Assembly (NCBI GenBank): GCA_001804705.1
Contig: MHAY01000006.1
Location: 1 to 64,000 of the forward strand
DNA from: Ignavibacteria bacterium RIFOXYC2_FULL_35_21
GTDB taxonomy: Bacteria; Bacteroidota; Ignavibacteria; Kapaibacteriales; UBA2268
DNA: 64,000 nucleotides
Direction: 5' to 3'
The notes beneath the pieces are model-generated. The model saw nothing but the letters and a program-made list of their open reading frames with translations. It had not been told where the DNA came from and searched no databases. Below, piece after piece: positions 1 to 64,000 of this stretch. A program made the translations under genes and the position numbers. Each line of letters starts with the position of its first letter. Position 1 is the stretch's first letter.

Positions 1-87
1 GGACACCCTTGTCTTTAGCTAACGATTCCCACTATCAAGGCTCGTTCGGGACTTTCACCCTGTAGTTATAGTTCATGCCAGGCACAC
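1..87 (-). mobile_element. Group II intron, 5' end (probably class C), cut by window edge
   Basis: Read on the minus strand, position 87 begins GTGTGCC, followed by GGGTGAAAGTCCCGAAC and later GTTAGCTAAAGACAAGGG. These are the 5' splice-site consensus (GUGYG) and domain I landmarks of bacterial group II introns, and the order matches class C introns. The intron starts directly after the T-run of a terminator hairpin (88-121), which is the known insertion preference of class C introns. Only 87 nt are visible. The ribozyme remainder and any reverse transcriptase lie outside the window, so completeness cannot be judged. Confidence 0.85.
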
Positions 88-121
88 AAAAAAAAGCGGG
101 CTGAACCGAAGTTCAACCCGC
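88..121 (-). terminator. Rho-independent terminator of the InlB-repeat gene
   Basis: On the minus strand an 11-bp stem (GCGGGTTGAAC paired with GTTCAGCCCGC, one G-T wobble) closes a TTCG tetraloop and is followed by eight T. It lies 25 nt after the stop codon of the 146-3583 gene. The group II intron begins at the next base, so the terminator is also the intron's insertion target. Confidence 0.9.
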
Positions 122-145
122 ATAAATAACGACTCGTTCCGGAAA

Positions 146-3100
146 TTATCGAACGATTGTGAACACCTGGTATGCAAAGTCTGTTCCGTTGTATATCTTG
201 AGGATATACGAGCCGGAAGCGAGCTTCGATACGGGTATATTAACCTGATAATTTCCATTGTCGTAGAATTTCTTATTGCAGAAGCTGGCAACAACTCTAC
301 CCTGAAGGTCTGCTACCTCTATTGTAAATGCTGATGCTGTGCTTACACTGAGATTGAACATAATGTCAAAGAATGCCGGGTTTGGAGAAATATTTGTAAC
401 CTGGAATCCACTTGCTGTATAAGTTTCATCGACACCGACAACTGAGAAAGGACTTGGATTGCCGGTTCCTGTATTTGTATTGTAATTAGCTACAACTGCA
501 TCACCATTGAACCCACATACATGGACATAATATAATGTACCTTCGATTAGGTTTGTAACGGTTAATGTATTACCTGCATCCTTGAAAATAACAAAAGCAT
601 TACCGATTTCTGAACCAACCGTTCCATATGCAGCGTTTTCTGAATAACCAATACCATCAATAGGTAGGTCGCCTGTGCCAATCTGGTCTGTTGCTTTCAT
701 AACCACGAGTCTCTTATTACCGTCTCCGTTTGTCCAACTAATTGTAACCTGTGATAATGCTGTGCTTCCATCTTTACTATAGTAAGATGAAACATTATCA
801 AATTTGATATCAGCATCCTGTGTTAACGGTTCAGGTGCAAGGAAGTTGGCAGTCAACATACAATCGGGCATGCCGGTTGCACTTGAAATAAGCTGAACAT
901 TAGCCTCACCGCTTGCGTTTGTATAAACAATGCCTGAAATGGTAACCTTGTTATCATTTGCCGGAATTGTTCCCATGGTCGTACCTGATAATGTGCCTTG
1001 GCTGCCGGCGGCGGCGGCGACAGTAACATCTACAGGTGCAATAGGATTAATCGGCTGTTGTGTTGACTGGTCAACGCATGTAACCGTTATATCGAACGGC
1101 TGTCCGGAAACAACCTGTGTTGCATCTAATGTACATTGCAGTCCGTAAGTAACAATCGGGTTAAATATGATTTCGATTGAATGGTCGCTACTTACATCTG
1201 TAAATTCCCACTCTGTAATTTTTCCCTGGCTTTCACCATTAATTAGAACATCAGCTATCTCGTATCCGGCATTAGGGGTAAAAGTAAACGCCTGGTCGTC
1301 ACCTTCGATAACGCTGACTGCACCGCTTGGGCTAATTGTACCGCCTGTTCCTGCTGTTGCAGTAATGGTGTACCTGTTCATCGGAACAAATGATGCTGTT
1401 AAGGTGTGGTCTGCCGTAACATAGTAGAAACTGTATTCAAGTTCAGGATTCACTACAGCACCGTCAACTTGAATTTCACCAAGCTTGTAGCCATGGTCGG
1501 GAGTAATAACGAATCTTGCGTTTTCTCCATAAAATACGGAATATTCGCCATTAGTAGGAACCGGCTCTTCCCATCCATCGAGAGAAATAGTTCCGTGATT
1601 ACCCGCAGTAGCCGTAATGGTGAAGCCAATTCTCTGGAACTTCGCTTCTACTTCATGGTCGGCTCTGACAGTTGTCAGCGGCAGATTAGCAACAGCTCCC
1701 TGGCTCATATGGTCAAGAAGAACATCCGTGGTTACCCAGCCGACATCGGGTGTTATTGTAAAGTTAAGGTCTGTTCCTGAATTTACAATAATCAAACCAT
1801 CATCGGATTCGTAGGTAAGCGTTCCTGTCGGGAATACCTTGCCTCCTTCGATTACACGGGCATTCTTCACAACAACATTATACCTGTCAATTTTAAATAG
1901 TGCCTGGAGTTTCCAGTCATTAGTAATATCCAAGAACGTAAGTCGCATTGCACCATGAAGCGGTATGTTGCCCCACAAGGTAACATCTCCATTTGACAGA
2001 TTAATAGCTTTTACAGTGTCAATACTCCAATCAATATCCGGTGTAATAATAAACGGATATTGTGCATGGTCAAACACCTTAACAGGATAATCCGGTACAA
2101 TTGTACCGCCTATGCCGACAACTTCGGGTGTTATTGTCCAGGCATAGAATGTAGCATGTGCTGTATGAGCATAAGACATATCCAAATTAAAAGTAACGAC
2201 GGGCCATGCCGATAAGTCAAGCCCCGGATGAGGATAACCCGGCAGAGTCGGGTCCATAACGTCATATCCGTCAATGTACAAATGAGCAACTTTGTAATTT
2301 GCATCGGGAATAATTACAACAGGGAATAGAGTTCCCCATATAATATCCGTAGAACCAAGCGGATTGATTGTACCGTGCTGTTCGGCAGATGTAAACAGGT
2401 TCATCATACTTACAACATCCAATGTCCAGTCTTCATTCAGGTTTGCAAAAGGATAGCCCGGCTGGCCAAGTGCAATTGTCTGCCCTTGTCCAGAATTAAG
2501 AACGGGAATATTAACAACACCTGAAATCGCACCGGTCGCAGTTATAGTTGAAATATAAGCACCGGGGAAAGGTGTACAGGTAAAACTCGGATTTGCACCA
2601 ACAGCATAATATGACATTCCGGTCGGATTCATGAATGCTCCATAACCTGTAGCAATAATTTGATTGCCATAAATAGCACTTAATGTCTGTGTAGCGTTAA
2701 CTACTCCGAAGTGCTGTGTGTGAACCGGTCTTGTAACAGAACCCACAGACGCACCATTGATAGTAACATTAACAATATGCTTCCCCGGGTCAGGTGTTAC
2801 CGTATAATCCCTGTTTACATCAAGACCGGGTTTGAAAGGTCCGTAAGTAGCACTTGGTGCTATTGTACCACCTGCTGTTTGGGTGACATAAATATAGCAT
2901 GGAAGCATATACCAAAATACAGTTCTTCCAACATAATATGTACCTGTTGCATAATTATAGCTATAATAACTCCAGTATCCGCTTGACATATAACCATAAT
3001 TGTAGTAATTACGTGAAGGGCGTAAATAGAATCCACTGCCGCCAACATTTGTGTACCAACCTGATGTATAATAAGGAAGACTAATATAGCTATAATATAT

Positions 3101-3583
3101 ACCTGCTTGAGGATAGTCAAACATGCTATATATTCCCCAGGTAGTGCCTGCCGGAACAAAAATATCCTGAATTTGCTGGCCATGTTGGTTCCGGCCGTCA
3201 CTGATATTACAAATTTGATCTCCGTTTGTTCCATAAGAATCAACTTTCCACCTTGGCATCATTTTGTATGTGGAATTAACATAAACCGTATCATAAAAAT
3301 ACTGTCCGTTATAAGATGGAGCATAATTAAACTGATAAATCTGGTGACTCGTTTTGAAATTTCCGGATGTCCATCCATTTGATTTCCGCAAAGCAACTAT
3401 CCAGAAATCTCTCGGGGCTGTGAACCAATAACCACTGTAGCAATAGTTCCAACCACCAAGTGCAGTATAATACGGTCCTACTGTAATAGGAGTACTGCCC
3501 GGCGGCTGTGCATTAGTTTCGCTGAAAAGCATCAGCATAAGCGCAGCAAATAAAATTGCCGAATAAGTAAATTTCTTAAACAT
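146..3583 (-). CDS. Secreted InlB-repeat protein with T9SS type A sorting domain
   Basis: 1145-residue protein, probably exported by the Sec pathway and then through the outer membrane by the type IX system. ATG at 3583 is preceded by GGAGG with 7-nt spacing; a longer reading frame exists upstream but lacks such a site. Residues 1-25 are a signal peptide ending near TNAQ. The next 200 residues are very rich in Tyr, Gly and Ser and match nothing I recognise. About seven divergent InlB B-repeat modules follow (GTI.P.G, then a hydrophobic strand with VxxNG, then DHTLTASF-like ends). Before the tail is an Ig-like stretch near residues 840-950. The last 80 residues are a typical sorting domain (SPNPAFFDIMFNLS, ending VFTIVR). 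Function is unknown; adhesion is a guess from the repeats. Confidence 0.9.
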   Translation of the reverse strand: MFKKFTYSAILFAALMLMLFSETNAQPPGSTPITVGPYYTALGGWNYCYSGYWFTAPRDFWIVALRKSNGWTSGNFKTSHQIYQFNYAPSYNGQYFYDTVYVNSTYKMMPRWKVDSYGTNGDQICNISDGRNQHGQQIQDIFVPAGTTWGIYSMFDYPQAGIYYSYISLPYYTSGWYTNVGGSGFYLRPSRNYYNYGYMSSGYWSYYSYNYATGTYYVGRTVFWYMLPCYIYVTQTAGGTIAPSATYGPFKPGLDVNRDYTVTPDPGKHIVNVTINGASVGSVTRPVHTQHFGVVNATQTLSAIYGNQIIATGYGAFMNPTGMSYYAVGANPSFTCTPFPGAYISTITATGAISGVVNIPVLNSGQGQTIALGQPGYPFANLNEDWTLDVVSMMNLFTSAEQHGTINPLGSTDIIWGTLFPVVIIPDANYKVAHLYIDGYDVMDPTLPGYPHPGLDLSAWPVVTFNLDMSYAHTAHATFYAWTITPEVVGIGGTIVPDYPVKVFDHAQYPFIITPDIDWSIDTVKAINLSNGDVTLWGNIPLHGAMRLTFLDITNDWKLQALFKIDRYNVVVKNARVIEGGKVFPTGTLTYESDDGLIIVNSGTDLNFTITPDVGWVTTDVLLDHMSQGAVANLPLTTVRADHEVEAKFQRIGFTITATAGNHGTISLDGWEEPVPTNGEYSVFYGENARFVITPDHGYKLGEIQVDGAVVNPELEYSFYYVTADHTLTASFVPMNRYTITATAGTGGTISPSGAVSVIEGDDQAFTFTPNAGYEIADVLINGESQGKITEWEFTDVSSDHSIEIIFNPIVTYGLQCTLDATQVVSGQPFDITVTCVDQSTQQPINPIAPVDVTVAAAAGSQGTLSGTTMGTIPANDNKVTISGIVYTNASGEANVQLISSATGMPDCMLTANFLAPEPLTQDADIKFDNVSSYYSKDGSTALSQVTISWTNGDGNKRLVVMKATDQIGTGDLPIDGIGYSENAAYGTVGSEIGNAFVIFKDAGNTLTVTNLIEGTLYYVHVCGFNGDAVVANYNTNTGTGNPSPFSVVGVDETYTASGFQVTNISPNPAFFDIMFNLSVSTASAFTIEVADLQGRVVASFCNKKFYDNGNYQVNIPVSKLASGSYILKIYNGTDFAYQVFTIVR

Positions 3584-4058
3584 AATTAAACCTCCATAGT
3601 TTGTGATTGATAATTTATTTTGCAAAATGCGATTAATTCTCCAAAATACGCTTCTATCCTTGTGTTTCGGTCTTTTTTACACTTGTTTTCAAAAAAGCGC
3701 ACCTTTCCTTAATTAAATGACACATAAGAATAGAAAAGGTCTCAAAAAAAATGTATATTTTTTCGAGAGAATATTAACTATAGAAAATTGAGTTGCTTCT
3801 TTAAGCCCCTTTCTGTGCCTCAGAAAAAGAAATAAAAACTAACATTTAACCAATTACAAACCGTAAAATAATAAAAAAATGAACTAAAAAACAAGTGAAT
3901 TTTAATTTATTGCTTATATTGTTGCATATAAGTAAAATAAAGCCTTATTTTTATTGTATTTAGTAATAATTTTATTTTAAATAAAATTTATGATTTATTC
4001 ATATTACAAAAAAACCTTTAAAATCTTAAAAAAAAATTGTCATTCTTTTATGTTGGAT
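3584..4058. other. Gene-free AT-rich spacer
   Basis: This stretch holds the upstream region of the 146-3583 gene, including its ribosome binding site at 3591-3595. I see no coding frame, RNA gene or clear promoter. The part from about 3840 to 4050 is almost entirely A and T. Confidence 0.6.
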
Positions 4059-4194
4059 GAATAGCCACTATTTTTAAATAATGGTAATGGTTCATCACCA
4101 CAAATCGGGATTTATCCCAGGAAGAATTTGTAGGGACACGGCATGCCGTGTCCCTACCATAAAACCTCCACTATCTAAAGATAGAGGCTATTCA
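4059..4194. repeat. MITE-like element, family A copy 1
   Basis: About 136 bp bounded by GAATAGCCACTA and its near reverse complement (GAGGCTATTC). Each end carries a hairpin just inside (CCACTATT/AATAATGG type on the left, CTATCT/AGATAG on the right). The centre holds an unrelated perfect palindrome. Related copies lie at 22221 (left half only), 26706-26839 and 36048-36188. No transposase is encoded, so it would be non-autonomous. Confidence 0.7.
4130..4157. repeat. GTAGGGAC-type palindrome
   Basis: A perfect 28-bp palindrome with the arm GTAGGGACACGGCA, nested inside repeat element 4059-4194. It shares its GTAGRGAC ends, but not its core, with palindromes at 36098-36126, 50421-50446 and the half-forms at 29541-29603. 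Confidence 0.8.
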
Positions 4195-4270
4195 AATTTT
4201 TACTAATATTTATCGGTATTGCTTAGGTTTTTTTTAATTTGCGAAACGACGGTTATTCATTTAAAAAATA

Positions 4271-4794
4271 GTAACTACTCAGCAGATAAAAAATAGAACA
4301 CGGATAACACAGATGTAACGGATTAACACAGATAAAAATGGAAATTCTTCATAAAGATATTACAGAGAAAATGAGCAAGGTGTTTTACAAAGTATATAAT
4401 GAACTCGGGTTTGGTTTTTTAGAGAAGGTGTATGAAAATGCTTTGTATCTTGAATTGGCAGCGATGGGCTTATTTTGCGAAAAGCAAAAGCCAATCAAAG
4501 TACATTACAACGGAAAAATTGTTGGTGAATATTTTGCGGATATAATTGTTAATGGTAGTGTTATCCTTGAACTGAAAGCCGCAGAAGCATTAGCGGAAGA
4601 ACACGAATTACAGTTGATTAATTATCTTAAAGCAACCGGGATAGAGGTTGGACTGCTTTTGAATTTTGGTAAAAAACCACAGTTTAAAAGAAAATTGTTT
4701 ACGAATGATAAAAAGAAAATCAAATTCGTTTAAACCTGTCTAATCCGTGTCATCGGTGTTCTATTTACCAAGTAAGTATCGGGTGAGTAGTTAC
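4271..4794. mobile_element. GxxExxY gene cassette with inverted terminal repeats
   Basis: GTAACTACTCA at 4271-4281 is exactly reversed as TGAGTAGTTAC at 4784-4794. Just inside is a second inverted pair: AATAGAACACGGAT on the left and, reversed, AATAGAACACCGAT on the right, with further CACGGATTA-like words on both sides. The 524-bp unit holds only the GxxExxY gene. Its boundaries suggest it moves or is copied as a unit, but no mobilising enzyme is visible. Confidence 0.65.
4338..4733 (+). CDS. GxxExxY protein
   Basis: 131-residue member of the GxxExxY family, named for the motif seen here as GFLEKVY near residue 27. Later residues include EYFADIIVNG and VILELKAA, which look like the D and E-x-K elements of a PD-(D/E)XK nuclease core; the family has been placed near that fold, but its role is not established. 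The ATG at 4338 gives the usual family start (MEILHKDITEKM). There is no clear ribosome binding site. The gene fills the cassette at 4271-4794 and has no functional link to the downstream membrane peptidase gene. Confidence 0.85.
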   Translation: MEILHKDITEKMSKVFYKVYNELGFGFLEKVYENALYLELAAMGLFCEKQKPIKVHYNGKIVGEYFADIIVNGSVILELKAAEALAEEHELQLINYLKATGIEVGLLLNFGKKPQFKRKLFTNDKKKIKFV

Positions 4795-4810
4795 AAAAAA
4801 TATATAAAAA

Positions 4811-5551
4811 ATGAAAAACAAAATTATAAACCGCAATGTTTTAATACTTCTGATAACAGTTATTGTAACAGTTATGCTCTGGCAATTTCAAACCGGAAGA
4901 TATATCATTTATCCTTTCACAATACTCGGAACATGGTTTCATGAAATGGGACATGGATTGACAGCAATTATTCTTGGAGGTAGTTTCAATTACCTGGAGC
5001 TTTTTCCCGATGGTTCCGGGTTGGCTGTGCATACCGGGAATTTATTGTTTGGCAGCATTGGCAGAGCTGTAGTTGCTGCAGGCGGGCCTGTTTTCCCTAT
5101 TATCATCGGTTCTGTATTAATCATTGCATCGGTAAAATTCAAATCGTCAAATATTATATTGTTTGCTTTTGGATTGTTAATGTTTGTTTCCGTTGCCTTG
5201 TGGGTGAGAACTTTATTCGGCATAGCCTCAATATCGTTAATTGGAGCAGTATTGCTTATAATTTCATTAAGGGCAAACAAGAATGTCAGTTCGTTTATCC
5301 TTCAACTCTTGGGCATAGAAGCATGTGTGAGTTTCTATCTCAATATAGGTTACTATTTTTCAAGCGGAGGTATAATCGAAGGAACATCATATCATTCAGA
5401 CACACAGGTGATAGCAAACAACCTTCTCCTGCCTTACTGGTTCTGGGGTGGAATGATTGTTGCGTTATCTATTTTCGTAATATTTTACAGTTTGAAAATA
5501 ATCGTTAATATGGATAATACACAGAAAGCTGATTTTATTCAATCAGTTTGA
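4811..5551 (+). CDS. M50B-like membrane metalloprotease
   Basis: 246-residue multi-pass membrane protein. HEMGH at residues 44-48 is the zinc-binding HExxH motif, placed at the end of the first hydrophobic segment (about residues 9-40), as in the M50/M50B site-2-protease-like families. A GGP motif at about residue 91 and four or five further hydrophobic segments follow. The usual second zinc ligand motif is not obvious, so activity is uncertain. The gene begins 17 nt after the GxxExxY cassette. Its last 17 bp overlap the 3' end of aspS on the opposite strand. Confidence 0.75.
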   Translation: MKNKIINRNVLILLITVIVTVMLWQFQTGRYIIYPFTILGTWFHEMGHGLTAIILGGSFNYLELFPDGSGLAVHTGNLLFGSIGRAVVAAGGPVFPIIIGSVLIIASVKFKSSNIILFAFGLLMFVSVALWVRTLFGIASISLIGAVLLIISLRANKNVSSFILQLLGIEACVSFYLNIGYYFSSGGIIEGTSYHSDTQVIANNLLLPYWFWGGMIVALSIFVIFYSLKIIVNMDNTQKADFIQSV

Positions 5552-7301
5552 TTCCAAGTTCCTTTAATTGAATATCATCAACATTAGATGGTGCACCGTC
5601 CATAAGTGACAGCCCGCTTGTCGTTTTGGGGAAAGCAATCACGTCACGGATGTTTTCAGTACCTGTCAAAATCATAACAATTCTATCAAGGCCTAATGCA
5701 ATTCCTCCATGCGGCGGACATCCATACTTCAATGCTTCAAGCAGAAATCCGAATTTAGAATCCGCTTCTTCTTTACTGAGTCCGAGCAGATTAAACATTT
5801 TCTCCTGTATTTCCCTGTTATGAATTCTGATACTGCCGCCCCCGACTTCGGCACCGTTGATTACTACGTCATAAGCCTTGGCTCTCGCTTTCGCCGGTTC
5901 TGAATCGAGTAATGAAATATCTTCATCCATAGGTGAAGTGAATGGGTGGTGCATAGCGGCATATCTTCCCGAATCCTCGTCAAATTCGAGAAGTGGAAAA
6001 TCCAAAATCCATAGAAAGGAAAATTTATTTTTAACTGCATCTATTATTCCTGTTTGCTTTGCAATTTCAAGTCTCAATGCACCGAGAATAGTACATGCTC
6101 TTGCCCAAATGTCAGATGAGAATAAAAGGAGGTCCCCGTTTTCGCAATTTGTGCGTTTTTTTATTTCTTCGATTTCATTTTGCTTGAGAAATTTTGCAAT
6201 AGGAGAATTAATTTCACCATCAACTATTTTCAGCCATGCTATTCCTTTTGCTCCGTATTTCTTTGCAAGTTCTGTGAGCTCGTCAATTTTTTTTCTTGAA
6301 AAATCAGCACAACCTTTTGCATTCAGAACCTTGACAACTCCACCGCCATTCACAGTATCGGAAAAAACTTTAAATTCAGAATTTTTCACAATATCGGAAA
6401 CATCTGTTAATTCGATTTCAAATCTTAAATCGGGTTTGTCGCTTCCGTACCGGTTCATTGCTTCATCATAGCTCATCCTGAGGAATGGCGTCAGCACTTC
6501 AATTCCGAGAACTTCTTTCCAGAGCCTTGCAAAAAATCCTTCAGTCATCGAGAGTACATCTTCTCTTTCGATGAATGACATTTCGAGGTCAATCTGTGTA
6601 AATTCAGGCTGGCGGTCAGAACGCAGGTCTTCGTCGCGAAAGCATTTCACAATCTGTACATATCGGTCGAAACCTGCCATCATCAGGATTTGCTTGTAAA
6701 GTTGTGGTGATTGCGGGAGAGCATAAAACCTTCCTTTATAAATCCTGCTTGGTACAAGATAATCCCTTGCACCTTCGGGTGTGGATTTCATTAAAAACGG
6801 TGTTTCAACTTCAATAAAATTATTTTCGTTGAAATATTTGTGAACAACCTGGTACACATCATTTCTGACAATGAATTGCTTTTGCAGGCTGTGGCGGCGT
6901 AAATCGAGGAATCTGTATTTGAGTTTTATTTCTTCGCTTGTTCCGATATCATCAACAATTTCAAACGGAGGCAGTTCTGCTTTATTTATTATTCCGAAAT
7001 CTTCGAGTTGAATTTCAATCAATCCGGTAGGAATATTCGGGTTGGGATTCTCCCTCATTCTGACTTTTCCTTTTGCCCAAATCACAAATTCGGACTTTAT
7101 TTCCTTTGACCTTTCGGCAAGCTCCGCCTGGGTTTCAGGATGAATAACAAGTTGAGTGATGCCGTACCTGTCGCGCAAATCAATAAAGATTAATCCGCCA
7201 AGGTCGCGGACAGTCTGAACCCAGCCGTTAAGTATAACTATTTTGTCACAATCTTCTTTACGAAGGTTGCCGCATGTATCTGTTCTTTTAAGAAAATTCA
7301 T
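5535..7301 (-). CDS. aspS: Aspartate--tRNA ligase
   Basis: 588-residue class II aminoacyl-tRNA synthetase of the bacterial AspRS type, charging tRNA-Asp (or Asp and Asn in non-discriminating forms). The N-terminal OB-fold anticodon domain covers residues 1-110. Motif 2 appears as CFRDEDLRSDRQPEFTQ, followed by DLEMSF. The bacterial GAD insertion occupies roughly 290-410. Motif 3 is GGIALGLDRIVMILTG. Length is normal for the family. ATG at 7301 gives the usual start. The 3' end overlaps the M50-like gene convergently by 17 bp. Confidence 0.97.
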   Translation of the reverse strand: MNFLKRTDTCGNLRKEDCDKIVILNGWVQTVRDLGGLIFIDLRDRYGITQLVIHPETQAELAERSKEIKSEFVIWAKGKVRMRENPNPNIPTGLIEIQLEDFGIINKAELPPFEIVDDIGTSEEIKLKYRFLDLRRHSLQKQFIVRNDVYQVVHKYFNENNFIEVETPFLMKSTPEGARDYLVPSRIYKGRFYALPQSPQLYKQILMMAGFDRYVQIVKCFRDEDLRSDRQPEFTQIDLEMSFIEREDVLSMTEGFFARLWKEVLGIEVLTPFLRMSYDEAMNRYGSDKPDLRFEIELTDVSDIVKNSEFKVFSDTVNGGGVVKVLNAKGCADFSRKKIDELTELAKKYGAKGIAWLKIVDGEINSPIAKFLKQNEIEEIKKRTNCENGDLLLFSSDIWARACTILGALRLEIAKQTGIIDAVKNKFSFLWILDFPLLEFDEDSGRYAAMHHPFTSPMDEDISLLDSEPAKARAKAYDVVINGAEVGGGSIRIHNREIQEKMFNLLGLSKEEADSKFGFLLEALKYGCPPHGGIALGLDRIVMILTGTENIRDVIAFPKTTSGLSLMDGAPSNVDDIQLKELGIKLIE

Positions 7302-7370
7302 ATTATAAAATGTAAAATGGAATAAATTTTTACAAAAATAAGAAATTTTGAAGTGTGTGGATTATCATTC

Positions 7371-7589
7371 TTATTCGAAAAGGTTTCTCTGTAAACCGGA
7401 TAGCCGTATTATTGATAATAATGTACCGATTTTAATTTCCTTATGATTTGGGACAGGAATAGTAATAGTGCTTTCAGTCATTTTTTTTTGCATAATGATG
7501 TGACTACCTTTCTGCCTTAGATAAACAAAGCCATAAACTTCAAGAATTTTACATACATCTTTAGCTGATAGAATTCTCAGTTTCCCCAA
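7371..7589 (-). CDS. hicA: HicA family mRNA interferase toxin
   Basis: 72-residue HicA-type toxin, expected to bind and cut mRNA through a dsRBD-like fold. The catalytic motif is visible as KGSHIIM. I place the start at TTG 7589, because GAGG sits 6 nt upstream and the protein then begins LGKLRILSAKDVCKIL at the family's usual position. In this reading the gene overlaps hicB by 29 nt. A longer frame reaching upstream lies wholly inside hicB and is unlikely to be used. The order is hicB then hicA. Confidence 0.8.
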   Translation of the reverse strand: MGKLRILSAKDVCKILEVYGFVYLRQKGSHIIMQKKMTESTITIPVPNHKEIKIGTLLSIIRLSGLQRNLFE

Positions 7590-7803
7590 TCTCAACCTCA
7601 ATTGGTGTAATGTAAATTTCGCTTTTGAGTCTTTGCTTAATTTCTTCATCGGAAGCATATTCGAAGAAAAGTTCAATTGCTTCTTTTAAATTCGTCCTTG
7701 CTTCTTCTATTGTATAACCTTGGCTGGCTATGTCTAATTCAGGGCAAAGAGACACATACATGTCATCTTCGCGTTCTATCAATGCTGTAAAAGTTGGTTT
7801 CAT
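7561..7803 (-). CDS. hicB: HicB family antitoxin
   Basis: 80-residue HicB-type antitoxin with the partial RNase H fold signature: FTALIEREDDMYVSLCPELDIASQG, here broken as FTALIEREDD then YVSLCPELD, followed by GYTIEEARTNLKEAIELFF. It would neutralise the overlapping HicA and probably repress the pair. No separate DNA-binding domain is seen after residue 70, so autoregulation may need HicA or be weak. Confidence 0.85.
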   Translation of the reverse strand: MKPTFTALIEREDDMYVSLCPELDIASQGYTIEEARTNLKEAIELFFEYASDEEIKQRLKSEIYITPIEVEIGETENSIS

Positions 7804-7859
7804 ATCTTATCCTAATAATAATATCTTTTATTAACGATTTGGCCTGAAGTGAATAATAA

Positions 7860-8346
<487 letters not shown>

Positions 8347-8432
8347 AGAATTTTAGTTTATGTTTACAACAATTTCTTAAAAATAATTAAATAGAAATAA
8401 AAATATCAAATATTTATTTTATCATTTATAGC

Positions 8433-9362
8433 TTATAAAATATTTTCTATTTTAATTTCATCTAAATAGCTTCTGCCAATATTTGTAAATACAATTCTGT
8501 GTTTAGTACTTAATGGCATGAATTTTTTATAGTCCTCATCATCAGAATCATAAAAGGCGATTATAGGAGTATCGAATGCCGATGCGATATGGACCAAAGA
8601 GGTGTTGGGTGTAATCAGCAATTTTGTTCTTTTAACTAATGATATGACATCATTGATTGAACGGGAATTGAATAAATGTAATTTAATAAATTTTTTGGAA
8701 AGCACTTTTGCCATTTCATTTTCTGCCGGTGCAAAAGAAAGAACCAATCTATTTTCATTTATAATTTTATCAATTATTTCTGACCATTTTTCAACTGTGA
8801 GCATCCTGCTTTTACTTCCTGCAGACAGATTAATCACTATAAATTTCTCAATACCATTCTCACTAAGAAATGAGTCCACATAAACATCTGTATCAATATT
8901 AGTAAAAAGTTCCGGTCTTGGTATAATTTCGCCAATAGAAATTGACAATGGTTTTAAAGAATTGAATATTCTTCTTATACTATGCAACCCGGAATTTTCA
9001 ATATCAGACGGAATTGAAATATTGAATATTTTCCTTTTATTTCCATTAAAACCGATTTTCGTTTCAGCTTTGACAAATCCCGCAATAAGCCTGCCTTCAG
9101 TAGAGTGGTGGTCTTTAGGGTCAATATAAAAATCATATCTGGTTTTCCTGATTTCTGTAATTGTTTTTAATAACTTAAGCGGTGATTTGTCATAGACAAT
9201 AATATTATTTACTTTTGGATTACCCTTTAAAACCTGGTAATTATTTCTTCCGGATATTATATCAATAATAGAATCGGGATACTTCTCTTTAACAGCCTTG
9301 ATAGCCGATGTCAGAAGCACAATGTCACCGATTCTGCCGAGTTGAATAAAAAGGAATTTCAT
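8433..9362 (-). CDS. Glycosyltransferase family 9 protein
   Basis: 309-residue member of the ADP-heptose:LPS heptosyltransferase family (GT9), adding sugars to the lipopolysaccharide core or a related envelope glycan on the cytoplasmic face. It has the N-terminal nucleotide-sugar transferase signature IQLGRIGDIVLLTSAI and the C-terminal donor-binding motif ITPNTSLVHIASA. The exact sugar cannot be read from the sequence. It is the last gene of a minus-strand glycan cluster that runs from 14654 down, interrupted by a small gene on the opposite strand. Confidence 0.85.
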   Translation of the reverse strand: MKFLFIQLGRIGDIVLLTSAIKAVKEKYPDSIIDIISGRNNYQVLKGNPKVNNIIVYDKSPLKLLKTITEIRKTRYDFYIDPKDHHSTEGRLIAGFVKAETKIGFNGNKRKIFNISIPSDIENSGLHSIRRIFNSLKPLSISIGEIIPRPELFTNIDTDVYVDSFLSENGIEKFIVINLSAGSKSRMLTVEKWSEIIDKIINENRLVLSFAPAENEMAKVLSKKFIKLHLFNSRSINDVISLVKRTKLLITPNTSLVHIASAFDTPIIAFYDSDDEDYKKFMPLSTKHRIVFTNIGRSYLDEIKIENIL

Positions 9363-9490
9363 TTTTTATTATTATTAGTAAAATTAAAATTAATAAAATA
9401 ATCGTTATTTGATATGTTTGTTTTTGTTTAAATGTTTCAAATATTGTAAAATTTAATACGTATTTAAAAAAAATAACAAGGTAATTTAAT

Positions 9491-9694
9491 ATGGAAACTG
9501 TCGAAAGCAAAATTCAGAAATTAAAACCCGAACAGAAGAAGGAAGTAAATGACTTCATTGATTTTTTACTTAACAGAAAAATCTCGAAGAAGAAGAAAAA
9601 ACCATCCTTTGCATGGTTCGGTTGTTTGAAAGAATACCGTGATACATTCACTTCATTGGAATTGCAAAAAAAATCATTGGAATGGAGATTATAA
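9491..9694 (+). CDS. DUF2281 family small protein
   Basis: 67-residue basic protein with the DUF2281 pattern: IQKLKPEQKKEVNDFIDFLL, then a Lys-rich hinge and FAWFGCLKEY. Such proteins often accompany PIN-type toxins as antitoxins, but no partner follows here. It lies alone on the plus strand between two minus-strand GT9 genes, so it may be an orphan or a relic of a lost pair. Confidence 0.7.
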   Translation: METVESKIQKLKPEQKKEVNDFIDFLLNRKISKKKKKPSFAWFGCLKEYRDTFTSLELQKKSLEWRL

Positions 9695-9735
9695 TTTTAA
9701 AACGAAATTTAATACCTGAAAAAAATTATCAATTA

Positions 9736-10824
9736 TCAATTGTCAATTATTAATTCTTCAAATGCCTGAATAACCTCCTCAACACTTATATCCGAAAGAT
9801 TGCCGCTTGTTGACCTAAGTGATTTATATTGATGCCAAGGCATAGGTTCTTCTCCACTTACTAAAAGATACAGAGCTATGCATGGCTTTTTCCATGCTGA
9901 AGCAAAATGAACTGCGGCAGTATCCGGAGTAAAAATAATATCACAGGTTGAAAGCAGCGAAGCATAGTCATGGACTTTACTTGTTAAGGGAGCCCTACGA
10001 GCACCTGTTTTCTTGCAAATATCATTTGATAAACCCGTAAAAACCAAAGTTGAAAATAAGAAAATTTCAACATCATTATATCTCTTCAATAATTCTCTTA
10101 TAAAACGGATATGATTTTCCTTTCCCCAGAATCTGGCTTTCGATGAACCTAAAAGATTTATTCCAAGTCTGACTGCCTTGGTTTTTGCACCCATTCTTGT
10201 TTCTGCTTTCTTTTGGTCTTCTTTATCTATTAGATATTCGAGCGATAAATCAATCTCAGATGTATAAATACCAAAAGCAGTCAGTAAATTTGCTATCCTT
10301 TCGACCACATAGACTGAACGCTTATCCCGAAGCGGCACAACGTGAGTATATGAACTTCGATTCTCTTTGTCAATCCCAATTATAAGAGGGATTCTGAGAT
10401 ATTTAGTAAAAAATGAAGATGTTGTTGAAGAACTGTCAAACATATCAATTACAATATCATAATTTTCTTTTCTCAGTTGCCTGATGAGCCTGAATATTGA
10501 AATAATTTCCTTATCATAAATCCAAATTTTATTAGTGTATTTATTGATAGCCTTATGAACACCGTGATTTTTACGGCTGAGGATAATATCAATCCGCCCT
10601 TCCGGGAATTTGTTCCTTAATGCTCTTATAGTCGGAACACTGAACAGCACATCACCAATCCTATCCTGGCGGAGAAGAAGGATTTTGCAATTATCAGGCA
10701 AATGAAAAACATCTTCAGGTTGAGTAATCACAATAGGATTCAGATTCAAAGAAACATATTTTTTCAGTTTCTTTTTCAAAGCCAGTTCAATTCTTTTGAG
10801 GAAATTGTCTTTATATACAACCAT
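9736..10824 (-). CDS. Glycosyltransferase family 9 protein
   Basis: 362-residue GT9 protein, the second of three in the cluster. It shows LLRQDRIGDVLFSVPTIRAL at the N-terminal domain and FTPDTAAVHFASAWKKP at the donor-binding end. INLLGSSKARFW is the expected middle motif. About 45 extra N-terminal residues, rich in Lys and Leu, precede the first motif and could aid membrane contact. The likely role is LPS core or other envelope glycan assembly. Confidence 0.85.
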   Translation of the reverse strand: MVVYKDNFLKRIELALKKKLKKYVSLNLNPIVITQPEDVFHLPDNCKILLLRQDRIGDVLFSVPTIRALRNKFPEGRIDIILSRKNHGVHKAINKYTNKIWIYDKEIISIFRLIRQLRKENYDIVIDMFDSSSTTSSFFTKYLRIPLIIGIDKENRSSYTHVVPLRDKRSVYVVERIANLLTAFGIYTSEIDLSLEYLIDKEDQKKAETRMGAKTKAVRLGINLLGSSKARFWGKENHIRFIRELLKRYNDVEIFLFSTLVFTGLSNDICKKTGARRAPLTSKVHDYASLLSTCDIIFTPDTAAVHFASAWKKPCIALYLLVSGEEPMPWHQYKSLRSTSGNLSDISVEEVIQAFEELIIDN

Positions 10825-10925
10825 GATAAATTATTTACAAAAAAAGTTTAACTTATATAATAATTTCTTATTAATAAAATAAATTAATTTATTGATTTAA
10901 CCTTATCGTTGATAAAAAATTAATT

Positions 10926-11651
10926 TTATTCCTTCTTACACCAACAAATTATATTTTCAGTATATAATCTTGATGAATTCTTTGCTTCAATTTGTCGGAC
11001 AATTCTTATGAAAGCCCTGATTATATCCCATAAGAAATGTCGCATTCTCCCCTCTAAAGAATTAGGAGCCGGTCCTGATTCCTTTATTTTAATATCAGTA
11101 AAACCCGTTAATCTTAAAAACTGACGAAGAGAATCTTCAGCGAAAATAGTGAAATGAGTCAAGTCACCATATATAACCTGTCCGGGGAAAAGCCCTTGTC
11201 CATTTGGGGTTTGAATTACAAAAATCCCATCCTTCTTTAATGCCTTACTAATAAGAGGCAAAAGTTTTAATATTTCATTTTTAGTAAAATGTTCGATGAA
11301 ATCTATTGCAATTATAGCTGAATAATTATTTTCTTTTCCAGTTAAAAATTCAAATACATCATTACAAAACACTTGAAGATTTAAACTTTTTGCAATTTCA
11401 CATTGCTCAGGTGAGACATCAATGCCATGTAAATTCTTATACCCTAAATTTTCTAAATATTTCATAAAATATCCCGGGCCACATCCAATATCAAGTATTG
11501 AATCTTCAGGTAGAATTTTTGAAAACATTGGTTTGAAATGATAATCACACCAACTCCAATACTCTTTAACTCTTTTATCGCTTAAATTTAATTGTTGAGT
11601 TTTAAAGCCTGAAACATAACGGGAATACAAAAATTGCCTAAGTTCTTCCAT
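10926..11651 (-). CDS. Class I SAM-dependent methyltransferase
   Basis: 241-residue methyltransferase of the Methyltransf_23 type. The SAM-binding motif I is ILDIGCGPGYFMKYL, the acidic motif II residue lies in HGIDVSPEQ, and IIAIDFIEHF is motif IV-like. It sits inside the glycosyltransferase cluster, so methylation of an envelope sugar or lipid is a reasonable inference, not something the sequence proves. Confidence 0.85.
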   Translation of the reverse strand: MEELRQFLYSRYVSGFKTQQLNLSDKRVKEYWSWCDYHFKPMFSKILPEDSILDIGCGPGYFMKYLENLGYKNLHGIDVSPEQCEIAKSLNLQVFCNDVFEFLTGKENNYSAIIAIDFIEHFTKNEILKLLPLISKALKKDGIFVIQTPNGQGLFPGQVIYGDLTHFTIFAEDSLRQFLRLTGFTDIKIKESGPAPNSLEGRMRHFLWDIIRAFIRIVRQIEAKNSSRLYTENIICWCKKE

Positions 11652-11714
11652 AATTGTATTTAAAAATATAAGATATTATATAATACTATTTTTTCTCTGC
11701 AATATAAATAATTA

Positions 11715-13001
11715 TCAAAATTTATTATAATTATTGATTTGAGATAGTAAAATTTCTGTGGCTTCCAAAATCTGAGCAGGTTCGATAGTATTAACCGTTT
11801 GATTGTCTTTGCTGATTACTATGCTGAAGGGGACATTGAAAGGATACCATGCCCTTGCACTTTCAAACCATGAGTAAATGCCTACAACAGGCACACCAAC
11901 AGCGGCGGCTATATGTATAGTAGCAGTATCAGGTGTTATTATAAATTTTGCTCCTGCAAGAAATGCGACAAACTCAGATAATTTCAATTTTAGTTCTATG
12001 CAATTGGGTTTATTTACATTAGATACGACTTTTTCGATGTTTGCATTATCATCCTGGCTCCCGGTTATGAAAACCAGCGTATTTTTATATTTCTCACACA
12101 ATACATTACAAACATTTTCTATGGTATCTAATGATAGCTTATTTCTTGCCGTATATGCTGAAATATTGACAATGCAATAATTCAATACTGACTGATTGAT
12201 TGTATCATCCTTAAGAGCAAATTGCGTTATTAGTCTATTCTTGTTTGGAATGTATCTTAAATGGAATTTTTCAAGAAGTGATACAATACTTCTATAATCT
12301 TTTTCGAAAATATAAATATAAGGCAGATATGCAGATTCATCCGGTTTGTTTACAGGTTCAATATTTTCGGTTACAAATTTCAACATATTTTGAGACCAGT
12401 GAGTATCTCCGGATTCAATTTTTGTCTGCCTGTTAAATACAAGGCCATAAATTTCTTTTCTTGTCGGGTGCATCACTGTAATTTTCTCAGCATCGGGAGC
12501 AATAATTCTTGCAAATAGCGCAGAATAGGTAGTTCTTGTGAAGTCGAGAGCAATTACAACATCATACTTTCTTTTTCTCAATTTAAATAATTTAATTGTT
12601 GACGTATGGATTATTTTTTTGTGATGAACAGGAAATGTTGAAGTTACATTTGGGTCATTCATCACAACAAAATCATTTCTGAAAGAAGTCAGGACATCAA
12701 TTTCAACATCTGGCAAAGCGGATTTGAGCCAGCCGATAACCGGTGTTGAAACAATATAATCACCAATGCCATCCTGCCTGAAAATAATCACTCTTTTTAT
12801 ATTACTGCCGTCTATTTTTTCCGTTCGAGCATCCCATTTTTTTCTGTTACCCAGTATCCTGAAAATAATATTTTTTATTTTATATGATATTCGCTTTGAT
12901 TCATCAATTAGGGCAGGATTATTTTCAGAGTTAATTTTATTAAAAAATTCACTGTGGTTCAGGTGAGTTATTATCTGTGTATTATCAAACTTTGGAGCCA
13001 T
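11715..13001 (-). CDS. Glycosyltransferase family 9 protein, long form
   Basis: 428-residue GT9 protein. IFRQDGIGDYIVSTPVIGWL and ITPDTATIHIAAAVGVP are the N- and C-terminal family motifs. An extra 65-residue N-terminal region and a 40-residue insertion before the C-terminal domain make it longer than its neighbours. The start lies 8 nt after the stop of the upstream GT2 gene, consistent with one operon. Confidence 0.83.
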   Translation of the reverse strand: MAPKFDNTQIITHLNHSEFFNKINSENNPALIDESKRISYKIKNIIFRILGNRKKWDARTEKIDGSNIKRVIIFRQDGIGDYIVSTPVIGWLKSALPDVEIDVLTSFRNDFVVMNDPNVTSTFPVHHKKIIHTSTIKLFKLRKRKYDVVIALDFTRTTYSALFARIIAPDAEKITVMHPTRKEIYGLVFNRQTKIESGDTHWSQNMLKFVTENIEPVNKPDESAYLPYIYIFEKDYRSIVSLLEKFHLRYIPNKNRLITQFALKDDTINQSVLNYCIVNISAYTARNKLSLDTIENVCNVLCEKYKNTLVFITGSQDDNANIEKVVSNVNKPNCIELKLKLSEFVAFLAGAKFIITPDTATIHIAAAVGVPVVGIYSWFESARAWYPFNVPFSIVISKDNQTVNTIEPAQILEATEILLSQINNYNKF

Positions 13002-13009
13002 TTTAATCC

Positions 13010-13765
13010 TTAATTTTTATTCCAAAGTTCCCAAAGAAAAACGTATTTTAAAAATGTATAGACATAACTGCTGAATCCTGCGAGAATTCCCCTGAAACCA
13101 TCAAGAAAGCCAAGATTAATAATATATAGTCTTATAAATGCTATAATTGGATTAAGCAGAAGGTTATACAAATGAAATTTTTTTCCTTTATCAAAATAGG
13201 ATCGAGCAGATTGCCTTGCATAATCAATAGTCTTGTTGAAATGATGTTTAATGTCCTTGTAAGAGTAATGAACTAAATATCCTTTTAATAATTTTGATTC
13301 TCCATCAATATGCAATTCATCGTGAGGATTTAATCCCTTCCATACCGGATTGGCACTTTTCTTTACAAGCCTTATTTTCTTGTCGGGCTGCCAGGCATGT
13401 TTGAGAAGTTTTCCTAAATAAAATGTCTTTCGATTTAAAATATATCCATCACATATAGGATTAGTTATAGCACTGATAATTTGCGTTTTCAATTCATCCG
13501 AAACAACTTCATCAGCATCAAGCGATAAGAGCCATTTCTGAGAACATTTGTCCAATGCTGAATTTTTTTGGCCTATGTGACCTTTCCATGTTTCAGAAAA
13601 TATCTTTGCACCATACTTTTCAACTATTTTCAATGTATTATCGGTCGAACCTGAATCAATAATGATGATTTCTGAGGCAATATCTGCCATACTTTCAAGA
13701 GTTCTTCCTATATTTTCTTCCTCGTTGAATGTGATAATTGCAACTGATAAAGGAAGTTTAGTCAT
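13010..13765 (-). CDS. Glycosyltransferase family 2 protein (WaaE/KdtX-like)
   Basis: 251-residue GT-A fold enzyme close in pattern to LPS core beta-glucosyltransferases of the WaaE/KdtX type. SVAIITFNEEENIGRTL is the nucleotide-sugar binding start and LSLDADEV carries the metal-binding DxD. The C-terminal part has hydrophobic stretches that may bind the membrane. Only one base separates its start from the stop of the upstream GT2 gene, so the two are almost certainly co-transcribed. Confidence 0.85.
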   Translation of the reverse strand: MTKLPLSVAIITFNEEENIGRTLESMADIASEIIIIDSGSTDNTLKIVEKYGAKIFSETWKGHIGQKNSALDKCSQKWLLSLDADEVVSDELKTQIISAITNPICDGYILNRKTFYLGKLLKHAWQPDKKIRLVKKSANPVWKGLNPHDELHIDGESKLLKGYLVHYSYKDIKHHFNKTIDYARQSARSYFDKGKKFHLYNLLLNPIIAFIRLYIINLGFLDGFRGILAGFSSYVYTFLKYVFLWELWNKN

Positions 13766-13766
13766 A

Positions 13767-14654
13767 TTATTTCACCTCGATAAAATCTTTGAATTCACCT
13801 ATTCTCAAGCCAGTTGACTTCTCTATTTTATCTGAAAACTTCATAAGCAATGGTTTCCTTTTTAATTTTGCAGGGTCAAAATGTTTTGTCCAGTTCTTAT
13901 CCCCATTAATTCGATTATCCATAATTTGGGGATGTGAACCCGAGTATTTTTCAAGTTCATAGGCAGTTGTGTAATCAAAATTATTTTTTGATTCAGTTGA
14001 ATTTAAGTCAAAAATTTTATCCTTATGATAATACATTTGAGTATAATTATATTTCATATTTTGTGTTGCCGGAGGCTTCACCCAACCGTAATGAAAAACC
14101 CGGACATTAGTTTGTTTTGCCTTAAGCTTTCTGAAATTATTTCTTTCTTTAAAACGGAAACCCTGGGCGTCGCCCCAGGAAATAACTTTCCCCGTGTTTT
14201 TAAATGCACGAATTTCCCTTCGATACCACTGTCTTCCTATACCAATATAATCATAAGAGCCATAGAAATGCAAGTAACGAAAGAGTAAAGCCTCGATATT
14301 CGGATTTGAATCGGCAGATTTTATTTCATTAATAATTATATCGTAATCACCTTCGTGTAAGACCTCATCAGCCTGGAGGTAAATGCACCAATCTCCTTTA
14401 CATTCATTAAGTGCTATATTGGTTTGTTGCGAGTATATTAATCCTCCATCCCGCAGAGAATTATCCCATTCGGTTTCAATTATTCTTATTTTATTCTGTT
14501 GAAGGCTTTTTAAGTAAGTTATTGAGTCGTCATCTGACTTTCCTGCGGCAATGATTAGCTCATCACATAAAGGCAGGAGTGAATGTAAAGATTCATAAAT
14601 CGGGTAACCGAAAATAAGTGCATTTCTAACAAATGTAAAACCCGAAATTTTCAC
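13767..14654 (-). CDS. Glycosyltransferase family 2-like protein
   Basis: 295-residue GT-A fold protein; the DxD position reads QADEVLHEGD, so the motif is altered to ADE. FTFVRNALIFGYPIYESL at the start and WCIYLQADE are the recognisable parts. The family acts on envelope sugars; the substrate is unknown. It is the first gene of the minus-strand glycan cluster and faces the possible small RNA at 14728-14790. Confidence 0.75.
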   Translation of the reverse strand: MKISGFTFVRNALIFGYPIYESLHSLLPLCDELIIAAGKSDDDSITYLKSLQQNKIRIIETEWDNSLRDGGLIYSQQTNIALNECKGDWCIYLQADEVLHEGDYDIIINEIKSADSNPNIEALLFRYLHFYGSYDYIGIGRQWYRREIRAFKNTGKVISWGDAQGFRFKERNNFRKLKAKQTNVRVFHYGWVKPPATQNMKYNYTQMYYHKDKIFDLNSTESKNNFDYTTAYELEKYSGSHPQIMDNRINGDKNWTKHFDPAKLKRKPLLMKFSDKIEKSTGLRIGEFKDFIEVK

Positions 14655-14690
14655 ACTATTCCATAAATTTTAATTTTTTATAAATATTAC

Positions 14691-14721
14691 TTGATTTTAA
14701 AATTACAATTTATTAAATTTG
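14691..14721 (+). promoter_or_regulatory. Bacteroidota-type promoter for a short transcript
   Basis: TTG at 14691-14693 and TAAATTTG at 14714-14721 are 20 bp apart, matching the TTG / TANNTTTG pattern and the spacing also seen before rplS (15266-15296). Transcription would begin near 14728. No annotated gene follows before the terminator at 14765. Confidence 0.45.
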
Positions 14722-14727
14722 AATTAA

Positions 14728-14790
14728 TCCGTTCTTACGGAGGTATATGTTAAATTATTTTTTTGGGGGGCTTTCGTGCCCCCTTTTTTT
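14728..14790 (+). ncRNA. Candidate small RNA or very short leader ORF
   Basis: A promoter, about 37 nt of transcript and a strong terminator lie in a 200-bp gap between two minus-strand genes. The transcript contains ACGGAGGTATATG, a good ribosome binding site and start codon, but the frame that follows runs straight into the terminator stem (36 codons to the first stop at about 14857). That makes either a small RNA exposing a GGAGG element or a tiny peptide possible. Confidence 0.35.
14765..14790 (+). terminator. Strong rho-independent terminator, plus strand
   Basis: GGGGGC (14766-14771) pairs with GCCCCC (14778-14783) around a 6-nt loop and is followed by seven T on the plus strand. On the minus strand the stem is followed by A, so it would not terminate rplS. 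No plus-strand gene precedes it, which is why a short transcript is proposed. Confidence 0.75.
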
Positions 14791-14857
14791 GGTAAGAAAT
14801 ATTAGAAAAAAAACAGCGAATAACTTACTGCCACCGTTTTTATATTTTAAATATTAA

Positions 14858-15238
14858 TTAGCTAAGTTTCTGCCTGATTTTACGTTCTGACATACCACGA
14901 AGATAATAAAGTTTTGCCCTTCGGACTGCACCTTTGCGAACAAGCTCGATTCCCTGGAGCATTGGTGAAAAAAGTGGAAATACCCTTTCGACGCCGACTC
15001 CGTTCGAAACTTTTCTTACGCGGAATGTTGCACTGACACCGCTTCCGTGCCTTCCGATAACGATGCCTTTGAAATTCTGGATTCTCTCCTTTTCGCCTTC
15101 GACAACTCTTACGGCAACATTAACTGTGTCACCGGGCCTGAAATCCGGCACTTCAATGTAATTATCTCCGTCTCTTTGCTTTCTTATATCAACGGCACGT
15201 TCTTTTGCCATTGATTCTATTAACATCATCTGGTTCAT
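14858..15238 (-). CDS. rplS: 50S ribosomal protein L19
   Basis: 126-residue bacterial L19, part of the large subunit at the 30S-50S interface. Typical blocks are [20 protein letters not shown], here split as FRPGDTVNV and [17 protein letters not shown], then [20 protein letters not shown] and [11 protein letters not shown]. Length is about 10 residues over the usual. A clear promoter lies 28 bp upstream. The trmD and rimM genes, its common neighbours elsewhere, are absent here. Confidence 0.97.
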
Positions 15239-15265
15239 TTTTATTCCTTCAAAATAATAGAGCTA

Positions 15266-15296
15266 CAAAAATACTGCTATTTTATATTTTAACCAA
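15266..15296 (-). promoter_or_regulatory. rplS promoter
   Basis: On the minus strand TTG (15294-15296) and TATTTTTG (15266-15273) are 20 bp apart. This is the primary sigma consensus known from Bacteroidota. The site is at the expected distance from a strongly expressed ribosomal gene, so it serves as the local reference for promoter calls. Confidence 0.65.
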
Positions 15297-15339
15297 AACA
15301 TTTCAATAGAATCCCTATAAATAAGTTAAATTCAATCCA

Positions 15340-15408
15340 AAAGTTTCTCTTTAAAAGTGAAACTTTTTAAAATAGTTTCATAAAAAAGAAGAAACTTTAG
15401 TATATTTG
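15340..15408 (+). promoter_or_regulatory. Inverted GAAACTTT operator-like sites and -7 element
   Basis: AAAGTTTC (15340-15347) and GAAACTTT (15359-15366) form a perfect inverted pair. AGTTTC (15374-15379) and GAAACT (15391-15396) form a second one. TATATTTG at 15401-15408 fits the -7 element, placing transcription only a few bases before the ATG at 15413. Paired sites overlapping a promoter suggest a repressor, but none is identified. Confidence 0.45.
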
Positions 15409-15412
15409 TATT

Positions 15413-16702
15413 ATGAATAAAAGGGATTTTATTAAAGATATAATAGTAGATTTTCATAATTCAACAATTAGGGGAGTAAAATCACGTATTGTTGAAATAC
15501 CGGTTAATTCCAATAAAATAATAACTCTTGTCGGCTCTCGAAGAAGCGGAAAAACGTACCTGATGCTGGACACAATTCTTTCTCTCTACAGCCAAATTAA
15601 TAGTAAAGAAAATATTCTTTATTTCAATTTTGAAGATGAGAGGTTAAACTTAGAAAAAGGTGAGACAGAATTAATTCTGCAATCGTATCTTGAACTATAT
15701 CCAGACCTTGATTTATCAAAATGTTATTTCTTTTTTGATGAGATTCAAAATGTACCAGATTGGGAAAAATTCATCAGGAGAATCTATGACAAGGTTACAA
15801 GAAATATATATGTTACCGGTTCTAATTCCAGTTTCCTGAGTAGTGACATTGCAACTGCTCTTAGAGGAAGAACAATTAAAACTGAGGTATTCCCATTATC
15901 ATTTAAAGAGTATCTGAATTTTCTTGATTTAAATTTATTATCTCATGGCTCAAAGAATAGAGCGTCACTCAAAAATTATTTTATGGATTACTTACTAAAA
16001 GGAGGCTATCCCGAAACTATTAATATGAGTGAAGATATAAGGGATAAAACATTGCAGGAATACTACTATGTCTTACTTTATAAAGATTTAATCGAACGCT
16101 ATAATATATCAAACACACAGATTTTGAAATATTTTCTCAAGAGATTAGTTTCAAACTTATCGAGTGTTTGTTCAATAAACAAAATATATAATGAAATAAA
16201 ATCATCGGGATATAATGTCCCAAAAAATCTTCTGTACGACATATTTGACTGGTCCGAATCAGTATTCTTTTCATTTAAGCTATCGAAATTCAGCAGCTCA
16301 ATAATTAAACAAAATAATACAGAAAAAAAAGTATATATCATTGATAATGGATTGGTTAATACACTGTCTTTCAGCTTTTTTAACGATTATGGTAAATTAC
16401 TTGAAAACGCTGTTTATTTGCATTTGAGAAGAATGTATGTCGGAAATTTGTATTTTTATAAAAACCAATCTGAGTGTGATTTTGTAGTTTTTTCCAAAGA
16501 TAAGGTGACCGGCATTATTCAGGTATGTTTTGATTTAAGTGATGATAAAACTTACCAAAGAGAAGTCAAGGGATTATTGGATGCCTGCAAATTCTTTGAT
16601 TTAAATGAAGGAACAATTGTCTCAATGGATGAGGAAAGAGAACTGAAAATTGGAAATGTGTCAATAAATATAGTCCCTGCTTATAAATTCTTCTTAAAAT
16701 AA
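15413..16702 (+). CDS. AAA_14/DUF4143 family ATPase
   Basis: 429-residue protein of the widespread family with an N-terminal AAA+ ATPase and a C-terminal DUF4143 domain with a nuclease-like fold. Walker A is GSRRSGKT (residues 41-48); Walker B is CYFFFDEIQN (about 102-111). VTGSNSSFLSSDIATALRGR is the sensor region. The C-terminal part contains YKNQSECDFVVFSKD, matching the DUF4143 core. Biological role is not settled for the family. It stands alone between rplS and the mutase gene. The mRNA may be nearly leaderless. Confidence 0.85.
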   Translation: MNKRDFIKDIIVDFHNSTIRGVKSRIVEIPVNSNKIITLVGSRRSGKTYLMLDTILSLYSQINSKENILYFNFEDERLNLEKGETELILQSYLELYPDLDLSKCYFFFDEIQNVPDWEKFIRRIYDKVTRNIYVTGSNSSFLSSDIATALRGRTIKTEVFPLSFKEYLNFLDLNLLSHGSKNRASLKNYFMDYLLKGGYPETINMSEDIRDKTLQEYYYVLLYKDLIERYNISNTQILKYFLKRLVSNLSSVCSINKIYNEIKSSGYNVPKNLLYDIFDWSESVFFSFKLSKFSSSIIKQNNTEKKVYIIDNGLVNTLSFSFFNDYGKLLENAVYLHLRRMYVGNLYFYKNQSECDFVVFSKDKVTGIIQVCFDLSDDKTYQREVKGLLDACKFFDLNEGTIVSMDEERELKIGNVSINIVPAYKFFLK

Positions 16703-16823
16703 TACAATTAATAAATCAAATGGTCTTGTAAAATCTAATAAGATAATTATCTCAACCCAAAATTATTCTTATTATTATTTTATTTAACTATTTTTGTAGT
16801 CTAAGTTTATTAATATTAATGGT

Positions 16824-19022
16824 ATGGATTTGGCTGAATCGGTAAAAAATAAATTTCCTGATTTTACTAAGATTAAATTCGAAGAGAATTATCCGCTTCC
16901 TGATTTGATGAAGTGGAAAAAGGAACTTGAAAAGAAAACAGGTAAGACTATTGAAGAGCTTTCCCATAAGTCTCTTGAAAATATTCTGATTAAACCACTA
17001 TATACAGCAGAAGACCTGGAAGGATTGGAACATCTTGATTTTGGTGCAGGCATCCCCCCGTTTCTAAGGGGACCATATCCGACAATGTACATTACAAATC
17101 CTTGGACGATTAGGCAATATGCAGGTTTTTCAACTGCCGAAGAAAGTAATGCTTTTTACAGAAGGAATATAGCTGCCGGTCAAAAGGGATTATCTGTGGC
17201 ATTTGACCTTGCAACGCACAGGGGATATGATTCAGACCATCCGCGTGTTGTCGGTGATGTGGGTAAAGCCGGCGTTGCAATTGACTCAATATTGGATATG
17301 AACATCCTTTTCAATGAAATTCCACTTGACGAAATGTCAGTTTCTATGACAATGAACGGCGCAGTTCTGCCTGTTTTGGCGTTTTATATCGTTTCAGCAG
17401 AAGAACAGGGGGTTAATCAAAAACATCTTTCCGGAACGATTCAGAACGACATTCTCAAAGAATATATGGTAAGAAATACCTATATTTATCCTCCTGAGCC
17501 ATCAATGAGAATAATTACAGATATATTTGCTTATACTTCTAAAAATATGCCTAAGTTCAATTGCATCTCTGTTTCAGGATACCACATGCAGGAAGCAGGT
17601 GCCACAGCCGACCTTGAGATGGGCTATACACTTGCAGATGGTTTGGAATATGTCAGGACAGGATTGAAAGCAGGACTTAGTATTGATGACTTTGCCCCGA
17701 GAATCTCCTTCTTCTGGGGTATTGGAAAAAATTATTTCATGGAAATAGCCAAGCTCAGAGCCGCTCGAATGCTCTGGGCGAAATTAATAAAACAATTTGA
17801 GCCCAAAGACCCTCGCTCAATGGCTCTCAGGGCTCATTGCCAGACTTCGGGATGGAGCCTCACAGAACAAGACCCGTTTAATAATATTATTCGTACTTGC
17901 ATAGAAGCTATGGCGGCTGTGATGGGACACACTCAATCACTTCATACAAATTCTCTTGATGAGGCAATAGCCTTGCCGACTGATTTTTCAGCAAGAATTG
18001 CCCGCAACACTCAACTCTATCTCCAAAAGGAGACAGGTATTTGCAATGTGATTGACCCCTGGGCTGGTTCTTACTATGTCGAAAGGCTTACTCATGAACT
18101 TATGCACAAAGCATGGGGGCATATTCAGGAAGTTGAATCCCTTGGAGGTATGACAAAGGCAATAGAGACAGGACTGCCTAAAATGAGGATTGAAGAAGCT
18201 TCTGCGAGGCGTCAGGCAAGAATTGATTCAGGAAAAGAGGTGATAGTTGGTGTAAATAAATACCAGCTCGAAACTGAGGACCTGATTGAAATTCTCGAAG
18301 TGGATAATAGTGCCGTAAGAGATCAACAATTAAAAAGATTGAAGGAATTGAGGGATTCGAGAGACGATAATAAAGTTAAAGAAACACTGGAAGCTCTGAC
18401 TCATTCAGCAAAAACTGGTAAAGGTAACCTTCTCGATTTATCAATAAAATCCGCAAGAGCAAGGGCAAGCCTTAGCGAAATATCCTTTGCACTTGAAAAA
18501 GTGTTTGGGAGGCATAAGGCAGTGATTCGGTCTATTTCAGGAGTTTACAGTTCTGAATTTTCAGGGAAAGACGAAATTCAAAAAGTGAGAAAACTGACTG
18601 ACAAATTCGAAAAAACAGAAGGTAGGCGACCCCGAATTCTCGTTGCAAAGATGGGACAGGACGGACATGACCGTGGCTCTAAGGTGATTTCAACAGCATT
18701 TGCCGATCTCGGCTTTGACGTTGATATTGGTCCCCTGTTCCAGACTCCGGATGAAACAGCAAGACAGGCTATAGAAAATGATGTTCATATTGTCGGTGCA
18801 AGCTCACTTGCAGGTGGGCATAAAACTCTTGTACCTCAACTTATTGATGAACTGAAAAAGCTTGGCAGGGAAGATATAATGGTTGTCGTAGGAGGTGTGA
18901 TTCCTCCGCATGATTATGATTTTCTCTATAATGCCGGAGTAACAGCCATCTTCGGTCCTGGAACAGTTATACCAGTTGCAGCACAAAAAGTGATGGAGGA
19001 ATTATTTAGCAGAATATCATAA
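16824..19022 (+). CDS. Methylmalonyl-CoA mutase
   Basis: 732-residue cobalamin enzyme interconverting methylmalonyl-CoA and succinyl-CoA in propionate metabolism. The N-terminal TIM-barrel substrate domain is typical ([33 protein letters not shown]). The C-terminal B12 domain has DGHDRG, with the cobalt-ligating His at residue 615, and [12 protein letters not shown]. The length and both domains in one chain indicate the large or homodimeric form; no small subunit gene is nearby. A TATTTTTG element at 16789-16796 may be its promoter. Its GTPase partner meaB lies 2 kb downstream, beyond inserted genes. Confidence 0.96.
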
Positions 19023-19122
19023 ATAATATGTTATCCCTTTGCGTTTCGATAAAATTATAAAAGGAAAAACAAAAGAATACGTTATAACATTAAAATAAAA
19101 TCTATTAATTTAAGGTGAATTT

Positions 19123-19320
19123 ATGTTAGTTGAAGTTGAAGAAAAAAAGTTCTATGGATTAATAAAAAAGGCAGTATCAGAAGTATTCGATGAAAAAATG
19201 CTCGATTTAAAATTAAGCTTAATCCCACTTGCAGATGACGAGGAAATGGAAGAAGTAAGGAACTTGTTCCATTCGCCTGATAAATACAAGGAACAGGAAT
19301 ATGTTAAGGTTGATTTGTAA
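19123..19320 (+). CDS. Putative antitoxin of RelE/ParE pair
   Basis: 65-residue acidic protein directly upstream of a RelE/ParE-type toxin, with the stop overlapping the toxin's first base. Residues 1-35 (VEEKKFYGLIKKAVSEVFDE) could form an amphipathic helix pair; no standard DNA-binding fold is clear. The antitoxin role is inferred from position and size. Confidence 0.7.
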   Translation: MLVEVEEKKFYGLIKKAVSEVFDEKMLDLKLSLIPLADDEEMEEVRNLFHSPDKYKEQEYVKVDL

Positions 19321-19589
19321 TGTGGGAAATACAATTCAACCGGGATGCTCTTAAATTCTTTAACAAACTTGATAATAAATTATCATCACAAATTAAAGAT
19401 AAACTGAACAACATTAAACAATGGATTGTAAAGAATGAATCTGTGAATATTGATATAAAGAAATTAAGAGGAGAATGGGAAGGATTTTATAGATTAAGAC
19501 AAGGAAACATTAGAATTATATTAAATTTTGATAAAGAAAAACATATCATTACAGTTCACGAAATCGCTTTGAGAGGTGATATTTATTAA
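19320..19589 (+). CDS. RelE/ParE family toxin
   Basis: 89-residue RelE/ParE superfamily toxin. FNRDALKFFNKLDNKLSSQI, then IKKLRGEWEGFYRLRQGNIR and IHEIALRGDIY-like end (here VHEIALRGDIY) follow the family pattern, including the conserved Arg-rich strand YRLRQGNIRII. Expected action is ribosome-dependent mRNA cutting or gyrase inhibition; the sequence does not decide. The next gene begins one base after its stop, an unusual link to a kelch gene. Confidence 0.85.
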   Translation: MWEIQFNRDALKFFNKLDNKLSSQIKDKLNNIKQWIVKNESVNIDIKKLRGEWEGFYRLRQGNIRIILNFDKEKHIITVHEIALRGDIY

Positions 19590-19590
19590 A

Positions 19591-20883
19591 ATGTTATTTA
19601 CCAAAGGAAAATTCACTTACTTAATAATCCTCTTTTTGCTTTGCTCAAATTACTTCTGCTCTGCCCAAACCGGTATATGGGAAGAATTGTATCCTACGAA
19701 TTCACCATCACCTAGATTAGGATTTGGAATGGCTGAAATTGGTGATGGTAAAGTTATAATTTTTGGAGGAATGGATGAAAATAATGTTTTTGATGAAACC
19801 TGGATTTATGATTTTAAGGAAAATAATTGGACAGAAATAAAGAATGACATTCATCCAGGTAAAAGGAAAGCACATCGCATGGCAAGAATAACTAAAGATA
19901 AAGTTCTAATGTTTGGTGGTGAAAGTTATGAAACTACAAACTCTGAATTAATGAACGATACATGGATTTTTAATTTGGGAACTCTTAAATGGACTGAAAA
20001 GAAACCTGTTAAAAATCCACTTTCGAGATATGATTTCGTATTGTCACAGATTTCTGATGGTAAGGTATTGTTATTTGGTGGTGATATTGGTGCGGGGGAT
20101 TATGTCTCCGATACATGGATTTATGATATTCAAGAAAATAATTGGATTAATATTAGTACTAATTATCCTTATAGACCACCACCCTGTGCAAATGCTATAA
20201 TGGCACAAATTGATGCCGGAAAAACTCTTTTTTATGGTGGCTGGCAATTTCAATATTTAACTGATACATGGCTTTTTAATTTATTAGAACAAAAGTGGAT
20301 CAAAATAGAACCCCTTTCCAACCCAGGTAATATGGGAAATTCATCGATGTCAAATATCAATAAAAGTGAAGTTGTGTTTTGGGGTGGTGACCATGATGGA
20401 TGGGGAAATTATGATGAATTATGGCTTTTTGATTTAAATGATTCTTCTTGGAAAAATATACATACAAATATTAAACCCGACGGTAGATTTTTACATCAAA
20501 TTGTAAAAATTGAAGATAATAAATTACTTTTATTTGGTGGGTATAATAATAGAACTGGATTAAATCATAACGATACATGGCTCTTTACACTTCAACCAAA
20601 TGATTACAAAGAGGATGAATTTAAAACAGACAACATTATCAAATCATATATAATTTCTGATAATGAAAATAAATTGAAAATAAAAATCAGCAATGTTGGT
20701 ACTGTTGATTATCAATTTTATGATATATTCGGAAATAAATTATTAGAAAAAGAAGTTTTGTTTGTAAATAGTGATAATGAAATTATAAATGTTGATGTAC
20801 GAGGATTTCCAAACGGATTGTATTTTTTCATAACACATCAAAACAATAATGTTGAAGTGGCAAAGGTTTTGATAAGTAGGTAA
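19591..20883 (+). CDS. Secreted kelch-repeat protein with T9SS sorting domain, paralogue 1
   Basis: 430-residue protein from ATG 19591; earlier codons in frame overlap the toxin gene and are unlikely. Signal peptide to about residue 26 (SNYFCSAQ). Residues 30-340 hold five or six kelch blades with repeated KVIIFGG and DTWIYDF/NNWTEI-type strands, forming a beta-propeller. The last 80 residues are a T9SS type A sorting domain ending VAKVLISR. A second copy lies at 23454-24758 and shares the start TGIWEEL and the whole tail. Ligand and role are unknown. Confidence 0.85.
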   Translation: MLFTKGKFTYLIILFLLCSNYFCSAQTGIWEELYPTNSPSPRLGFGMAEIGDGKVIIFGGMDENNVFDETWIYDFKENNWTEIKNDIHPGKRKAHRMARITKDKVLMFGGESYETTNSELMNDTWIFNLGTLKWTEKKPVKNPLSRYDFVLSQISDGKVLLFGGDIGAGDYVSDTWIYDIQENNWINISTNYPYRPPPCANAIMAQIDAGKTLFYGGWQFQYLTDTWLFNLLEQKWIKIEPLSNPGNMGNSSMSNINKSEVVFWGGDHDGWGNYDELWLFDLNDSSWKNIHTNIKPDGRFLHQIVKIEDNKLLLFGGYNNRTGLNHNDTWLFTLQPNDYKEDEFKTDNIIKSYIISDNENKLKIKISNVGTVDYQFYDIFGNKLLEKEVLFVNSDNEIINVDVRGFPNGLYFFITHQNNNVEVAKVLISR

Positions 20884-20886
20884 AAT

Positions 20887-21064
20887 AAACACCATAGGTG
20901 TTAAACATTAGTAGCAAAAGGTTAAAAGACGTAACGACAACACCGTAGGTGTTGAACATTAGTAGAATAAGAACAAACACTAAGAGACAACTCCGTAGGA
21001 GTTGAACGTTTGTAACGTAATGACATTGTACAAGACGACAACACCATAGGTGTTGAACGATTGT
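20887..21064 (+). repeat. Array of four palindromic units, family B, single orientation
   Basis: Units begin near 20887, 20936, 20986 and 21036, a period of about 50 bp. Each has a core such as CAACACCGTAGGTGTTG followed by AACATTAGTA or AACGTTTGTA. Arms vary in a paired way (CAACACC/GGTGTTG, CAACTCC/GGAGTTG), so the hairpin is kept while the sequence changes. The array starts 3 bp after the kelch stop and ends 16 bp before meaB. Confidence 0.85.
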
Positions 21065-21080
21065 AAAATTAGGAAGATAT

Positions 21081-22196
21081 ATGCAAAAAAAACAAAAAAG
21101 AGCATCACATAAGCCCGAATGGGCATCCGGAGGTAAATCAGAAGGTTTTACCACTCAGGTTATGGATGGAATTAAAGACAATACAAAAAAAAGTAAGTCT
21201 AAAAAGAATATCAAAACAAAAAAAATAACAACCGATGATTTCGTTATTGGTGTACTTGAAGATAACAGGACTGTCCTCGCTCAGGCAATAACTCTAATCG
21301 AAAGTAATTCAGTAAAACATATAGAAAAAGCTCAGGAACTGCTTGGTAAAATTCTACACAAAACAGGTAAATCAATCAGAATTGGAATCACGGGTGCACC
21401 GGGTGTTGGCAAAAGCACATTCATCGAGTCATTCGGAACTTACCTCTGTGATAATGGACATAAAGTAGCAGTTCTTGCTATAGACCCAAGCAGCAGTCGT
21501 TCGCGAGGCTCTATTCTCGGAGATAAAACAAGAATGGAAAATCTTTCACGGAATCCAAATGCTTTTATAAGACCATCTCCATCCGGTGGTACACTCGGCG
21601 GAGTAACCCGCAAGACAAGGGAATCTATTATGCTTTGTGAGGCGGCTGGATTTGATGTAATCATCGTTGAAACTATCGGTGTCGGGCAGAGTGAAATCAC
21701 AGTCCGTTCAATGGTTGATTTTTATCTTCTTCTCATCTTACCCGGTGGTGGTGATGAACTTCAGGGACTTAAAAAAGGTGCTGTGGAACTTGCGGATGCT
21801 GTTGCTATAAATAAAGCAGATGGAGATAATATTAAATCAGCTTATCTCACAAAAGAACAATATAAGCAGGCTGTTCATTATCTGTTACCAGCAACGGAAG
21901 GATGGGAGACTCAGGTTTTCACTTGCTCGGGATTAACCGACCAGGGAATTGAACAGCTATGGAATATGATAATTGAATTTGAAAAGAAAACAAAAAAATT
22001 GGGTGTATTTGAGTTGCGGCGTAAAGAGCAGACACTCGATTGGGTATATGCTATGGTCGAGGAATCTCTGAAAAACAGATTCTATGGTAATTCAAAAGTA
22101 GAGAAAAAGAGAATTGAAATTGATAAGAAACTGCTGGATGGAAAAATCACTCCCACAATTGCAGTGAATGAATTAATGAAAATGTATTTTGAATAA
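21081..22196 (+). CDS. meaB: Methylmalonyl-CoA mutase-associated GTPase MeaB
   Basis: 371-residue G3E-type GTPase that loads and protects the B12 cofactor of methylmalonyl-CoA mutase. Walker A is GAPGVGKST (residues 105-113). AIDPSSSRSRGSILGDKTRM and VETIGVGQSE are switch regions, and NKADGDN is the G4 motif. About 50 Lys-rich N-terminal residues precede the core, as in several relatives. AGGAAGAT lies just before the ATG. Its partner mutase gene is 2 kb upstream, split from it by a toxin-antitoxin pair, a kelch gene and repeats. Confidence 0.95.
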   Translation: MQKKQKRASHKPEWASGGKSEGFTTQVMDGIKDNTKKSKSKKNIKTKKITTDDFVIGVLEDNRTVLAQAITLIESNSVKHIEKAQELLGKILHKTGKSIRIGITGAPGVGKSTFIESFGTYLCDNGHKVAVLAIDPSSSRSRGSILGDKTRMENLSRNPNAFIRPSPSGGTLGGVTRKTRESIMLCEAAGFDVIIVETIGVGQSEITVRSMVDFYLLLILPGGGDELQGLKKGAVELADAVAINKADGDNIKSAYLTKEQYKQAVHYLLPATEGWETQVFTCSGLTDQGIEQLWNMIIEFEKKTKKLGVFELRRKEQTLDWVYAMVEESLKNRFYGNSKVEKKRIEIDKKLLDGKITPTIAVNELMKMYFE

Positions 22197-22220
22197 ATAA
22201 TCGTTCTTTATATCTTTATT

Positions 22221-22249
22221 GAATAGCCACTATCTTTAGATAGTGGAGT
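22221..22249. repeat. MITE-like element, family A, left half only
   Basis: GAATAGCCACTATC is followed by its hairpin partner GATAGTGGAG. The 20 bp before it (TCGTTCTTTATATCTTT) also match the flank of the copy at 36048. No right end is found before the next gene, so this is a truncated copy. Confidence 0.65.
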
Positions 22250-22341
22250 AATATTATAACTCATGTTCGCTAAAGACCTATATAAAATGATGATAAAAAA
22301 ATAGAAAATAGATTATAGATGATAGAAAATAGTAATTACAA

Positions 22342-22722
22342 ATGGAGAATAGCAAAAAAAGTTTTAGGGAAAATATGGCTGATCGGCTGTTGGAGTTTCC
22401 TGCAAGAATTATAAAAGTTGAAGGGCAACTTTGCAAAACATATGCAGGGAAGCATATTTATGGACAATTATTTCGTGCGGGAACCTCATCAGGTGCGAAT
22501 TATGAAGAATCAGTTGCTGCTGAATCCAAAGCTGATTTCATCCATAAAACACAATTGGTGTTAAAAGAGATGAGGGAATCAAATTATTGGCTTCGATTAA
22601 TAAAAAAAACAAAACTGCTCAATGAAGATAATTCTGATTTGAAATTTCTTTTACAGGAAAGTTTTGAATTTATTAAAATATTCAGCAGTTCACTTGTAAC
22701 AGCAAAACGCAATAGAAAATGA
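22342..22722 (+). CDS. Four helix bundle protein (23S rRNA IVS / S23 family)
   Basis: 126-residue protein of the four-helix-bundle family first known from intervening sequences of 23S rRNA genes and related to Avd proteins. LFRAGTSSGANYEESVAAES and QLVLKEMRESNYWLRLI are the characteristic blocks. Here it stands free of any rRNA. It is flanked by low-complexity ATAGAAAATAGA on the left and a rough reverse of it on the right, hinting at a small insertion unit. Function is unknown. Confidence 0.88.
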   Translation: MENSKKSFRENMADRLLEFPARIIKVEGQLCKTYAGKHIYGQLFRAGTSSGANYEESVAAESKADFIHKTQLVLKEMRESNYWLRLIKKTKLLNEDNSDLKFLLQESFEFIKIFSSSLVTAKRNRK

Positions 22723-22841
22723 AAATAAATCTTTTATTTTTTCTTTTTTCTATTTGCTTTTTTCAATTTTAAATATGTATATCATCAATAAATTATTTTT
22801 GATGGATTCATGCTTATTCAGGAATGACATTAGAAAAGAAA

Positions 22842-23438
22842 ATGAAGCTATTAATCGGAACAAATAATCAGAATAAAGTAAGGGAAATAAAAGAAATCCT
22901 TGATAGAGAATTTCCCCGTAAGTTTGTAATACTGACACCCGCTGATGTTTTGGATAACCAAATCAATATTGAGGAAACAGGAAAAACATTGGAAGAAAAT
23001 GCTTATCTGAAATCATCTGAATTTTATTCATTGACAAAAATTCCTTCTATATCTGATGACACAGGATTAGAAATTGAAGCATTGAAAGGTGAGCCGGGTG
23101 TTAATTCTGCAAGGTACTCAGGTGAGCATAGTAACGATGCAGAGAACAGAAAGAAAGTGCTGAATCTTTTAAATGGTAATCCTGTAGAAAAACGTAAAGC
23201 CCGTTTCAGGACTGTAATCTGCTATGTCGAGGAGGGAAAAACAGAATACATTGAAGGAATATGCAGTGGCAGAATAATTGAGGAAGAACGAGGCACAAGT
23301 GGTTTTGGTTATGATTCAATATTTGTACCTGATGGATACGTCAAGACATTTGCCGAAATGACAGCAGAAGAGAAAAACATACTCAGCCACAGGGGCAAGG
23401 CAGTGAGAAATTTGGTTGAGTTTTTGAAAACTTTATAA
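22842..23438 (+). CDS. rdgB: XTP/dITP diphosphatase (RdgB/HAM1)
   Basis: 198-residue non-canonical purine NTP pyrophosphatase that removes XTP and dITP from the nucleotide pool. KLLIGTNNQNKVREIKEIL is the substrate-binding start, ISDDTGLEIEAL carries the catalytic Asp residues, and GFGYDSIFVPDG and LSHRGKAVRNL complete the pattern. ATG 22842 gives the usual family start; an in-frame ATG six codons earlier is possible. The gap to the following kelch gene is 15 bp. Confidence 0.93.
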   Translation: MKLLIGTNNQNKVREIKEILDREFPRKFVILTPADVLDNQINIEETGKTLEENAYLKSSEFYSLTKIPSISDDTGLEIEALKGEPGVNSARYSGEHSNDAENRKKVLNLLNGNPVEKRKARFRTVICYVEEGKTEYIEGICSGRIIEEERGTSGFGYDSIFVPDGYVKTFAEMTAEEKNILSHRGKAVRNLVEFLKTL

Positions 23439-23453
23439 GATACTAAGATTACA

Positions 23454-24758
23454 ATGAGATTGATTTCTACTAAATATAATATCTCAATAATATTAATCCT
23501 CTTATCACCCTTCAGCTACTGCTCTGCTCAAACCGGTATTTGGGAAGAATTAAAGCCAGCTAATTCACCTCCACCAAGAGCATCTTTTGGTATGGCTGAA
23601 ATTGGAAATAATAAAGTTTTAATTTTTGGTGGTATATATAATAGCAAAATATACGACGATACCTGGATTTATGATTATAGTACTAATAATTGGACAGAAA
23701 TAATAAATGATATGTATCCACCCAAAAGATTTGATCTAAAAATGTCAAGAATCAATCATAGTAAAGTATTATTATTTGGAGGCAGTGATCCTATCAATCT
23801 TATAGATGGTGGTTATAAAGATGATACTTGGATTTTTGATCTAGAGACACTTTCTTGGACTGAGATAAAACCACAATTAAAACCATCACCAAGAAGAAAT
23901 TTTTGTTTAACTCAACTTTATGAGAATATAGTATTATTATTTGGAGGAGATACAATTCAAGCTCATTACGCTAATGATACTTGGATCTTTAATCTCAATA
24001 AAAACAATTGGGAAGAATTATATATAGATTATTTTACAAGACCACCACAATACGAAGGAGCAATACTTGCAATGTTAGATACAGGAAAATTATTATTTTA
24101 TGGAGGATGGCAATTTAAACTTTTAGACCAAACATGGATATTTAATTTTAATGAAAATAAATGGAATAAAATTATACCAAAAAGTAAATCTATTCCTATT
24201 GCCAGTTCTTCTATGACAAATATAGGAAAAAATGAAGTAGTTTTTTGGGGAGGAGATTCAAAAGATTCTAATGGAACTGGTAATTATAATAAAATGTGGG
24301 TGTTTTGTTTAAATGATTCATCTTGGAGAAATGTTCAGACTCTTGATAATCCTGACGGTAGATTTTTCCATAATATAATTAATTTAGGTAATAATAAAAT
24401 ATTATTATTTGGGGGGAGTAATAATCGTAGTAATATATGGCATAATGACACATGGATTTTTACACTTCAACCAAATGATATCAAGGAAAATAATTATACT
24501 TCAAATAACAATATCAAATCATATTTGATTACAGATAAAGAAAATAAACTGAAAATAAAATCCAGCAATGACGGTAAATTGGATTATCAACTATACGATA
24601 TTTTCGGAAATAAATTATTAGAAAAAGAGGATTTATTTATAAATAGTGATGATGAAATTATAAATGTTGATGTGAGTGAATTTACAAATGGATTGTATTT
24701 TTTCATAACACATCAAAATAATAATATAGAAGTTTCAAAGGTTTTGATTAGCAGGTAA
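23454..24758 (+). CDS. Secreted kelch-repeat protein with T9SS sorting domain, paralogue 2
   Basis: 434-residue paralogue of the 19591-20883 protein with the same design: signal peptide to about residue 26 (FSYCSAQ), five or six kelch blades (VLIFGG, DDTWIYDY, NNWTEI) and a T9SS sorting tail ending VSKVLISR. The C-terminal 85 residues are nearly the same in both copies. Each copy is followed within 20 bp by family B repeats. This suggests that a gene-plus-repeat block was duplicated. Confidence 0.85.
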   Translation: MRLISTKYNISIILILLSPFSYCSAQTGIWEELKPANSPPPRASFGMAEIGNNKVLIFGGIYNSKIYDDTWIYDYSTNNWTEIINDMYPPKRFDLKMSRINHSKVLLFGGSDPINLIDGGYKDDTWIFDLETLSWTEIKPQLKPSPRRNFCLTQLYENIVLLFGGDTIQAHYANDTWIFNLNKNNWEELYIDYFTRPPQYEGAILAMLDTGKLLFYGGWQFKLLDQTWIFNFNENKWNKIIPKSKSIPIASSSMTNIGKNEVVFWGGDSKDSNGTGNYNKMWVFCLNDSSWRNVQTLDNPDGRFFHNIINLGNNKILLFGGSNNRSNIWHNDTWIFTLQPNDIKENNYTSNNNIKSYLITDKENKLKIKSSNDGKLDYQLYDIFGNKLLEKEDLFINSDDEIINVDVSEFTNGLYFFITHQNNNIEVSKVLISR

Positions 24759-24773
24759 ATATAAACGTTCAAT

Positions 24774-24964
24774 CCCTATGGGATTGATGTATTGGGTACG
24801 GTATTTTAGTTACTAACGTTCAATCCCTACGGGATTGCTAAAAAATGATATGTTACTAATTTTCAATATCTCAGGAATTGTAAGAAAAAACAACACCGTA
24901 GGTGTTGAACATTAGTAATATAATATCATATCACTAAATGACAACTCCGTAGGAGTTGAACGAT
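24774..24964. repeat. Family B palindromic array, head-to-head arrangement
   Basis: Two units in the GTTCAATCCC orientation (near 24776 and 24817) are followed by two in the reverse orientation (24891-24917 and 24941-24962). The pairs face each other about an axis near 24868. Cores are CAATCCC/GGGATTG, CAACACC/GGTGTTG and CAACTCC/GGAGTTG, again with compensating changes. The array fills the gap between kelch paralogue 2 and lpxB. Confidence 0.8.
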
Positions 24965-24996
24965 AAAGGAAAAATATAATATTAAAGTAGTATAGT

Positions 24997-26106
24997 TTGA
25001 AAAAAATATTCATATCGGCAGGCGACCCTTCGGGTGATGCTCATGGAGCAAGACTGATGGCTGAGTTGAAGTCATTAATAACAGATATCGAGTTCATTGG
25101 TATCGGTGGTAATACCATGTGCAAAGAAGGATTGAAGCCGGTGGTCAGCTTAGAGCAGGTCTCCGTTGTCGGTTTCTGGGAAGTTGCAAAGAAGTATTTC
25201 TTCTTCAAAAACCTACTAAAAAATTGTAAAAGGATTTTGAAAGATGAGAAAATAGATGCATTCATTCCAATTGATTATCCCGGATTCAACATCCGTCTTG
25301 CGACACACTCAAAACAACTTGGAATACCTGTCATTTATTACATAGCTCCTCAGCTTTGGGCTTGGGGTGAAGGCAGGGCAAAGAAACTTGCTGATGTAAC
25401 TGATTTGCTTTTGTCCGTATTCCCTTTTGAAACTGAATTTTTCAGGAAATACAATATCAGAACTGAATTTGTCGGTCATCCCCTGCTCGATAACCCTGAC
25501 TTTTCAGTTATCCCTAATAATATTGACAGGAACAAAAATCTTATAGCATTTCTTCCAGGAAGCAGGAAACAAGAAATACAAAGGCATTTACCAATGTTTA
25601 ATTCAATTGCAAGAATTCTGAAAAAAAAGAAACCTGAATTGGAGTTTGGTATATCTGTATCATCCACTGTTAATAAAGATGAATATGAGCCATATTTAAG
25701 TGAATTTAAAGAATGGCAATTATGGGATGATTCAAAATTGTTGATGAAAAAAGCTTATGTTGGAATAGTTAAGACAGGCACATCCACACTCGAAGCATCT
25801 CTGTGCGGAATGCCATTCACGATGATTTTAAAAACATCTCTCCTTTCTTATACTCTTGGAAAAAGCTTGGTAAAACTTGATAACATCTCACTTGTAAACA
25901 TACTCGCCGGGAAAAAAGTTGTAAATGAATATGTTCAGTCGGAAGCAAAGCCTGAGATTATTTCAAATGAAATTATTTCACTTCTGAATGACAGAAACAG
26001 GTATGAAGCATTGCAAAGTGAGTTTTTGGAAATCAGAAAAATGCTCGGTGAACAAGGAGCTTCAAAAAGAGCAGCTGAACTTATCAAAAAAGAATTGAAA
26101 TGGTAA
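24997..26106 (+). CDS. lpxB: Lipid-A-disaccharide synthase
   Basis: 369-residue GT19 enzyme joining UDP-2,3-diacylglucosamine and lipid X to make the lipid A disaccharide at the inner membrane. FISAGDPSGDAHGARLM, YIAPQLWAWGEGRAKKL and FLPGSRKQEI are diagnostic. The start is TTG at 24997, with no ATG available at the right place. It overlaps the downstream acyltransferase gene by 7 nt. Length is normal. Confidence 0.95.
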   Translation: MKKIFISAGDPSGDAHGARLMAELKSLITDIEFIGIGGNTMCKEGLKPVVSLEQVSVVGFWEVAKKYFFFKNLLKNCKRILKDEKIDAFIPIDYPGFNIRLATHSKQLGIPVIYYIAPQLWAWGEGRAKKLADVTDLLLSVFPFETEFFRKYNIRTEFVGHPLLDNPDFSVIPNNIDRNKNLIAFLPGSRKQEIQRHLPMFNSIARILKKKKPELEFGISVSSTVNKDEYEPYLSEFKEWQLWDDSKLLMKKAYVGIVKTGTSTLEASLCGMPFTMILKTSLLSYTLGKSLVKLDNISLVNILAGKKVVNEYVQSEAKPEIISNEIISLLNDRNRYEALQSEFLEIRKMLGEQGASKRAAELIKKELKW

Positions 26107-26711
26107 TGGGATTAAAATTATCACATAGATTCAGTATTTTTCTTCTAAGATTAATCAGCAAAACCTGGAGATATGAAATTGACGGGAACATACCTGAAAA
26201 ACCGGCAATCATAGCTTTCTGGCATGGATTAATGCTGCCAGTATGGAAATATTTCAGCAAACACGAGCCCATTGCAGTTGTCAGCCTCAGCAAAGATGGA
26301 GAAATATTATCAGATATTTTAGAAAAATGGAAATACACATTGATTCGCGGCTCTTCTTCAAAAGGAGGCAAGGAAGTATTAGAATCAATTGTTGAACAAG
26401 CAAATGACGGATTAACACTTATCACACCCGACGGGCCGCAGGGGCCAATCCATGAATTCAAAGCCGGAGGCGTGATTGCATCACAGAGAAGCGGTGTCCC
26501 GTTGATTTTGTGTGGTGTGAAAATAAAATGGAAATTCACATTCAAAAAAAGTTGGGACAGGTTCTCATTCCCCTACCCTTTCTCAAAAATAATTTTAAAT
26601 TTTTCAAAGCCAATGAAATTTGACAAAGATGCGGATAAAGAAGAAATTGATAAATTGCTTAAGGATTGTGAAAATAAATTGAAAGAATTATCAGAAAGTT
26701 ATCATGAATAG
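26100..26711 (+). CDS. DUF374-type lysophospholipid acyltransferase family protein
   Basis: 203-residue member of the LPLAT superfamily, DUF374 branch, often found next to lipid A genes. IIAFWHGLMLPVWKYF holds the acyltransferase His; VSLSKDGEILSDIL and TPDGPQGP are further branch motifs. It may acylate lipid A or a related glycolipid, which is inferred from context. The stop codon TAG lies inside the GAATAG end of repeat element 26706-26839, so the present C-terminus may have been set by that insertion. Confidence 0.82.
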   Translation: MVMGLKLSHRFSIFLLRLISKTWRYEIDGNIPEKPAIIAFWHGLMLPVWKYFSKHEPIAVVSLSKDGEILSDILEKWKYTLIRGSSSKGGKEVLESIVEQANDGLTLITPDGPQGPIHEFKAGGVIASQRSGVPLILCGVKIKWKFTFKKSWDRFSFPYPFSKIILNFSKPMKFDKDADKEEIDKLLKDCENKLKELSESYHE

Positions 26712-26839
26712 CCCCCATCTTCAGATGGGGGAGGGTGTTTGATTTCATCATGACTTTAGTCACTTATTGCATTAAGAGGATAAATCCCAATGGTGATTGA
26801 GTAACACCTCCACTACTTAAAAGTAGTGGCTTTTCAATT
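26706..26839. repeat. MITE-like element, family A copy 3
   Basis: 134 bp from GAATAGCCCCCATC to TAGTGGCTTTTC. The left hairpin is CCCCCATCT/AGATGGGGG, a changed but still paired version of the usual CCACTATCT. The right hairpin is CCACTACTT/AAGTAGTGG. It fills the gap between the acyltransferase gene, whose stop it provides, and lpxK. Confidence 0.75.
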
Positions 26840-26859
26840 AAATCAATTAAAGTTTATTT

Positions 26860-27888
26860 ATGCTACAATTATTATCTAAAATATACGGCAGTGTCGTTAA
26901 TGCTAAGAACAAAAGCTACGACAATGGCAAAGCAGAAATTGTGAAATGCAGTGTCCCTGTCATAAGTGTAGGCAATCTCACGACAGGGGGAACCGGCAAA
27001 ACTCCATTTGTTATTTTTCTTGCAATTCATTTGCTTGAATCAGGTATAAGGCCTGTAATAATTGGGAAAGGTTATCGCAAGAAAAGAAGTGGTTATGTTC
27101 TTGTTTCTGATGGCAGTTTTGTTGTCAACGACCCTGACTTAGCAGGTGATGAGATGTTGCTAATTGCAAAAAAAGTAAAAGTTCCTGTAGTTGCACACGA
27201 GAGTAAGAGTGATGCCGCATTAATTGCAGAGAAGCATTTCAGTCCTGATTTGATTATAATTGACGATGGTTTCCAGCACCGCAGGCTTTATAGGGATATA
27301 GATATTTTACTTATTGACTCTGATACCCTCACAAATCAGAACTTACTGCCTGCTGGAAGGCTTCGCGAACCCCTGAGTGCTGCATCCAGAGCAGATGTTA
27401 TTGTTGAAATAGGTGAAATTGCACAGGATGAGATTATAAAAAAGTATTTAATTAATAATCAGAAAATATTTAAAGCAGTAATCACTCCTGAGACATTAAT
27501 TGGGTCGGATGGAAAAACAATTGATGACGATGAAATTAAAAAAATTAAGAAAAAAGTTATTGCAGTTTCAGGTATTGCAAATCCCGAGAGGTTCGACAAC
27601 ACATTATTGTTAAATGGTTATAATGTGCTAAAACATATTAAATTCCGTGACCACAAAAGATATACTCAATTTGATATTGATGCTATTATTAAGGTATGTA
27701 AAAAAGAAGGAACGGATAAAATCATCACAACAGAAAAAGATTATGTTAAAATCCAAAAGTTCATTAGTATTTTTGAAAAAAATAATATTGAATGTTGCGT
27801 TTTCCCAATTAAAATTGAATTAAAAGAAAACCAAGATGAATTCAAGGATGATATTTTATCAAAAATTGAAGGCTTTAAAGGGCGATGA
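26860..27888 (+). CDS. lpxK: Tetraacyldisaccharide 4'-kinase
   Basis: 342-residue membrane-associated kinase adding the 4' phosphate to the lipid A precursor. The P-loop is GNLTTGGTGKTPF (about residues 38-50), and IIDDGFQHRRLYRDIDILL is the family's second signature. It follows lpxB and the acyltransferase, so three consecutive genes serve lipid A. The end overlaps the next gene by 4 nt. Confidence 0.95.
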   Translation: MLQLLSKIYGSVVNAKNKSYDNGKAEIVKCSVPVISVGNLTTGGTGKTPFVIFLAIHLLESGIRPVIIGKGYRKKRSGYVLVSDGSFVVNDPDLAGDEMLLIAKKVKVPVVAHESKSDAALIAEKHFSPDLIIIDDGFQHRRLYRDIDILLIDSDTLTNQNLLPAGRLREPLSAASRADVIVEIGEIAQDEIIKKYLINNQKIFKAVITPETLIGSDGKTIDDDEIKKIKKKVIAVSGIANPERFDNTLLLNGYNVLKHIKFRDHKRYTQFDIDAIIKVCKKEGTDKIITTEKDYVKIQKFISIFEKNNIECCVFPIKIELKENQDEFKDDILSKIEGFKGR

Positions 27889-28688
27889 GTAAAATAAATA
27901 TAAAAAGAAACGGTTTACTTCTGCTAATACTGATTAGCACATCATTATTTTTAACAAGCTGTGATATTTTCGGAAGGGACGTAAAAATCGCTTTATCGAA
28001 AGGCAGTGAACATAAAGGATATGAAAAGTATGGAGAGTGGCTGAATAAAATTGATGATGATGTTGATTGTTTAGATTTATATGATTTGAATTTTAAAGAA
28101 GCATTGGAAGAGCTTGAAGACTGCGACGGCCTTCTTCTTACCGGCGGGCCTGATGTTCATCCAGAGAGATACGGCAAAGGCTGGGATACTCTGAGATGTG
28201 AAATTGACAGCCGAAGAGACACACTTGAGTTTATGCTAATCAAAAAAGCAATGGAAAAGAAAATTCCGATTCTGGGAATTTGCAGGGGCGAACAAATATT
28301 GAATGTGGCATTGGGAGGTACTCTAATCGTTGATATTCCTAAGGATTACGATACTATGGTAGTACACAGGTGCGGCAATCCTGACACCTGCTTTCACGAA
28401 ATAAAAGTTCTGGATGGCAGCCTGTTGCATAAACTTACTGGTACATCAATTGCTAAGGTAAACAGCAACCATCATCAGGCAGTTGACAAGATTGCTGAAG
28501 AACTGATTGTTACGGCAAGGTCCAGAGATGGCCTGATTGAAGCTTATGAATGGGCTAAGCCCGATGGGAAGCCATTTATGATGGCTGTTCAATGGCATCC
28601 TGAGAGGCTAGATGATAATAGCCCAATGTCAAAGCCAATTGGAAAGTATTTTATTGAGAAATCAAAAGAGTATAAAAAAAGGAAATAA
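27885..28688 (+). CDS. Lipoprotein class I glutamine amidotransferase-like hydrolase (peptidase C26)
   Basis: 267-residue protein of the gamma-glutamyl-gamma-aminobutyrate hydrolase (PuuD-like) family. The nucleophile Cys133 lies in GICRGEQ, and the His and Glu of the triad are in QWHPERLDD. Unusually, the N-terminus is a lipoprotein signal (STSLFLTSC, Cys26), placing the enzyme outside the cytoplasm. The substrate is unknown; a gamma-glutamyl amide in the periplasm is a guess. It is translationally coupled to lpxK by a 4-nt overlap. Confidence 0.83.
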   Translation: MSKINIKRNGLLLLILISTSLFLTSCDIFGRDVKIALSKGSEHKGYEKYGEWLNKIDDDVDCLDLYDLNFKEALEELEDCDGLLLTGGPDVHPERYGKGWDTLRCEIDSRRDTLEFMLIKKAMEKKIPILGICRGEQILNVALGGTLIVDIPKDYDTMVVHRCGNPDTCFHEIKVLDGSLLHKLTGTSIAKVNSNHHQAVDKIAEELIVTARSRDGLIEAYEWAKPDGKPFMMAVQWHPERLDDNSPMSKPIGKYFIEKSKEYKKRK

Positions 28689-28926
28689 TTTTTTAAAATT
28701 AGCAGATAGCCACGAGATTCAATTGTTTGATATTTAATATTGTAGTAAAAATTTTGACACGATAAAAATAAAATAAACTACAAAAAAAACAATAAAATCT
28801 CTACTTTGAAAAAATTACTTTTATTATAAATTGTAAATAAAATTTTGTAGCCAAAAATAATTTGTGCAACAATTAGTTATTATTTGTGTTATTACTTTTA
28901 TTAGAAAATTAATTTTATAATAATAA
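28689..28926. other. AT-rich gap before the M23-like gene
   Basis: 238 bp with no coding frame. GATAGCCACGAGATTC near 28706 resembles the start of a family A element but lacks the hairpin. No convincing promoter is found. Confidence 0.4.
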
Positions 28927-29493
28927 ATGAAAGTTTGGCCTGTACCGGACAGTTACTCTAAGGAAATCCCGAAAAACGGGCAGATAGGCTCGTTCTGGGA
29001 AGACCGTGGAGACAGGCGCCATTGCGGAGTTGACATACATGCCCCCGATGGGGCAGAAGTCGTAGCGATTGATGGTGGCAAAGTTATTGACTTTGGTGTG
29101 TTCACATCACCCGAAATGCACCCTTACTGGCGAAAAACATATTATATTATAATTAAAACATCACAAAACATACTTTTCAAATACGGTGAATTGAAGGAAG
29201 TATATATTAACGTCGGTGAGTTTGTCGAGACCGGACAGCCAATCGGCAGGGTGGGCACTGTTATTTCAGAGAAAGACGTTACCTACAAAGACCCCTATTT
29301 TGTCCGTGAGCTTGCCGAAAAAGGCTCGATGTGCATGCTGCATCTCGAAGTTTATAAGGCACCGGTAACCGCAGTTCATCCATATTTAGCCGGAAGCTTT
29401 TTCGGAGAGCATCTTCCCGAATCCTTAATAGACCCGTCTCTTTTCCTCAACGGAATATCAAAAAAAGGCAACGGTAATGGCGATAATCAATAA
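28927..29493 (+). CDS. M23 (LytM-like) peptidase-fold protein, probably inactive
   Basis: 188-residue protein with the lysostaphin-like fold: HCGVD (H32, D36) supplies two zinc ligands and LHLEVY (H139) the third. The first His of the usual HxH motif is Met137 here, so the catalytic general base is missing. There is no signal peptide, so the protein appears cytoplasmic, unlike most cell-wall M23 enzymes. EGREGDE-type catalytic loops are not seen. A binding or scaffolding role is possible. Confidence 0.75.
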   Translation: MKVWPVPDSYSKEIPKNGQIGSFWEDRGDRRHCGVDIHAPDGAEVVAIDGGKVIDFGVFTSPEMHPYWRKTYYIIIKTSQNILFKYGELKEVYINVGEFVETGQPIGRVGTVISEKDVTYKDPYFVRELAEKGSMCMLHLEVYKAPVTAVHPYLAGSFFGEHLPESLIDPSLFLNGISKKGNGNGDNQ

Positions 29494-29898
29494 CTACTGT
29501 AATTAAATAAATTCTTCGTGTTGAGTGTTGGTTTTTAATTGTAGGGGTTGAAAATATTCAACCCATTTTAATGTTGAGTTGTAGGGATTTAAAATTTTAA
29601 ATCACATTATAAATTATAAATTTTGAATTTTAAATTCATTGAAAATTGAAAATTGAAAAATTGAAAATTCTTCGTGTTGAGTGCTGAATTGAGTTCATAA
29701 AATATTTATTTCCATTCAGCGTTATTTAATCATATTACTGTATTAACAAATAAAATAATTCTGAATTATCCTGTGAACATTATAAATTATAATAAGGATA
29801 CTCGTATAATAATATTATTTTTTTCACTTCTCTCACATTGATGAGTTAAAGCATCCCAATGAAATTGTTTTTGTTAAATATATCGCATAGGTTCTAAG
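29494..29898. other. Intergenic repeat region
   Basis: 405 bp without a gene. It holds two half-palindromes of the GTAGGG family (29541-29564 and 29581-29603), the direct repeat TTCTTCGTGTTGAGTG at about 29512 and 29669, and simple ATTGAAAATTGAAAATT sequence near 29640. Confidence 0.6.
29541..29603. repeat. Two adjacent GTAGGG half-palindromes
   Basis: GTAGGGGTTGAAAATATTCA followed by ACCC (29541-29564) and GTAGGGATTTAAAATTTTAA followed by ATC (29581-29603) each keep the GTAGGG start and a palindromic core. Both lack the matching CCCTAC end that is present in the copies at 4130 and 36098. Confidence 0.65.
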
Positions 29899-31116
29899 AT
29901 GATGAGATGGTTATTTGCAATTTTGATGGCAATTCTCCTGTTGAGTTTCAATTCATACTCACAATGGGAAAAGGCAAACGGAGGTAAAGAATTACCTGAT
30001 TCCACAGCCATTTCGGCTATTATGACTAACGGAAACACAGTAATTGCGGCTACTGCTAAAGGTGTGTATGTATCAACAAACAATGGAGAAAACTGGGTTT
30101 TAAAGAACAACGGGTTATCAGACCCTACTCAAATAACTGCATTAGGTTTAAAAGGCAATCTCATTTTTGCAGGAACTTATGAGATTGGTATTTATGTTTC
30201 ATCAGATAATGGTAATATCTGGATAAAAAAGGACAACGGAATGTCGGGAGAAGGAATTAATTGCTTTTTTGTGAATAATAATAATATTTATGCAGGAACC
30301 TCCAGTGGCATTTATATGTCATCTGACAATGGGAATAATTGGATTCCAAAAAATCAAGGCATCACCGAGTATGAATATACGGGCATTAATTCACTAGCAA
30401 TTAAAGACAGCACTATATTTGCAGGTACTTCTGACGGCGTTTATGCTTCAACAAATAACGGTGATAACTGGTCACGTAAAAATTTTCAGGTGAATGTATC
30501 ATCAATCGTTGTGAATAAAAATAACATTTACATTAGCGGTGATGGTTACAATACAGGTATTCATGTTTCAACAGACAATGGCAGTACATGGGTTGCCAAA
30601 AACACAGGCATGGATATTTCAGAATCAACTAAATTTTATCTTTTGTCTTATGGTGACAGCGTCTATACCGGAGCTTCAAGGCAAGGTGTTTTTCTGACAA
30701 ACGATAATGGCAATAACTGGATACAGTATAGCGATGGACTTTCTCCTTATGTACAGGGATTTGAACTCATGCTGGCTACAAATGAAAAATATCTGTTTGT
30801 CGGCTCTACAGGAGCTACAGGATATTGTACTCTTTGGAGAAGACTGCATAATGAACCTGAAATTTCAGTCGAAGAGGATTATACAATGCCTGGCATTTTG
30901 CAGGCTTATCCAAACCCCTCCTCCGATTACATATTCATTAAATGCGACGGTGATGTGTCATTGAATCAAAGCATAAAAATATATGACATCCTTGGTAACA
31001 CAGTCTGGCAGGGCATTATGGAAGGTGAACCAATACGAATTGATATATCGTCATTCCCAACTGGTGTATATTATGTGAATGTAAATGGCAGTACTAAAAT
31101 GTTTGTGAGGAATTGA
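29899..31116 (+). CDS. Secreted BNR/VPS10-like propeller protein with T9SS sorting domain
   Basis: 405-residue protein. A signal peptide ends near residue 22 (FNSYSQW). Residues 25-310 hold about six repeats of a pattern like GVYVSTNNGENWVLKNNGL, an Asp-box (BNR) beta-propeller related to photosystem assembly and VPS10 domains. The C-terminus is a T9SS type A sorting domain (LQAYPNPSSDYIFIKCDG, ending STKMFVRN). Exported and surface-bound or released; ligand unknown. Confidence 0.87.
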   Translation: MMRWLFAILMAILLLSFNSYSQWEKANGGKELPDSTAISAIMTNGNTVIAATAKGVYVSTNNGENWVLKNNGLSDPTQITALGLKGNLIFAGTYEIGIYVSSDNGNIWIKKDNGMSGEGINCFFVNNNNIYAGTSSGIYMSSDNGNNWIPKNQGITEYEYTGINSLAIKDSTIFAGTSDGVYASTNNGDNWSRKNFQVNVSSIVVNKNNIYISGDGYNTGIHVSTDNGSTWVAKNTGMDISESTKFYLLSYGDSVYTGASRQGVFLTNDNGNNWIQYSDGLSPYVQGFELMLATNEKYLFVGSTGATGYCTLWRRLHNEPEISVEEDYTMPGILQAYPNPSSDYIFIKCDGDVSLNQSIKIYDILGNTVWQGIMEGEPIRIDISSFPTGVYYVNVNGSTKMFVRN

Positions 31117-31302
31117 AAATTATTAAACATTAAAATTAAAACACATAAAAATTCTTAGCGAGCTTTGCGATTCATTTGCGTCATTGCGTGAAACGATTAT
31201 TCCTGATGAGGGTTTCCGGCTATGGATGCTGAAACGAGTTCAGCATGGCTTTCATGCTGTTATTCAACATTAAACACTCTAAACTTAAAATTAATTAAGA
31301 AT
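31117..31302. repeat. Repeat debris
   Basis: Contains CTTTGCGATTCATTTGCGTC, a common Bacteroidota intergenic word, and at 31222-31250 GGATGCTGAAACGAGTTCAG, which matches the right part of the TGTCATTCCGC elements at 47649-47825. It looks like a decayed family C copy. Confidence 0.5.
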
Positions 31303-32598
31303 TCAGATAATCGAGGATTTCGAAATCTCAGTCATGTCCTGCTGTTCTGCTATGTCCCTTTTGATTATGACAAGTGTTTTGTCATCATTGTAAAGAGATT
31401 CGGCAGTATATTTCTGCACGTCTTCAATAATTAAAAGAGCTATGTTTTCTGAAGTTTCGTTATGGTTTTTCCTGATTAATTCCTGAAGCCTTTCCTCGCC
31501 ATACATAATTCCGTTTCCGTCCTGGCTTTCGGTGATTCCGTCCGTATATAATACAAGTACATCACCGGGATGCATGCGAATGTTTTCGACTCCGAAGCTT
31601 TGATGCTCGGACAAACCAAGCATAGCACCTGTGGCATCAAGGTACATGAAGCTGTCATGGTCGGGCCTGTAATGAATGGGGGCGCAATGGCCGGCATTTG
31701 CATATAACAAAAGCCGATTCGAGACATTTGTCAATTCGCAATAAAACAGCGTAACAAACCGCTCATAGACAAATGTTTCCCATATAAGCGTATTCAAACG
31801 TGAAAACAGATGTGAAATCTTAGTCGCAAAACGTGTTCCCATCCTGATTGCACCGGATACGAACAAAGCCTGAATGGCGGCGGGTAAACCTTTGCTCGAG
31901 GCATCAGCTATGACTATACCGAGATTATCTTCACCCTCATATAGATTTTTCAGGTAGTCAAAGTAATCGCCGCCTACTTCGCTGTCGGGTGTACATATCC
32001 CGTATATGTCATAATCTAAAAATCGAATCTTATGCTCTGGCAAAAGGTTTCTCTGAATTTCGGAAGCCTTGAGCAAATCCTGGCGAATCTTCTTTTCGAC
32101 CGACTGCCCGGAGACACCGCGAATAGCAATAGTCGCAATCCCGCTTATGATATTTAATGTCTCGTAAAAGCTCTGGAGCATTTCGGGAGCATTGAAGCCC
32201 AAAGCGTATTTATAGTATTTACTGCCTTTTAGCCTTATGAGTTCACCGACACCTGTTAAAGAATAAGAATAAATACCTTTCAGTTTCAGAAGCTCATCCG
32301 ATTCATAATGGAGTATGGTTCTTTCTTTAGGTAATTTGTTCAACACAGGCTGGTCCTCGATTGATAGGGAATAGCCTTTGGGAATCTTATCAACCTTCCC
32401 GAATTGATAACTCAGGCTATAAGAGTAATCCTGGGGATTTAATTCCCAGATTCTGCCTCCGATAATTCCAAATTCCTTGTGATTGACAATATCTTTAACA
32501 AGCGATTTCAACAAGCTCAACTCATTCTTGAAATTCTGTGAAGTAAGCTTTTCAAGAAATTTGTAAGTGTTTCTCTGACTTAAATAATTTTGCTGCAT
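31303..32598 (-). CDS. SpoIIE/RsbU-type PP2C phosphatase
   Basis: 431-residue protein phosphatase with a GAF-like N-terminal half (residues 1-180) and a C-terminal SpoIIE domain. ASEIQRNLLPEHKI starts the catalytic linker. EVGGDYFDYL, VIADASSKGLPAAIQALFVS and VLVLYTDGITESQDGNG hold the metal-binding Asp residues. Such proteins usually dephosphorylate an anti-sigma antagonist to control a stress regulon; no partner genes lie nearby. Confidence 0.88.
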   Translation of the reverse strand: MQQNYLSQRNTYKFLEKLTSQNFKNELSLLKSLVKDIVNHKEFGIIGGRIWELNPQDYSYSLSYQFGKVDKIPKGYSLSIEDQPVLNKLPKERTILHYESDELLKLKGIYSYSLTGVGELIRLKGSKYYKYALGFNAPEMLQSFYETLNIISGIATIAIRGVSGQSVEKKIRQDLLKASEIQRNLLPEHKIRFLDYDIYGICTPDSEVGGDYFDYLKNLYEGEDNLGIVIADASSKGLPAAIQALFVSGAIRMGTRFATKISHLFSRLNTLIWETFVYERFVTLFYCELTNVSNRLLLYANAGHCAPIHYRPDHDSFMYLDATGAMLGLSEHQSFGVENIRMHPGDVLVLYTDGITESQDGNGIMYGEERLQELIRKNHNETSENIALLIIEDVQKYTAESLYNDDKTLVIIKRDIAEQQDMTEISKSSII

Positions 32599-32664
32599 AA
32601 ATTTCTTTGATTTACTATTGTTGGGATACGAGAATTAAACATTATTATTTAAAGCTGTTTTTAA

Positions 32665-33048
32665 TTAAGCGAATACCTTTTCTAAAATATAATTAAAATC
32701 TATACAATTTTTTATTTGTCTTAATAATAATTCATCTGCTGTTTCATACAAAATTATGTTATATTCATACATCTCGGTAAGCTTGTAATATACTTCCATC
32801 TTTAGCATTATTGATGTATAGTCTTTAATAAATGAAAATGTATTTGGCTTGATTATAAATTTCCCTTTTTCCCGGTTACACAATGGATGATATAAATCCA
32901 TTCTTCTTTCGGTATTCATCACAAAACAGATAATGTCGTCATCATCATATTCGGCACTGGACAAAGCGATAAAGTATTTACCCTTTGTTCCATCCAGGTT
33001 TGTTGCTTTTTTATCGAGGAAGGCCTGACCTTTATTATATCCTGCCAT
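32665..33048 (-). CDS. Unidentified partner of a Panacea antitoxin, candidate toxin
   Basis: 127-residue protein I do not recognise. Its start overlaps the end of the Panacea-domain gene by 14 nt. Residues 24-45 (YFIALSSAEYDDDDIICFVM) look like a strand-turn-strand, and FIIKPNTFSFIKDYTSIML and LLLRQIKNCIDF are other distinct blocks. A small beta-rich MazF/PemK-like fold is conceivable but unsupported by any motif. The toxin role is inferred from coupling to the antitoxin. Confidence 0.6.
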   Translation of the reverse strand: MAGYNKGQAFLDKKATNLDGTKGKYFIALSSAEYDDDDIICFVMNTERRMDLYHPLCNREKGKFIIKPNTFSFIKDYTSIMLKMEVYYKLTEMYEYNIILYETADELLLRQIKNCIDFNYILEKVFA

Positions 33049-33610
33049 CAGCTTTTAATTCTTTTTGCAAAGTAAAAAATTCTCTTATATTGTCAATATC
33101 TATAGAAGAATCCTTATCTAATGCAAGCTCATAATCAATCAATTGAAACATTCCTTTTGTATTTTTTGTTTTATCCCATGGTAAATTTTTGAAGTGGGAA
33201 GCCTCTGTCATAACATTAGCATCTGCATCTTCAAATATTTCTCCTACTTGTTTAAGCATTTCTTTTTCATAAAATGAGAAGCAGCCCAAATCAATATTCC
33301 TACTTTTTAGATTAATGGTATATATGGGATTTGATAACTCATCATTACCTTTCTCTTTTATAAATTGTAATTCCTTATTATAAAATTCAGGCAATTCATT
33401 ATTTGAAATCTTTTGATACAAGTCTTTTGGAACCGGTCCGAATGGGTAAGTATAGTAATCAAGACATGTAACACTTAATCCGTGTTTTCCGAAATACATA
33501 AAATCAAGAAAATATAATAGCTTGAACAGTTTTGTCAAACGAACATTTTTTGTATTTTTTAAAAAATACTTAATAGCATTGAGAATTTTTTGGTCTGTTA
33601 TTCTTTCCAT
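33035..33610 (-). CDS. Panacea (DUF4065, SocA-like) antitoxin
   Basis: 191-residue protein with a Panacea domain: RLTKLFKLLYFLDFMYFGKH, then DYYTYPFGPVPKDLYQKI and SFYEKEMLKQVGEIF. Panacea proteins are antitoxins shown to neutralise many unrelated small toxins and are often coded just upstream of them. Here it overlaps a 127-residue gene of unknown fold. No N-terminal DNA-binding extension is present. Confidence 0.82.
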   Translation of the reverse strand: MERITDQKILNAIKYFLKNTKNVRLTKLFKLLYFLDFMYFGKHGLSVTCLDYYTYPFGPVPKDLYQKISNNELPEFYNKELQFIKEKGNDELSNPIYTINLKSRNIDLGCFSFYEKEMLKQVGEIFEDADANVMTEASHFKNLPWDKTKNTKGMFQLIDYELALDKDSSIDIDNIREFFTLQKELKADGRI

Positions 33611-33725
33611 GATTCTTTTTAATATGAATAACTTTCAACAATGAAAACGAAATTGATACTACAATTATTTTGATTATTTATTTTATTACAAAATAAAATG
33701 CAAATTGATAATTAAAAGAATAAAA

Positions 33726-33766
33726 AAAAGCCGGTTAATCTTAATTCCAAAGAATCACCGGCTTTT
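33726..33766 (-). terminator. dapA terminator
   Basis: On the minus strand GCCGGT (33757-33762 complement) pairs with ACCGGC (33730-33735 complement), extended by A-T pairs, and is followed by eight T. It lies 17 bp beyond the dapA stop. Confidence 0.85.
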
Positions 33767-33782
33767 AAAAGTTTTTAATTAT

Positions 33783-34682
33783 TTACTTTGAAATTAGTCC
33801 TGCTTTTATTAATGCCGCCTGAATCTTCTTCTTGTTTTCAGGTGTTACGGGCAGTAACGGAAGCCTTATAGAATCTTTAATCATCTTCATCAGAACCAAA
33901 GCACATTTTACCGGTGCAGGATTCGGTTCGATGAAATTCAATTCCATCAATTCAAATAAATCATAATGAATCTTCTTTGCTTCTGCAAATTTACCTGCAA
34001 GGGCGTAGCGTACCATATCGCCGAATTTCTTAGGTGCATAATTTGAAATAACCGATACAATTCCTTTGCCTCCTGCCGCAATAACAGGCAGTGTCAAAGA
34101 ATCATCACCCGATAATAAAGAAAAATGCTTGGGTGAATTTTTAATAATATCCATCATTTGAACTAAGTTACCCGATGCTTCTTTTGTAGCTACTACATTT
34201 GGGCAAGCATTAGCAACCGCAAGCTGTGTTTCTGCAAGCATATTAACTCCCGTCCTGCCGGGTATATTATAAATAATAATCGGGAAATTCGGAACAGCCG
34301 TTGCAATCAATCTGAAATGCTCGAATAGTGAACGCTGAGACGGTTTAATATAATATGGCACGACAACAAGTGCAGCACTGGCTCCATGTTCACGGGCAAA
34401 GACTGTTAAATTCAAGGTCTCTTCGGTTTCATAAGTACCCGTCGCCGCAATAATTGGAACCTTTCCTTTGGCATATTCAACGGCTTCTTTATAAATCCCC
34501 ATTTTATCTTTGAGGGTTAGGGTTGCACTCTCTCCTGTTGTGCCGCATACAACAATTCCTTCTACCTTGCTTTTAATCTGGAAGTCAATCAGCTTTTCGA
34601 GCGTCTTGAAATCAACAGAGCCATCAGTTTTGAATGGTGTGGCTAATGCAGTGATTGTGCCACTTGCAGTAAAATTTTTCAT
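33783..34682 (-). CDS. dapA: 4-hydroxy-tetrahydrodipicolinate synthase
   Basis: 299-residue aldolase-class TIM barrel condensing pyruvate with aspartate semialdehyde, the first step of the lysine/diaminopimelate branch. CGTTGESATLT (from residue 46) binds pyruvate, YNIPGRTG holds Tyr138 and Arg143, and the Schiff-base Lys167 is in VATKEASGN. The length is normal. A clear terminator follows. It stands alone, without other lysine genes. Confidence 0.95.
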   Translation of the reverse strand: MKNFTASGTITALATPFKTDGSVDFKTLEKLIDFQIKSKVEGIVVCGTTGESATLTLKDKMGIYKEAVEYAKGKVPIIAATGTYETEETLNLTVFAREHGASAALVVVPYYIKPSQRSLFEHFRLIATAVPNFPIIIYNIPGRTGVNMLAETQLAVANACPNVVATKEASGNLVQMMDIIKNSPKHFSLLSGDDSLTLPVIAAGGKGIVSVISNYAPKKFGDMVRYALAGKFAEAKKIHYDLFELMELNFIEPNPAPVKCALVLMKMIKDSIRLPLLPVTPENKKKIQAALIKAGLISK

Positions 34683-34795
34683 ATTAAACTCCTGTTCATT
34701 TTTTCCTTATTATTATTTTCTAATTACCAATTTTTATCTGCTTATTTATCATTTATTTATTTTAATTCAATTACATAGAAAAAATTGTACCAAAT

Positions 34796-35338
34796 TTATA
34801 TTTTTCTATAAATAGGGCCATATTTTGTCAATTGGCTTTCAATCATGTCAATTCTAAAGCTATCCATAATTCCAATTTCAAAATCTTGATATTTAGTAAT
34901 TGTTTCAATAAATCTATTTCTTTCGAACTGCTTTATTCTTAATAAAGTTACATGTGGTGTGAAAGCTCTTTTTTCAGGCTTGTATCCATGTGAAACCAGT
35001 ATATTTTCCATTTTCTTTTGTGCCGATAAGACAATTCCATCATCATTTTGAATTTTCATATAAAGCACCTTTGGGAAATTTGGCTTTGGCAGCACAGATA
35101 ATCCTTTTATTGAAAGTTTTGACTGGTAATCTATCAAATAATCTTTTAATGAATTCCTGAATTCGTCAATTTGGCTTGTTTCCACATTCCCAAGAAATTG
35201 GTAAGTAAAATGAAGGTTGTTCAGTTCTACCCATTTCCCACTGCAACATGTATCGAAATCATACTGAACTGATTTGAATTTTGATTCAAACAATGAAGGA
35301 GCTACGAATGTTCCGATGAAAAGTCTTTTTGTTTCCAT
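34796..35338 (-). CDS. thpR: RNA 2',3'-cyclic phosphodiesterase
   Basis: 180-residue 2H phosphoesterase of the ThpR/LigT family. The two HxT motifs are LHFTYQFLG and PHVTLLRI. ATG 35338 gives the usual start, METKRLFIGTFV. An in-frame extension of 14 codons upstream is unlikely. The enzyme opens 2',3'-cyclic phosphate ends of RNA; its biological role is unclear in most bacteria. Confidence 0.88.
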   Translation of the reverse strand: METKRLFIGTFVAPSLFESKFKSVQYDFDTCCSGKWVELNNLHFTYQFLGNVETSQIDEFRNSLKDYLIDYQSKLSIKGLSVLPKPNFPKVLYMKIQNDDGIVLSAQKKMENILVSHGYKPEKRAFTPHVTLLRIKQFERNRFIETITKYQDFEIGIMDSFRIDMIESQLTKYGPIYRKI

Positions 35339-35461
35339 ACTTTTTTTTAAAATGAAACAAAATAAATGCAAATATATCATTTTGCAAAGAACATTTACAA
35401 TGACAAACTTTTTTCAGCGTCAATTCTATTTTCTTTTTATAAAATTTTGAGGAGATTATTT

Positions 35462-35821
35462 ATGGCAAATCCACAATGGGTAATAGATTTATTTGGTTCA
35501 ATAGACAGTATGGATTCGGATAAATTCGCATCATTTCTCACTGATGACTGCGAGTTTACATTCGGCAATGCAGACAGTGTTATAGGAAATGAAAACGTAA
35601 AAACAGCAGTTGCAGGTTTTTTCAGTAGTATAAAGGCACTCAGCCATACCGATATTGAAAGCTTTATTGATGGGAATGTCACTATTTCACGGGGTATTGT
35701 TACCTATACAAGGCATAATGATACCAAGCTGACTGTTGATTATTGCAATATTTTCAGGTTGAATGGCAAAAAAATTCAGAAATACACTATTTATGTTGAC
35801 ATTTCACAATTGTATGCATGA
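35462..35821 (+). CDS. SnoaL/NTF2-like domain protein
   Basis: 119-residue small protein of the nuclear-transport-factor-2-like fold. VIDLFGSIDSMDSDKFASFL and ECEFTFGNAD-like residues (DDCEFTFGNAD here) begin the pattern, and NIFRLNGKKIQKYTIYVDIS ends it. GAGGAG lies 7 nt before ATG 35462. Members include enzymes and stress-related binding proteins; no specific function can be assigned. Confidence 0.75.
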   Translation: MANPQWVIDLFGSIDSMDSDKFASFLTDDCEFTFGNADSVIGNENVKTAVAGFFSSIKALSHTDIESFIDGNVTISRGIVTYTRHNDTKLTVDYCNIFRLNGKKIQKYTIYVDISQLYA

Positions 35822-35850
35822 TGTAATAAAAACTACTCTTTAAATAATTT

Positions 35851-35896
35851 ATTTGAATCAGCCTGCGACATAGTCCGCAGGTTGAATAATCAAATA
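35851..35896. terminator. Hairpin after the NTF2-like gene
   Basis: CCTGCG and CGCAGG (35862-35880) form the inner stem and ATTTGA/TCAAAT the outer one. There is no T-run, so it may be a repeat-type palindrome instead of a true terminator. Confidence 0.4.
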
Positions 35897-36047
35897 GTAT
35901 TCATGATTAATTCGTTTAAAATCCTAACCGAATAATATTATTTCCATATTATATTATCATAAATTGTCAGTCTGAGTCAATGACCACCGCCGATGGGATG
36001 GTAAAGCAAAAATATGACAAATTAGAATCGTTCTTTATATTTTTTTG

Positions 36048-36188
36048 TATAGCCACTATCTTTAGATAGTAGAGGTTTATAGCCATAAATTTCCGACGTA
36101 GAGACAGGTCTCAGACCTGTCTCTACAGAGTTCAATCCCTATTTGTGAGAATGAACTCTCACCACTACTTAAAAGTAATGGCTATTCA
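36048..36188. repeat. MITE-like element, family A copy 4, with nested palindrome
   Basis: About 140 bp from TATAGCCACTATC to TAATGGCTATTCA with both end hairpins. The middle holds a 29-bp palindrome (36098-36126, arm GTAGAGACAGGTCT, one central base) of the same GTAGRGAC group as 4130-4157. Two of the four family A copies therefore carry such a palindrome inside. Confidence 0.75.
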
Positions 36189-36351
36189 TTATTTATTCTT
36201 TATGTGTCATTAACAGCGAAGTCGAAGACTGATTGGTACATTATTATTGCACATTTCGACGGAGTTTATCTTGAACAAAGTGAAAGGCTCAATGTGACAT
36301 TTCATTTAGGAAATGATATTAGAGGTGCTGTATTTTCAATTTAATACACAG

Positions 36352-36540
36352 GAAAATAAGTTACCGGATAAGGCTCCGACAGCAGGAGAAATAGTTATTT
36401 GGATAGCACGGCTGTGAGGTTTTGCAGCTCGTAAAAGTGACAGAATACCTGGTGTTAAAACGTTGTGGCCTGACTTTTTGAGTTTGGAATACATGGTGAA
36501 AGGCTGGGTTGCGCCTCGTTCACATTTTTGTAAGTTGTCG
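36352..36540 (+). pseudogene. IS4-family transposase remnant
   Basis: Frame-1 translation from 36355 reads NKLPDKAPTAGEIVIWIARL, a TGA stop, then GFAARKSDRIPGVKTLW and LEYMVKGW. This is the C-terminal end of an IS4-family transposase (the expected joint is ARLGGFLARKSDR). The frame is broken by the stop at 36415-36417, and no N-terminal or catalytic part is present. No terminal inverted repeats of the IS could be found. Confidence 0.75.
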
Positions 36541-36621
36541 GAGTATATAAAATCCTTTTCTCATTAACCTTATACTTGTGGGTAATGATAATCACTAACG
36601 TGTGAAGTTAATAAGAATAGC

Positions 36622-36639
36622 ACCAAGTTTCAACTTGGT
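36622..36639 (-). terminator. Possible tRNA-Ile terminator hairpin
   Basis: ACCAAGTT pairs with AACTTGGT over a 2-nt loop, 36 nt downstream of the tRNA on the minus strand. The following minus-strand sequence is only moderately T-rich. Confidence 0.35.
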
Positions 36640-36675
36640 TAAATGTCAAGATGTTATGATGATTTTATTACCATG

Positions 36676-36749
36676 TGGGCCCTGAGGGACTTGAACCCCC
36701 AACCTACGGATTATGAGTCCGGCGCTCTAACCAGTTGAGCTAAGGGCCC
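36676..36749 (-). tRNA. tRNA-Ile2 (anticodon CAT)
   Basis: 74-nt cloverleaf on the minus strand. The acceptor stem GGGCCCT pairs with AGGGCCC. The D-loop is TAGCTCAACTGGTTAGAGC, the anticodon loop CTCATAA with CAT, and the T-arm GGGGGTTCAAGTCCCTC-like. The 5' half closely follows the tRNA-Ile2 pattern (lysidine-modified CAU that reads AUA), not initiator or elongator Met. CCA is not encoded. Confidence 0.93.
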
Positions 36750-36826
36750 CCGTTATGTGTCATTTCAAAACGACTTTAAAAAAGGACTGCAAATTTACGA
36801 AAACTTTTGTTTCTTTTCAATAAATT

Positions 36827-37600
36827 TCAATAATTAAACAGTCCGAGGAATAGTCCGAATTGCGCATACAAGCCGCTTGCATTTACGTTTTTAGGAACAT
36901 TTTCGAGTGCTGCATTTTGATTAAATTTCCAATCACCCATCAACGAATATGAATAACCTGCACTTCCTCTTAAAGCAATAAAAGGTGTTACAGCGAACTC
37001 TACATTAAGATGAGGTTGGATGAGCCAATATCGGGCTTCAGCCCTGCTCATGAAGTTATTGGAATCTACATCTTCGCCAAAATTAGTCCAGTTTATTTCT
37101 TTTGTCGTTCTGTAATATTCGATTGCCATAGTACCCCAACCAAGGTTGACTCCGGCTAATATTGCAAGCCGACGGGTAGGAACATAAGCATAATCAAATG
37201 AAATTCCGTTGAAGCTGACCGTATAGTCAATACTTCTCGTAGTATCTGCATTTACAGCTTTGATTGTTTTTGAACCACCGGCACCAAAGAAGCCAAGTCT
37301 CATATTTGGAATTATTCCGATAGCAGTGAACCCTTCCGCACCGGGCATAAAAATAGAGCCATTCAGTCTTTCACTCCTCATTTCCTTGAAGCCATCAACA
37401 ATACGTTGATTCATCTCATCGAAATTTGCAAAGAAAAATGTTCCTGTGAAACCACCCGCAATTGCGAAATATGGAATTTTCTCCTCCTTAATCGGTGAGC
37501 TTTCAAATGACAAATCAAGACTATCGAGCATATCGTCCTGCGACCATGCAATTATAGAACTGAACATAATTAATGCTAAAGCAAAAATTTTAATTCTCAT
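36827..37600 (-). CDS. Secreted, probably outer-membrane beta-barrel protein of unknown function
   Basis: 257-residue protein with a signal peptide ending near residue 20 (IIAWSQ). An acidic linker (residues 21-45) precedes alternating hydrophobic strands such as FAIAGGFTGTFFF, MRLGFFGAGG, AILAGVNLGW and LRGSAGYSYSLMG, and it ends in FGLFLGLFNY with a C-terminal aromatic, as for outer-membrane barrels. I do not recognise the family. It stands alone. Confidence 0.65.
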   Translation of the reverse strand: MRIKIFALALIMFSSIIAWSQDDMLDSLDLSFESSPIKEEKIPYFAIAGGFTGTFFFANFDEMNQRIVDGFKEMRSERLNGSIFMPGAEGFTAIGIIPNMRLGFFGAGGSKTIKAVNADTTRSIDYTVSFNGISFDYAYVPTRRLAILAGVNLGWGTMAIEYYRTTKEINWTNFGEDVDSNNFMSRAEARYWLIQPHLNVEFAVTPFIALRGSAGYSYSLMGDWKFNQNAALENVPKNVNASGLYAQFGLFLGLFNY

Positions 37601-37755
37601 AAGTTTCCCCGTTATTATTTATTTGATTATTTTCAAAATTAATCAATCTAAGTTATAAGAACACACTTTTATTAGATGTGCCGTTTCATTGAGAAAACGA
37701 AACGAATATGATTAAGATTTATTCTTTGGAGAATTATATTATTCCTTAAATTTAT

Positions 37756-37892
37756 AAACCTTATTTTTAAACCTATAACCTTAGTAAAAAAGTCAACAGA
37801 TGCGTCAAACCTTATTACCTTATTAAAGTGTTAATAAGGTTTGTTGGTTAGGCTTGGATTGTTACTAAGGTTCAGGGGATGCTATAAGGTTT
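37756..37892 (+). promoter_or_regulatory. Structured leader with three nested stems before thrS
   Basis: Three perfect inverted pairs are nested: AAACCTTAT (37756-37764) with ATAAGGTTT (37884-37892), AACCTTAGTAA (37777-37787) with TTACTAAGGTT (37862-37872), and CAAACCTTATTA (37806-37817) with TAATAAGGTTTG (37832-37843). TTTTT follows the outer stem on the plus strand. It lies about 100 bp before thrS. It could be a leader RNA, a terminator-like element or a repeat; the sequence does not decide. Confidence 0.5.
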
Positions 37893-37990
37893 TTCATTTG
37901 TGCAAATAGATTTTGTAAGTAATAATCTTTTATTTATTACGTTACTTCACTATTAATTATTCAGAAATTTATAACAAATTCAGAATCAAA

Positions 37991-39916
37991 ATGAACATTA
38001 CTTTTCCGGATGGAAGTGTCAGGGATTATCCCGCAGGAATAACAGGTATGGAAATTGCAAAATCCATTTCCGAAGGACTTGCCAGGGAAGCTCTGGGTAT
38101 ATTTGTAAATGAAAAAAAATATGATTTGTCGCGTGCAATAAACGAAGACGCATCAATACGCATAGTTACATTCAATGATGAAGAAGGCAAGGAAATTTTC
38201 TGGCATTCATCTGCACACCTGATGGCAGAGGCAATTCAAAGCATATACCCGGGTGTTAAGTTCGGCGTTGGTCCAGCAATCGAGAACGGCTTTTATTATG
38301 ATGTTGATTTGCCCGAAGGAGCGGTCATATCTCTCGATAATCTTCCTCAAATTGAAGAAAAAATGCGTGAGCTTGCTAAGAAAGAATCCGAATACAAAAG
38401 AATTGAAATATCGTGGGAAGATGCAGTAAAGCATTTCAAAAAAGTAGGCGATGAGTACAAACTTGAACTCCTGGATGGATTGAAGAATGATGAAATCACT
38501 TTTTATCAGCAGGGTAATTTTATAGATTTATGCCGCGGCACACACGTTCCCAATTCCCGAATGTTAAAGAATGTAAAGCTGATGTCAGTTGCCGGTGCAT
38601 ACTGGAAGGGTGATTCAAGCAGAAAAATGATGACAAGGGTGTATGGAATTACTTTTCCCAAGAAGTCAATGCTCGACGAACATCTTTTGATGCTCGAAGA
38701 AGCAAAGAAAAGAGACCACCGCAAACTCGGAAGAGAGCTTGAATTATTTATTATATCACCTGAAGTCGGTGTGGGACTTCCGGTCTGGCTTCCGAAAGGT
38801 ACGATAGTCCGCCGGATTCTTGAAAATTTTATAAGTGGCGAATTGAAAAAGCGTGGCTATAAAGAAGTCATTACTCCTCACATAGGAAATTTGAATTTAT
38901 ATAAAACATCGGGTCATTATCCCTATTATTCTGAATCTCAGTTCGCACCGATAAAAGTCGAGGATGAAGAATACATGCTGAAACCGATGAACTGTCCCCA
39001 TCATCATTCTATTTATGCATCCAGGCCAAGAAGCTATAAAGAACTACCATTAAGGCTGGCAGAGTTCGGCACTGTCTACAGATATGAGCAATCAGGCGAA
39101 TTGACAGGCATGATTCGTGTTCGCGGATTCACACAGGATGATGCTCATATATACTGCATGCCTGAGCAACTTAAAGATGAATTGAAGAATAACATTGACC
39201 TGACTCAGCTTGTATTCAGGACATTTGGAATGGAAGTAACAACAAGGCTTTCGTTCCGCGATGATACCGAAGGTAAATACGTGGGTGCTTTAGAGACATG
39301 GAAAACAGCAGAAAGAATCATCAAAGAAGTTGCCGATGAAATCGATTTGAATTATAAAATAGGAATAGGCGAAGCATCTTTCTACGGACCCAAAATTGAT
39401 TTCATAGTTAAGGATTCGATTGGACGTAAGTGGCAGTTGGGTACTGTACAGGTGGATTATGTAATGCCTGAAAGATTTAAGCTTGAATACACAGGTGAAG
39501 ATAACCAGAAGCATAGACCTGTTGTTATTCACAGGGCACCGTTTGGTTCGATGGAAAGATTCATGTCAATTTTAATCGAACATTTTTCCGGCAATTTCCC
39601 CTTCTGGATTTCTCCTGTTCAGGCAAGTATTCTACCCATAAGCGACAAACAGCATGATTATGCACAGGAAATTGAGCAAAAGTTAGACAAGCTCGGATTC
39701 AGGATTTCGATAGATTTACGAAGCGAGAAAGTGAACCGTAAAATCGCAGAATCAGAACAGCAGAAAATACCTTTTGCATTAATTATAGGACAGAAGGAAG
39801 CCGACAGCGGTACAGTTTCAATTCGTCAGCACGGCAAAGGCGATTTAGGCGCAATGGCAATTGATAAAGTAGTCAATCTGTTTAATGATTTGAATAAACC
39901 GGGAATGGTTGAATAA
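37991..39916 (+). CDS. thrS: Threonine--tRNA ligase
   Basis: 641-residue class II synthetase of full bacterial build. It has a TGS domain (residues 1-60), an editing domain with HSSAH (H72, H76) and CRGTH, the catalytic core with MNCPHHH (zinc Cys), and motif 2 within LAEFGTVYRYEQSGELTG. Motif 3 is HRAPFGSMERFMSILIEH, and a C-terminal anticodon domain follows. It stands behind a nested-stem leader. Its frequent neighbour infC is absent. Confidence 0.97.
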   Translation: MNITFPDGSVRDYPAGITGMEIAKSISEGLAREALGIFVNEKKYDLSRAINEDASIRIVTFNDEEGKEIFWHSSAHLMAEAIQSIYPGVKFGVGPAIENGFYYDVDLPEGAVISLDNLPQIEEKMRELAKKESEYKRIEISWEDAVKHFKKVGDEYKLELLDGLKNDEITFYQQGNFIDLCRGTHVPNSRMLKNVKLMSVAGAYWKGDSSRKMMTRVYGITFPKKSMLDEHLLMLEEAKKRDHRKLGRELELFIISPEVGVGLPVWLPKGTIVRRILENFISGELKKRGYKEVITPHIGNLNLYKTSGHYPYYSESQFAPIKVEDEEYMLKPMNCPHHHSIYASRPRSYKELPLRLAEFGTVYRYEQSGELTGMIRVRGFTQDDAHIYCMPEQLKDELKNNIDLTQLVFRTFGMEVTTRLSFRDDTEGKYVGALETWKTAERIIKEVADEIDLNYKIGIGEASFYGPKIDFIVKDSIGRKWQLGTVQVDYVMPERFKLEYTGEDNQKHRPVVIHRAPFGSMERFMSILIEHFSGNFPFWISPVQASILPISDKQHDYAQEIEQKLDKLGFRISIDLRSEKVNRKIAESEQQKIPFALIIGQKEADSGTVSIRQHGKGDLGAMAIDKVVNLFNDLNKPGMVE

Positions 39917-39971
39917 AAATAATATTTATTATATTCGTTGATATAACAAGTAATAATAATTTGGAAAGATA

Positions 39972-40181
39972 ATGAGAACATTTTCAGCAGTTATCGAAAA
40001 GTGCAATGACACCGGTTTTTTTGTGGGTTATATCCCGGGATTTCCTGGCGCTCATTCGCAAGGAGAAACTATTGATGAACTAAGGATAAATCTGAAAGAA
40101 GTTGTTGAGATGCTTCTCGAAGATGGAGAGCCACTGTTAGAAAGCGAGTTTATAGGAACTCAAAACTTAGTTCTGGATTAA
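39972..40181 (+). CDS. hicB: HicB family antitoxin (second locus)
   Basis: 69-residue short HicB-type protein: FSAVIEKCNDTGFFVGYIPG, then GETIDELRINLKEVVEMLLE. It lacks a C-terminal DNA-binding domain. It precedes the HicA-type gene by one base, and the pair follows thrS by 55 bp. It is only distantly similar to the HicB at 7561-7803, so the two loci look independent. Confidence 0.85.
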   Translation: MRTFSAVIEKCNDTGFFVGYIPGFPGAHSQGETIDELRINLKEVVEMLLEDGEPLLESEFIGTQNLVLD

Positions 40182-40182
40182 A

Positions 40183-40407
40183 ATGAGTAGATATCCCGTT
40201 TTAAAACCTCATGAATTAATTAAGGTTCTAAAATTCTTAGGATTCGAGGAAATCCGCCAAAAAGGTTCTCATAAACAATTCCGCAATTCAGACGGAAGAA
40301 CAACCACAGTACCAATACACAAAGGAAGAGACATATCACCAATTCTACTAAGACAAATAATGAAAGAAATAAATATTGAGCTTGAAGAATTACAGAAATA
40401 TATGTGA
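40183..40407 (+). CDS. hicA: HicA family mRNA interferase toxin (second locus)
   Basis: 74-residue HicA toxin with the typical core LIKVLKFLGFEEIRQKGSH, the catalytic His in GSHKQF, and TTVPIHKGRDISPILLRQI. It starts at ATG 40183, one base after the hicB stop. It is complete by length and motif. Confidence 0.88.
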   Translation: MSRYPVLKPHELIKVLKFLGFEEIRQKGSHKQFRNSDGRTTTVPIHKGRDISPILLRQIMKEINIELEELQKYM

Positions 40408-40555
40408 TATTAGTTGAATAGGTAACTAATTATTACTCAATAGTTGAATAATTCTAAATGTTTTAATTCGTAAAATTAAACCAAATAAAATTAAGATATT
40501 GCCGTTCTTCACTTCATAAAGTGCAAGAATATTATCAATTTCAATAGGTTTCACA

Positions 40556-41590
40556 ATGAAACATATAATCATTGCTTTATTGTTATTGCTTGTTATATCA
40601 TGTTCTGATAACCCGACTACAGTACATTTCAATAACGTAAACAGGACATATCTCCATGCTTATGATTTTGCCCGTAATTTTTTTATTATTGATACAAGTT
40701 ATAAATCTGTCATTGAAGAGTATTACAAATTGGGGTATATCCCACAAGCTGTCGCACCTTTGAGAATAAAAGAAATTGAAGTATGGGAATCAAATAATAA
40801 TTTTAATGATTCATCTGTTACATTTATTGGGATAGCTTTTGCCGACCTTGAAACAAAGAAATATCTTATGGGAGAACGGTATAACGAATCTTTATTACAT
40901 ATACCACCAACATCCGGTATTGTTGAAATGTCAAATTTCGTAAAATTAGACTCATCAAAATATACTATTGATTATAATTTGGGGATATTACATTTAAAGG
41001 AACTTAAATATGATAGATATTATGCTGTTTCATACAGGGTTGATGGAGCAACAAAAGTGAGTGATGATGATGAATACTATGGTACTATGTCGAACTTGGC
41101 AAATCCAAAAGATACATTAATACTCAAATTAATTTACAGACCAAATTTACTCCCTGCTTATAGAACACTTTGGCAGAGACAATTAAAGAATTATTATTCA
41201 TTTGATACCAAGGATATTGATGTAAATAAAACTGATGTAAAAATGTATTATATAAAGCATATTAACGATACAACTGATGTGTTGGACAGCCTGCCTGACA
41301 AGCTCGTAACTATTCTTGGTGTTGACAGGTTAAATAATTCAACCGGCAATCCTGTACCCGACGGTAAATTTGATTGGTATCATCCCAACTTTTACAAAGA
41401 AGAAGGAATTATAATATTCCCTTCACTTCAACCGTTTAATGAAGGATTAAAATCATATTTTCAGAAAATCAACCGAAATGATTTGATTGAAAAATATATT
41501 TTTCCTGAAGTATATTACAATACTTATGAAGAAGCCAGGTCTAATACTGCTAAAGATAGGTTTTTGATAGTCATTGAAACAGAAAAATAA
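40556..41590 (+). CDS. Lipoprotein resembling one repeat unit of SprA
   Basis: 344-residue lipoprotein (LLLLVISC, Cys16) whose body resembles a segment of SprA, the very large outer-membrane channel of the T9SS. The matching stretches are YTIDYNLGILHLKEL (SprA: YTVN.xLGYISL), TLILKLIYRPNL, LGVDRLNNSTGNPVPDGKFD, IIIFPSLQPFNEGL and YIFPEVYYNTYEEA. SprA is over 2000 residues, so this is a stand-alone fragment, either a paralogue with its own job or a relic. The match is from memory of family patterns and was not searched. Confidence 0.65.
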   Translation: MKHIIIALLLLLVISCSDNPTTVHFNNVNRTYLHAYDFARNFFIIDTSYKSVIEEYYKLGYIPQAVAPLRIKEIEVWESNNNFNDSSVTFIGIAFADLETKKYLMGERYNESLLHIPPTSGIVEMSNFVKLDSSKYTIDYNLGILHLKELKYDRYYAVSYRVDGATKVSDDDEYYGTMSNLANPKDTLILKLIYRPNLLPAYRTLWQRQLKNYYSFDTKDIDVNKTDVKMYYIKHINDTTDVLDSLPDKLVTILGVDRLNNSTGNPVPDGKFDWYHPNFYKEEGIIIFPSLQPFNEGLKSYFQKINRNDLIEKYIFPEVYYNTYEEARSNTAKDRFLIVIETEK

Positions 41591-41609
41591 AAAAATTATT
41601 AGATTTATT

Positions 41610-42203
41610 ATGAAAAGAAATTGTCAAATATTAGTAATAATACTATTCTTATTATTTCCTTTTGGAAAATTTTTATTCTGCTCAGATACAACAGAAGAAA
41701 TATTACCACTTAAAATTGGTAATGAATGGATTGAGAATATTTGCCGTTATAACAGCAATGCTGATGTTAATTGTCATAAAAGAATAACTAAGGTTATTGC
41801 TGATACTTTAATTAATTCAGAAAAATTTTATGTTCTCGAAGTAAGTGATTCAACCGGTAAAGTACAAGCCCGAAATTACTATGTAAATGAATCCGACGGC
41901 TTATATATATTTAATAATGATAGATTTGTTATGATATTAAAATATCCTGTTCAGGCAGGAGAAATATTCAAAGGAGCTACTGATAGTGTTAAAGTTGACA
42001 GTATTGATGTAACAGTTCAAATTTCCGGAAAAAATTACAATTGCATAAAATATAGTATTGAAAAAACTAATATAGTTTATTATAAGATGTTCATATATTG
42101 TTCACCAGGCATCGGGCGAGTTGTTTATGAAATTTATGATTTGAATGATGGGAAAAATAAACTTGCAGAAAAATGGGAATTATTGGATTTTAAAATAAAA
42201 TGA
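41610..42203 (+). CDS. Secreted protein of unknown function
   Basis: 197-residue protein with a signal peptide (residues 1-24, ending near FLFCS). The rest is polar and beta-rich: IGNEWIENICRYNS, a pattern ITKVIADTLINSEKFYVLEV, then YVNESDGLYIFN. Such IGNEW-type secreted proteins are common in Bacteroidota but have no known role. Two Cys at about residues 45 and 54 may pair. ATG 41610 is preferred over an earlier start that overlaps the SprA-like gene. Confidence 0.65.
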   Translation: MKRNCQILVIILFLLFPFGKFLFCSDTTEEILPLKIGNEWIENICRYNSNADVNCHKRITKVIADTLINSEKFYVLEVSDSTGKVQARNYYVNESDGLYIFNNDRFVMILKYPVQAGEIFKGATDSVKVDSIDVTVQISGKNYNCIKYSIEKTNIVYYKMFIYCSPGIGRVVYEIYDLNDGKNKLAEKWELLDFKIK

Positions 42204-42218
42204 CAAAATATAATTCCG

Positions 42219-42425
42219 TTATACCTGATAATTCTCAAATTCATATTTGAATAATGTATCTAAGGGAAATCTTTTTGATGCATTGAGTATTTCAATCCCG
42301 ACTATTTCATCTTTATCGGTTACATCCAGATTTACACCTTCAGATATTTCAATTGCACCATCAGGCTTTAGGTTAGAAAGAAGGATATATGCAGCATCTA
42401 CCTCTTTATCGTATTGAACTTTCAT
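42219..42425 (-). CDS. DUF2283 family protein
   Basis: 68-residue protein of the DUF2283 type: VQYDKEVDAAYILLSNL, then LDVTDKDEIVGIEILNASKR. Members usually pair with DUF4258 proteins in a toxin-antitoxin-like arrangement. The upstream DUF4258 frame overlaps its first codons. The functional role is not proven. Confidence 0.82.
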   Translation of the reverse strand: MKVQYDKEVDAAYILLSNLKPDGAIEISEGVNLDVTDKDEIVGIEILNASKRFPLDTLFKYEFENYQV

Positions 42426-42663
42426 TTTTTTTCCCTTTATATGGAAAGATAGTAATAATAGTAATTTTTAACAATTCCTTTTTAAGTACTATTTTAATAG
42501 GATACTTATACTTTTTAATATACTCATCATCTATAATATTTATTATCGAACCCATAGAATAATTTGATAAATCATATTTGTTGATGATTGCTAATATATT
42601 CTCAACACTAATTTTATATAATTTAGCTCTTCGTTTAGCATGACGTGAAAAATAAATATCAAT
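42406..42663 (-). CDS. DUF4258-like protein without a standard start codon
   Basis: An open frame from 42684 to the TAA at 42406-42408 reads IDIYFSRHAKRRAKLYKIS, then VENILAIINKYDLSNYSMGS and IKIVLKKELLKITIITIF. This is the DUF4258 pattern (SRHAKRRAK). There is no ATG, GTG or TTG in frame before the domain; the best start by alignment is ATT at 42663. It overlaps the DUF2283 gene by 20 nt. It may use ATT, or it may have lost its start and be dying. Confidence 0.6.
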   Translation of the reverse strand: MDIYFSRHAKRRAKLYKISVENILAIINKYDLSNYSMGSIINIIDDEYIKKYKYPIKIVLKKELLKITIITIFPYKGKKNESSIR

Positions 42664-42706
42664 TTTAAATTTATATTTCTTTTTTTAACAAATTTACAAG
42701 TTCTTT

Positions 42707-43360
42707 CTACCTCATACTTATATTCGATAATTGAGAATACACTTCAGCATAGCATTTCAGTTGGTCTTTCAGGCTGAGACTGCTGATGTAATTCATTGCA
42801 TTGCTGTAAATTTTTTCGGTCTGTGTTTTCGACAGGCTCTTCAAATCTATCGGCTGTCCGTCAATTTCACGAATGAAGAATTGTTTTGTGTTGGCAATCT
42901 CCATCAATGCACGGAAAATATCTTCGTTGTAAAAACCGAATTTGTCCGTGATTAATGAGAACTGAATATCGGCTATGCACCAGTATTTCAGCTTGTCAAA
43001 TATTCGGTTGCTCCTGTTCTGGTCTTTGGATTCGTGGAGATAAACAGCAATCTGATTCAGAAGATACTCTCTTTCTTTTTTATTCAGCATTTCATACATC
43101 GCTTCGGGGGATGTCCATTCGTTCTTGTAAGAGTCGCTCAGCTTGTCAATCTGGATAATCGCATATGGCCTTAATTCTTCCGATGAAAAAATCGCCTTGA
43201 AAAGCGATTTATCGTACTTTTTGTACAGTTCATTCAATTGCTTTTTTTCTGCACTGTCCTTTTCATCGGCCGTCTTCGCAGTTTGCGAATACAGTATAAA
43301 CACAACAAGGAAAAAGCCTGCAACTGATAGCGGCAGATAATTCAATATATGTTTTTTCAT
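42707..43360 (-). CDS. Membrane-anchored protein of unknown function
   Basis: 217-residue protein with one N-terminal hydrophobic segment (residues 8-25) that may be an uncleaved signal anchor. The rest is helical and charged, with many Lys, Glu and Tyr. GAGAGG lies 6 nt before ATG 43360. I do not recognise the family. Confidence 0.6.
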   Translation of the reverse strand: MKKHILNYLPLSVAGFFLVVFILYSQTAKTADEKDSAEKKQLNELYKKYDKSLFKAIFSSEELRPYAIIQIDKLSDSYKNEWTSPEAMYEMLNKKEREYLLNQIAVYLHESKDQNRSNRIFDKLKYWCIADIQFSLITDKFGFYNEDIFRALMEIANTKQFFIREIDGQPIDLKSLSKTQTEKIYSNAMNYISSLSLKDQLKCYAEVYSQLSNISMR

Positions 43361-43410
43361 GACAACCTCTCAACTTTAAAATAGAAAGTTCATTTATGCT
43401 CAATAAAGCT

Positions 43411-43432
43411 CCCCTCCCACACACAGGAGGGG
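43411..43432. repeat. GC-rich hairpin
   Basis: CCCCTCC pairs with GGAGGGG around CACACACA. In this AT-rich gap it stands out. It is upstream of the 42707-43360 gene and not at a position expected for a terminator. Confidence 0.4.
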
Positions 43433-43533
43433 ATACTATGAGCATGGCAAAAAACGGCGGCTATTCACTCACAAGTATATATTAACCAATTTTCGTGCCA
43501 ATAGGGAAATAAATGAATTTATGAAAATATGAC

Positions 43534-43564
43534 TTTGTTAGAAAGCATTAATTCTATATTTTTG
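43534..43564 (+). promoter_or_regulatory. Promoter of the methyltransferase gene
   Basis: TTTG (43534-43537) and TATTTTTG (43557-43564) are 19 bp apart, the same element and nearly the same spacing as before rplS. Transcription would start near 43571, inside the operator-like repeats. Confidence 0.5.
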
Positions 43565-43590
43565 TTTCATATTGTTTCATAATGTTTCAA
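43562..43590 (+). promoter_or_regulatory. Three direct TGTTTCA repeats at 10-bp spacing
   Basis: TGTTTCA occurs at 43563, 43573 and 43583, exactly one helical turn apart, overlapping the -7 element and the expected start of transcription. Such an array just before ATG 43601 would suit a repressor; the methyltransferase's own N-terminal helix-turn-helix domain is a natural candidate. Confidence 0.5.
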
Positions 43591-43600
43591 TTTTTCAATA

Positions 43601-45079
43601 ATGGCATCATATAAGAAGGAAAAAGAAGTTTTAAAAATACTTAATATTTCAAGAACGACTTTATGGCGTTTGAAGAAAAAAGGATTACCACATATTAAAG
43701 TTGGTGATTCAGTTAGATATGTAATAGATGAAGTACGAGATTGGATCGCTTCAGAACCAACAACATCTTATCAGTCCTCGTTAGAATTGAGTAATCAAAT
43801 TGAAGAAATTCAAATTGAGAAAGAAAGAATACTTAATCATTATAATATAGATCTAGATTACCTTTTCGAAAGTAATTATTTCTATTTAAAAAAAATATTA
43901 AAAGATAATGAAATTATTAAGTTAAAATCAACTTTGAAAAGTTATAAAGATGATGGCCTTCCTAACCAAGAAATAGTCAGGATTTTTAGCAAAGAATATA
44001 TAAAATTTATACGAAGTAAATATAGAGAACAAACCCGTCTAAGTGAATTTGATGAGAAGTTAAATAATTTTCTTAATCAAAAAGATAGAACCATAAAAGT
44101 AATATGGGGTGATGCTTATAAAGTTTTAAGAAAACTTGAAAGTGAATCTATACAATTAATGGTTACATCACCACCATATTTTAACGCAAGGGCATACTCT
44201 CAATGGGATGATTTAAATATATATCTTAATGATATGAGAAATATAATTCGAGAAAGTTATAGAGTTCTTGATAATCACAGAGTATGGGTATTTAATGTTG
44301 GAGATATTTTCGATAATGACCAGATTACTACTAAATCCGTTTGGGGAAAAAGGCGAATACCTCTAGGAGCATATTTTATTAAAATATTTGAAGAAGAAGG
44401 ATTTGAATTTGTTGATGATATAATTTGGGATAAAGGAGAGGTGGAAAGTAAAAGACATATGAATAATGGAATTAATTATCCATTATACCAATATCCATTG
44501 AATTGTTACGAACATTTATTAATATTTCATAAGCATAGATTAGATAAAAGTAAAATTCCTTGTCCCGTTTGTGGTTCTTTGAAGGTAAATGGGAATACAC
44601 AATCTGAAATTGGTGTTCAAAGTTGGGAATGTAAAAATCGAAATTGTTTTATTAGAAGTCCCCATAATAGAGGTAAAAGATTTTCATTGAGAACAAACCT
44701 TATGCAATATAATCACGATAATGATAAAGATAATTTAATTGATTCAAAAACAATTAATATGTGGAGAAGAGATATAGTAAAATTTCCACCTGTTATAAAA
44801 ATAAATCAAAATGGTGAAAACATATTAGGTCATTCTGCACCATTTCCTGAAGATATTCCAAGTATGGCAATAAAATACTTTACTTATGTAGGTGAAAATG
44901 TTATGGATCCATTTGCAGGGAGTTTTACTGTACCAATAGTTGCTCAAAAATTAAACCGTGTTGGAATTGGAATTGAAATAAATAAGGATTTATTTAGAAA
45001 AGCAATATTGAAAAGAATCAACAATTCATTGAATGTTTTTGAATCAGGAGATACATTTGAAGAATTTGATGTTTCTTAA
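43601..45079 (+). CDS. DNA methyltransferase with N-terminal HTH and zinc ribbon
   Basis: 492-residue protein. Residues 1-50 are an excisionase/MerR-type helix-turn-helix (VLKILNISRTTLWRLKKKG, then VRDWIAS). The catalytic motif IV is TSPPY (189-193) and motif I is MDPFAGSFT (435-443); this order marks the beta class, and SPPY suggests N4-cytosine, though N6-adenine is possible. Between them, CPVC (321-324) and CKNRNC (344-349) form a zinc ribbon in the likely target-recognition region. It faces a zinc-ribbon nuclease gene with a 4-bp overlap of stops, pointing to a restriction-modification system. Confidence 0.85.
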   Translation: MASYKKEKEVLKILNISRTTLWRLKKKGLPHIKVGDSVRYVIDEVRDWIASEPTTSYQSSLELSNQIEEIQIEKERILNHYNIDLDYLFESNYFYLKKILKDNEIIKLKSTLKSYKDDGLPNQEIVRIFSKEYIKFIRSKYREQTRLSEFDEKLNNFLNQKDRTIKVIWGDAYKVLRKLESESIQLMVTSPPYFNARAYSQWDDLNIYLNDMRNIIRESYRVLDNHRVWVFNVGDIFDNDQITTKSVWGKRRIPLGAYFIKIFEEEGFEFVDDIIWDKGEVESKRHMNNGINYPLYQYPLNCYEHLLIFHKHRLDKSKIPCPVCGSLKVNGNTQSEIGVQSWECKNRNCFIRSPHNRGKRFSLRTNLMQYNHDNDKDNLIDSKTINMWRRDIVKFPPVIKINQNGENILGHSAPFPEDIPSMAIKYFTYVGENVMDPFAGSFTVPIVAQKLNRVGIGIEINKDLFRKAILKRINNSLNVFESGDTFEEFDVS

Positions 45080-46029
45080 AAATCTCCTTTTATAAATCTA
45101 TTTAACTTTGCAAAAACATCAACTTTTTGTAACTGTTTTTCTATTTCAATAATCTTATTAATTTCTTTTCTTTTTCTTGCTTTTTCAAGGTCAAAAGTAC
45201 ATTTATTATATTCAATTTCATTAAAAAATGATTGGCTTTTATTTGTTGGTGGATGTAACCGAGCATTTTGATAAATAAGTTTAGAGGCAGATTCGGATAA
45301 CATCTCATTATTAAATTCATCTACGGACATTACCCAAAAATTATGTTTTTCTTTATAATCTTCAAAAGTTCTTGAATACACAACTAAAAAGTGTCTCTCA
45401 TCATCAATTAAATCTTGTAATTTGAAATTAAATCCAATTTTTCCACCTTCTTCTTCATGTGAAGATTTCACTTGAATTGTACGAATAATCAAAGCGTAAT
45501 CAATACTATCACATCCAGGATTTTGACATTTTGTATTTCTTGGTTTTATCTCACTTCCGCATATTTTACATACCGGATATTCAACACAATTATTACTTCC
45601 ACATTTGACACAACTTCTTGTTTGACTACTAAAACTATGTTTGCAGAAATTACATGTAAACTGATAATTTCTTTGGCCACTTGTTGTAATAAGATTAGAA
45701 GTCATCTTTGTATCACATTTAGGGCAATCGTGCTCAGTAGTATATTTATTGAAAATATAACCACAATCGAGGCATTTTCTAGTTTTTAGATAATCCTTCT
45801 GGTTTAAATCTTTTAAAAAATTTTTACAATTCTTATCACTACAGCTAACAATATGTTTAGATTCCCAATCACTAAAACATTTTTTACATACAAATTTTTG
45901 GGCAATAAAGTCAATCCTTGTATCAAAGTAGGGTCTATAAACAAACCAATTTCTTTTTGCTAATTCAAAGGCTACCATATTTTCGCCAATACTACCAAAA
46001 AGACCACTTTTAATATCCTGATTCAGCAT
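45076..46029 (-). CDS. PD-(D/E)XK nuclease-like protein with four inserted zinc ribbons, candidate restriction enzyme
   Basis: 317-residue protein. GSIGENMVAFELAKRNW (Glu16), RIDFI (Asp40) and IQVKSS (Gln186, Lys188) look like the E, D and QxK elements of a PD-(D/E)XK core. Between Asp40 and Gln186 lie eight Cys pairs: C48/C51, C63/C68, C86/C89, C102/C105, C126/C129, C140/C143, C154/C157 and C168/C173, enough for four zinc ribbons. The last pairs (CKIC, CQNPGC) resemble the ribbon in the facing methyltransferase. I infer a restriction endonuclease whose ribbons read DNA; no matching family is known to me. Confidence 0.65.
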   Translation of the reverse strand: MLNQDIKSGLFGSIGENMVAFELAKRNWFVYRPYFDTRIDFIAQKFVCKKCFSDWESKHIVSCSDKNCKNFLKDLNQKDYLKTRKCLDCGYIFNKYTTEHDCPKCDTKMTSNLITTSGQRNYQFTCNFCKHSFSSQTRSCVKCGSNNCVEYPVCKICGSEIKPRNTKCQNPGCDSIDYALIIRTIQVKSSHEEEGGKIGFNFKLQDLIDDERHFLVVYSRTFEDYKEKHNFWVMSVDEFNNEMLSESASKLIYQNARLHPPTNKSQSFFNEIEYNKCTFDLEKARKRKEINKIIEIEKQLQKVDVFAKLNRFIKGDF

Positions 46030-46107
46030 AAGATTTTTCTATCTAAATAGTTGTATAACAGAAAATTTTATCAAATATAAGAAAAATTCTTTATTTTCAA
46101 AATAATT

Positions 46108-46977
46108 CTACTTCACCGGCACAGCAATCTTATACACATCCCCTTTTGACGGTTTTGGGAGCTTCCTTTCAAGAATCCAGGGGTTGAGAATTTTTATGTC
46201 TTTGTATGTTGTGCCTTGTTCTGATGCCCATTTCGAGAGGTTTGGTATTTCTTCATTACATTCGATATATTTTACATTATCGGGTTTATATTTTTCGTTG
46301 TTGTCAATTCTGAAACCGTACTTCTCAGGATTTGACATGATTTCCTTGATGACAACTATCCTGAGAATATACCTTGAGGTTTCTTCATTCAGGAATAAAT
46401 CGAAAAAGCCGTTGCCGTTCTGGTAATCGAGGTGTGAGCTGACGTTTGTGTTGCCCATGTTATATCCCGCCGCAGACAATAGCCATGACTTATGCTGTTG
46501 GTAGCCGTCTTTCAGATATTTGCATGCGGCTTCTGTGCTTTTTTCGGGATGCCGCCTTTCGTCAACGTAATCATCCACCTGCAGACGATAAGCACGGGCT
46601 GTTGCCGGCATGAACTGCCACAAACCGACAGCACCTTTCGAGGAACGCGACATGTATAATGCACTTTCAGCTACAGAAAGATATTTTAAATCATCGGGCA
46701 TATTCTTTTCTTTGATGATTTTCTCAAACATCGGAAAATATCTTCCCGAACGTTTGATATAAAGTATTACCTGACCCGGTTGTTGAAGAAGGAGGTAAAA
46801 TTCACGCTCTGCCCTTTCCCGAACCTCAGGAATATCGAGAGGTACTTTCTCTCCGCAAAAATCAAGCTGTGCAGGTAGTTTCAGTGATGACAGATAAGTA
46901 AAATAATTCTGTGCTTTGAGTACAGAAATTGAAAATAAAAATGATAGAACTACAAAAGTTAAAACAAATTTTTTCAT
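46108..46977 (-). CDS. Lytic transglycosylase (SLT domain)
   Basis: 289-residue periplasmic enzyme cutting peptidoglycan strands. Signal peptide to about residue 22 (VLKAQ). The SLT core is clear: LKYLSVAESALYMSRSSKG holds the catalytic Glu, then GLWQFMPATARAY and LLSAAGYNMGN. The C-terminal 60 residues (NLSKWASEQGTTYKDIKILN) form a degenerate LysM-like segment. It resembles MltD in plan but is shorter. ABC ATPase gene 46983-47615 lies just upstream on the same strand. Confidence 0.9.
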   Translation of the reverse strand: MKKFVLTFVVLSFLFSISVLKAQNYFTYLSSLKLPAQLDFCGEKVPLDIPEVRERAEREFYLLLQQPGQVILYIKRSGRYFPMFEKIIKEKNMPDDLKYLSVAESALYMSRSSKGAVGLWQFMPATARAYRLQVDDYVDERRHPEKSTEAACKYLKDGYQQHKSWLLSAAGYNMGNTNVSSHLDYQNGNGFFDLFLNEETSRYILRIVVIKEIMSNPEKYGFRIDNNEKYKPDNVKYIECNEEIPNLSKWASEQGTTYKDIKILNPWILERKLPKPSKGDVYKIAVPVK

Positions 46978-46982
46978 AATTA

Positions 46983-47615
46983 TTACTTTAACGAAACATC
47001 AATAATCTCATGACAGAGTAGTTTATCTCTCTCGTCATTAGTAGCAATTATTACGCCAGCTCCCGCTGATGTTTGCTTTTCGATTATTACGTGAATGCTT
47101 CCGACACCCGCAGAATCGAGATTGGTCATAGGTTCGTCGAACAGGAGAATTTCGCATTCTCTTTGCAGAGCAAGAATATATTTCATTCTTTGTTTCATGC
47201 CGGATGAAAATGTTCTAATCAGGTCATCCTTTTTTTTGTGAAGATTAAATGTTTCGAGAAGTTCATTTGCTCTATTCAAATCGAAAGTTGTTCCTGTTAA
47301 TCCCGACATGATTTTTATATGTTCGATAGGTGTAAATTCATCATACAAATTCAGGTAGGGAGCGACATATCCGAAATGCTGAAAATAATCTTCTTTTTTT
47401 ATTATAGCATCATCAACTTTTAGCTCAACTTTTCCACTCGTAGGTTTCAGGATACTGCAAAGTATTTTCAGAAATGTGGTTTTTCCTGAACCGTTGGGAC
47501 CGGCAACACCGATTATTTTCCCATTTGATAGTTCAAGATTAATATTAGAAATAATTGTCTTATTTCTGCTGAATGCTTTCGATATATTTTCTGCTTTTAA
47601 TTGAAAATTATTCAT
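46983..47615 (-). CDS. ABC transporter ATP-binding protein (CcmA-like)
   Basis: 210-residue ABC ATPase, near the length of CcmA of the heme export system. Walker A is GPNGSGKTT, the signature FSSGMKQRMK, and Walker B ILLFDEPMTNLD. It has no permease gene in the window, so the transport partner is unknown. The 5-bp gap to the transglycosylase gene suggests shared transcription. Confidence 0.85.
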   Translation of the reverse strand: MNNFQLKAENISKAFSRNKTIISNINLELSNGKIIGVAGPNGSGKTTFLKILCSILKPTSGKVELKVDDAIIKKEDYFQHFGYVAPYLNLYDEFTPIEHIKIMSGLTGTTFDLNRANELLETFNLHKKKDDLIRTFSSGMKQRMKYILALQRECEILLFDEPMTNLDSAGVGSIHVIIEKQTSAGAGVIIATNDERDKLLCHEIIDVSLK

Positions 47616-47648
47616 GAAAAAATATTATCCTTTTTTTTAAAATGAAAA

Positions 47649-47825
47649 TGTCATTCCGCACTTGATGCGGAATCCATAGGCATTAACACAAATGGATGCT
47701 GAACTAAATTCAGGCATGACAAACTCAGAATGTCATTCCGCACTAGATGCGGAATCCATAGGCATTAATCCAAGTTGGATGCTGAACTGATCCCCACTTT
47801 CGTGAGGACAAGGTTTAGCATGACA
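47649..47825. repeat. Two TGTCATTCCGC elements in tandem, family C
   Basis: Copy 1 is 47649-47721 and copy 2 is 47731-47825. Both begin TGTCATTCCGCACT and end CATGACA or GCATGACA, so TGTCAT is inverted at the ends. Each has an inner hairpin (TTCCGCA/TGCGGAA) and the phrase GGATGCTGAACT. Related intergenic elements are known from many Bacteroidota genomes; a fragment is at 31222. Confidence 0.8.
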
Positions 47826-47904
47826 TCGCCTATATATACTGTATCGGTTAAAATAATAATTCTTAAATTGCTATGTTTCAGAATACAATTTAATTAATAT
47901 AAAG

Positions 47905-50142
47905 ATGGCATTAAAATTAGTAAAAGTTATAAACGCTCCCAATTCAAATTTACTAGCCCAACTGAATGAGGAACAAAAAAATGCAGTAACAACAGTGGAA
48001 GGGCCGTTACTGATTGTTGCAGGTGCTGGTAGCGGCAAGACCCGCGTATTGACTCACCGTGTAGCTTATCTGATTGAGCAGGGAATAAATCCATATAACA
48101 TTCTTGCACTCACTTTCACAAATAAAGCGGCAAGAGAGATGCTCGACAGGATTTCACATATCGTTCCTTCGGATTCCGTAAATAAAGTCTGGGCAGGAAC
48201 TTTCCATTCAATTTTTGCTCGTCTTCTTAGATACGAAGCAAGTCATATAGGGTACACAAGTTCATTCTCTATTTACGACACAGATGATTCTCTGAGTGTC
48301 GTTAAAAATGTGATGAATACACTTGGGATAAATCATCAGAAATATTCACCTCAAAGTATGAGGGGTAGAATTTCCTGGGCAAAGAACCAGATGATTGACA
48401 GCGAAAAATATTCCAACTCTGCCGACAGCGATTTGGAAAAACAGACTGCCACTGTCTATGATGCTTATGAAAAATTGCTCATCGTTAACAATGCGATGGA
48501 CTTCGATGATTTGCTAATCAATATGATTAATGCACTGCAAATTTCGGATGAGACGCTTGAAAAATATCAAAACAGGTTTAAATACATTCTCGTTGATGAG
48601 TACCAGGACACAAACCGTGCCCAGTATGTTGTGATTAATATGCTTGCACGCAAACATAAAAACATTTGCGTTGTCGGTGATGATGCACAGAGTATTTATC
48701 GCTGGCGTGGTGCTGATATCCGTAATATTCTCGATTTTCAGAAAGATTATGCTGATGCAAAAGTTGTGAGGCTTGAACAGAATTACCGTTCAACGAAAAC
48801 TATACTTGGTGCAGCGGATTCAGTTATAAAATTTAATCGTAAGCAGCTTCATAAAACACTGTGGACAGATAATGCTGACGGAGACCCTGTAAAGGTGATT
48901 GAAACAATTGACGACAGAGATGAGGCTGAGAGAATAGCCGGAATTGTTAAGGAAAATTCAAAAGACGGTGGATTCACTCACAAAGATTATGCAGTACTAT
49001 ACAGGACAAATGCCCAATCTCTTGCTCTCGAAAATGCGTTTAAGAAAGCACAAATACCTTATGTTATCATCGGGGGCATATCTTTCTATAAGAGAAAAGA
49101 AGTAAAAGATGTGCTGGCATATCTCAAACTTTTGGTTAACAAACAAGATTCGGAATCATTGCTGAGAGTAATCAACGAACCTCCACGAGGTATTGGGCCT
49201 ACATCTTTGAAATATATTAGAGGATTTGCTGAAAAAATTTCAATTTCCTTATATGATGCATTTCTCCGTGTAAACGAAAATGATTCTCTTCAGCAAAGGG
49301 CAAAAGAAGCAGTAAATAAATTCGTTGAACTAATTGAGAAATACCGTTCTGAAATAGGTAAGACAGAACCTGCCAAGCTTATAGAACAGTATATAGGCGA
49401 AACGGGGATTTTGCAGATGTACCGCGAAATTAATACGGAAGACTCTCTCGACAGATGGAACAACATACAACAGTTTCTATCCGATTTCATAGACTACTTC
49501 AACAGAAATGAAGATGCACAATTCGAGGATTATCTGAACCAGTTATCCTTACTGACTGACATTGATGAAAAAGACACAAGCCAGGAACAGGTTAAGCTAA
49601 TGACACTTCATTCTGCAAAAGGGCTGGAATTTCCTGTTGTCATTATTGCAGGACTCGAACATGGTTTACTTCCGCTTCTCCGGGCTGACAGCCATTTTGA
49701 AGAAGAGGAGGAAGAACGCAGGTTGTTTTATGTCGGAATAACCAGGGCAGAAAAACTGCTTTATCTTACCTATGCAGGAAGAAGGCTTAGATTCGGTTCT
49801 TATTCCGGTTCATCTCCATCAAAGTTCTTGAATGAGATTGACCGGAAATTTCTCGATTATGCAAAAAAGAAAAACAATGATTTACCTTTTAATTCATTTA
49901 AAACGAAAACCAAAAAAAGTAAAATTTTCTATGCTATAAATCCAAAAGAAACTCACTCATTTCAACAATCCGCAGAGACAATCATATTTCGCACAGGTGA
50001 TTGGGTGAACCATTCGCATTTCGGCAAGGGAAAAATAATGGCAGTTGTTGGCACAGGAAATAATGCAAAAGCTGTAGTGAATTTCAATTCAGTCGGCAAG
50101 AAAGTGTTGATGCTTCAATATGCTAAGCTGGAAAAACTTTGA
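47905..50142 (+). CDS. UvrD/PcrA/Rep family DNA helicase
   Basis: 745-residue superfamily 1A 3'-5' helicase for repair and replication restart. Motif I is GAGSGKTR (residues 40-47), motif II VDEYQDTN, motif III VGDDAQSIYRWRGA, motif V HSAKGLEFPVVII and motif VI VGITRAEKLLYLT. The C-terminus has a PcrA-like Tudor segment (DWVNHSHFGKGKIM). Length is normal for PcrA/UvrD. Confidence 0.95.
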   Translation: MALKLVKVINAPNSNLLAQLNEEQKNAVTTVEGPLLIVAGAGSGKTRVLTHRVAYLIEQGINPYNILALTFTNKAAREMLDRISHIVPSDSVNKVWAGTFHSIFARLLRYEASHIGYTSSFSIYDTDDSLSVVKNVMNTLGINHQKYSPQSMRGRISWAKNQMIDSEKYSNSADSDLEKQTATVYDAYEKLLIVNNAMDFDDLLINMINALQISDETLEKYQNRFKYILVDEYQDTNRAQYVVINMLARKHKNICVVGDDAQSIYRWRGADIRNILDFQKDYADAKVVRLEQNYRSTKTILGAADSVIKFNRKQLHKTLWTDNADGDPVKVIETIDDRDEAERIAGIVKENSKDGGFTHKDYAVLYRTNAQSLALENAFKKAQIPYVIIGGISFYKRKEVKDVLAYLKLLVNKQDSESLLRVINEPPRGIGPTSLKYIRGFAEKISISLYDAFLRVNENDSLQQRAKEAVNKFVELIEKYRSEIGKTEPAKLIEQYIGETGILQMYREINTEDSLDRWNNIQQFLSDFIDYFNRNEDAQFEDYLNQLSLLTDIDEKDTSQEQVKLMTLHSAKGLEFPVVIIAGLEHGLLPLLRADSHFEEEEEERRLFYVGITRAEKLLYLTYAGRRLRFGSYSGSSPSKFLNEIDRKFLDYAKKKNNDLPFNSFKTKTKKSKIFYAINPKETHSFQQSAETIIFRTGDWVNHSHFGKGKIMAVVGTGNNAKAVVNFNSVGKKVLMLQYAKLEKL

Positions 50143-50244
50143 ATGAATATTGTAAAATGCAAAATGTAGAATGTAAAATTGAATGAAATTTATCATAAAA
50201 CCAATTTTTCAATATTAATCACTTAATTAACTTTTAAAAATTCA

Positions 50245-50635
50245 TTATTAATTAGTCACTCATGTTACGCAGTTATTATTATCCTTGGCTTATAAAGTTC
50301 AATCCCAATAGGTTTATAGATAATTTCAGTTATGTTTTAATATAGACGTTCAACTCCTACTGAGTTGGACTCTGATTATTTATTGTCTGTTACAGATGTT
50401 TAACTCCTATTGAGTCGGTTGGACAGAAAATTTTCTGTCCCTACAATTGGAATTTAATTACAATCACAGAGTGATTGAACGTTTGTAATAAAATATATCC
50501 GAAATTAGCGACAACTCTATAGGAGTTGAACGTCTGTATTAAAACATAACTGAAATTAGTGATAATCCCATTAGTATTGAACTTTGTAGAATAAGGATAA
50601 TAATAACTGTGTAACGTGAGTTAATTAGTAAATAA
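50245..50635. repeat. Roughly 390-bp long inverted repeat built of family B units
   Basis: The two halves are reverse complements about an axis at 50439.5. 50270-50286 pairs exactly with 50593-50609. 50321-50359 pairs with 50520-50558 over 39 bp with a single mismatch (T/G). Inside are five GTTCAA/GTTGAAC units similar to those at 20887 and 24774. Near the axis is the palindrome GGACAGAAAATTTTCTGTCC (50421-50440), followed by CTAC. All pairs share the same axis without indels, so the structure is precise. Confidence 0.85.
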
Positions 50636-50654
50636 ATCGGTTTATATTTATAAT

Positions 50655-50687
50655 AATGAAGGAAGCATTATATCTGCTTCCTTCATT
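50655..50687. terminator. 13-bp perfect hairpin, probably ppiase-gene terminator
   Basis: AATGAAGGAAGCA (50655-50667) pairs perfectly with TGCTTCCTTCATT (50675-50687) over a 7-nt loop. On the minus strand it lies about 73 nt beyond the cyclophilin stop and is followed by ATTATAAATATAAAC, a weak T-rich tail. Confidence 0.55.
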
Positions 50688-50759
50688 ATGGTGTATTAAA
50701 AAAGTTCGCATGTACAATTATAATAACACGAAAATTTCAGTTTGTTTGCAAAATTTAGG

Positions 50760-51362
50760 TTAATCTGTTTTCTTTGTGATTTTCATTTCAACTTTAACTT
50801 TAGGTGCACTTCCGTCACATGGAACGCTGACTATCTTATCAACAACGTCCATTCCGGTAATGACCTTACCATAAACAGTGTACTGCTTATTGAGATGAGG
50901 AGCCGCAGCTACACAAATGAAAAACTGGGATGTAGCACTATTCGGGTCAGGAGTTCTTGCGGCTGACAATATACCTCTCTCGTGTGATATATCATTAAAT
51001 TCTGCTGGAACAGTTTTTTGGCCCGGTTCACCCATTCCCCATGTTTCCTTGGGTTTGCTCTTTGAATTTGGGTCGCCTCCCTGAATCATAAAACCGGGAA
51101 TTACTCTGTGGAATGCTGTTCCATCATAAAATTTGATGCCGACCAAACTATCGAAGTTATGGCAATGCTTGGGGGCAACATCAGGAAATAATTCTAATAT
51201 GATATTTCCAAAATCTACATCACCCTGCTTTACGCTAATCACATATTGCGGATTTTTCTTTTCTTCCATTTTTACCTTCTTTTTATTATTACTCGTTTCT
51301 GTACAAAATGTAACAGATGTTAAAACCAATCCAATTAAAAATAATCTCAGAAATGTTTTCAT
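50760..51362 (-). CDS. Cyclophilin-type peptidyl-prolyl isomerase, lipoprotein
   Basis: 200-residue proline isomerase. The N-terminus (LFLIGLVLTSVTFC) is a signal with a possible lipobox Cys, so it acts outside the cytoplasm, in keeping with a role in folding secreted proteins. Core motifs are FYDGTAFHRVIPGFMIQGGD and RTPDPNSATSQFFI. GGAGG lies 9 nt before ATG 51362. The length is as expected for single-domain forms plus signal. Confidence 0.92.
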   Translation of the reverse strand: MKTFLRLFLIGLVLTSVTFCTETSNNKKKVKMEEKKNPQYVISVKQGDVDFGNIILELFPDVAPKHCHNFDSLVGIKFYDGTAFHRVIPGFMIQGGDPNSKSKPKETWGMGEPGQKTVPAEFNDISHERGILSAARTPDPNSATSQFFICVAAAPHLNKQYTVYGKVITGMDVVDKIVSVPCDGSAPKVKVEMKITKKTD

Positions 51363-51513
51363 GTAAATAAACCTCCTTATAATAAAAAATTTTTGTTTTT
51401 AGACTTGATTTCAAATGTTTTATTGTTGTTTTCAAATAATTTACAACTATCATAGCAAAATTCTATACTAATAGATTGAGTAAATTCAAGTCTAGTTAGT
51501 ATATTTATTACTT

Positions 51514-51828
51514 TTAGAATATACGAATACCTTTATTAAGGATTTCAGACTGAATAAAAAAACTATCCAATGAAGAACTATCGAGTGGTAAAATGGACAA
51601 ACGAATGTCAACTTTGCGGTATAAACCTCTTATTTTTTCTTTATCTTTAAAACGGTTTCCTTCAAAACTATCCGATACAACAGCAATATCAATATCGCTC
51701 CATTCGTTTTCTATTCCTCTTGAATATGAACCGTACAGATAGGCTTCCTTGACAGGGTATCCTGTTTCTTCTAATAAATTAATATATTTCCTTGCAATTT
51801 CTAATATTTCAGGTTTAACAGCATCCAT
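51514..51828 (-). CDS. MNT-type nucleotidyltransferase (antitoxin)
   Basis: 104-residue minimal nucleotidyltransferase. The catalytic motif is LYGSYSRGIENEWSDIDIAV, with GSxxRG and the metal-binding DxD. Proteins of this type pair with HEPN toxins and can block them by adding AMP. Its start overlaps the C-terminal remains of the upstream HEPN gene. Confidence 0.85.
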   Translation of the reverse strand: MDAVKPEILEIARKYINLLEETGYPVKEAYLYGSYSRGIENEWSDIDIAVVSDSFEGNRFKDKEKIRGLYRKVDIRLSILPLDSSSLDSFFIQSEILNKGIRIF

Positions 51829-52220
51829 TGATACATCTCTTTGATATTTTTAAAATTTGATTCTGTAAATTCTTTAGTACAAATTTTATAGAACTCCAGT
51901 TTTTCATCTGGATATCATGCTTCGATATGAAAATCATTAAACCTCTCAAGCATTTTAAGTTTTTCTTCAGTAAATTTCATATTGATTAATTGGGATAGTC
52001 TGACTAAGTCATGAATTTTTGGTGGAACTTTATTGACATCATTTACAAAGTGTGCTTTTAAAATTATTTCAACTACTAAATGTCCTATAAACAAACACCA
52101 ATCATATTTTCTTGATTCTAACAATGCTTGAGCTGTCTCCAAATCATGTTTTGCAGATTTCACCCAGTAGCTAATATTTTCTTCCTTAGTCATAAACAAA
52201 TTTACGAAAAAAACACACAA
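51801..52220 (-). pseudogene. HEPN protein gene with in-frame TGA
   Basis: The frame from 52220 reads as a HEPN protein (SYWVKSAKHDLETAQALLES, then WCLFIGHLVVEIILKAHFV) and stops at TGA 51915-51917 after FNDFHIEA. The same frame continues YPDEKLEFYKICTKEFTE and reaches TAG at 51801, overlapping the MNT start by 28 nt. Family members have EARYPD here, so an Arg codon CGA most likely became TGA. The 101-residue product lacks the last helix. It may still fold, but it is a truncation of the toxin partner. Confidence 0.8.
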
Positions 52221-52316
52221 TAATTATTTGTGTGTTTCCCAGCTTACTTACATTATTAAATCATATTAAGATAGAAGAATGTTAAATGAATAATATTTCA
52301 AATATTAAATTCAGTC

Positions 52317-54125
52317 TTATTCCTTCTTGTTCCTTCTTCTGTTGGGGTCAAGTTCCATCTTACGCAGTCTAATATTTTCTGGTGTAATCTCAATCAGTTC
52401 ATCTTCTGCAATAAATTCGATACACTGGTCAAGCGAAAGTTTTCTGCAGGGCCTAAGAACGACAGTTGCATCGGAGTTCGATGCTCTCATATTCGTAAGC
52501 TTTTTCTCTTTTGTAATATTCACAATCAAATCCTGAGTTTTATTTCTTTCGCCAACAATCATTCCCGGATAAACTTCGTATCCCGGTTCGATGAATAACT
52601 CGCCTCTGTCTTCCATACCATAAGCGGCATTGGCTGTGGCTCTTCCCTGCCTGTCAGCAACCAAGGCTCCTGATGACCTCTGCGGTATAGGGCCATACCA
52701 TGGTTCGTATCCGTCAAACAAGGTATTCATAACTCCTGCACCTTTAGTGTCTGTTAGGAATTGGCTTCTGAAACCAATTAATCCTCGTGAAGGTATCCTG
52801 AATTCCATATTAACCCTACCGCTTCCACTGTTCGTAATATTTGCCATCACGCCTTTTCTGACTGATAACTTTGATGTCAAAATACCAATATGCTCTTCGG
52901 GTATATCGAGCAAAAGTAATTCCACAGGCTCACAGAGTTTCCCGTCAATATCTTTTGTAATTACCTGCGGCTTTGAAACCAAAAACTCATATCCTTCACG
53001 TCTTATTGTTTCGATTAACACCGCCATCTGAAGTTCTCCCCTGCCGCATACTTCGAAAGCATCTGTCCTGTCGAGATATTTCAGTTCGATTGCGACGTTT
53101 CTTAGTGTTTCTCTTTCGAGTCTTTCTTTAAGGTGGCGTGTAGTCAGGAACTTGCCTTCCCTCCCGGCAAATGGGCTGTCATTCACATAAAATATCATTG
53201 ATAGTGTAGGCTCGTCAACTTTTATTCTCGGCAGAGGTTTCGGATTTTCATTCGAGGTAATTGTATCCCCAATCTCAAGATTTTCTACACCTGCTAATGC
53301 TATAATATCTCCTGCTTCAACCTGGGTAACCTGCTTTTTCTTCAATCCCTGGAAATTAAACAGAGCTGAAAATTTTATACCGGTTATGGTTTTGTCTTCC
53401 ACCACCAAAGAATAAGTTTTGTTCATTTCGAGTATGCCATGTGAAAGCCTTCCGATTGCAATCTGGCCGACATAAGAATCATAGTCAAGATTAGTAACGA
53501 GAAACTGAGGCACTTCATTGTCATCAGCATCGGGCCCGGGAATTTCCGATATAATTGCATCAAATAATGGCTTCAGGTCTTCGGAATTATCACCTATTTC
53601 ATTATGAGCTACACCTGTCTTTGCATTTGTGTATAGTATCTTGAATTCGATTTGCTCATCCTGTGCATCAAGGTCAATGAATAAATCATATACTTCATTA
53701 ATCACCTGTTGAATTCTTGCATCGGGACGGTCAATTTTGTTAATCACAAGAATAATCGGAAGCTTTTTTGCAAGTGCTTTCTTGACTACAAATCTGGTCT
53801 GAGGCAAGGGACCTTCGCTTGCGTCAACGAGAATTAAAGCACCGTCAACGAGATTTAAGCTTCTTTCCACCTCGCCACCGAAGTCGGCATGTCCGGGTGT
53901 ATCAACGATATTAATTTTTACATCATTATAAAATATCGAGGTATTCTTCGCCATTATTGTTATGCCGCGTTCCTTCTCGAGGTCCATCGAATCCATGATT
54001 CTATCTTCGACAACCTGGTTATCCCTGAAAGTTCCGCTTTGCTTGAGCATACCGTCAACAAGTGTAGTCTTACCATGGTCAACATGTGCAATAATTGCAA
54101 TGTTACGTAAATTTTCTTTTCTCAT
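52317..54125 (-). CDS. typA: Ribosome-associated GTPase TypA/BipA
   Basis: 602-residue translational GTPase helping 50S assembly and stress adaptation. G1 is AHVDHGKTT (from residue 13), G3 is [16 protein letters not shown] and G4 is [12 protein letters not shown]-like domains III and V and the TypA-specific C-terminus ([18 protein letters not shown]) are present. Length is normal. Palindromic sites at 54220-54265 lie before its start. Confidence 0.97.
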
Positions 54126-54219
54126 AAAAACTTCAATTAAAAAAACCTATATGACAAAACAGATGGGAATAAATTGTAAAATATTTTTACTTATGCCTGT
54201 TATCATAATTGAAAATTTG

Positions 54220-54265
54220 TACAGTATATTGAACAATATTCATCTTTTTTATTCAGTATACTGAA
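54220..54265. promoter_or_regulatory. Two TTCAGTATACTGAA-type operator sites
   Basis: TTCAGTATACTGAA (54252-54265) is a perfect 14-bp palindrome. TACAGTATATTGAA (54220-54233) is the same with two changes. They are 32 bp apart, three helical turns, in the gap between the divergent typA and sensor kinase genes. A dimeric regulator binding both is plausible. Confidence 0.5.
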
Positions 54266-54510
54266 CAAAATAAACATTTCATAAACAAATTTTAATTGAA
54301 TATTATGATTGTCAAATAAAGATACCATATTACAATTATGTTTGGAATTAAAAGGTCGATCAGGATTACTAATTAATTAAATCAATTAATCCAAGAGATG
54401 TTATCCTTAATATTATAAAATAATTTTTTAACTTTGAAATTCTTTGAATAAGTAATATCTTTTGTTTATTCAAAGTTAACTTATATAAAAAATCGAGATA
54501 GAAAAAGGTA

Positions 54511-56115
54511 ATGGTATTAAAAATATCACTGAAGATGAGACTGACTTTCTGGTACAGTACAATCGTGGTCGTATCACTCTCACTCTTTGGTGTATATATG
54601 TATTTGTCCGTTTCAAATGAATTGCATGCAAATCTGGATGCCTCATTAGCTAATGTCGCAATGTCTCTCGATGATATCATTAAAGAAAATACAATAGAAG
54701 CGATTAAGCAAAAAACTGAAAAAAGACCAAAGGTATCGCAGGATAAATTTGCACTTTTCAGGGAAGACGAAAAAAGAAGATTTGTAGGTCCGCTCAGGCC
54801 CGGCAGGGAGCTAAAGGAACCGGATGAAGACAAAGGAATGGTATGGTCGGCTATATACCAGCACATTCTCTTGGAACCAAAGAATTACTTCCTTCAGATT
54901 GCCGACACAAACAATCATATTGTCTGGAGGTCAGAAAATCTAAAATCCGATTCACTGCCGGTAATAATGTATTATTCCCTCAAAATGCAGGTTACAAGCG
55001 ATTCGGTGTTGGTAAAAGGTTCGTCATCTTATTCAATACCACCATCAATAATCACCTTACATGAAGATGTTGATTCTGCTTTTTCTTATGTTGACTTAAC
55101 CGGAGAAGAGTTGAGGCTGTTCGTTAAAAGGACAAATAATGCTGTTATCTCTATTGGCTATACATCGAGTGTAATCGAGAATCAGCTTCGGCAGTTGTTT
55201 ATCGCATTGCTTGTTGCCTTCCCGCTCATTCTTGTTGTTTCAATTGCCGGTGGATTCTTCCTCGCAAAAATTTCTCTGCGTCCAGTTGATGAAATTACAC
55301 AAACAGCAACAGATATAACTGCAAAGCACCTGAGTAAGCGTCTTCCCGAACATCAAATCAACGATGAAATCGGCAGGCTCACACGCACTCTTAATGCAAT
55401 GATTGAAAGGCTTGAAAATTCTTTCATTCAAATCAGGCAGTTTACTTCGGATGCTTCTCATGAGCTTAAAACACCTTTGACAATTCTAAGAGGCGAACTT
55501 GAAATTGCACTCCACAGCCAGAAAACCACCGAAGAGTACGAAGGGGTCCTTGTTAGTGCATTAGAAGAAGTCCAGAGATTGTCTAATGTCGTTGAAACTC
55601 TTCTCGAGCTTTCACGTGCCGATACGGGACAAGTGAGACTGAGCATCGAAGAAGGGGATTTATCGAAATTGCTCAATGACATTGTCGAGGATTCAATAAT
55701 TTTAGCCGAATCAAAAGATATTAAAATTCAATCCGATATAGAGCAAAATCTGATTATTGATTTCGATTCGGCAAGGATTCATCAGGCTGTGTTGAATGTT
55801 GTTGACAATGCGATTAAATATACCCCAAATGGAGGAAAAATTTCAATCGAGCTGAAAAAAGGAAAAATTCTCAGCGAAATTATCGTTACAGATAACGGCA
55901 TCGGTATGGAAGAAGAAGAGCTGGAGCATATCTTTGATAGATTTTACAGAATTGATAAGGCAAGGTCAAGTGATGTACAGGGCTTTGGACTTGGATTGTC
56001 AATTGTACATTGGATTGTTGAAGCTCATAGAGGAAAAATTGAGATTAAAAGTAAGCTAAATGAAGGAACTGTTTTTACAATACTTTTACCCAATAATCAC
56101 GGATTATTTGTTTAA
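54511..56115 (+). CDS. Sensor histidine kinase
   Basis: 534-residue membrane kinase. A first hydrophobic segment at about residues 10-32 and a second at about 226-250 enclose a periplasmic sensor of unknown family. A HAMP domain follows, then the phosphorylated His317 in SHELKTP, and an ATPase domain with N-box VLNVVDNAIKYTP, G1 DNGIGMEEEE and G2 FGLGLSIVH. No response regulator is adjacent; the nearest is at 59747-60436. Confidence 0.93.
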   Translation: MVLKISLKMRLTFWYSTIVVVSLSLFGVYMYLSVSNELHANLDASLANVAMSLDDIIKENTIEAIKQKTEKRPKVSQDKFALFREDEKRRFVGPLRPGRELKEPDEDKGMVWSAIYQHILLEPKNYFLQIADTNNHIVWRSENLKSDSLPVIMYYSLKMQVTSDSVLVKGSSSYSIPPSIITLHEDVDSAFSYVDLTGEELRLFVKRTNNAVISIGYTSSVIENQLRQLFIALLVAFPLILVVSIAGGFFLAKISLRPVDEITQTATDITAKHLSKRLPEHQINDEIGRLTRTLNAMIERLENSFIQIRQFTSDASHELKTPLTILRGELEIALHSQKTTEEYEGVLVSALEEVQRLSNVVETLLELSRADTGQVRLSIEEGDLSKLLNDIVEDSIILAESKDIKIQSDIEQNLIIDFDSARIHQAVLNVVDNAIKYTPNGGKISIELKKGKILSEIIVTDNGIGMEEEELEHIFDRFYRIDKARSSDVQGFGLGLSIVHWIVEAHRGKIEIKSKLNEGTVFTILLPNNHGLFV

Positions 56116-56135
56116 GAAAATAAAAAATTTATTAT

Positions 56136-56252
56136 TTATCTTATGTATATTACTCTCTTCGTCAATGCCTTATCCCTACCTATGAAACGGAGAAGGTACA
56201 TCCCGCTTGGCTCAAAATACATATCAAATGAAAACTGAGAAGTACCTACAGC
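56136..56252 (-). pseudogene. Remnant of a T9SS sorting domain
   Basis: On the minus strand the frame from 56252 reads AVGTSQFSFDMYFEPSGMYL, LRFIGRDKALTKR and VIYIR, then TAA at 56136-56138. This is the last part of a type A sorting domain. Upstream in frame are two stop codons, and no start exists. It is a broken tail of a lost cargo gene, directly behind the 56307-58640 gene. Confidence 0.7.
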
Positions 56253-56306
56253 TTATAATAAGATTCAAAAACTTACTGAGCGTAGTGGAAAAGTAAGAAA
56301 TATAAC

Positions 56307-58640
56307 TTACCTAACAATAACAACAGGTACAGCCTTTGTATCACCACCTAACTTAACACTAATAATATACACTCCACTTTGTTGATTTTTTGTTAGCCAA
56401 GTAATTTCACCTGAATAATTATTTATTTGATTAAAAAGAATTTGTTTTCTATCCGATACCACATTTCCCATTATATCATACACTTCAATAATTGCATCAT
56501 TAATATTATTACTCATATCCCAATAAAACTTAGTTTTAACATAATCTTGTGTTGGATTCGGGTATGGTTTAGATAAATATAAATAATTTGAAACTTCAAC
56601 CTGTTCGTCAACATTTGTAACTCTCTTTGGTTTAGCAAACCATTTAATATTCGATTTCATTAATGAATCATAAGCAGATAAAATAATTAAACTGTCATTT
56701 TTAATAAATTGTGTAAACTGGCTATATCTTGATTTTGGAGTTATATTTATCCAATCTGTTGGATGCTTTTCAATATCATCATTCTGATATTGTTCATAAT
56801 ATCTATTTGAATCAGTATAGATTAATGTCCCGATAAAGACTTTATTATCAAAACCACTAATGCTTGTAATATACATATCACCAGTTAATATTGAAAACAG
56901 TTTCACTATCTGTTTTGTGATTAAATCAAGTTTATAAATTTCACAGTATGCTTTTTTATTAATGATATACTTATAGCCAATGATAAGTTTATCATTGAAT
57001 CTAATAATATTAAATGTTGGAGGAATTCTTCCTGGAATAAATAACTTAAAATCATTTTTATTCCAATTCTTACCAGCATCACTCGAAGTAATTAAACTAT
57101 AATACAAGCTATCATAAACAATGAACGTACTATCTTTTGGATATTTATAATTTCCTATAAATGCAATTAATACATCATTATATGAATCAATAAAAAGTAT
57201 CTGTGTCGAATCAATATATGATAATCTTTCAGCTCCAAGAGTATCATCAAACTGATAAACCAATGAATATTTAAGTTTATTTAAAGTACCTTGGAATGCG
57301 AAAATAGTTTTATCATTGAGTGTACAAAATTTTGGAGACTCACCATAGAAATATCCGCTAAATTCGTTAACATTTTTTAACATAACAGTTTCGCAACCAT
57401 TATTAGTATATGCAAAATTTGTATCTCCCTGATAAAGAGTAAATCCATAAAATAAACCGTTCATTTTATCTTTAAAATAAGTGCCGTTTTCACCCCAATT
57501 ACTCTGAAATATTTTAGATGAAAATTTTGGCTCATAGTTTTTTTGTGGTAACCAAGTTATTCCACCATTTCTTGTACTAATAAATTTTGCATATTTTGAA
57601 ATTCGATTCGCATTATTACTTTCAAATCTTATTATATCACCATAATCATTACTAATATTAAAATGAGACTTCAATTCCCAAATTTGGCCCCCATTAAAAG
57701 ACATATATATCAATTTATCTTTACCTACTGCAATAATAATATCTTGGCTTAAAAAAGATACTTCTATGATATTTAAAGAGCTTATATATCTGTCATGGCC
57801 GGGGTACTTAATATGAAAATAATTATGATTTTGTTTGTCTATTTTTATAAAATATAATGAATCGAGATAGGTTGAAGCATTGATGATATTATATAATTCA
57901 TATAAATTATTATTATAAGAAGTATAAATTCCCTTCTTAATCGGAGAAAATATAAATTCAACATTGTTGCCGTCATATTGATAAAGATTATTACTAAGCT
58001 CAAAATAAGTATTATAATCATCGGAAAATAAATTTTTAATAACAGGACAATCCGTACATATTCCTAAATTTTTTAAATCTATTATATCGCTGTTATCGTT
58101 TTGTAAATTTATTACTCCAAGCTTTCCGTTTCCTGCAGAATAAACAATATTATTAGCACTAATAGTAAAATCATAATATGTAGTATCGGAAGTTAATTTA
58201 TATTCTTTCATCTTTTCAATATTTGTATTAAATACCATTATTGTATTTTTGCTAAGACAATACAGGTTGTTATTATATGCAATTATTTTATAAAATTCAG
58301 TTTCAAAACCACCATCATAAGCCTTCCAATTATTTCCATCATCAGTTGACTTAATGATATATTGTTTATTGACAACACCATAAAAATCATTTCCAATATT
58401 AGTTATGCTCACAATATTAAACGAATCATTAAGATTAACCTGTGACCAATTATTCCCGTTATCAGTTGAACGAACAATTACTCCCCCCTCGCCATAAGAG
58501 AGAATAGTCCTGCCATTGTAAGCAGAACCATTATAATTAGTCGAAACCCTGTAATAATCAAGACTATCAAAAATATATTCATTTGCCAACGATATTAGTG
58601 GTAGAATTAAAATCAACATTATTATTAAATTCTTGTTCAT
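56307..58640 (-). CDS. Secreted BNR-repeat protein with T9SS sorting domain
   Basis: 777-residue protein. Signal peptide to about residue 19 (PLISLANEY). Several Asp-box repeats such as VIVRSTDNGNNWSQVNL, IIKSTDDGNNWKAYDGG and ITSSDAGKNWNK point to beta-propellers; the middle is less regular. The end is a type A sorting domain (YLSKPYPNPTQDYVKTKFYW, ending KAVPVVIVR). Exported cargo, function unknown. It has weaker repeats than the 29899-31116 protein. Confidence 0.85.
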   Translation of the reverse strand: MNKNLIIMLILILPLISLANEYIFDSLDYYRVSTNYNGSAYNGRTILSYGEGGVIVRSTDNGNNWSQVNLNDSFNIVSITNIGNDFYGVVNKQYIIKSTDDGNNWKAYDGGFETEFYKIIAYNNNLYCLSKNTIMVFNTNIEKMKEYKLTSDTTYYDFTISANNIVYSAGNGKLGVINLQNDNSDIIDLKNLGICTDCPVIKNLFSDDYNTYFELSNNLYQYDGNNVEFIFSPIKKGIYTSYNNNLYELYNIINASTYLDSLYFIKIDKQNHNYFHIKYPGHDRYISSLNIIEVSFLSQDIIIAVGKDKLIYMSFNGGQIWELKSHFNISNDYGDIIRFESNNANRISKYAKFISTRNGGITWLPQKNYEPKFSSKIFQSNWGENGTYFKDKMNGLFYGFTLYQGDTNFAYTNNGCETVMLKNVNEFSGYFYGESPKFCTLNDKTIFAFQGTLNKLKYSLVYQFDDTLGAERLSYIDSTQILFIDSYNDVLIAFIGNYKYPKDSTFIVYDSLYYSLITSSDAGKNWNKNDFKLFIPGRIPPTFNIIRFNDKLIIGYKYIINKKAYCEIYKLDLITKQIVKLFSILTGDMYITSISGFDNKVFIGTLIYTDSNRYYEQYQNDDIEKHPTDWINITPKSRYSQFTQFIKNDSLIILSAYDSLMKSNIKWFAKPKRVTNVDEQVEVSNYLYLSKPYPNPTQDYVKTKFYWDMSNNINDAIIEVYDIMGNVVSDRKQILFNQINNYSGEITWLTKNQQSGVYIISVKLGGDTKAVPVVIVR

Positions 58641-58719
58641 TACAATTCTCCTTTAAATATGAAAATTCGTATAGGCACCAACCATTAAAGATTGTTGCCT
58701 ATATTTAATCTGTTTTTAT

Positions 58720-59373
58720 TTACTCTTCGCATGGAATTTTAAAACAATCGGTAATCCAATATTCATCCATAGTTTTTCCTGGTGGTGGTATCTCAGGTTT
58801 AGTTGTAGGACAAATATAAGTACCTTCTTCATAACTATTTACAAGTGTTCTAATTAATTTTGGTGGATTATATCTATAATCGTATGATATGTGGTAAACA
58901 TATACACACCAGTTTGTATTACAACTCCATTTCCGTAAACGGTAAACATCTTCTCCATATGGTGGTACTTGTTTATTTTCCCAATACATACAACTAGGAA
59001 TTTTAATCACTTCTATAACATAATCAGGATCCGGTGGTATAGGATTACAAGCTAAATCCGCAATTGTAGTAATTTGATCCCTAACCCAAATGTTTAATGT
59101 CTGATCATCAATATAATCCATACAATGCCCATCAACGGTTGTTTCCTCCATCAACTCAATTTCAAAAGTTGCTTGATTATTTGCTTCATCCCATTTACAA
59201 CAATAATAAACTGTAATATCACAAAAATTTTGTTCATCAATCCAATATCTCAGAAATGCCTCTTTAAGTGTGTATCCATCTGGGCATTCTATAGTAGGTT
59301 CTTGCCCTAAGACAGTTAAACTGCTGATTATAGCTACTAATGCTATAATAAAAAAAGAAAATTTGGTTTTCAT
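58720..59373 (-). CDS. Cys-rich secreted protein of unknown function
   Basis: 217-residue protein with a signal peptide ending near residue 23 (LTVLGQ). The mature part has 11 Cys in patterns such as YYCCKWDE, SCMYWENK and CNTNWCVYVYH, suggesting disulphide bonds. It is Tyr- and Pro-rich, with IPPPG near the end. AAGGAG lies 8 nt before ATG 59373. I do not recognise the family; no sorting domain is present. Confidence 0.7.
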   Translation of the reverse strand: MKTKFSFFIIALVAIISSLTVLGQEPTIECPDGYTLKEAFLRYWIDEQNFCDITVYYCCKWDEANNQATFEIELMEETTVDGHCMDYIDDQTLNIWVRDQITTIADLACNPIPPDPDYVIEVIKIPSCMYWENKQVPPYGEDVYRLRKWSCNTNWCVYVYHISYDYRYNPPKLIRTLVNSYEEGTYICPTTKPEIPPPGKTMDEYWITDCFKIPCEE

Positions 59374-59484
59374 TTTAATTCTCCTTAAAAAAATTTAAAC
59401 AAAAATATTTTTTTCATATTTTTGTTCTTGTACCGCATTCTATGACTCGAAAACTATTGTTTGCGGACAAGAACAGTCGTGTTC

Positions 59485-59513
59485 AGAGTCAGTGAATTTA
59501 TTTCACTGACTCT
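59485..59513. terminator. Perfect hairpin overlapping the small ORF's stop
   Basis: AGAGTCAGTGAA (59485-59496) pairs perfectly with TTCACTGACTCT (59502-59513) over a 5-nt loop. The plus strand has a T-rich tail; the minus strand does not, so direction is uncertain. It contains the last codons and stop of the 28-codon ORF at 59498-59584. Confidence 0.45.
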
Positions 59514-59584
59514 TTTAATTTGTTCATCAACGCTTTAAGACATTGATATAGTTTGTTAATTTCGTTATGCTGTGTAAAATCCAT
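59498..59584 (-). CDS. Possible 28-residue peptide
   Basis: ATG at 59584 follows GGGAGGTTT, a strong but close ribosome binding site. The peptide reads MDFTQHNEINKLYQCLKALM and then NKLKESVK. The 24 bases before it closely match the leader of the 146-3583 gene (TCAAYCACAAACTA followed by GGAGGTTTA). It precedes the Cys-rich protein gene on the same strand and may be a leader peptide. Small size makes this tentative. Confidence 0.35.
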   Translation of the reverse strand: MDFTQHNEINKLYQCLKALMNKLKESVK

Positions 59585-59746
59585 AAACCTCCCTTAGTTT
59601 GTGGTTGAATTTTATTTATCTAACTACTGAATACTACCCGAAAGGGAAATGCAATCAGCACTGATTCATTGCAAATATAATCTTTTGTCTATCAATAATT
59701 TATTGTTTTTTTATTGTTTTTTTATTGGATTTTTATTGTTGTAAAT

Positions 59747-60436
59747 TTATTCATTTGCAGCAACAAAAATATAACCTCTCCCATGTTCTGTTACTATTAT
59801 TTTAGGTCGCTTTGGTACTTCTTCTATTTTTTCACGAATGTTGTTGATATGCCATCTGACCTGATTTTCATCTAAAGGGTAATCTTTTCCCCATATTTCA
59901 TCTATTATTGATTTCTGATTAAATATTTTATTAGGATTTTCTATAAAAAGTTCTAATATCCTGTACTCGATGTTTGAAAGGGAGATTCTTTTATTGTTTA
60001 CTAATACAATTTTATTTCGGGTATCAATGCAAATATTTCCAACTTGAATATTGTCATTATATCCTCGGTCCCTTTTATTGAGAAATTTTCTGAGTTTTGC
60101 CAATAGAAGTTGTTCGTCGAATTTGGTTTTGATCATGTAATCATCAGCACCGTTATCGAATGCCTTATCTATTTCAGCTTTGCTTTCTAACGCAGATATG
60201 ACAATAACAGTTGTTGCTGTTAAATTTCTTATTGCTTTTAAAACTTCGATACCGTCCATGTCGGGAAGCATTAAATCCAAAAGTATAACATCATATTCTT
60301 CATTAATTTTCTCGAGTGCTTCGCAACCGTTCTCGGCTTCGATTACAAGGTAATCTTTATTCTCAAGCATGATTTTAAGCGGAGTCCTGCAGGTTTCCTC
60401 ATCCTCGACAATAAGAATTTTAATGCGCTTACTCAT
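59747..60436 (-). CDS. OmpR/PhoB-type response regulator
   Basis: 229-residue two-domain regulator. The receiver has the acidic pocket VEDEE, phosphorylated Asp54 in LLDLMLPDMDG and Lys103. The C-terminal winged helix reads LSNIEYRILELFIENPNKIF, then IWGKDYPLDENQVRWHINNI and TEHGRGYIF. No kinase gene is adjacent; the nearest is at 54511-56115. It likely binds promoters of nearby or distant genes. Confidence 0.92.
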   Translation of the reverse strand: MSKRIKILIVEDEETCRTPLKIMLENKDYLVIEAENGCEALEKINEEYDVILLDLMLPDMDGIEVLKAIRNLTATTVIVISALESKAEIDKAFDNGADDYMIKTKFDEQLLLAKLRKFLNKRDRGYNDNIQVGNICIDTRNKIVLVNNKRISLSNIEYRILELFIENPNKIFNQKSIIDEIWGKDYPLDENQVRWHINNIREKIEEVPKRPKIIVTEHGRGYIFVAANE

Positions 60437-60823
60437 CAGAGATTACTAACAGAAATATATTGCTTACTATCAAAATTTTTATTAAAAATTTATTAATTAC
60501 GATTATTTATATCGAAATATTCTATTCTTTAATGTATTCAGTTTCTGATTTCCTGTTAAGAGTACATCGAAATTAGTAAAAAATTATTAAAAAAAAAAGT
60601 ATTTTTATGGGGGGGGGAATCCCTTGAAATATAACGATTTACAGATGTTGTGGAAATTCCCTGTTTATTTACTTATATTAAATAATTTTAAAAATATTAA
60701 GATAAATTGTAATTTTAAAATTCATTAAAAATTTAAGTTGATAATTGAAAATTCTTATAAAATCAAATTAGCGTGAATAATTAAACTAATTAATAAATTA
60801 CTGATATTAAATAAGGAGTTAAA
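60437..60823. other. Gap between divergent genes with a nine-G run
   Basis: 387 bp, very AT-rich, between the regulator and the dehydrogenase gene. It holds a run of nine G at 60609-60617, which stands out in this composition. No gene or clear promoter is seen; AAGGAG before ATG 60824 is the dehydrogenase ribosome binding site. Confidence 0.55.
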
Positions 60824-61963
60824 ATGGCTGAACAAAGAAAGAAGAAGGAACATTACAAAATCGCATGGTTACCCGGAGACGGCATTGGTATTGAAGTTTT
60901 GGAAGCGGCACAAATTGTTCTCGATAAATTAAATTTGAATGCAGAGTACATTCATGGAGATATAGGATGGGAATTTTGGTGCAAAGAAGCAGACGCACTT
61001 CCGCAAAGAACTCTCGATTTGCTTAACAGTGTTGATGCGGCAATGTTCGGAGCTATTACATCTAAACCTGTTAAAGCCGCAGAGGCAGAGCTTATTCCCG
61101 AACTTCAGGGAAAAGGACTTATATACCGTTCACCGATTGTAAGAATGAGACAATTTTTCGATTTATACATCTGCCTGCGTCCCACAAAGGCGTATCCGGG
61201 CAATCCCTTGAACTTCAGAGATGATATTAATCTTGTTATGTTCAGGGAAAACACCGAGGATTTATATTCAGGTGTCGAGTTTAATCCTGTACCCGAAGTG
61301 CTTTCTGATGTGTTGAGTAAAATCTCAAAACCTTTCTCAGCATTCAAGGATTTACAAAATGATGAGTATGCAATTTCATGTAAAATTAATACTCAGAAAG
61401 GCTGTGAGCGGATTATCAGGGCGGCTTATGAGTTTTCACGAAAATTCGGTAGAAAGAAAGTTACGATTGTTCATAAGGCAAATGTAGTAAGAGCGACAGA
61501 TGGGCTTTTTCTCGAAATCGGCAAAGAAGTCGCTAAGGAATTTCCGGAAATTCAGTTCGATGAAGCAAACGTTGACGCAATGACAATGTGGCTTTTGAAA
61601 AATCCGAACAATTATGATGTTCTTGTCGCTCCTAATCTTTATGGCGATATCGTCTCTGATTTATGTGCTCAGATGGTCGGCGGTCTCGGATTCGGTTGCT
61701 CAGGTAATATCGGTGATAAACTTGCTGTATTCGAACCGACACATGGCTCTGCTCCAAAATATACAGGGATGTACAAAGTTAATCCTATTGCGACTATTCT
61801 TGCGGCAAAAATGATGCTCGACTGGCTCGGCGAAACTGAAAAAGCTGATGCTCTCGAAAAAGCCACGGCTGATGTAATCAAAGAAGGAAAAGTCAGAACT
61901 TATGATATGGGAGGCTCAGCAAAGACACTAGATGTAGCAATTGCAATAGCTGAGAAATTGTGA
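60824..61963 (+). CDS. Isocitrate/isopropylmalate dehydrogenase family protein
   Basis: 379-residue beta-decarboxylating dehydrogenase. WLPGDGIGIEVLEAA is the start motif. CLRPTKAYPG and MFRENTEDLYSGVEF bind substrate, HKANVVRATDG holds the catalytic Lys, and APNLYGDIVSDLCAQMVGG and FEPTHGSAPKYTG bind metal and NAD. The R-E-N-T-E-D-LYSG pattern is more like NAD-isocitrate or homoisocitrate dehydrogenases than LeuB. The exact substrate is not decided. A strong AAGGAG precedes it. Confidence 0.88.
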   Translation: MAEQRKKKEHYKIAWLPGDGIGIEVLEAAQIVLDKLNLNAEYIHGDIGWEFWCKEADALPQRTLDLLNSVDAAMFGAITSKPVKAAEAELIPELQGKGLIYRSPIVRMRQFFDLYICLRPTKAYPGNPLNFRDDINLVMFRENTEDLYSGVEFNPVPEVLSDVLSKISKPFSAFKDLQNDEYAISCKINTQKGCERIIRAAYEFSRKFGRKKVTIVHKANVVRATDGLFLEIGKEVAKEFPEIQFDEANVDAMTMWLLKNPNNYDVLVAPNLYGDIVSDLCAQMVGGLGFGCSGNIGDKLAVFEPTHGSAPKYTGMYKVNPIATILAAKMMLDWLGETEKADALEKATADVIKEGKVRTYDMGGSAKTLDVAIAIAEKL

Positions 61964-61971
61964 TAATAATT

Positions 61972-62051
61972 TGTCATTCTGAATGGAACGAAGTGGAATG
62001 AAGAATCTGAGTTGATATTTTATGAGATTCTTCGCTACGCTCAGAATGACA
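61972..62051. repeat. TGTCATTCTGA element, family D
   Basis: 80 bp with perfect 11-bp ends TGTCATTCTGA and TCAGAATGACA. Inside, GAACGAAGTGGAATGAAGAAT faces ATTCTTCGCTACGC with AGAATCT/AGATTCT pairing. Such elements are common between genes in Bacteroidota. It starts 9 bp after the dehydrogenase stop. Confidence 0.85.
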
Positions 62052-62079
62052 AAAAGTAAAATATATAGAAAAAAGAATT

Positions 62080-63000
62080 ATGAACTTCGAAAATTTTAAT
62101 AATATTAAAATCCATGATGTCGGGATGAGAGACGGATTGCAAATGGAAAGCGAATCCGTTGACATTGAAACTAAAATCGAATGGATTGAAGAACTAATCA
62201 AATCAGGTATTGATATTGTCCAGGTTGGCTCATTTGTTCATACCGGGAAAGTGCCACAGATGGCAGACACTGACGATTTATTCCAACATTTCAACCAACA
62301 GGAAAACAAACCGCAAAAGACAATACTATCAGCCCTTGTTCTGAATGAAAAAGGAATTGAACGAGGAATTAAATGTGGTGTTGCTCTGTTCTGCATGGGT
62401 ATTTCGGCAAGTGAGACTCATTCAATGAAGAACACAGGAATGAGTACATCAGAAGCACAAGTCAGAATTATCAATATGGCAAAAGAGTTGATGAGTGCTG
62501 ATAAACGTGTTCAGGTGTCTGTTCAATCTGCATTCGGCTGTGGATTTGAAGGAGATATTCCGGAAGAAAAAGTAATCGGAATAGTTAAAGAATATCTGAA
62601 TGCAGGAATCAGAAACATAAGTCTTGCAGACACAGCAGGACACGGAAATCCTGCGAAAGTGCATCGGCTATATTCTGCAATTAGAAATATGGATAAGGAC
62701 ATTGAAATGGCTTGCCACTTCCATAACACTTATGCTATGGGCATCGCCAATTGTCTTGTTGCAATCGAGGAGGGTGTGAGATATATCGAGACTGCATTCG
62801 GAGGGCTTGGCGGTTGTCCGTTTACAAAATTAGCGACAGGTAATGTATGTACGGAAGACTTTGTCCATACGCTTCAGAACATGGGATTTCGTCAGGACAT
62901 TGACCTGGATAGATTAATTAAAATAGCAATACATGCAAGCGGATTTTTCGTTAAAGACCTTCCAGGATTTGTTTATAAATCGGGAGCTATTAAACGTTAG
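62080..63000 (+). CDS. HMG-CoA lyase family protein
   Basis: 306-residue HMGL-like TIM barrel. IHDVGMRDGLQ (residues 11-21) holds the metal-binding Asp and Arg, and GGLGGCPFTKLATGNVCTED carries the catalytic Cys and is the signature of HMG-CoA lyases. MACHFHNTYAMG supplies metal ligands. It may split HMG-CoA or a related acyl-CoA such as citramalyl-CoA. A family III CoA-transferase gene follows, supporting a dicarboxylic or branched acid pathway. Confidence 0.87.
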   Translation: MNFENFNNIKIHDVGMRDGLQMESESVDIETKIEWIEELIKSGIDIVQVGSFVHTGKVPQMADTDDLFQHFNQQENKPQKTILSALVLNEKGIERGIKCGVALFCMGISASETHSMKNTGMSTSEAQVRIINMAKELMSADKRVQVSVQSAFGCGFEGDIPEEKVIGIVKEYLNAGIRNISLADTAGHGNPAKVHRLYSAIRNMDKDIEMACHFHNTYAMGIANCLVAIEEGVRYIETAFGGLGGCPFTKLATGNVCTEDFVHTLQNMGFRQDIDLDRLIKIAIHASGFFVKDLPGFVYKSGAIKR

Positions 63001-63015
63001 ATTATACGTTATTTT

Positions 63016-63180
63016 AAAAAAAGACTAAAATTTTCAATTTCAAATTTTTAATTTTCATTGAATTTAAAATGAATAAATTTTCAAATTACTCGGATATACT
63101 ATATGAATCTTTTAAATTATTTTAATTAAAACATTGAAAATTTATTGAAAATTGCAAAATTGAAAATTCAAAATTTTAGA
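63016..63180. repeat. AT-rich imperfect inverted repeat
   Basis: CTAAAATTTTCAATTTCAAA at the left and, reversed, CTAAAATTTTGAATTTTCAA at the right frame about 165 bp made of AATTTTCAA-like words. Similar simple sequence is seen near 29640 and 9720. It fills the gap before the CoA-transferase gene. Confidence 0.45.
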
Positions 63181-63212
63181 AATATAAATTCTGTTCACAT
63201 TGAAGGAAATTT

Positions 63213-64000
63213 ATGAAATTGTTAGAAGGAATAAGAGTACTTGATTTAACAAATGTGCTGTCAGGACCATTCACCACGCTTCATCTTGCGTGGCTCGGTG
63301 CTGAAGTAATAAAAATAGAAAATCCCACTGAAGGCGACCTCGCGCGCAAGCTCGGGTGCGTACCCGAATATAACAAAAAGCTGATGGGTACAAGCTTCAT
63401 CGCACAAAATGCAAACAAAAAATCTGTTACTCTGAATCTCAAGAAAGAAAAAGCAAAGGAGATTTTTATAAAACTTGTAAAAACATCTGACATTCTTGTC
63501 GAGAATTTTCGCCCGGGTGTCATGGACAGGCTTGGTATTGGCTATGATACCATAAAAGAAATAAATCCCCGATTAATATACTGTGCGATTTCAGGATTCG
63601 GACAAACAGGACCCGATGCCTTCAAACCTGCGTACGACCAGATTATCCAGGGATTGAGCGGCGTTATGGCTATAAATGGCGACGAAAGACTTAACCCTCT
63701 TCGTGCCGGATTTCCTCTATGCGATACAGTTGGAGGATTGAACGCTGCATTTGCCATTATGGCAGCTTTATACCACAGGGAAAGAACAGGGGAAGGACAA
63801 TTCATTGATGTTGCTATGCTCGATTCGATTATGCCTTTGATGGGATGGGTTGCCGCGAATCTACTCATCGGAGGTCAACAGCCACAGCTTCTCGGCAATG
63901 ACAATTTTACTGCTGCACCATCGGGTACATTTAAAACAAAAGACGGATATATTAATATAGCCGCAAACAAACAGGAACAGTGGGAAGCAGTAACTGAATT
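63213..64000 (+). CDS. CaiB/BaiF family III CoA-transferase, cut by window end
   Basis: The first 263 residues are visible. LLEGIRVLDLTNVLSGPFTT, IKIENPTEGDLAR and VENFRPGVMDRLG are typical, and the catalytic Asp is in IDVAMLDS. Such enzymes move CoA between carboxylic acids. With the HMG-CoA-lyase-type gene upstream it could activate the substrate of that lyase, for example itaconate or a methylated succinate; this is inferred. GAAGGAAA lies before ATG 63213. Confidence 0.92.
   Translation, partial: MKLLEGIRVLDLTNVLSGPFTTLHLAWLGAEVIKIENPTEGDLARKLGCVPEYNKKLMGTSFIAQNANKKSVTLNLKKEKAKEIFIKLVKTSDILVENFRPGVMDRLGIGYDTIKEINPRLIYCAISGFGQTGPDAFKPAYDQIIQGLSGVMAINGDERLNPLRAGFPLCDTVGGLNAAFAIMAALYHRERTGEGQFIDVAMLDSIMPLMGWVAANLLIGGQQPQLLGNDNFTAAPSGTFKTKDGYINIAANKQEQWEAVTE

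Follow-up and report, generated by a model that had tools for sequence, protein, structure and literature searches.

Type II restriction-modification (R-M) systems of the PvuII kind pair a stand-alone beta-class amino-methyltransferase, with motif IV ahead of motif I, with a small adjoining nuclease, and use neither a helicase nor a specificity subunit. Cys4 metal sites are known in several restriction enzymes, with zinc in DpnI, BslI and PacI and iron in NotI; in DpnI the site occurs together with a PD-(D/E)XK core, and Vsr, a variant of the same fold, likewise has a Cys4 zinc site (PMC4081073). Autorepression through an N-terminal HTH, with an operator-like site over the enzyme's own promoter, is known for M.SsoII, M.EcoRII, M.MspI and others, all of them C5-methyltransferases (PMC3978073, PMC3874152).

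The 64,000-nucleotide stretch analyzed here (the window; contig MHAY01000006.1 of Ignavibacteria bacterium RIFOXYC2_FULL_35_21) contains a pair of PvuII-like layout, again free of helicase and specificity subunit. The two ORFs lie on opposite strands and converge (Table 1), and their stop codons overlap by 4 bp, as first proposed. It differs from PvuII-like systems in that its nuclease belongs to an unrelated, seemingly undescribed family with inserted ribbons, and its methyltransferase carries, in addition, an HTH at the N terminus and a ribbon within the recognition region. We read the pair, with a probability of about 80%, as a type II-like R-M cassette, with proposed HTH autorepression, in which the partner of this methyltransferase is a nuclease that is PD-(D/E)XK-like and represents a new family. 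The methyltransferase would mark a target in host DNA, probably at N4-cytosine, and the nuclease would cut the same target, unmarked, in incoming DNA; together the two enzymes would destroy foreign DNA.

Between the window and the copy in a sister species (G001, locus L004), dN/dS was 0.079 for the methyltransferase and 0.085 for the nuclease, indicating that both are real genes and, judged by these ratios, under strong purifying selection. An Rfam search over the locus gave no match.

Table 1 Positions of the features of the methyltransferase-nuclease locus in the window.
Feature	Position	Strand	Basis or remark
Whole cassette as inserted	43511..46105	.	Missing in G003 of the same genus; 43510 and 46106 meet there to within about 10 bp
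Promoter-like -33 element TTTG, 19 bases from the -7 box	43534..43537	+	Consensus from PMC7366714
Promoter-like -7 box TATTTTTG (TAnnTTTG), overlaps first repeat	43557..43564	+	
Three TGTTTCA direct repeats, 10-bp period, candidate operator	43563..43589 (43563-43569, 43573-43579, 43583-43589)	+	
Beta-class DNA amino-methyltransferase, 492 aa	43601..45079	+	
HTH_17 domain, aa 8-51	43622..43753	+	Pfam
Motif IV TSPPY, aa 189-193	44165..44179	+	Sequence motif
Cys4 ribbon CPVC...CKNRNC, target-recognition region, aa 321-349	44561..44647	+	Cys pattern
Motif I DPFAGSFT, aa 436-443	44906..44929	+	Sequence motif
Overlapping stop codons, common 4-bp palindrome TTAA	45076..45079	.	ORF stops of both genes
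PD-(D/E)XK-like nuclease with four ribbons, 317 aa	45076..46029	-	
Q186-V-K188 catalytic motif (predicted)	45466..45474	-	Q and K invariant
Array of four Cys4 ribbons, aa 48-173	45511..45888	-	Cys pattern
D40, catalytic (predicted)	45910..45912	-	Invariant
E16, first core helix	45982..45984	-	Invariant

Methyltransferase and nuclease

The methyltransferase matched the Pfam families N6_N4_Mtase (3.7e-31) and HTH_17 (1.9e-6, above the cut-off). Its motifs are complete, and their order (IV, then the recognition region with the ribbon, then I) is that of the beta class, in agreement with the original prediction of a beta-class enzyme with an HTH of its own and one zinc ribbon. Its solved sequence relatives include the PvuII methyltransferase; the closest comprise several N4-cytosine enzymes, with the adenine enzyme MboIIA also among them. 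Because of these relatives and the SPPY motif, our guess is that the methyl mark is probably N4-cytosine.

To predict the target, avoidance of palindromes and gapped palindromes was compared between 1.07 Mb of the window's genome and 0.36 Mb from a genome of the same genus that lacks the pair; no word was convincingly depleted in the window's genome alone, so that no target emerged, and CCA-N6-TGG was not depleted. GATC was strongly depleted in the same 1.07 Mb, window included (observed/expected 0.10; 0.09 in same-genus G002), as were CTAG, GGCC and GTCGAC, which hints at restriction pressure of another or an older origin in this genus.

The nuclease shows the predicted arrangement of four ribbons between the catalytic Asp and QxK of a PD-(D/E)XK-like protein, the fold being assigned by motif. 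The ribbons (CKKC48/CSDKNC63, CLDC86/CPKC102, CNFC126/CVKC140 and CKIC154/CQNPGC168) comprise 16 Cys, all between D40 and Q186-x-K188, and 16/16 were kept in the sister-species copy (L004, 79% identical). Their spacing points to metal binding. E16, D40, Q186 and K188 are invariant in the eight nucleases compared, the other seven being 22–79% identical to that of the window.

An AlphaFold model of the window nuclease, of moderate quality (pLDDT 76, pTM 0.59), has a helix at residues 8-25 and strands at 41-48 and 178-192, placing the ribbon insert between the two strands; the core would thereby consist of a helix, a strand beside D40 and a strand with QxK. The predicted structure of a one-ribbon nuclease had a pLDDT of 36 and was rejected. 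Structure prediction, proposed earlier as a check, did not yield a significant fold assignment, the best PDB match being I-Ssp6803I (prob 0.57, E 0.097, not significant), a PD-(D/E)XK homing endonuclease that has no methyltransferase. On motif conservation and on the topology of this moderate model, we call the protein PD-(D/E)XK-like.

Searches of the nuclease against Pfam, NCBIfam, PHROG, PADLOC and PDB gave no convincing family match. Profile searches with or without the ribbons gave no PD-(D/E)XK match, and none matched a solved restriction enzyme. The ribbon-excised core had no match in Pfam or PDB, Foldseek of the model against viral structures returned nothing significant, and PDDEXK_5 (PF11645), sought in the nuclease relatives, gave no usable match. 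The lack of any library match supports the earlier proposal of a new system in that the nuclease appears to represent an undescribed endonuclease family, which would add a restriction endonuclease family missing from the curated libraries searched. Weak PADLOC matches to PD-T7-4 and DrmB (E above 0.002) were set aside as compositional, because they fall largely on the Cys region.

Ribbon number and target reading

The number of ribbons between D and QxK is one in G005, G440, G516 and the viral contig L007, three in G540 (L063) and G676 (L061), and four in the window and G001 (L004). Across these one-, three- and four-ribbon systems the methyltransferase recognition region is 60–94% identical to that of the window, 60% identity being no proof of an identical target. 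A methyltransferase on the phage contig L068, 53% identical to the window's overall and 70% in the recognition region, has the same ribbon and adjoins a BstXI-family enzyme (PF09552, 1.9e-8). The window nuclease was itself considered as a member of this family and rejected, having no PF09552 match, whereas the L068 partner does match.

The original prediction took ribbons of the same type in both enzymes as a sign of common target reading, that is, of an R-M system whose nuclease ribbons read the target in the manner of the methyltransferase ribbon. Nuclease ribbons 1 and 4 and the methyltransferase ribbon are all of the CxxC/CxxxxC type, and the latter lies within the recognition region. However, the number of nuclease ribbons varies while the recognition region stays similar, L068 has such a methyltransferase together with a BstXI-family enzyme, and the inter-knuckle spacing differs, at x19 in the methyltransferase ribbon against x10-12 in the nuclease ribbons. 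The first two points mean that the matching ribbon type is no evidence for joint target reading, and we consider this reading unlikely.

A scaffold, clamp or dimer role for the ribbons would be more economical; within the preferred R-M reading they would likely form a rigid arm gripping DNA or a partner subunit. A more specific idea, which we put forward tentatively and regard as rather doubtful, is that the array forms a modular arm for reading or clamping DNA, extended to one, three and four ribbons inside the catalytic hairpin and changing the grip on DNA or the cutting position and leaving the target unchanged, with the methyltransferase recognition region staying similar. If true, this would be a natural ribbon nuclease in which modules between catalytic residues alter grip or cutting position at a constant target. 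The range from one to four zinc ribbons that occurs naturally at the active-site hairpin makes the effect of such insertions directly testable.

The 16-Cys array in the catalytic core had also been put forward as undescribed. Because Cys4 sites were already known in DpnI, BslI, PacI and NotI, this applies only to the multi-ribbon array inside the core: unlike DpnI, BslI and NotI, the present family has one to four ribbons inserted after the catalytic Asp and before the QxK strand, in a number that varies within the family. To our knowledge, no variable multi-ribbon array inside the catalytic core of a restriction enzyme has been described.

Distribution and co-inheritance of the pair

The eight pairs known come from seven bacterial genomes (window, G001, G005, G440, G516, G540 and G676) and L007. 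Among 60 relatives, the nuclease search picked out same-genus G001, which has the pair, and G005, which has a short homologue. Searching with the methyltransferase added G440, G516, G540 and G676 from the family and class, and L007 from a viral collection. Five of the eight were thus first found via the methyltransferase. When 391 genomes of the class were searched with a nuclease profile, independently of the methyltransferase, the picture stayed the same: the search returned the known pairs and a single further copy, in G565, other matches at E 0.0005–0.01 spanning short stretches and being left uncounted. A phylum-wide sample of 395 genomes contained no further member of either family.

All eight intact nuclease homologues directly adjoin this methyltransferase, in tandem or convergent orientation. 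The lone copy in G565 (L082 4706-5276), of the three-ribbon type and adjoining an rpiB-like gene, is a pseudogene disrupted by internal stops and a break, with no methyltransferase detectable near it. The original prediction had named nucleases occurring mostly without a methyltransferase as the observation that would count against R-M; among the 391 genomes of the class there was no intact lone nuclease.

In G003, of the same genus, the whole 2.6 kb are missing, leaving a clean empty site, and the G001 pair stands at the same place as that of the window; the neighbors differ in the other genomes. In same-genus G002 (L021 3386-6709) this site is occupied by a sigma-factor-like gene plus two others, so it may be an insertion hot spot. 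Distances of methyltransferases and nuclease cores were correlated (Mantel r 0.87, reached by 4/5000 permutations). Presence and loss as one unit, as read from these genomes, is the behavior of R-M cassettes and, with the constant adjacency of the two genes, gives good support to the R-M reading.

The affinities of the two genes diverge in G540 (L063 695-2769): its methyltransferase is nearer the one-ribbon Bacteroidota group (63–64% identity) and its nuclease nearer the many-ribbon group (40% core identity versus 27–31%). The tree does not resolve this mismatch, and partner exchange is possible.

Two further explanations of the pair were weighed. The nuclease-like protein could be catalytically dead or a regulator, in which case the methyltransferase would be solitary and accompanied by a Cys-rich protein that binds DNA; the nuclease-like protein had no significant nuclease profile or fold match, and many zinc ribbons bind DNA. 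Yet E16, D40, Q186 and K188 are invariant in homologues down to 22% identity, the lone copy in G565 has decayed, and nuclease dN/dS between the window and L004 was lowest over the two segments bearing the catalytic residues (0.008 over aa 6-46 and 0.032 over aa 177-240), which makes a dead nuclease very unlikely. A repair function, with the methyltransferase as an epigenetic regulator providing the marked sites and the nuclease as a zinc-bearing, PD-(D/E)XK-variant enzyme like Vsr that nicks mismatches arising there, is hardly credible: Vsr serves C5-methylcytosine, whereas no such mismatch is expected from an N6/N4 amino-methyltransferase, and the two genes move and disappear together, with decay of the lone nuclease, as expected for a toxic enzyme and not needed for a harmless repair enzyme.

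Methyltransferases resembling that of the window also occur with other partners. The L068 pair (3992-6391; IMGVR_UViG_3300042549_009763) lies beside a recombination-nuclease-like gene and is an apparently complete R-M pair on a phage-like contig. Staphylococcus phage PG-2021_1 (L005 3622-5903) carries a run of three methyltransferase-like genes, of which one is 46% identical to the window's and has the ribbon; no nuclease of this ribbon family adjoins them, and they are possibly an anti-restriction set. A methyltransferase fragment of a Staphylococcus plasmid (L006) was rejected as a link to BstXI specificity, since it lacks the ribbon region, with 18% identity over that part, and M.BstXI resembles type I methyltransferases (PMC4335341). 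No BstXI-family enzyme was found elsewhere in the host genome, but the control search was also empty.

Upstream repeats and proposed autorepression

HTH_17 was detected in the methyltransferases of the window and G676. Upstream of the methyltransferase, TGTTTCA is repeated at exact 10-bp spacing, with three copies in the window, three in G001 (L004) and two in G676 (L061); there were none upstream in the five HTH-less systems and no tandem TGTTTCA repeat elsewhere in 1.07 Mb of the window's genome. When the 100 bases upstream were shuffled, the window or L004 value was reached in 0/5000 cases and the L061 value in 179/5000; the two copies in L061 count mainly because the motif is identical to that of the window. 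A convergent nuclease gene is found only in these three HTH-bearing systems.

In all three HTH-bearing systems the first repeat overlaps a TAnnTTTG box, the sequence that serves the primary sigma factor of Bacteroidota as its -7 element (PMC7366714). As a -33 element L004 has TTG, with a distance of 20 bases to the box, and L061 is without one. As the repeats lie over the -7 box in the three HTH-bearing systems and are absent from the five HTH-less ones, the methyltransferase probably switches off its own gene through them: in this branch it would bind the TGTTTCA repeats over its promoter and limit its own level. The arrangement resembles that of the SsoII-, EcoRII- and MspI-type autorepressors; those are C5-methyltransferases, whereas the present enzyme is a beta-class amino-methyltransferase (N6_N4_Mtase), and M.SsoII binds a quasi-palindrome whereas the repeats here are direct and spaced by 10 bp. 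The HTH and the direct repeats over a Bacteroidota promoter would thus give a testable autorepression circuit for a beta-class enzyme, the HTH autorepressors named in PMC3978073 being C5-methyltransferases.

A separate conserved intergenic element (CTCCCCTCCCACACACAGGAGGGG...GAGCATGGCAAAAAACGGCGGCT) at 43407-43465 of the window, for which Rfam gave no match, lies upstream of a 217-aa gene; it has a terminator-like hairpin and is kept in both G001 and G003.
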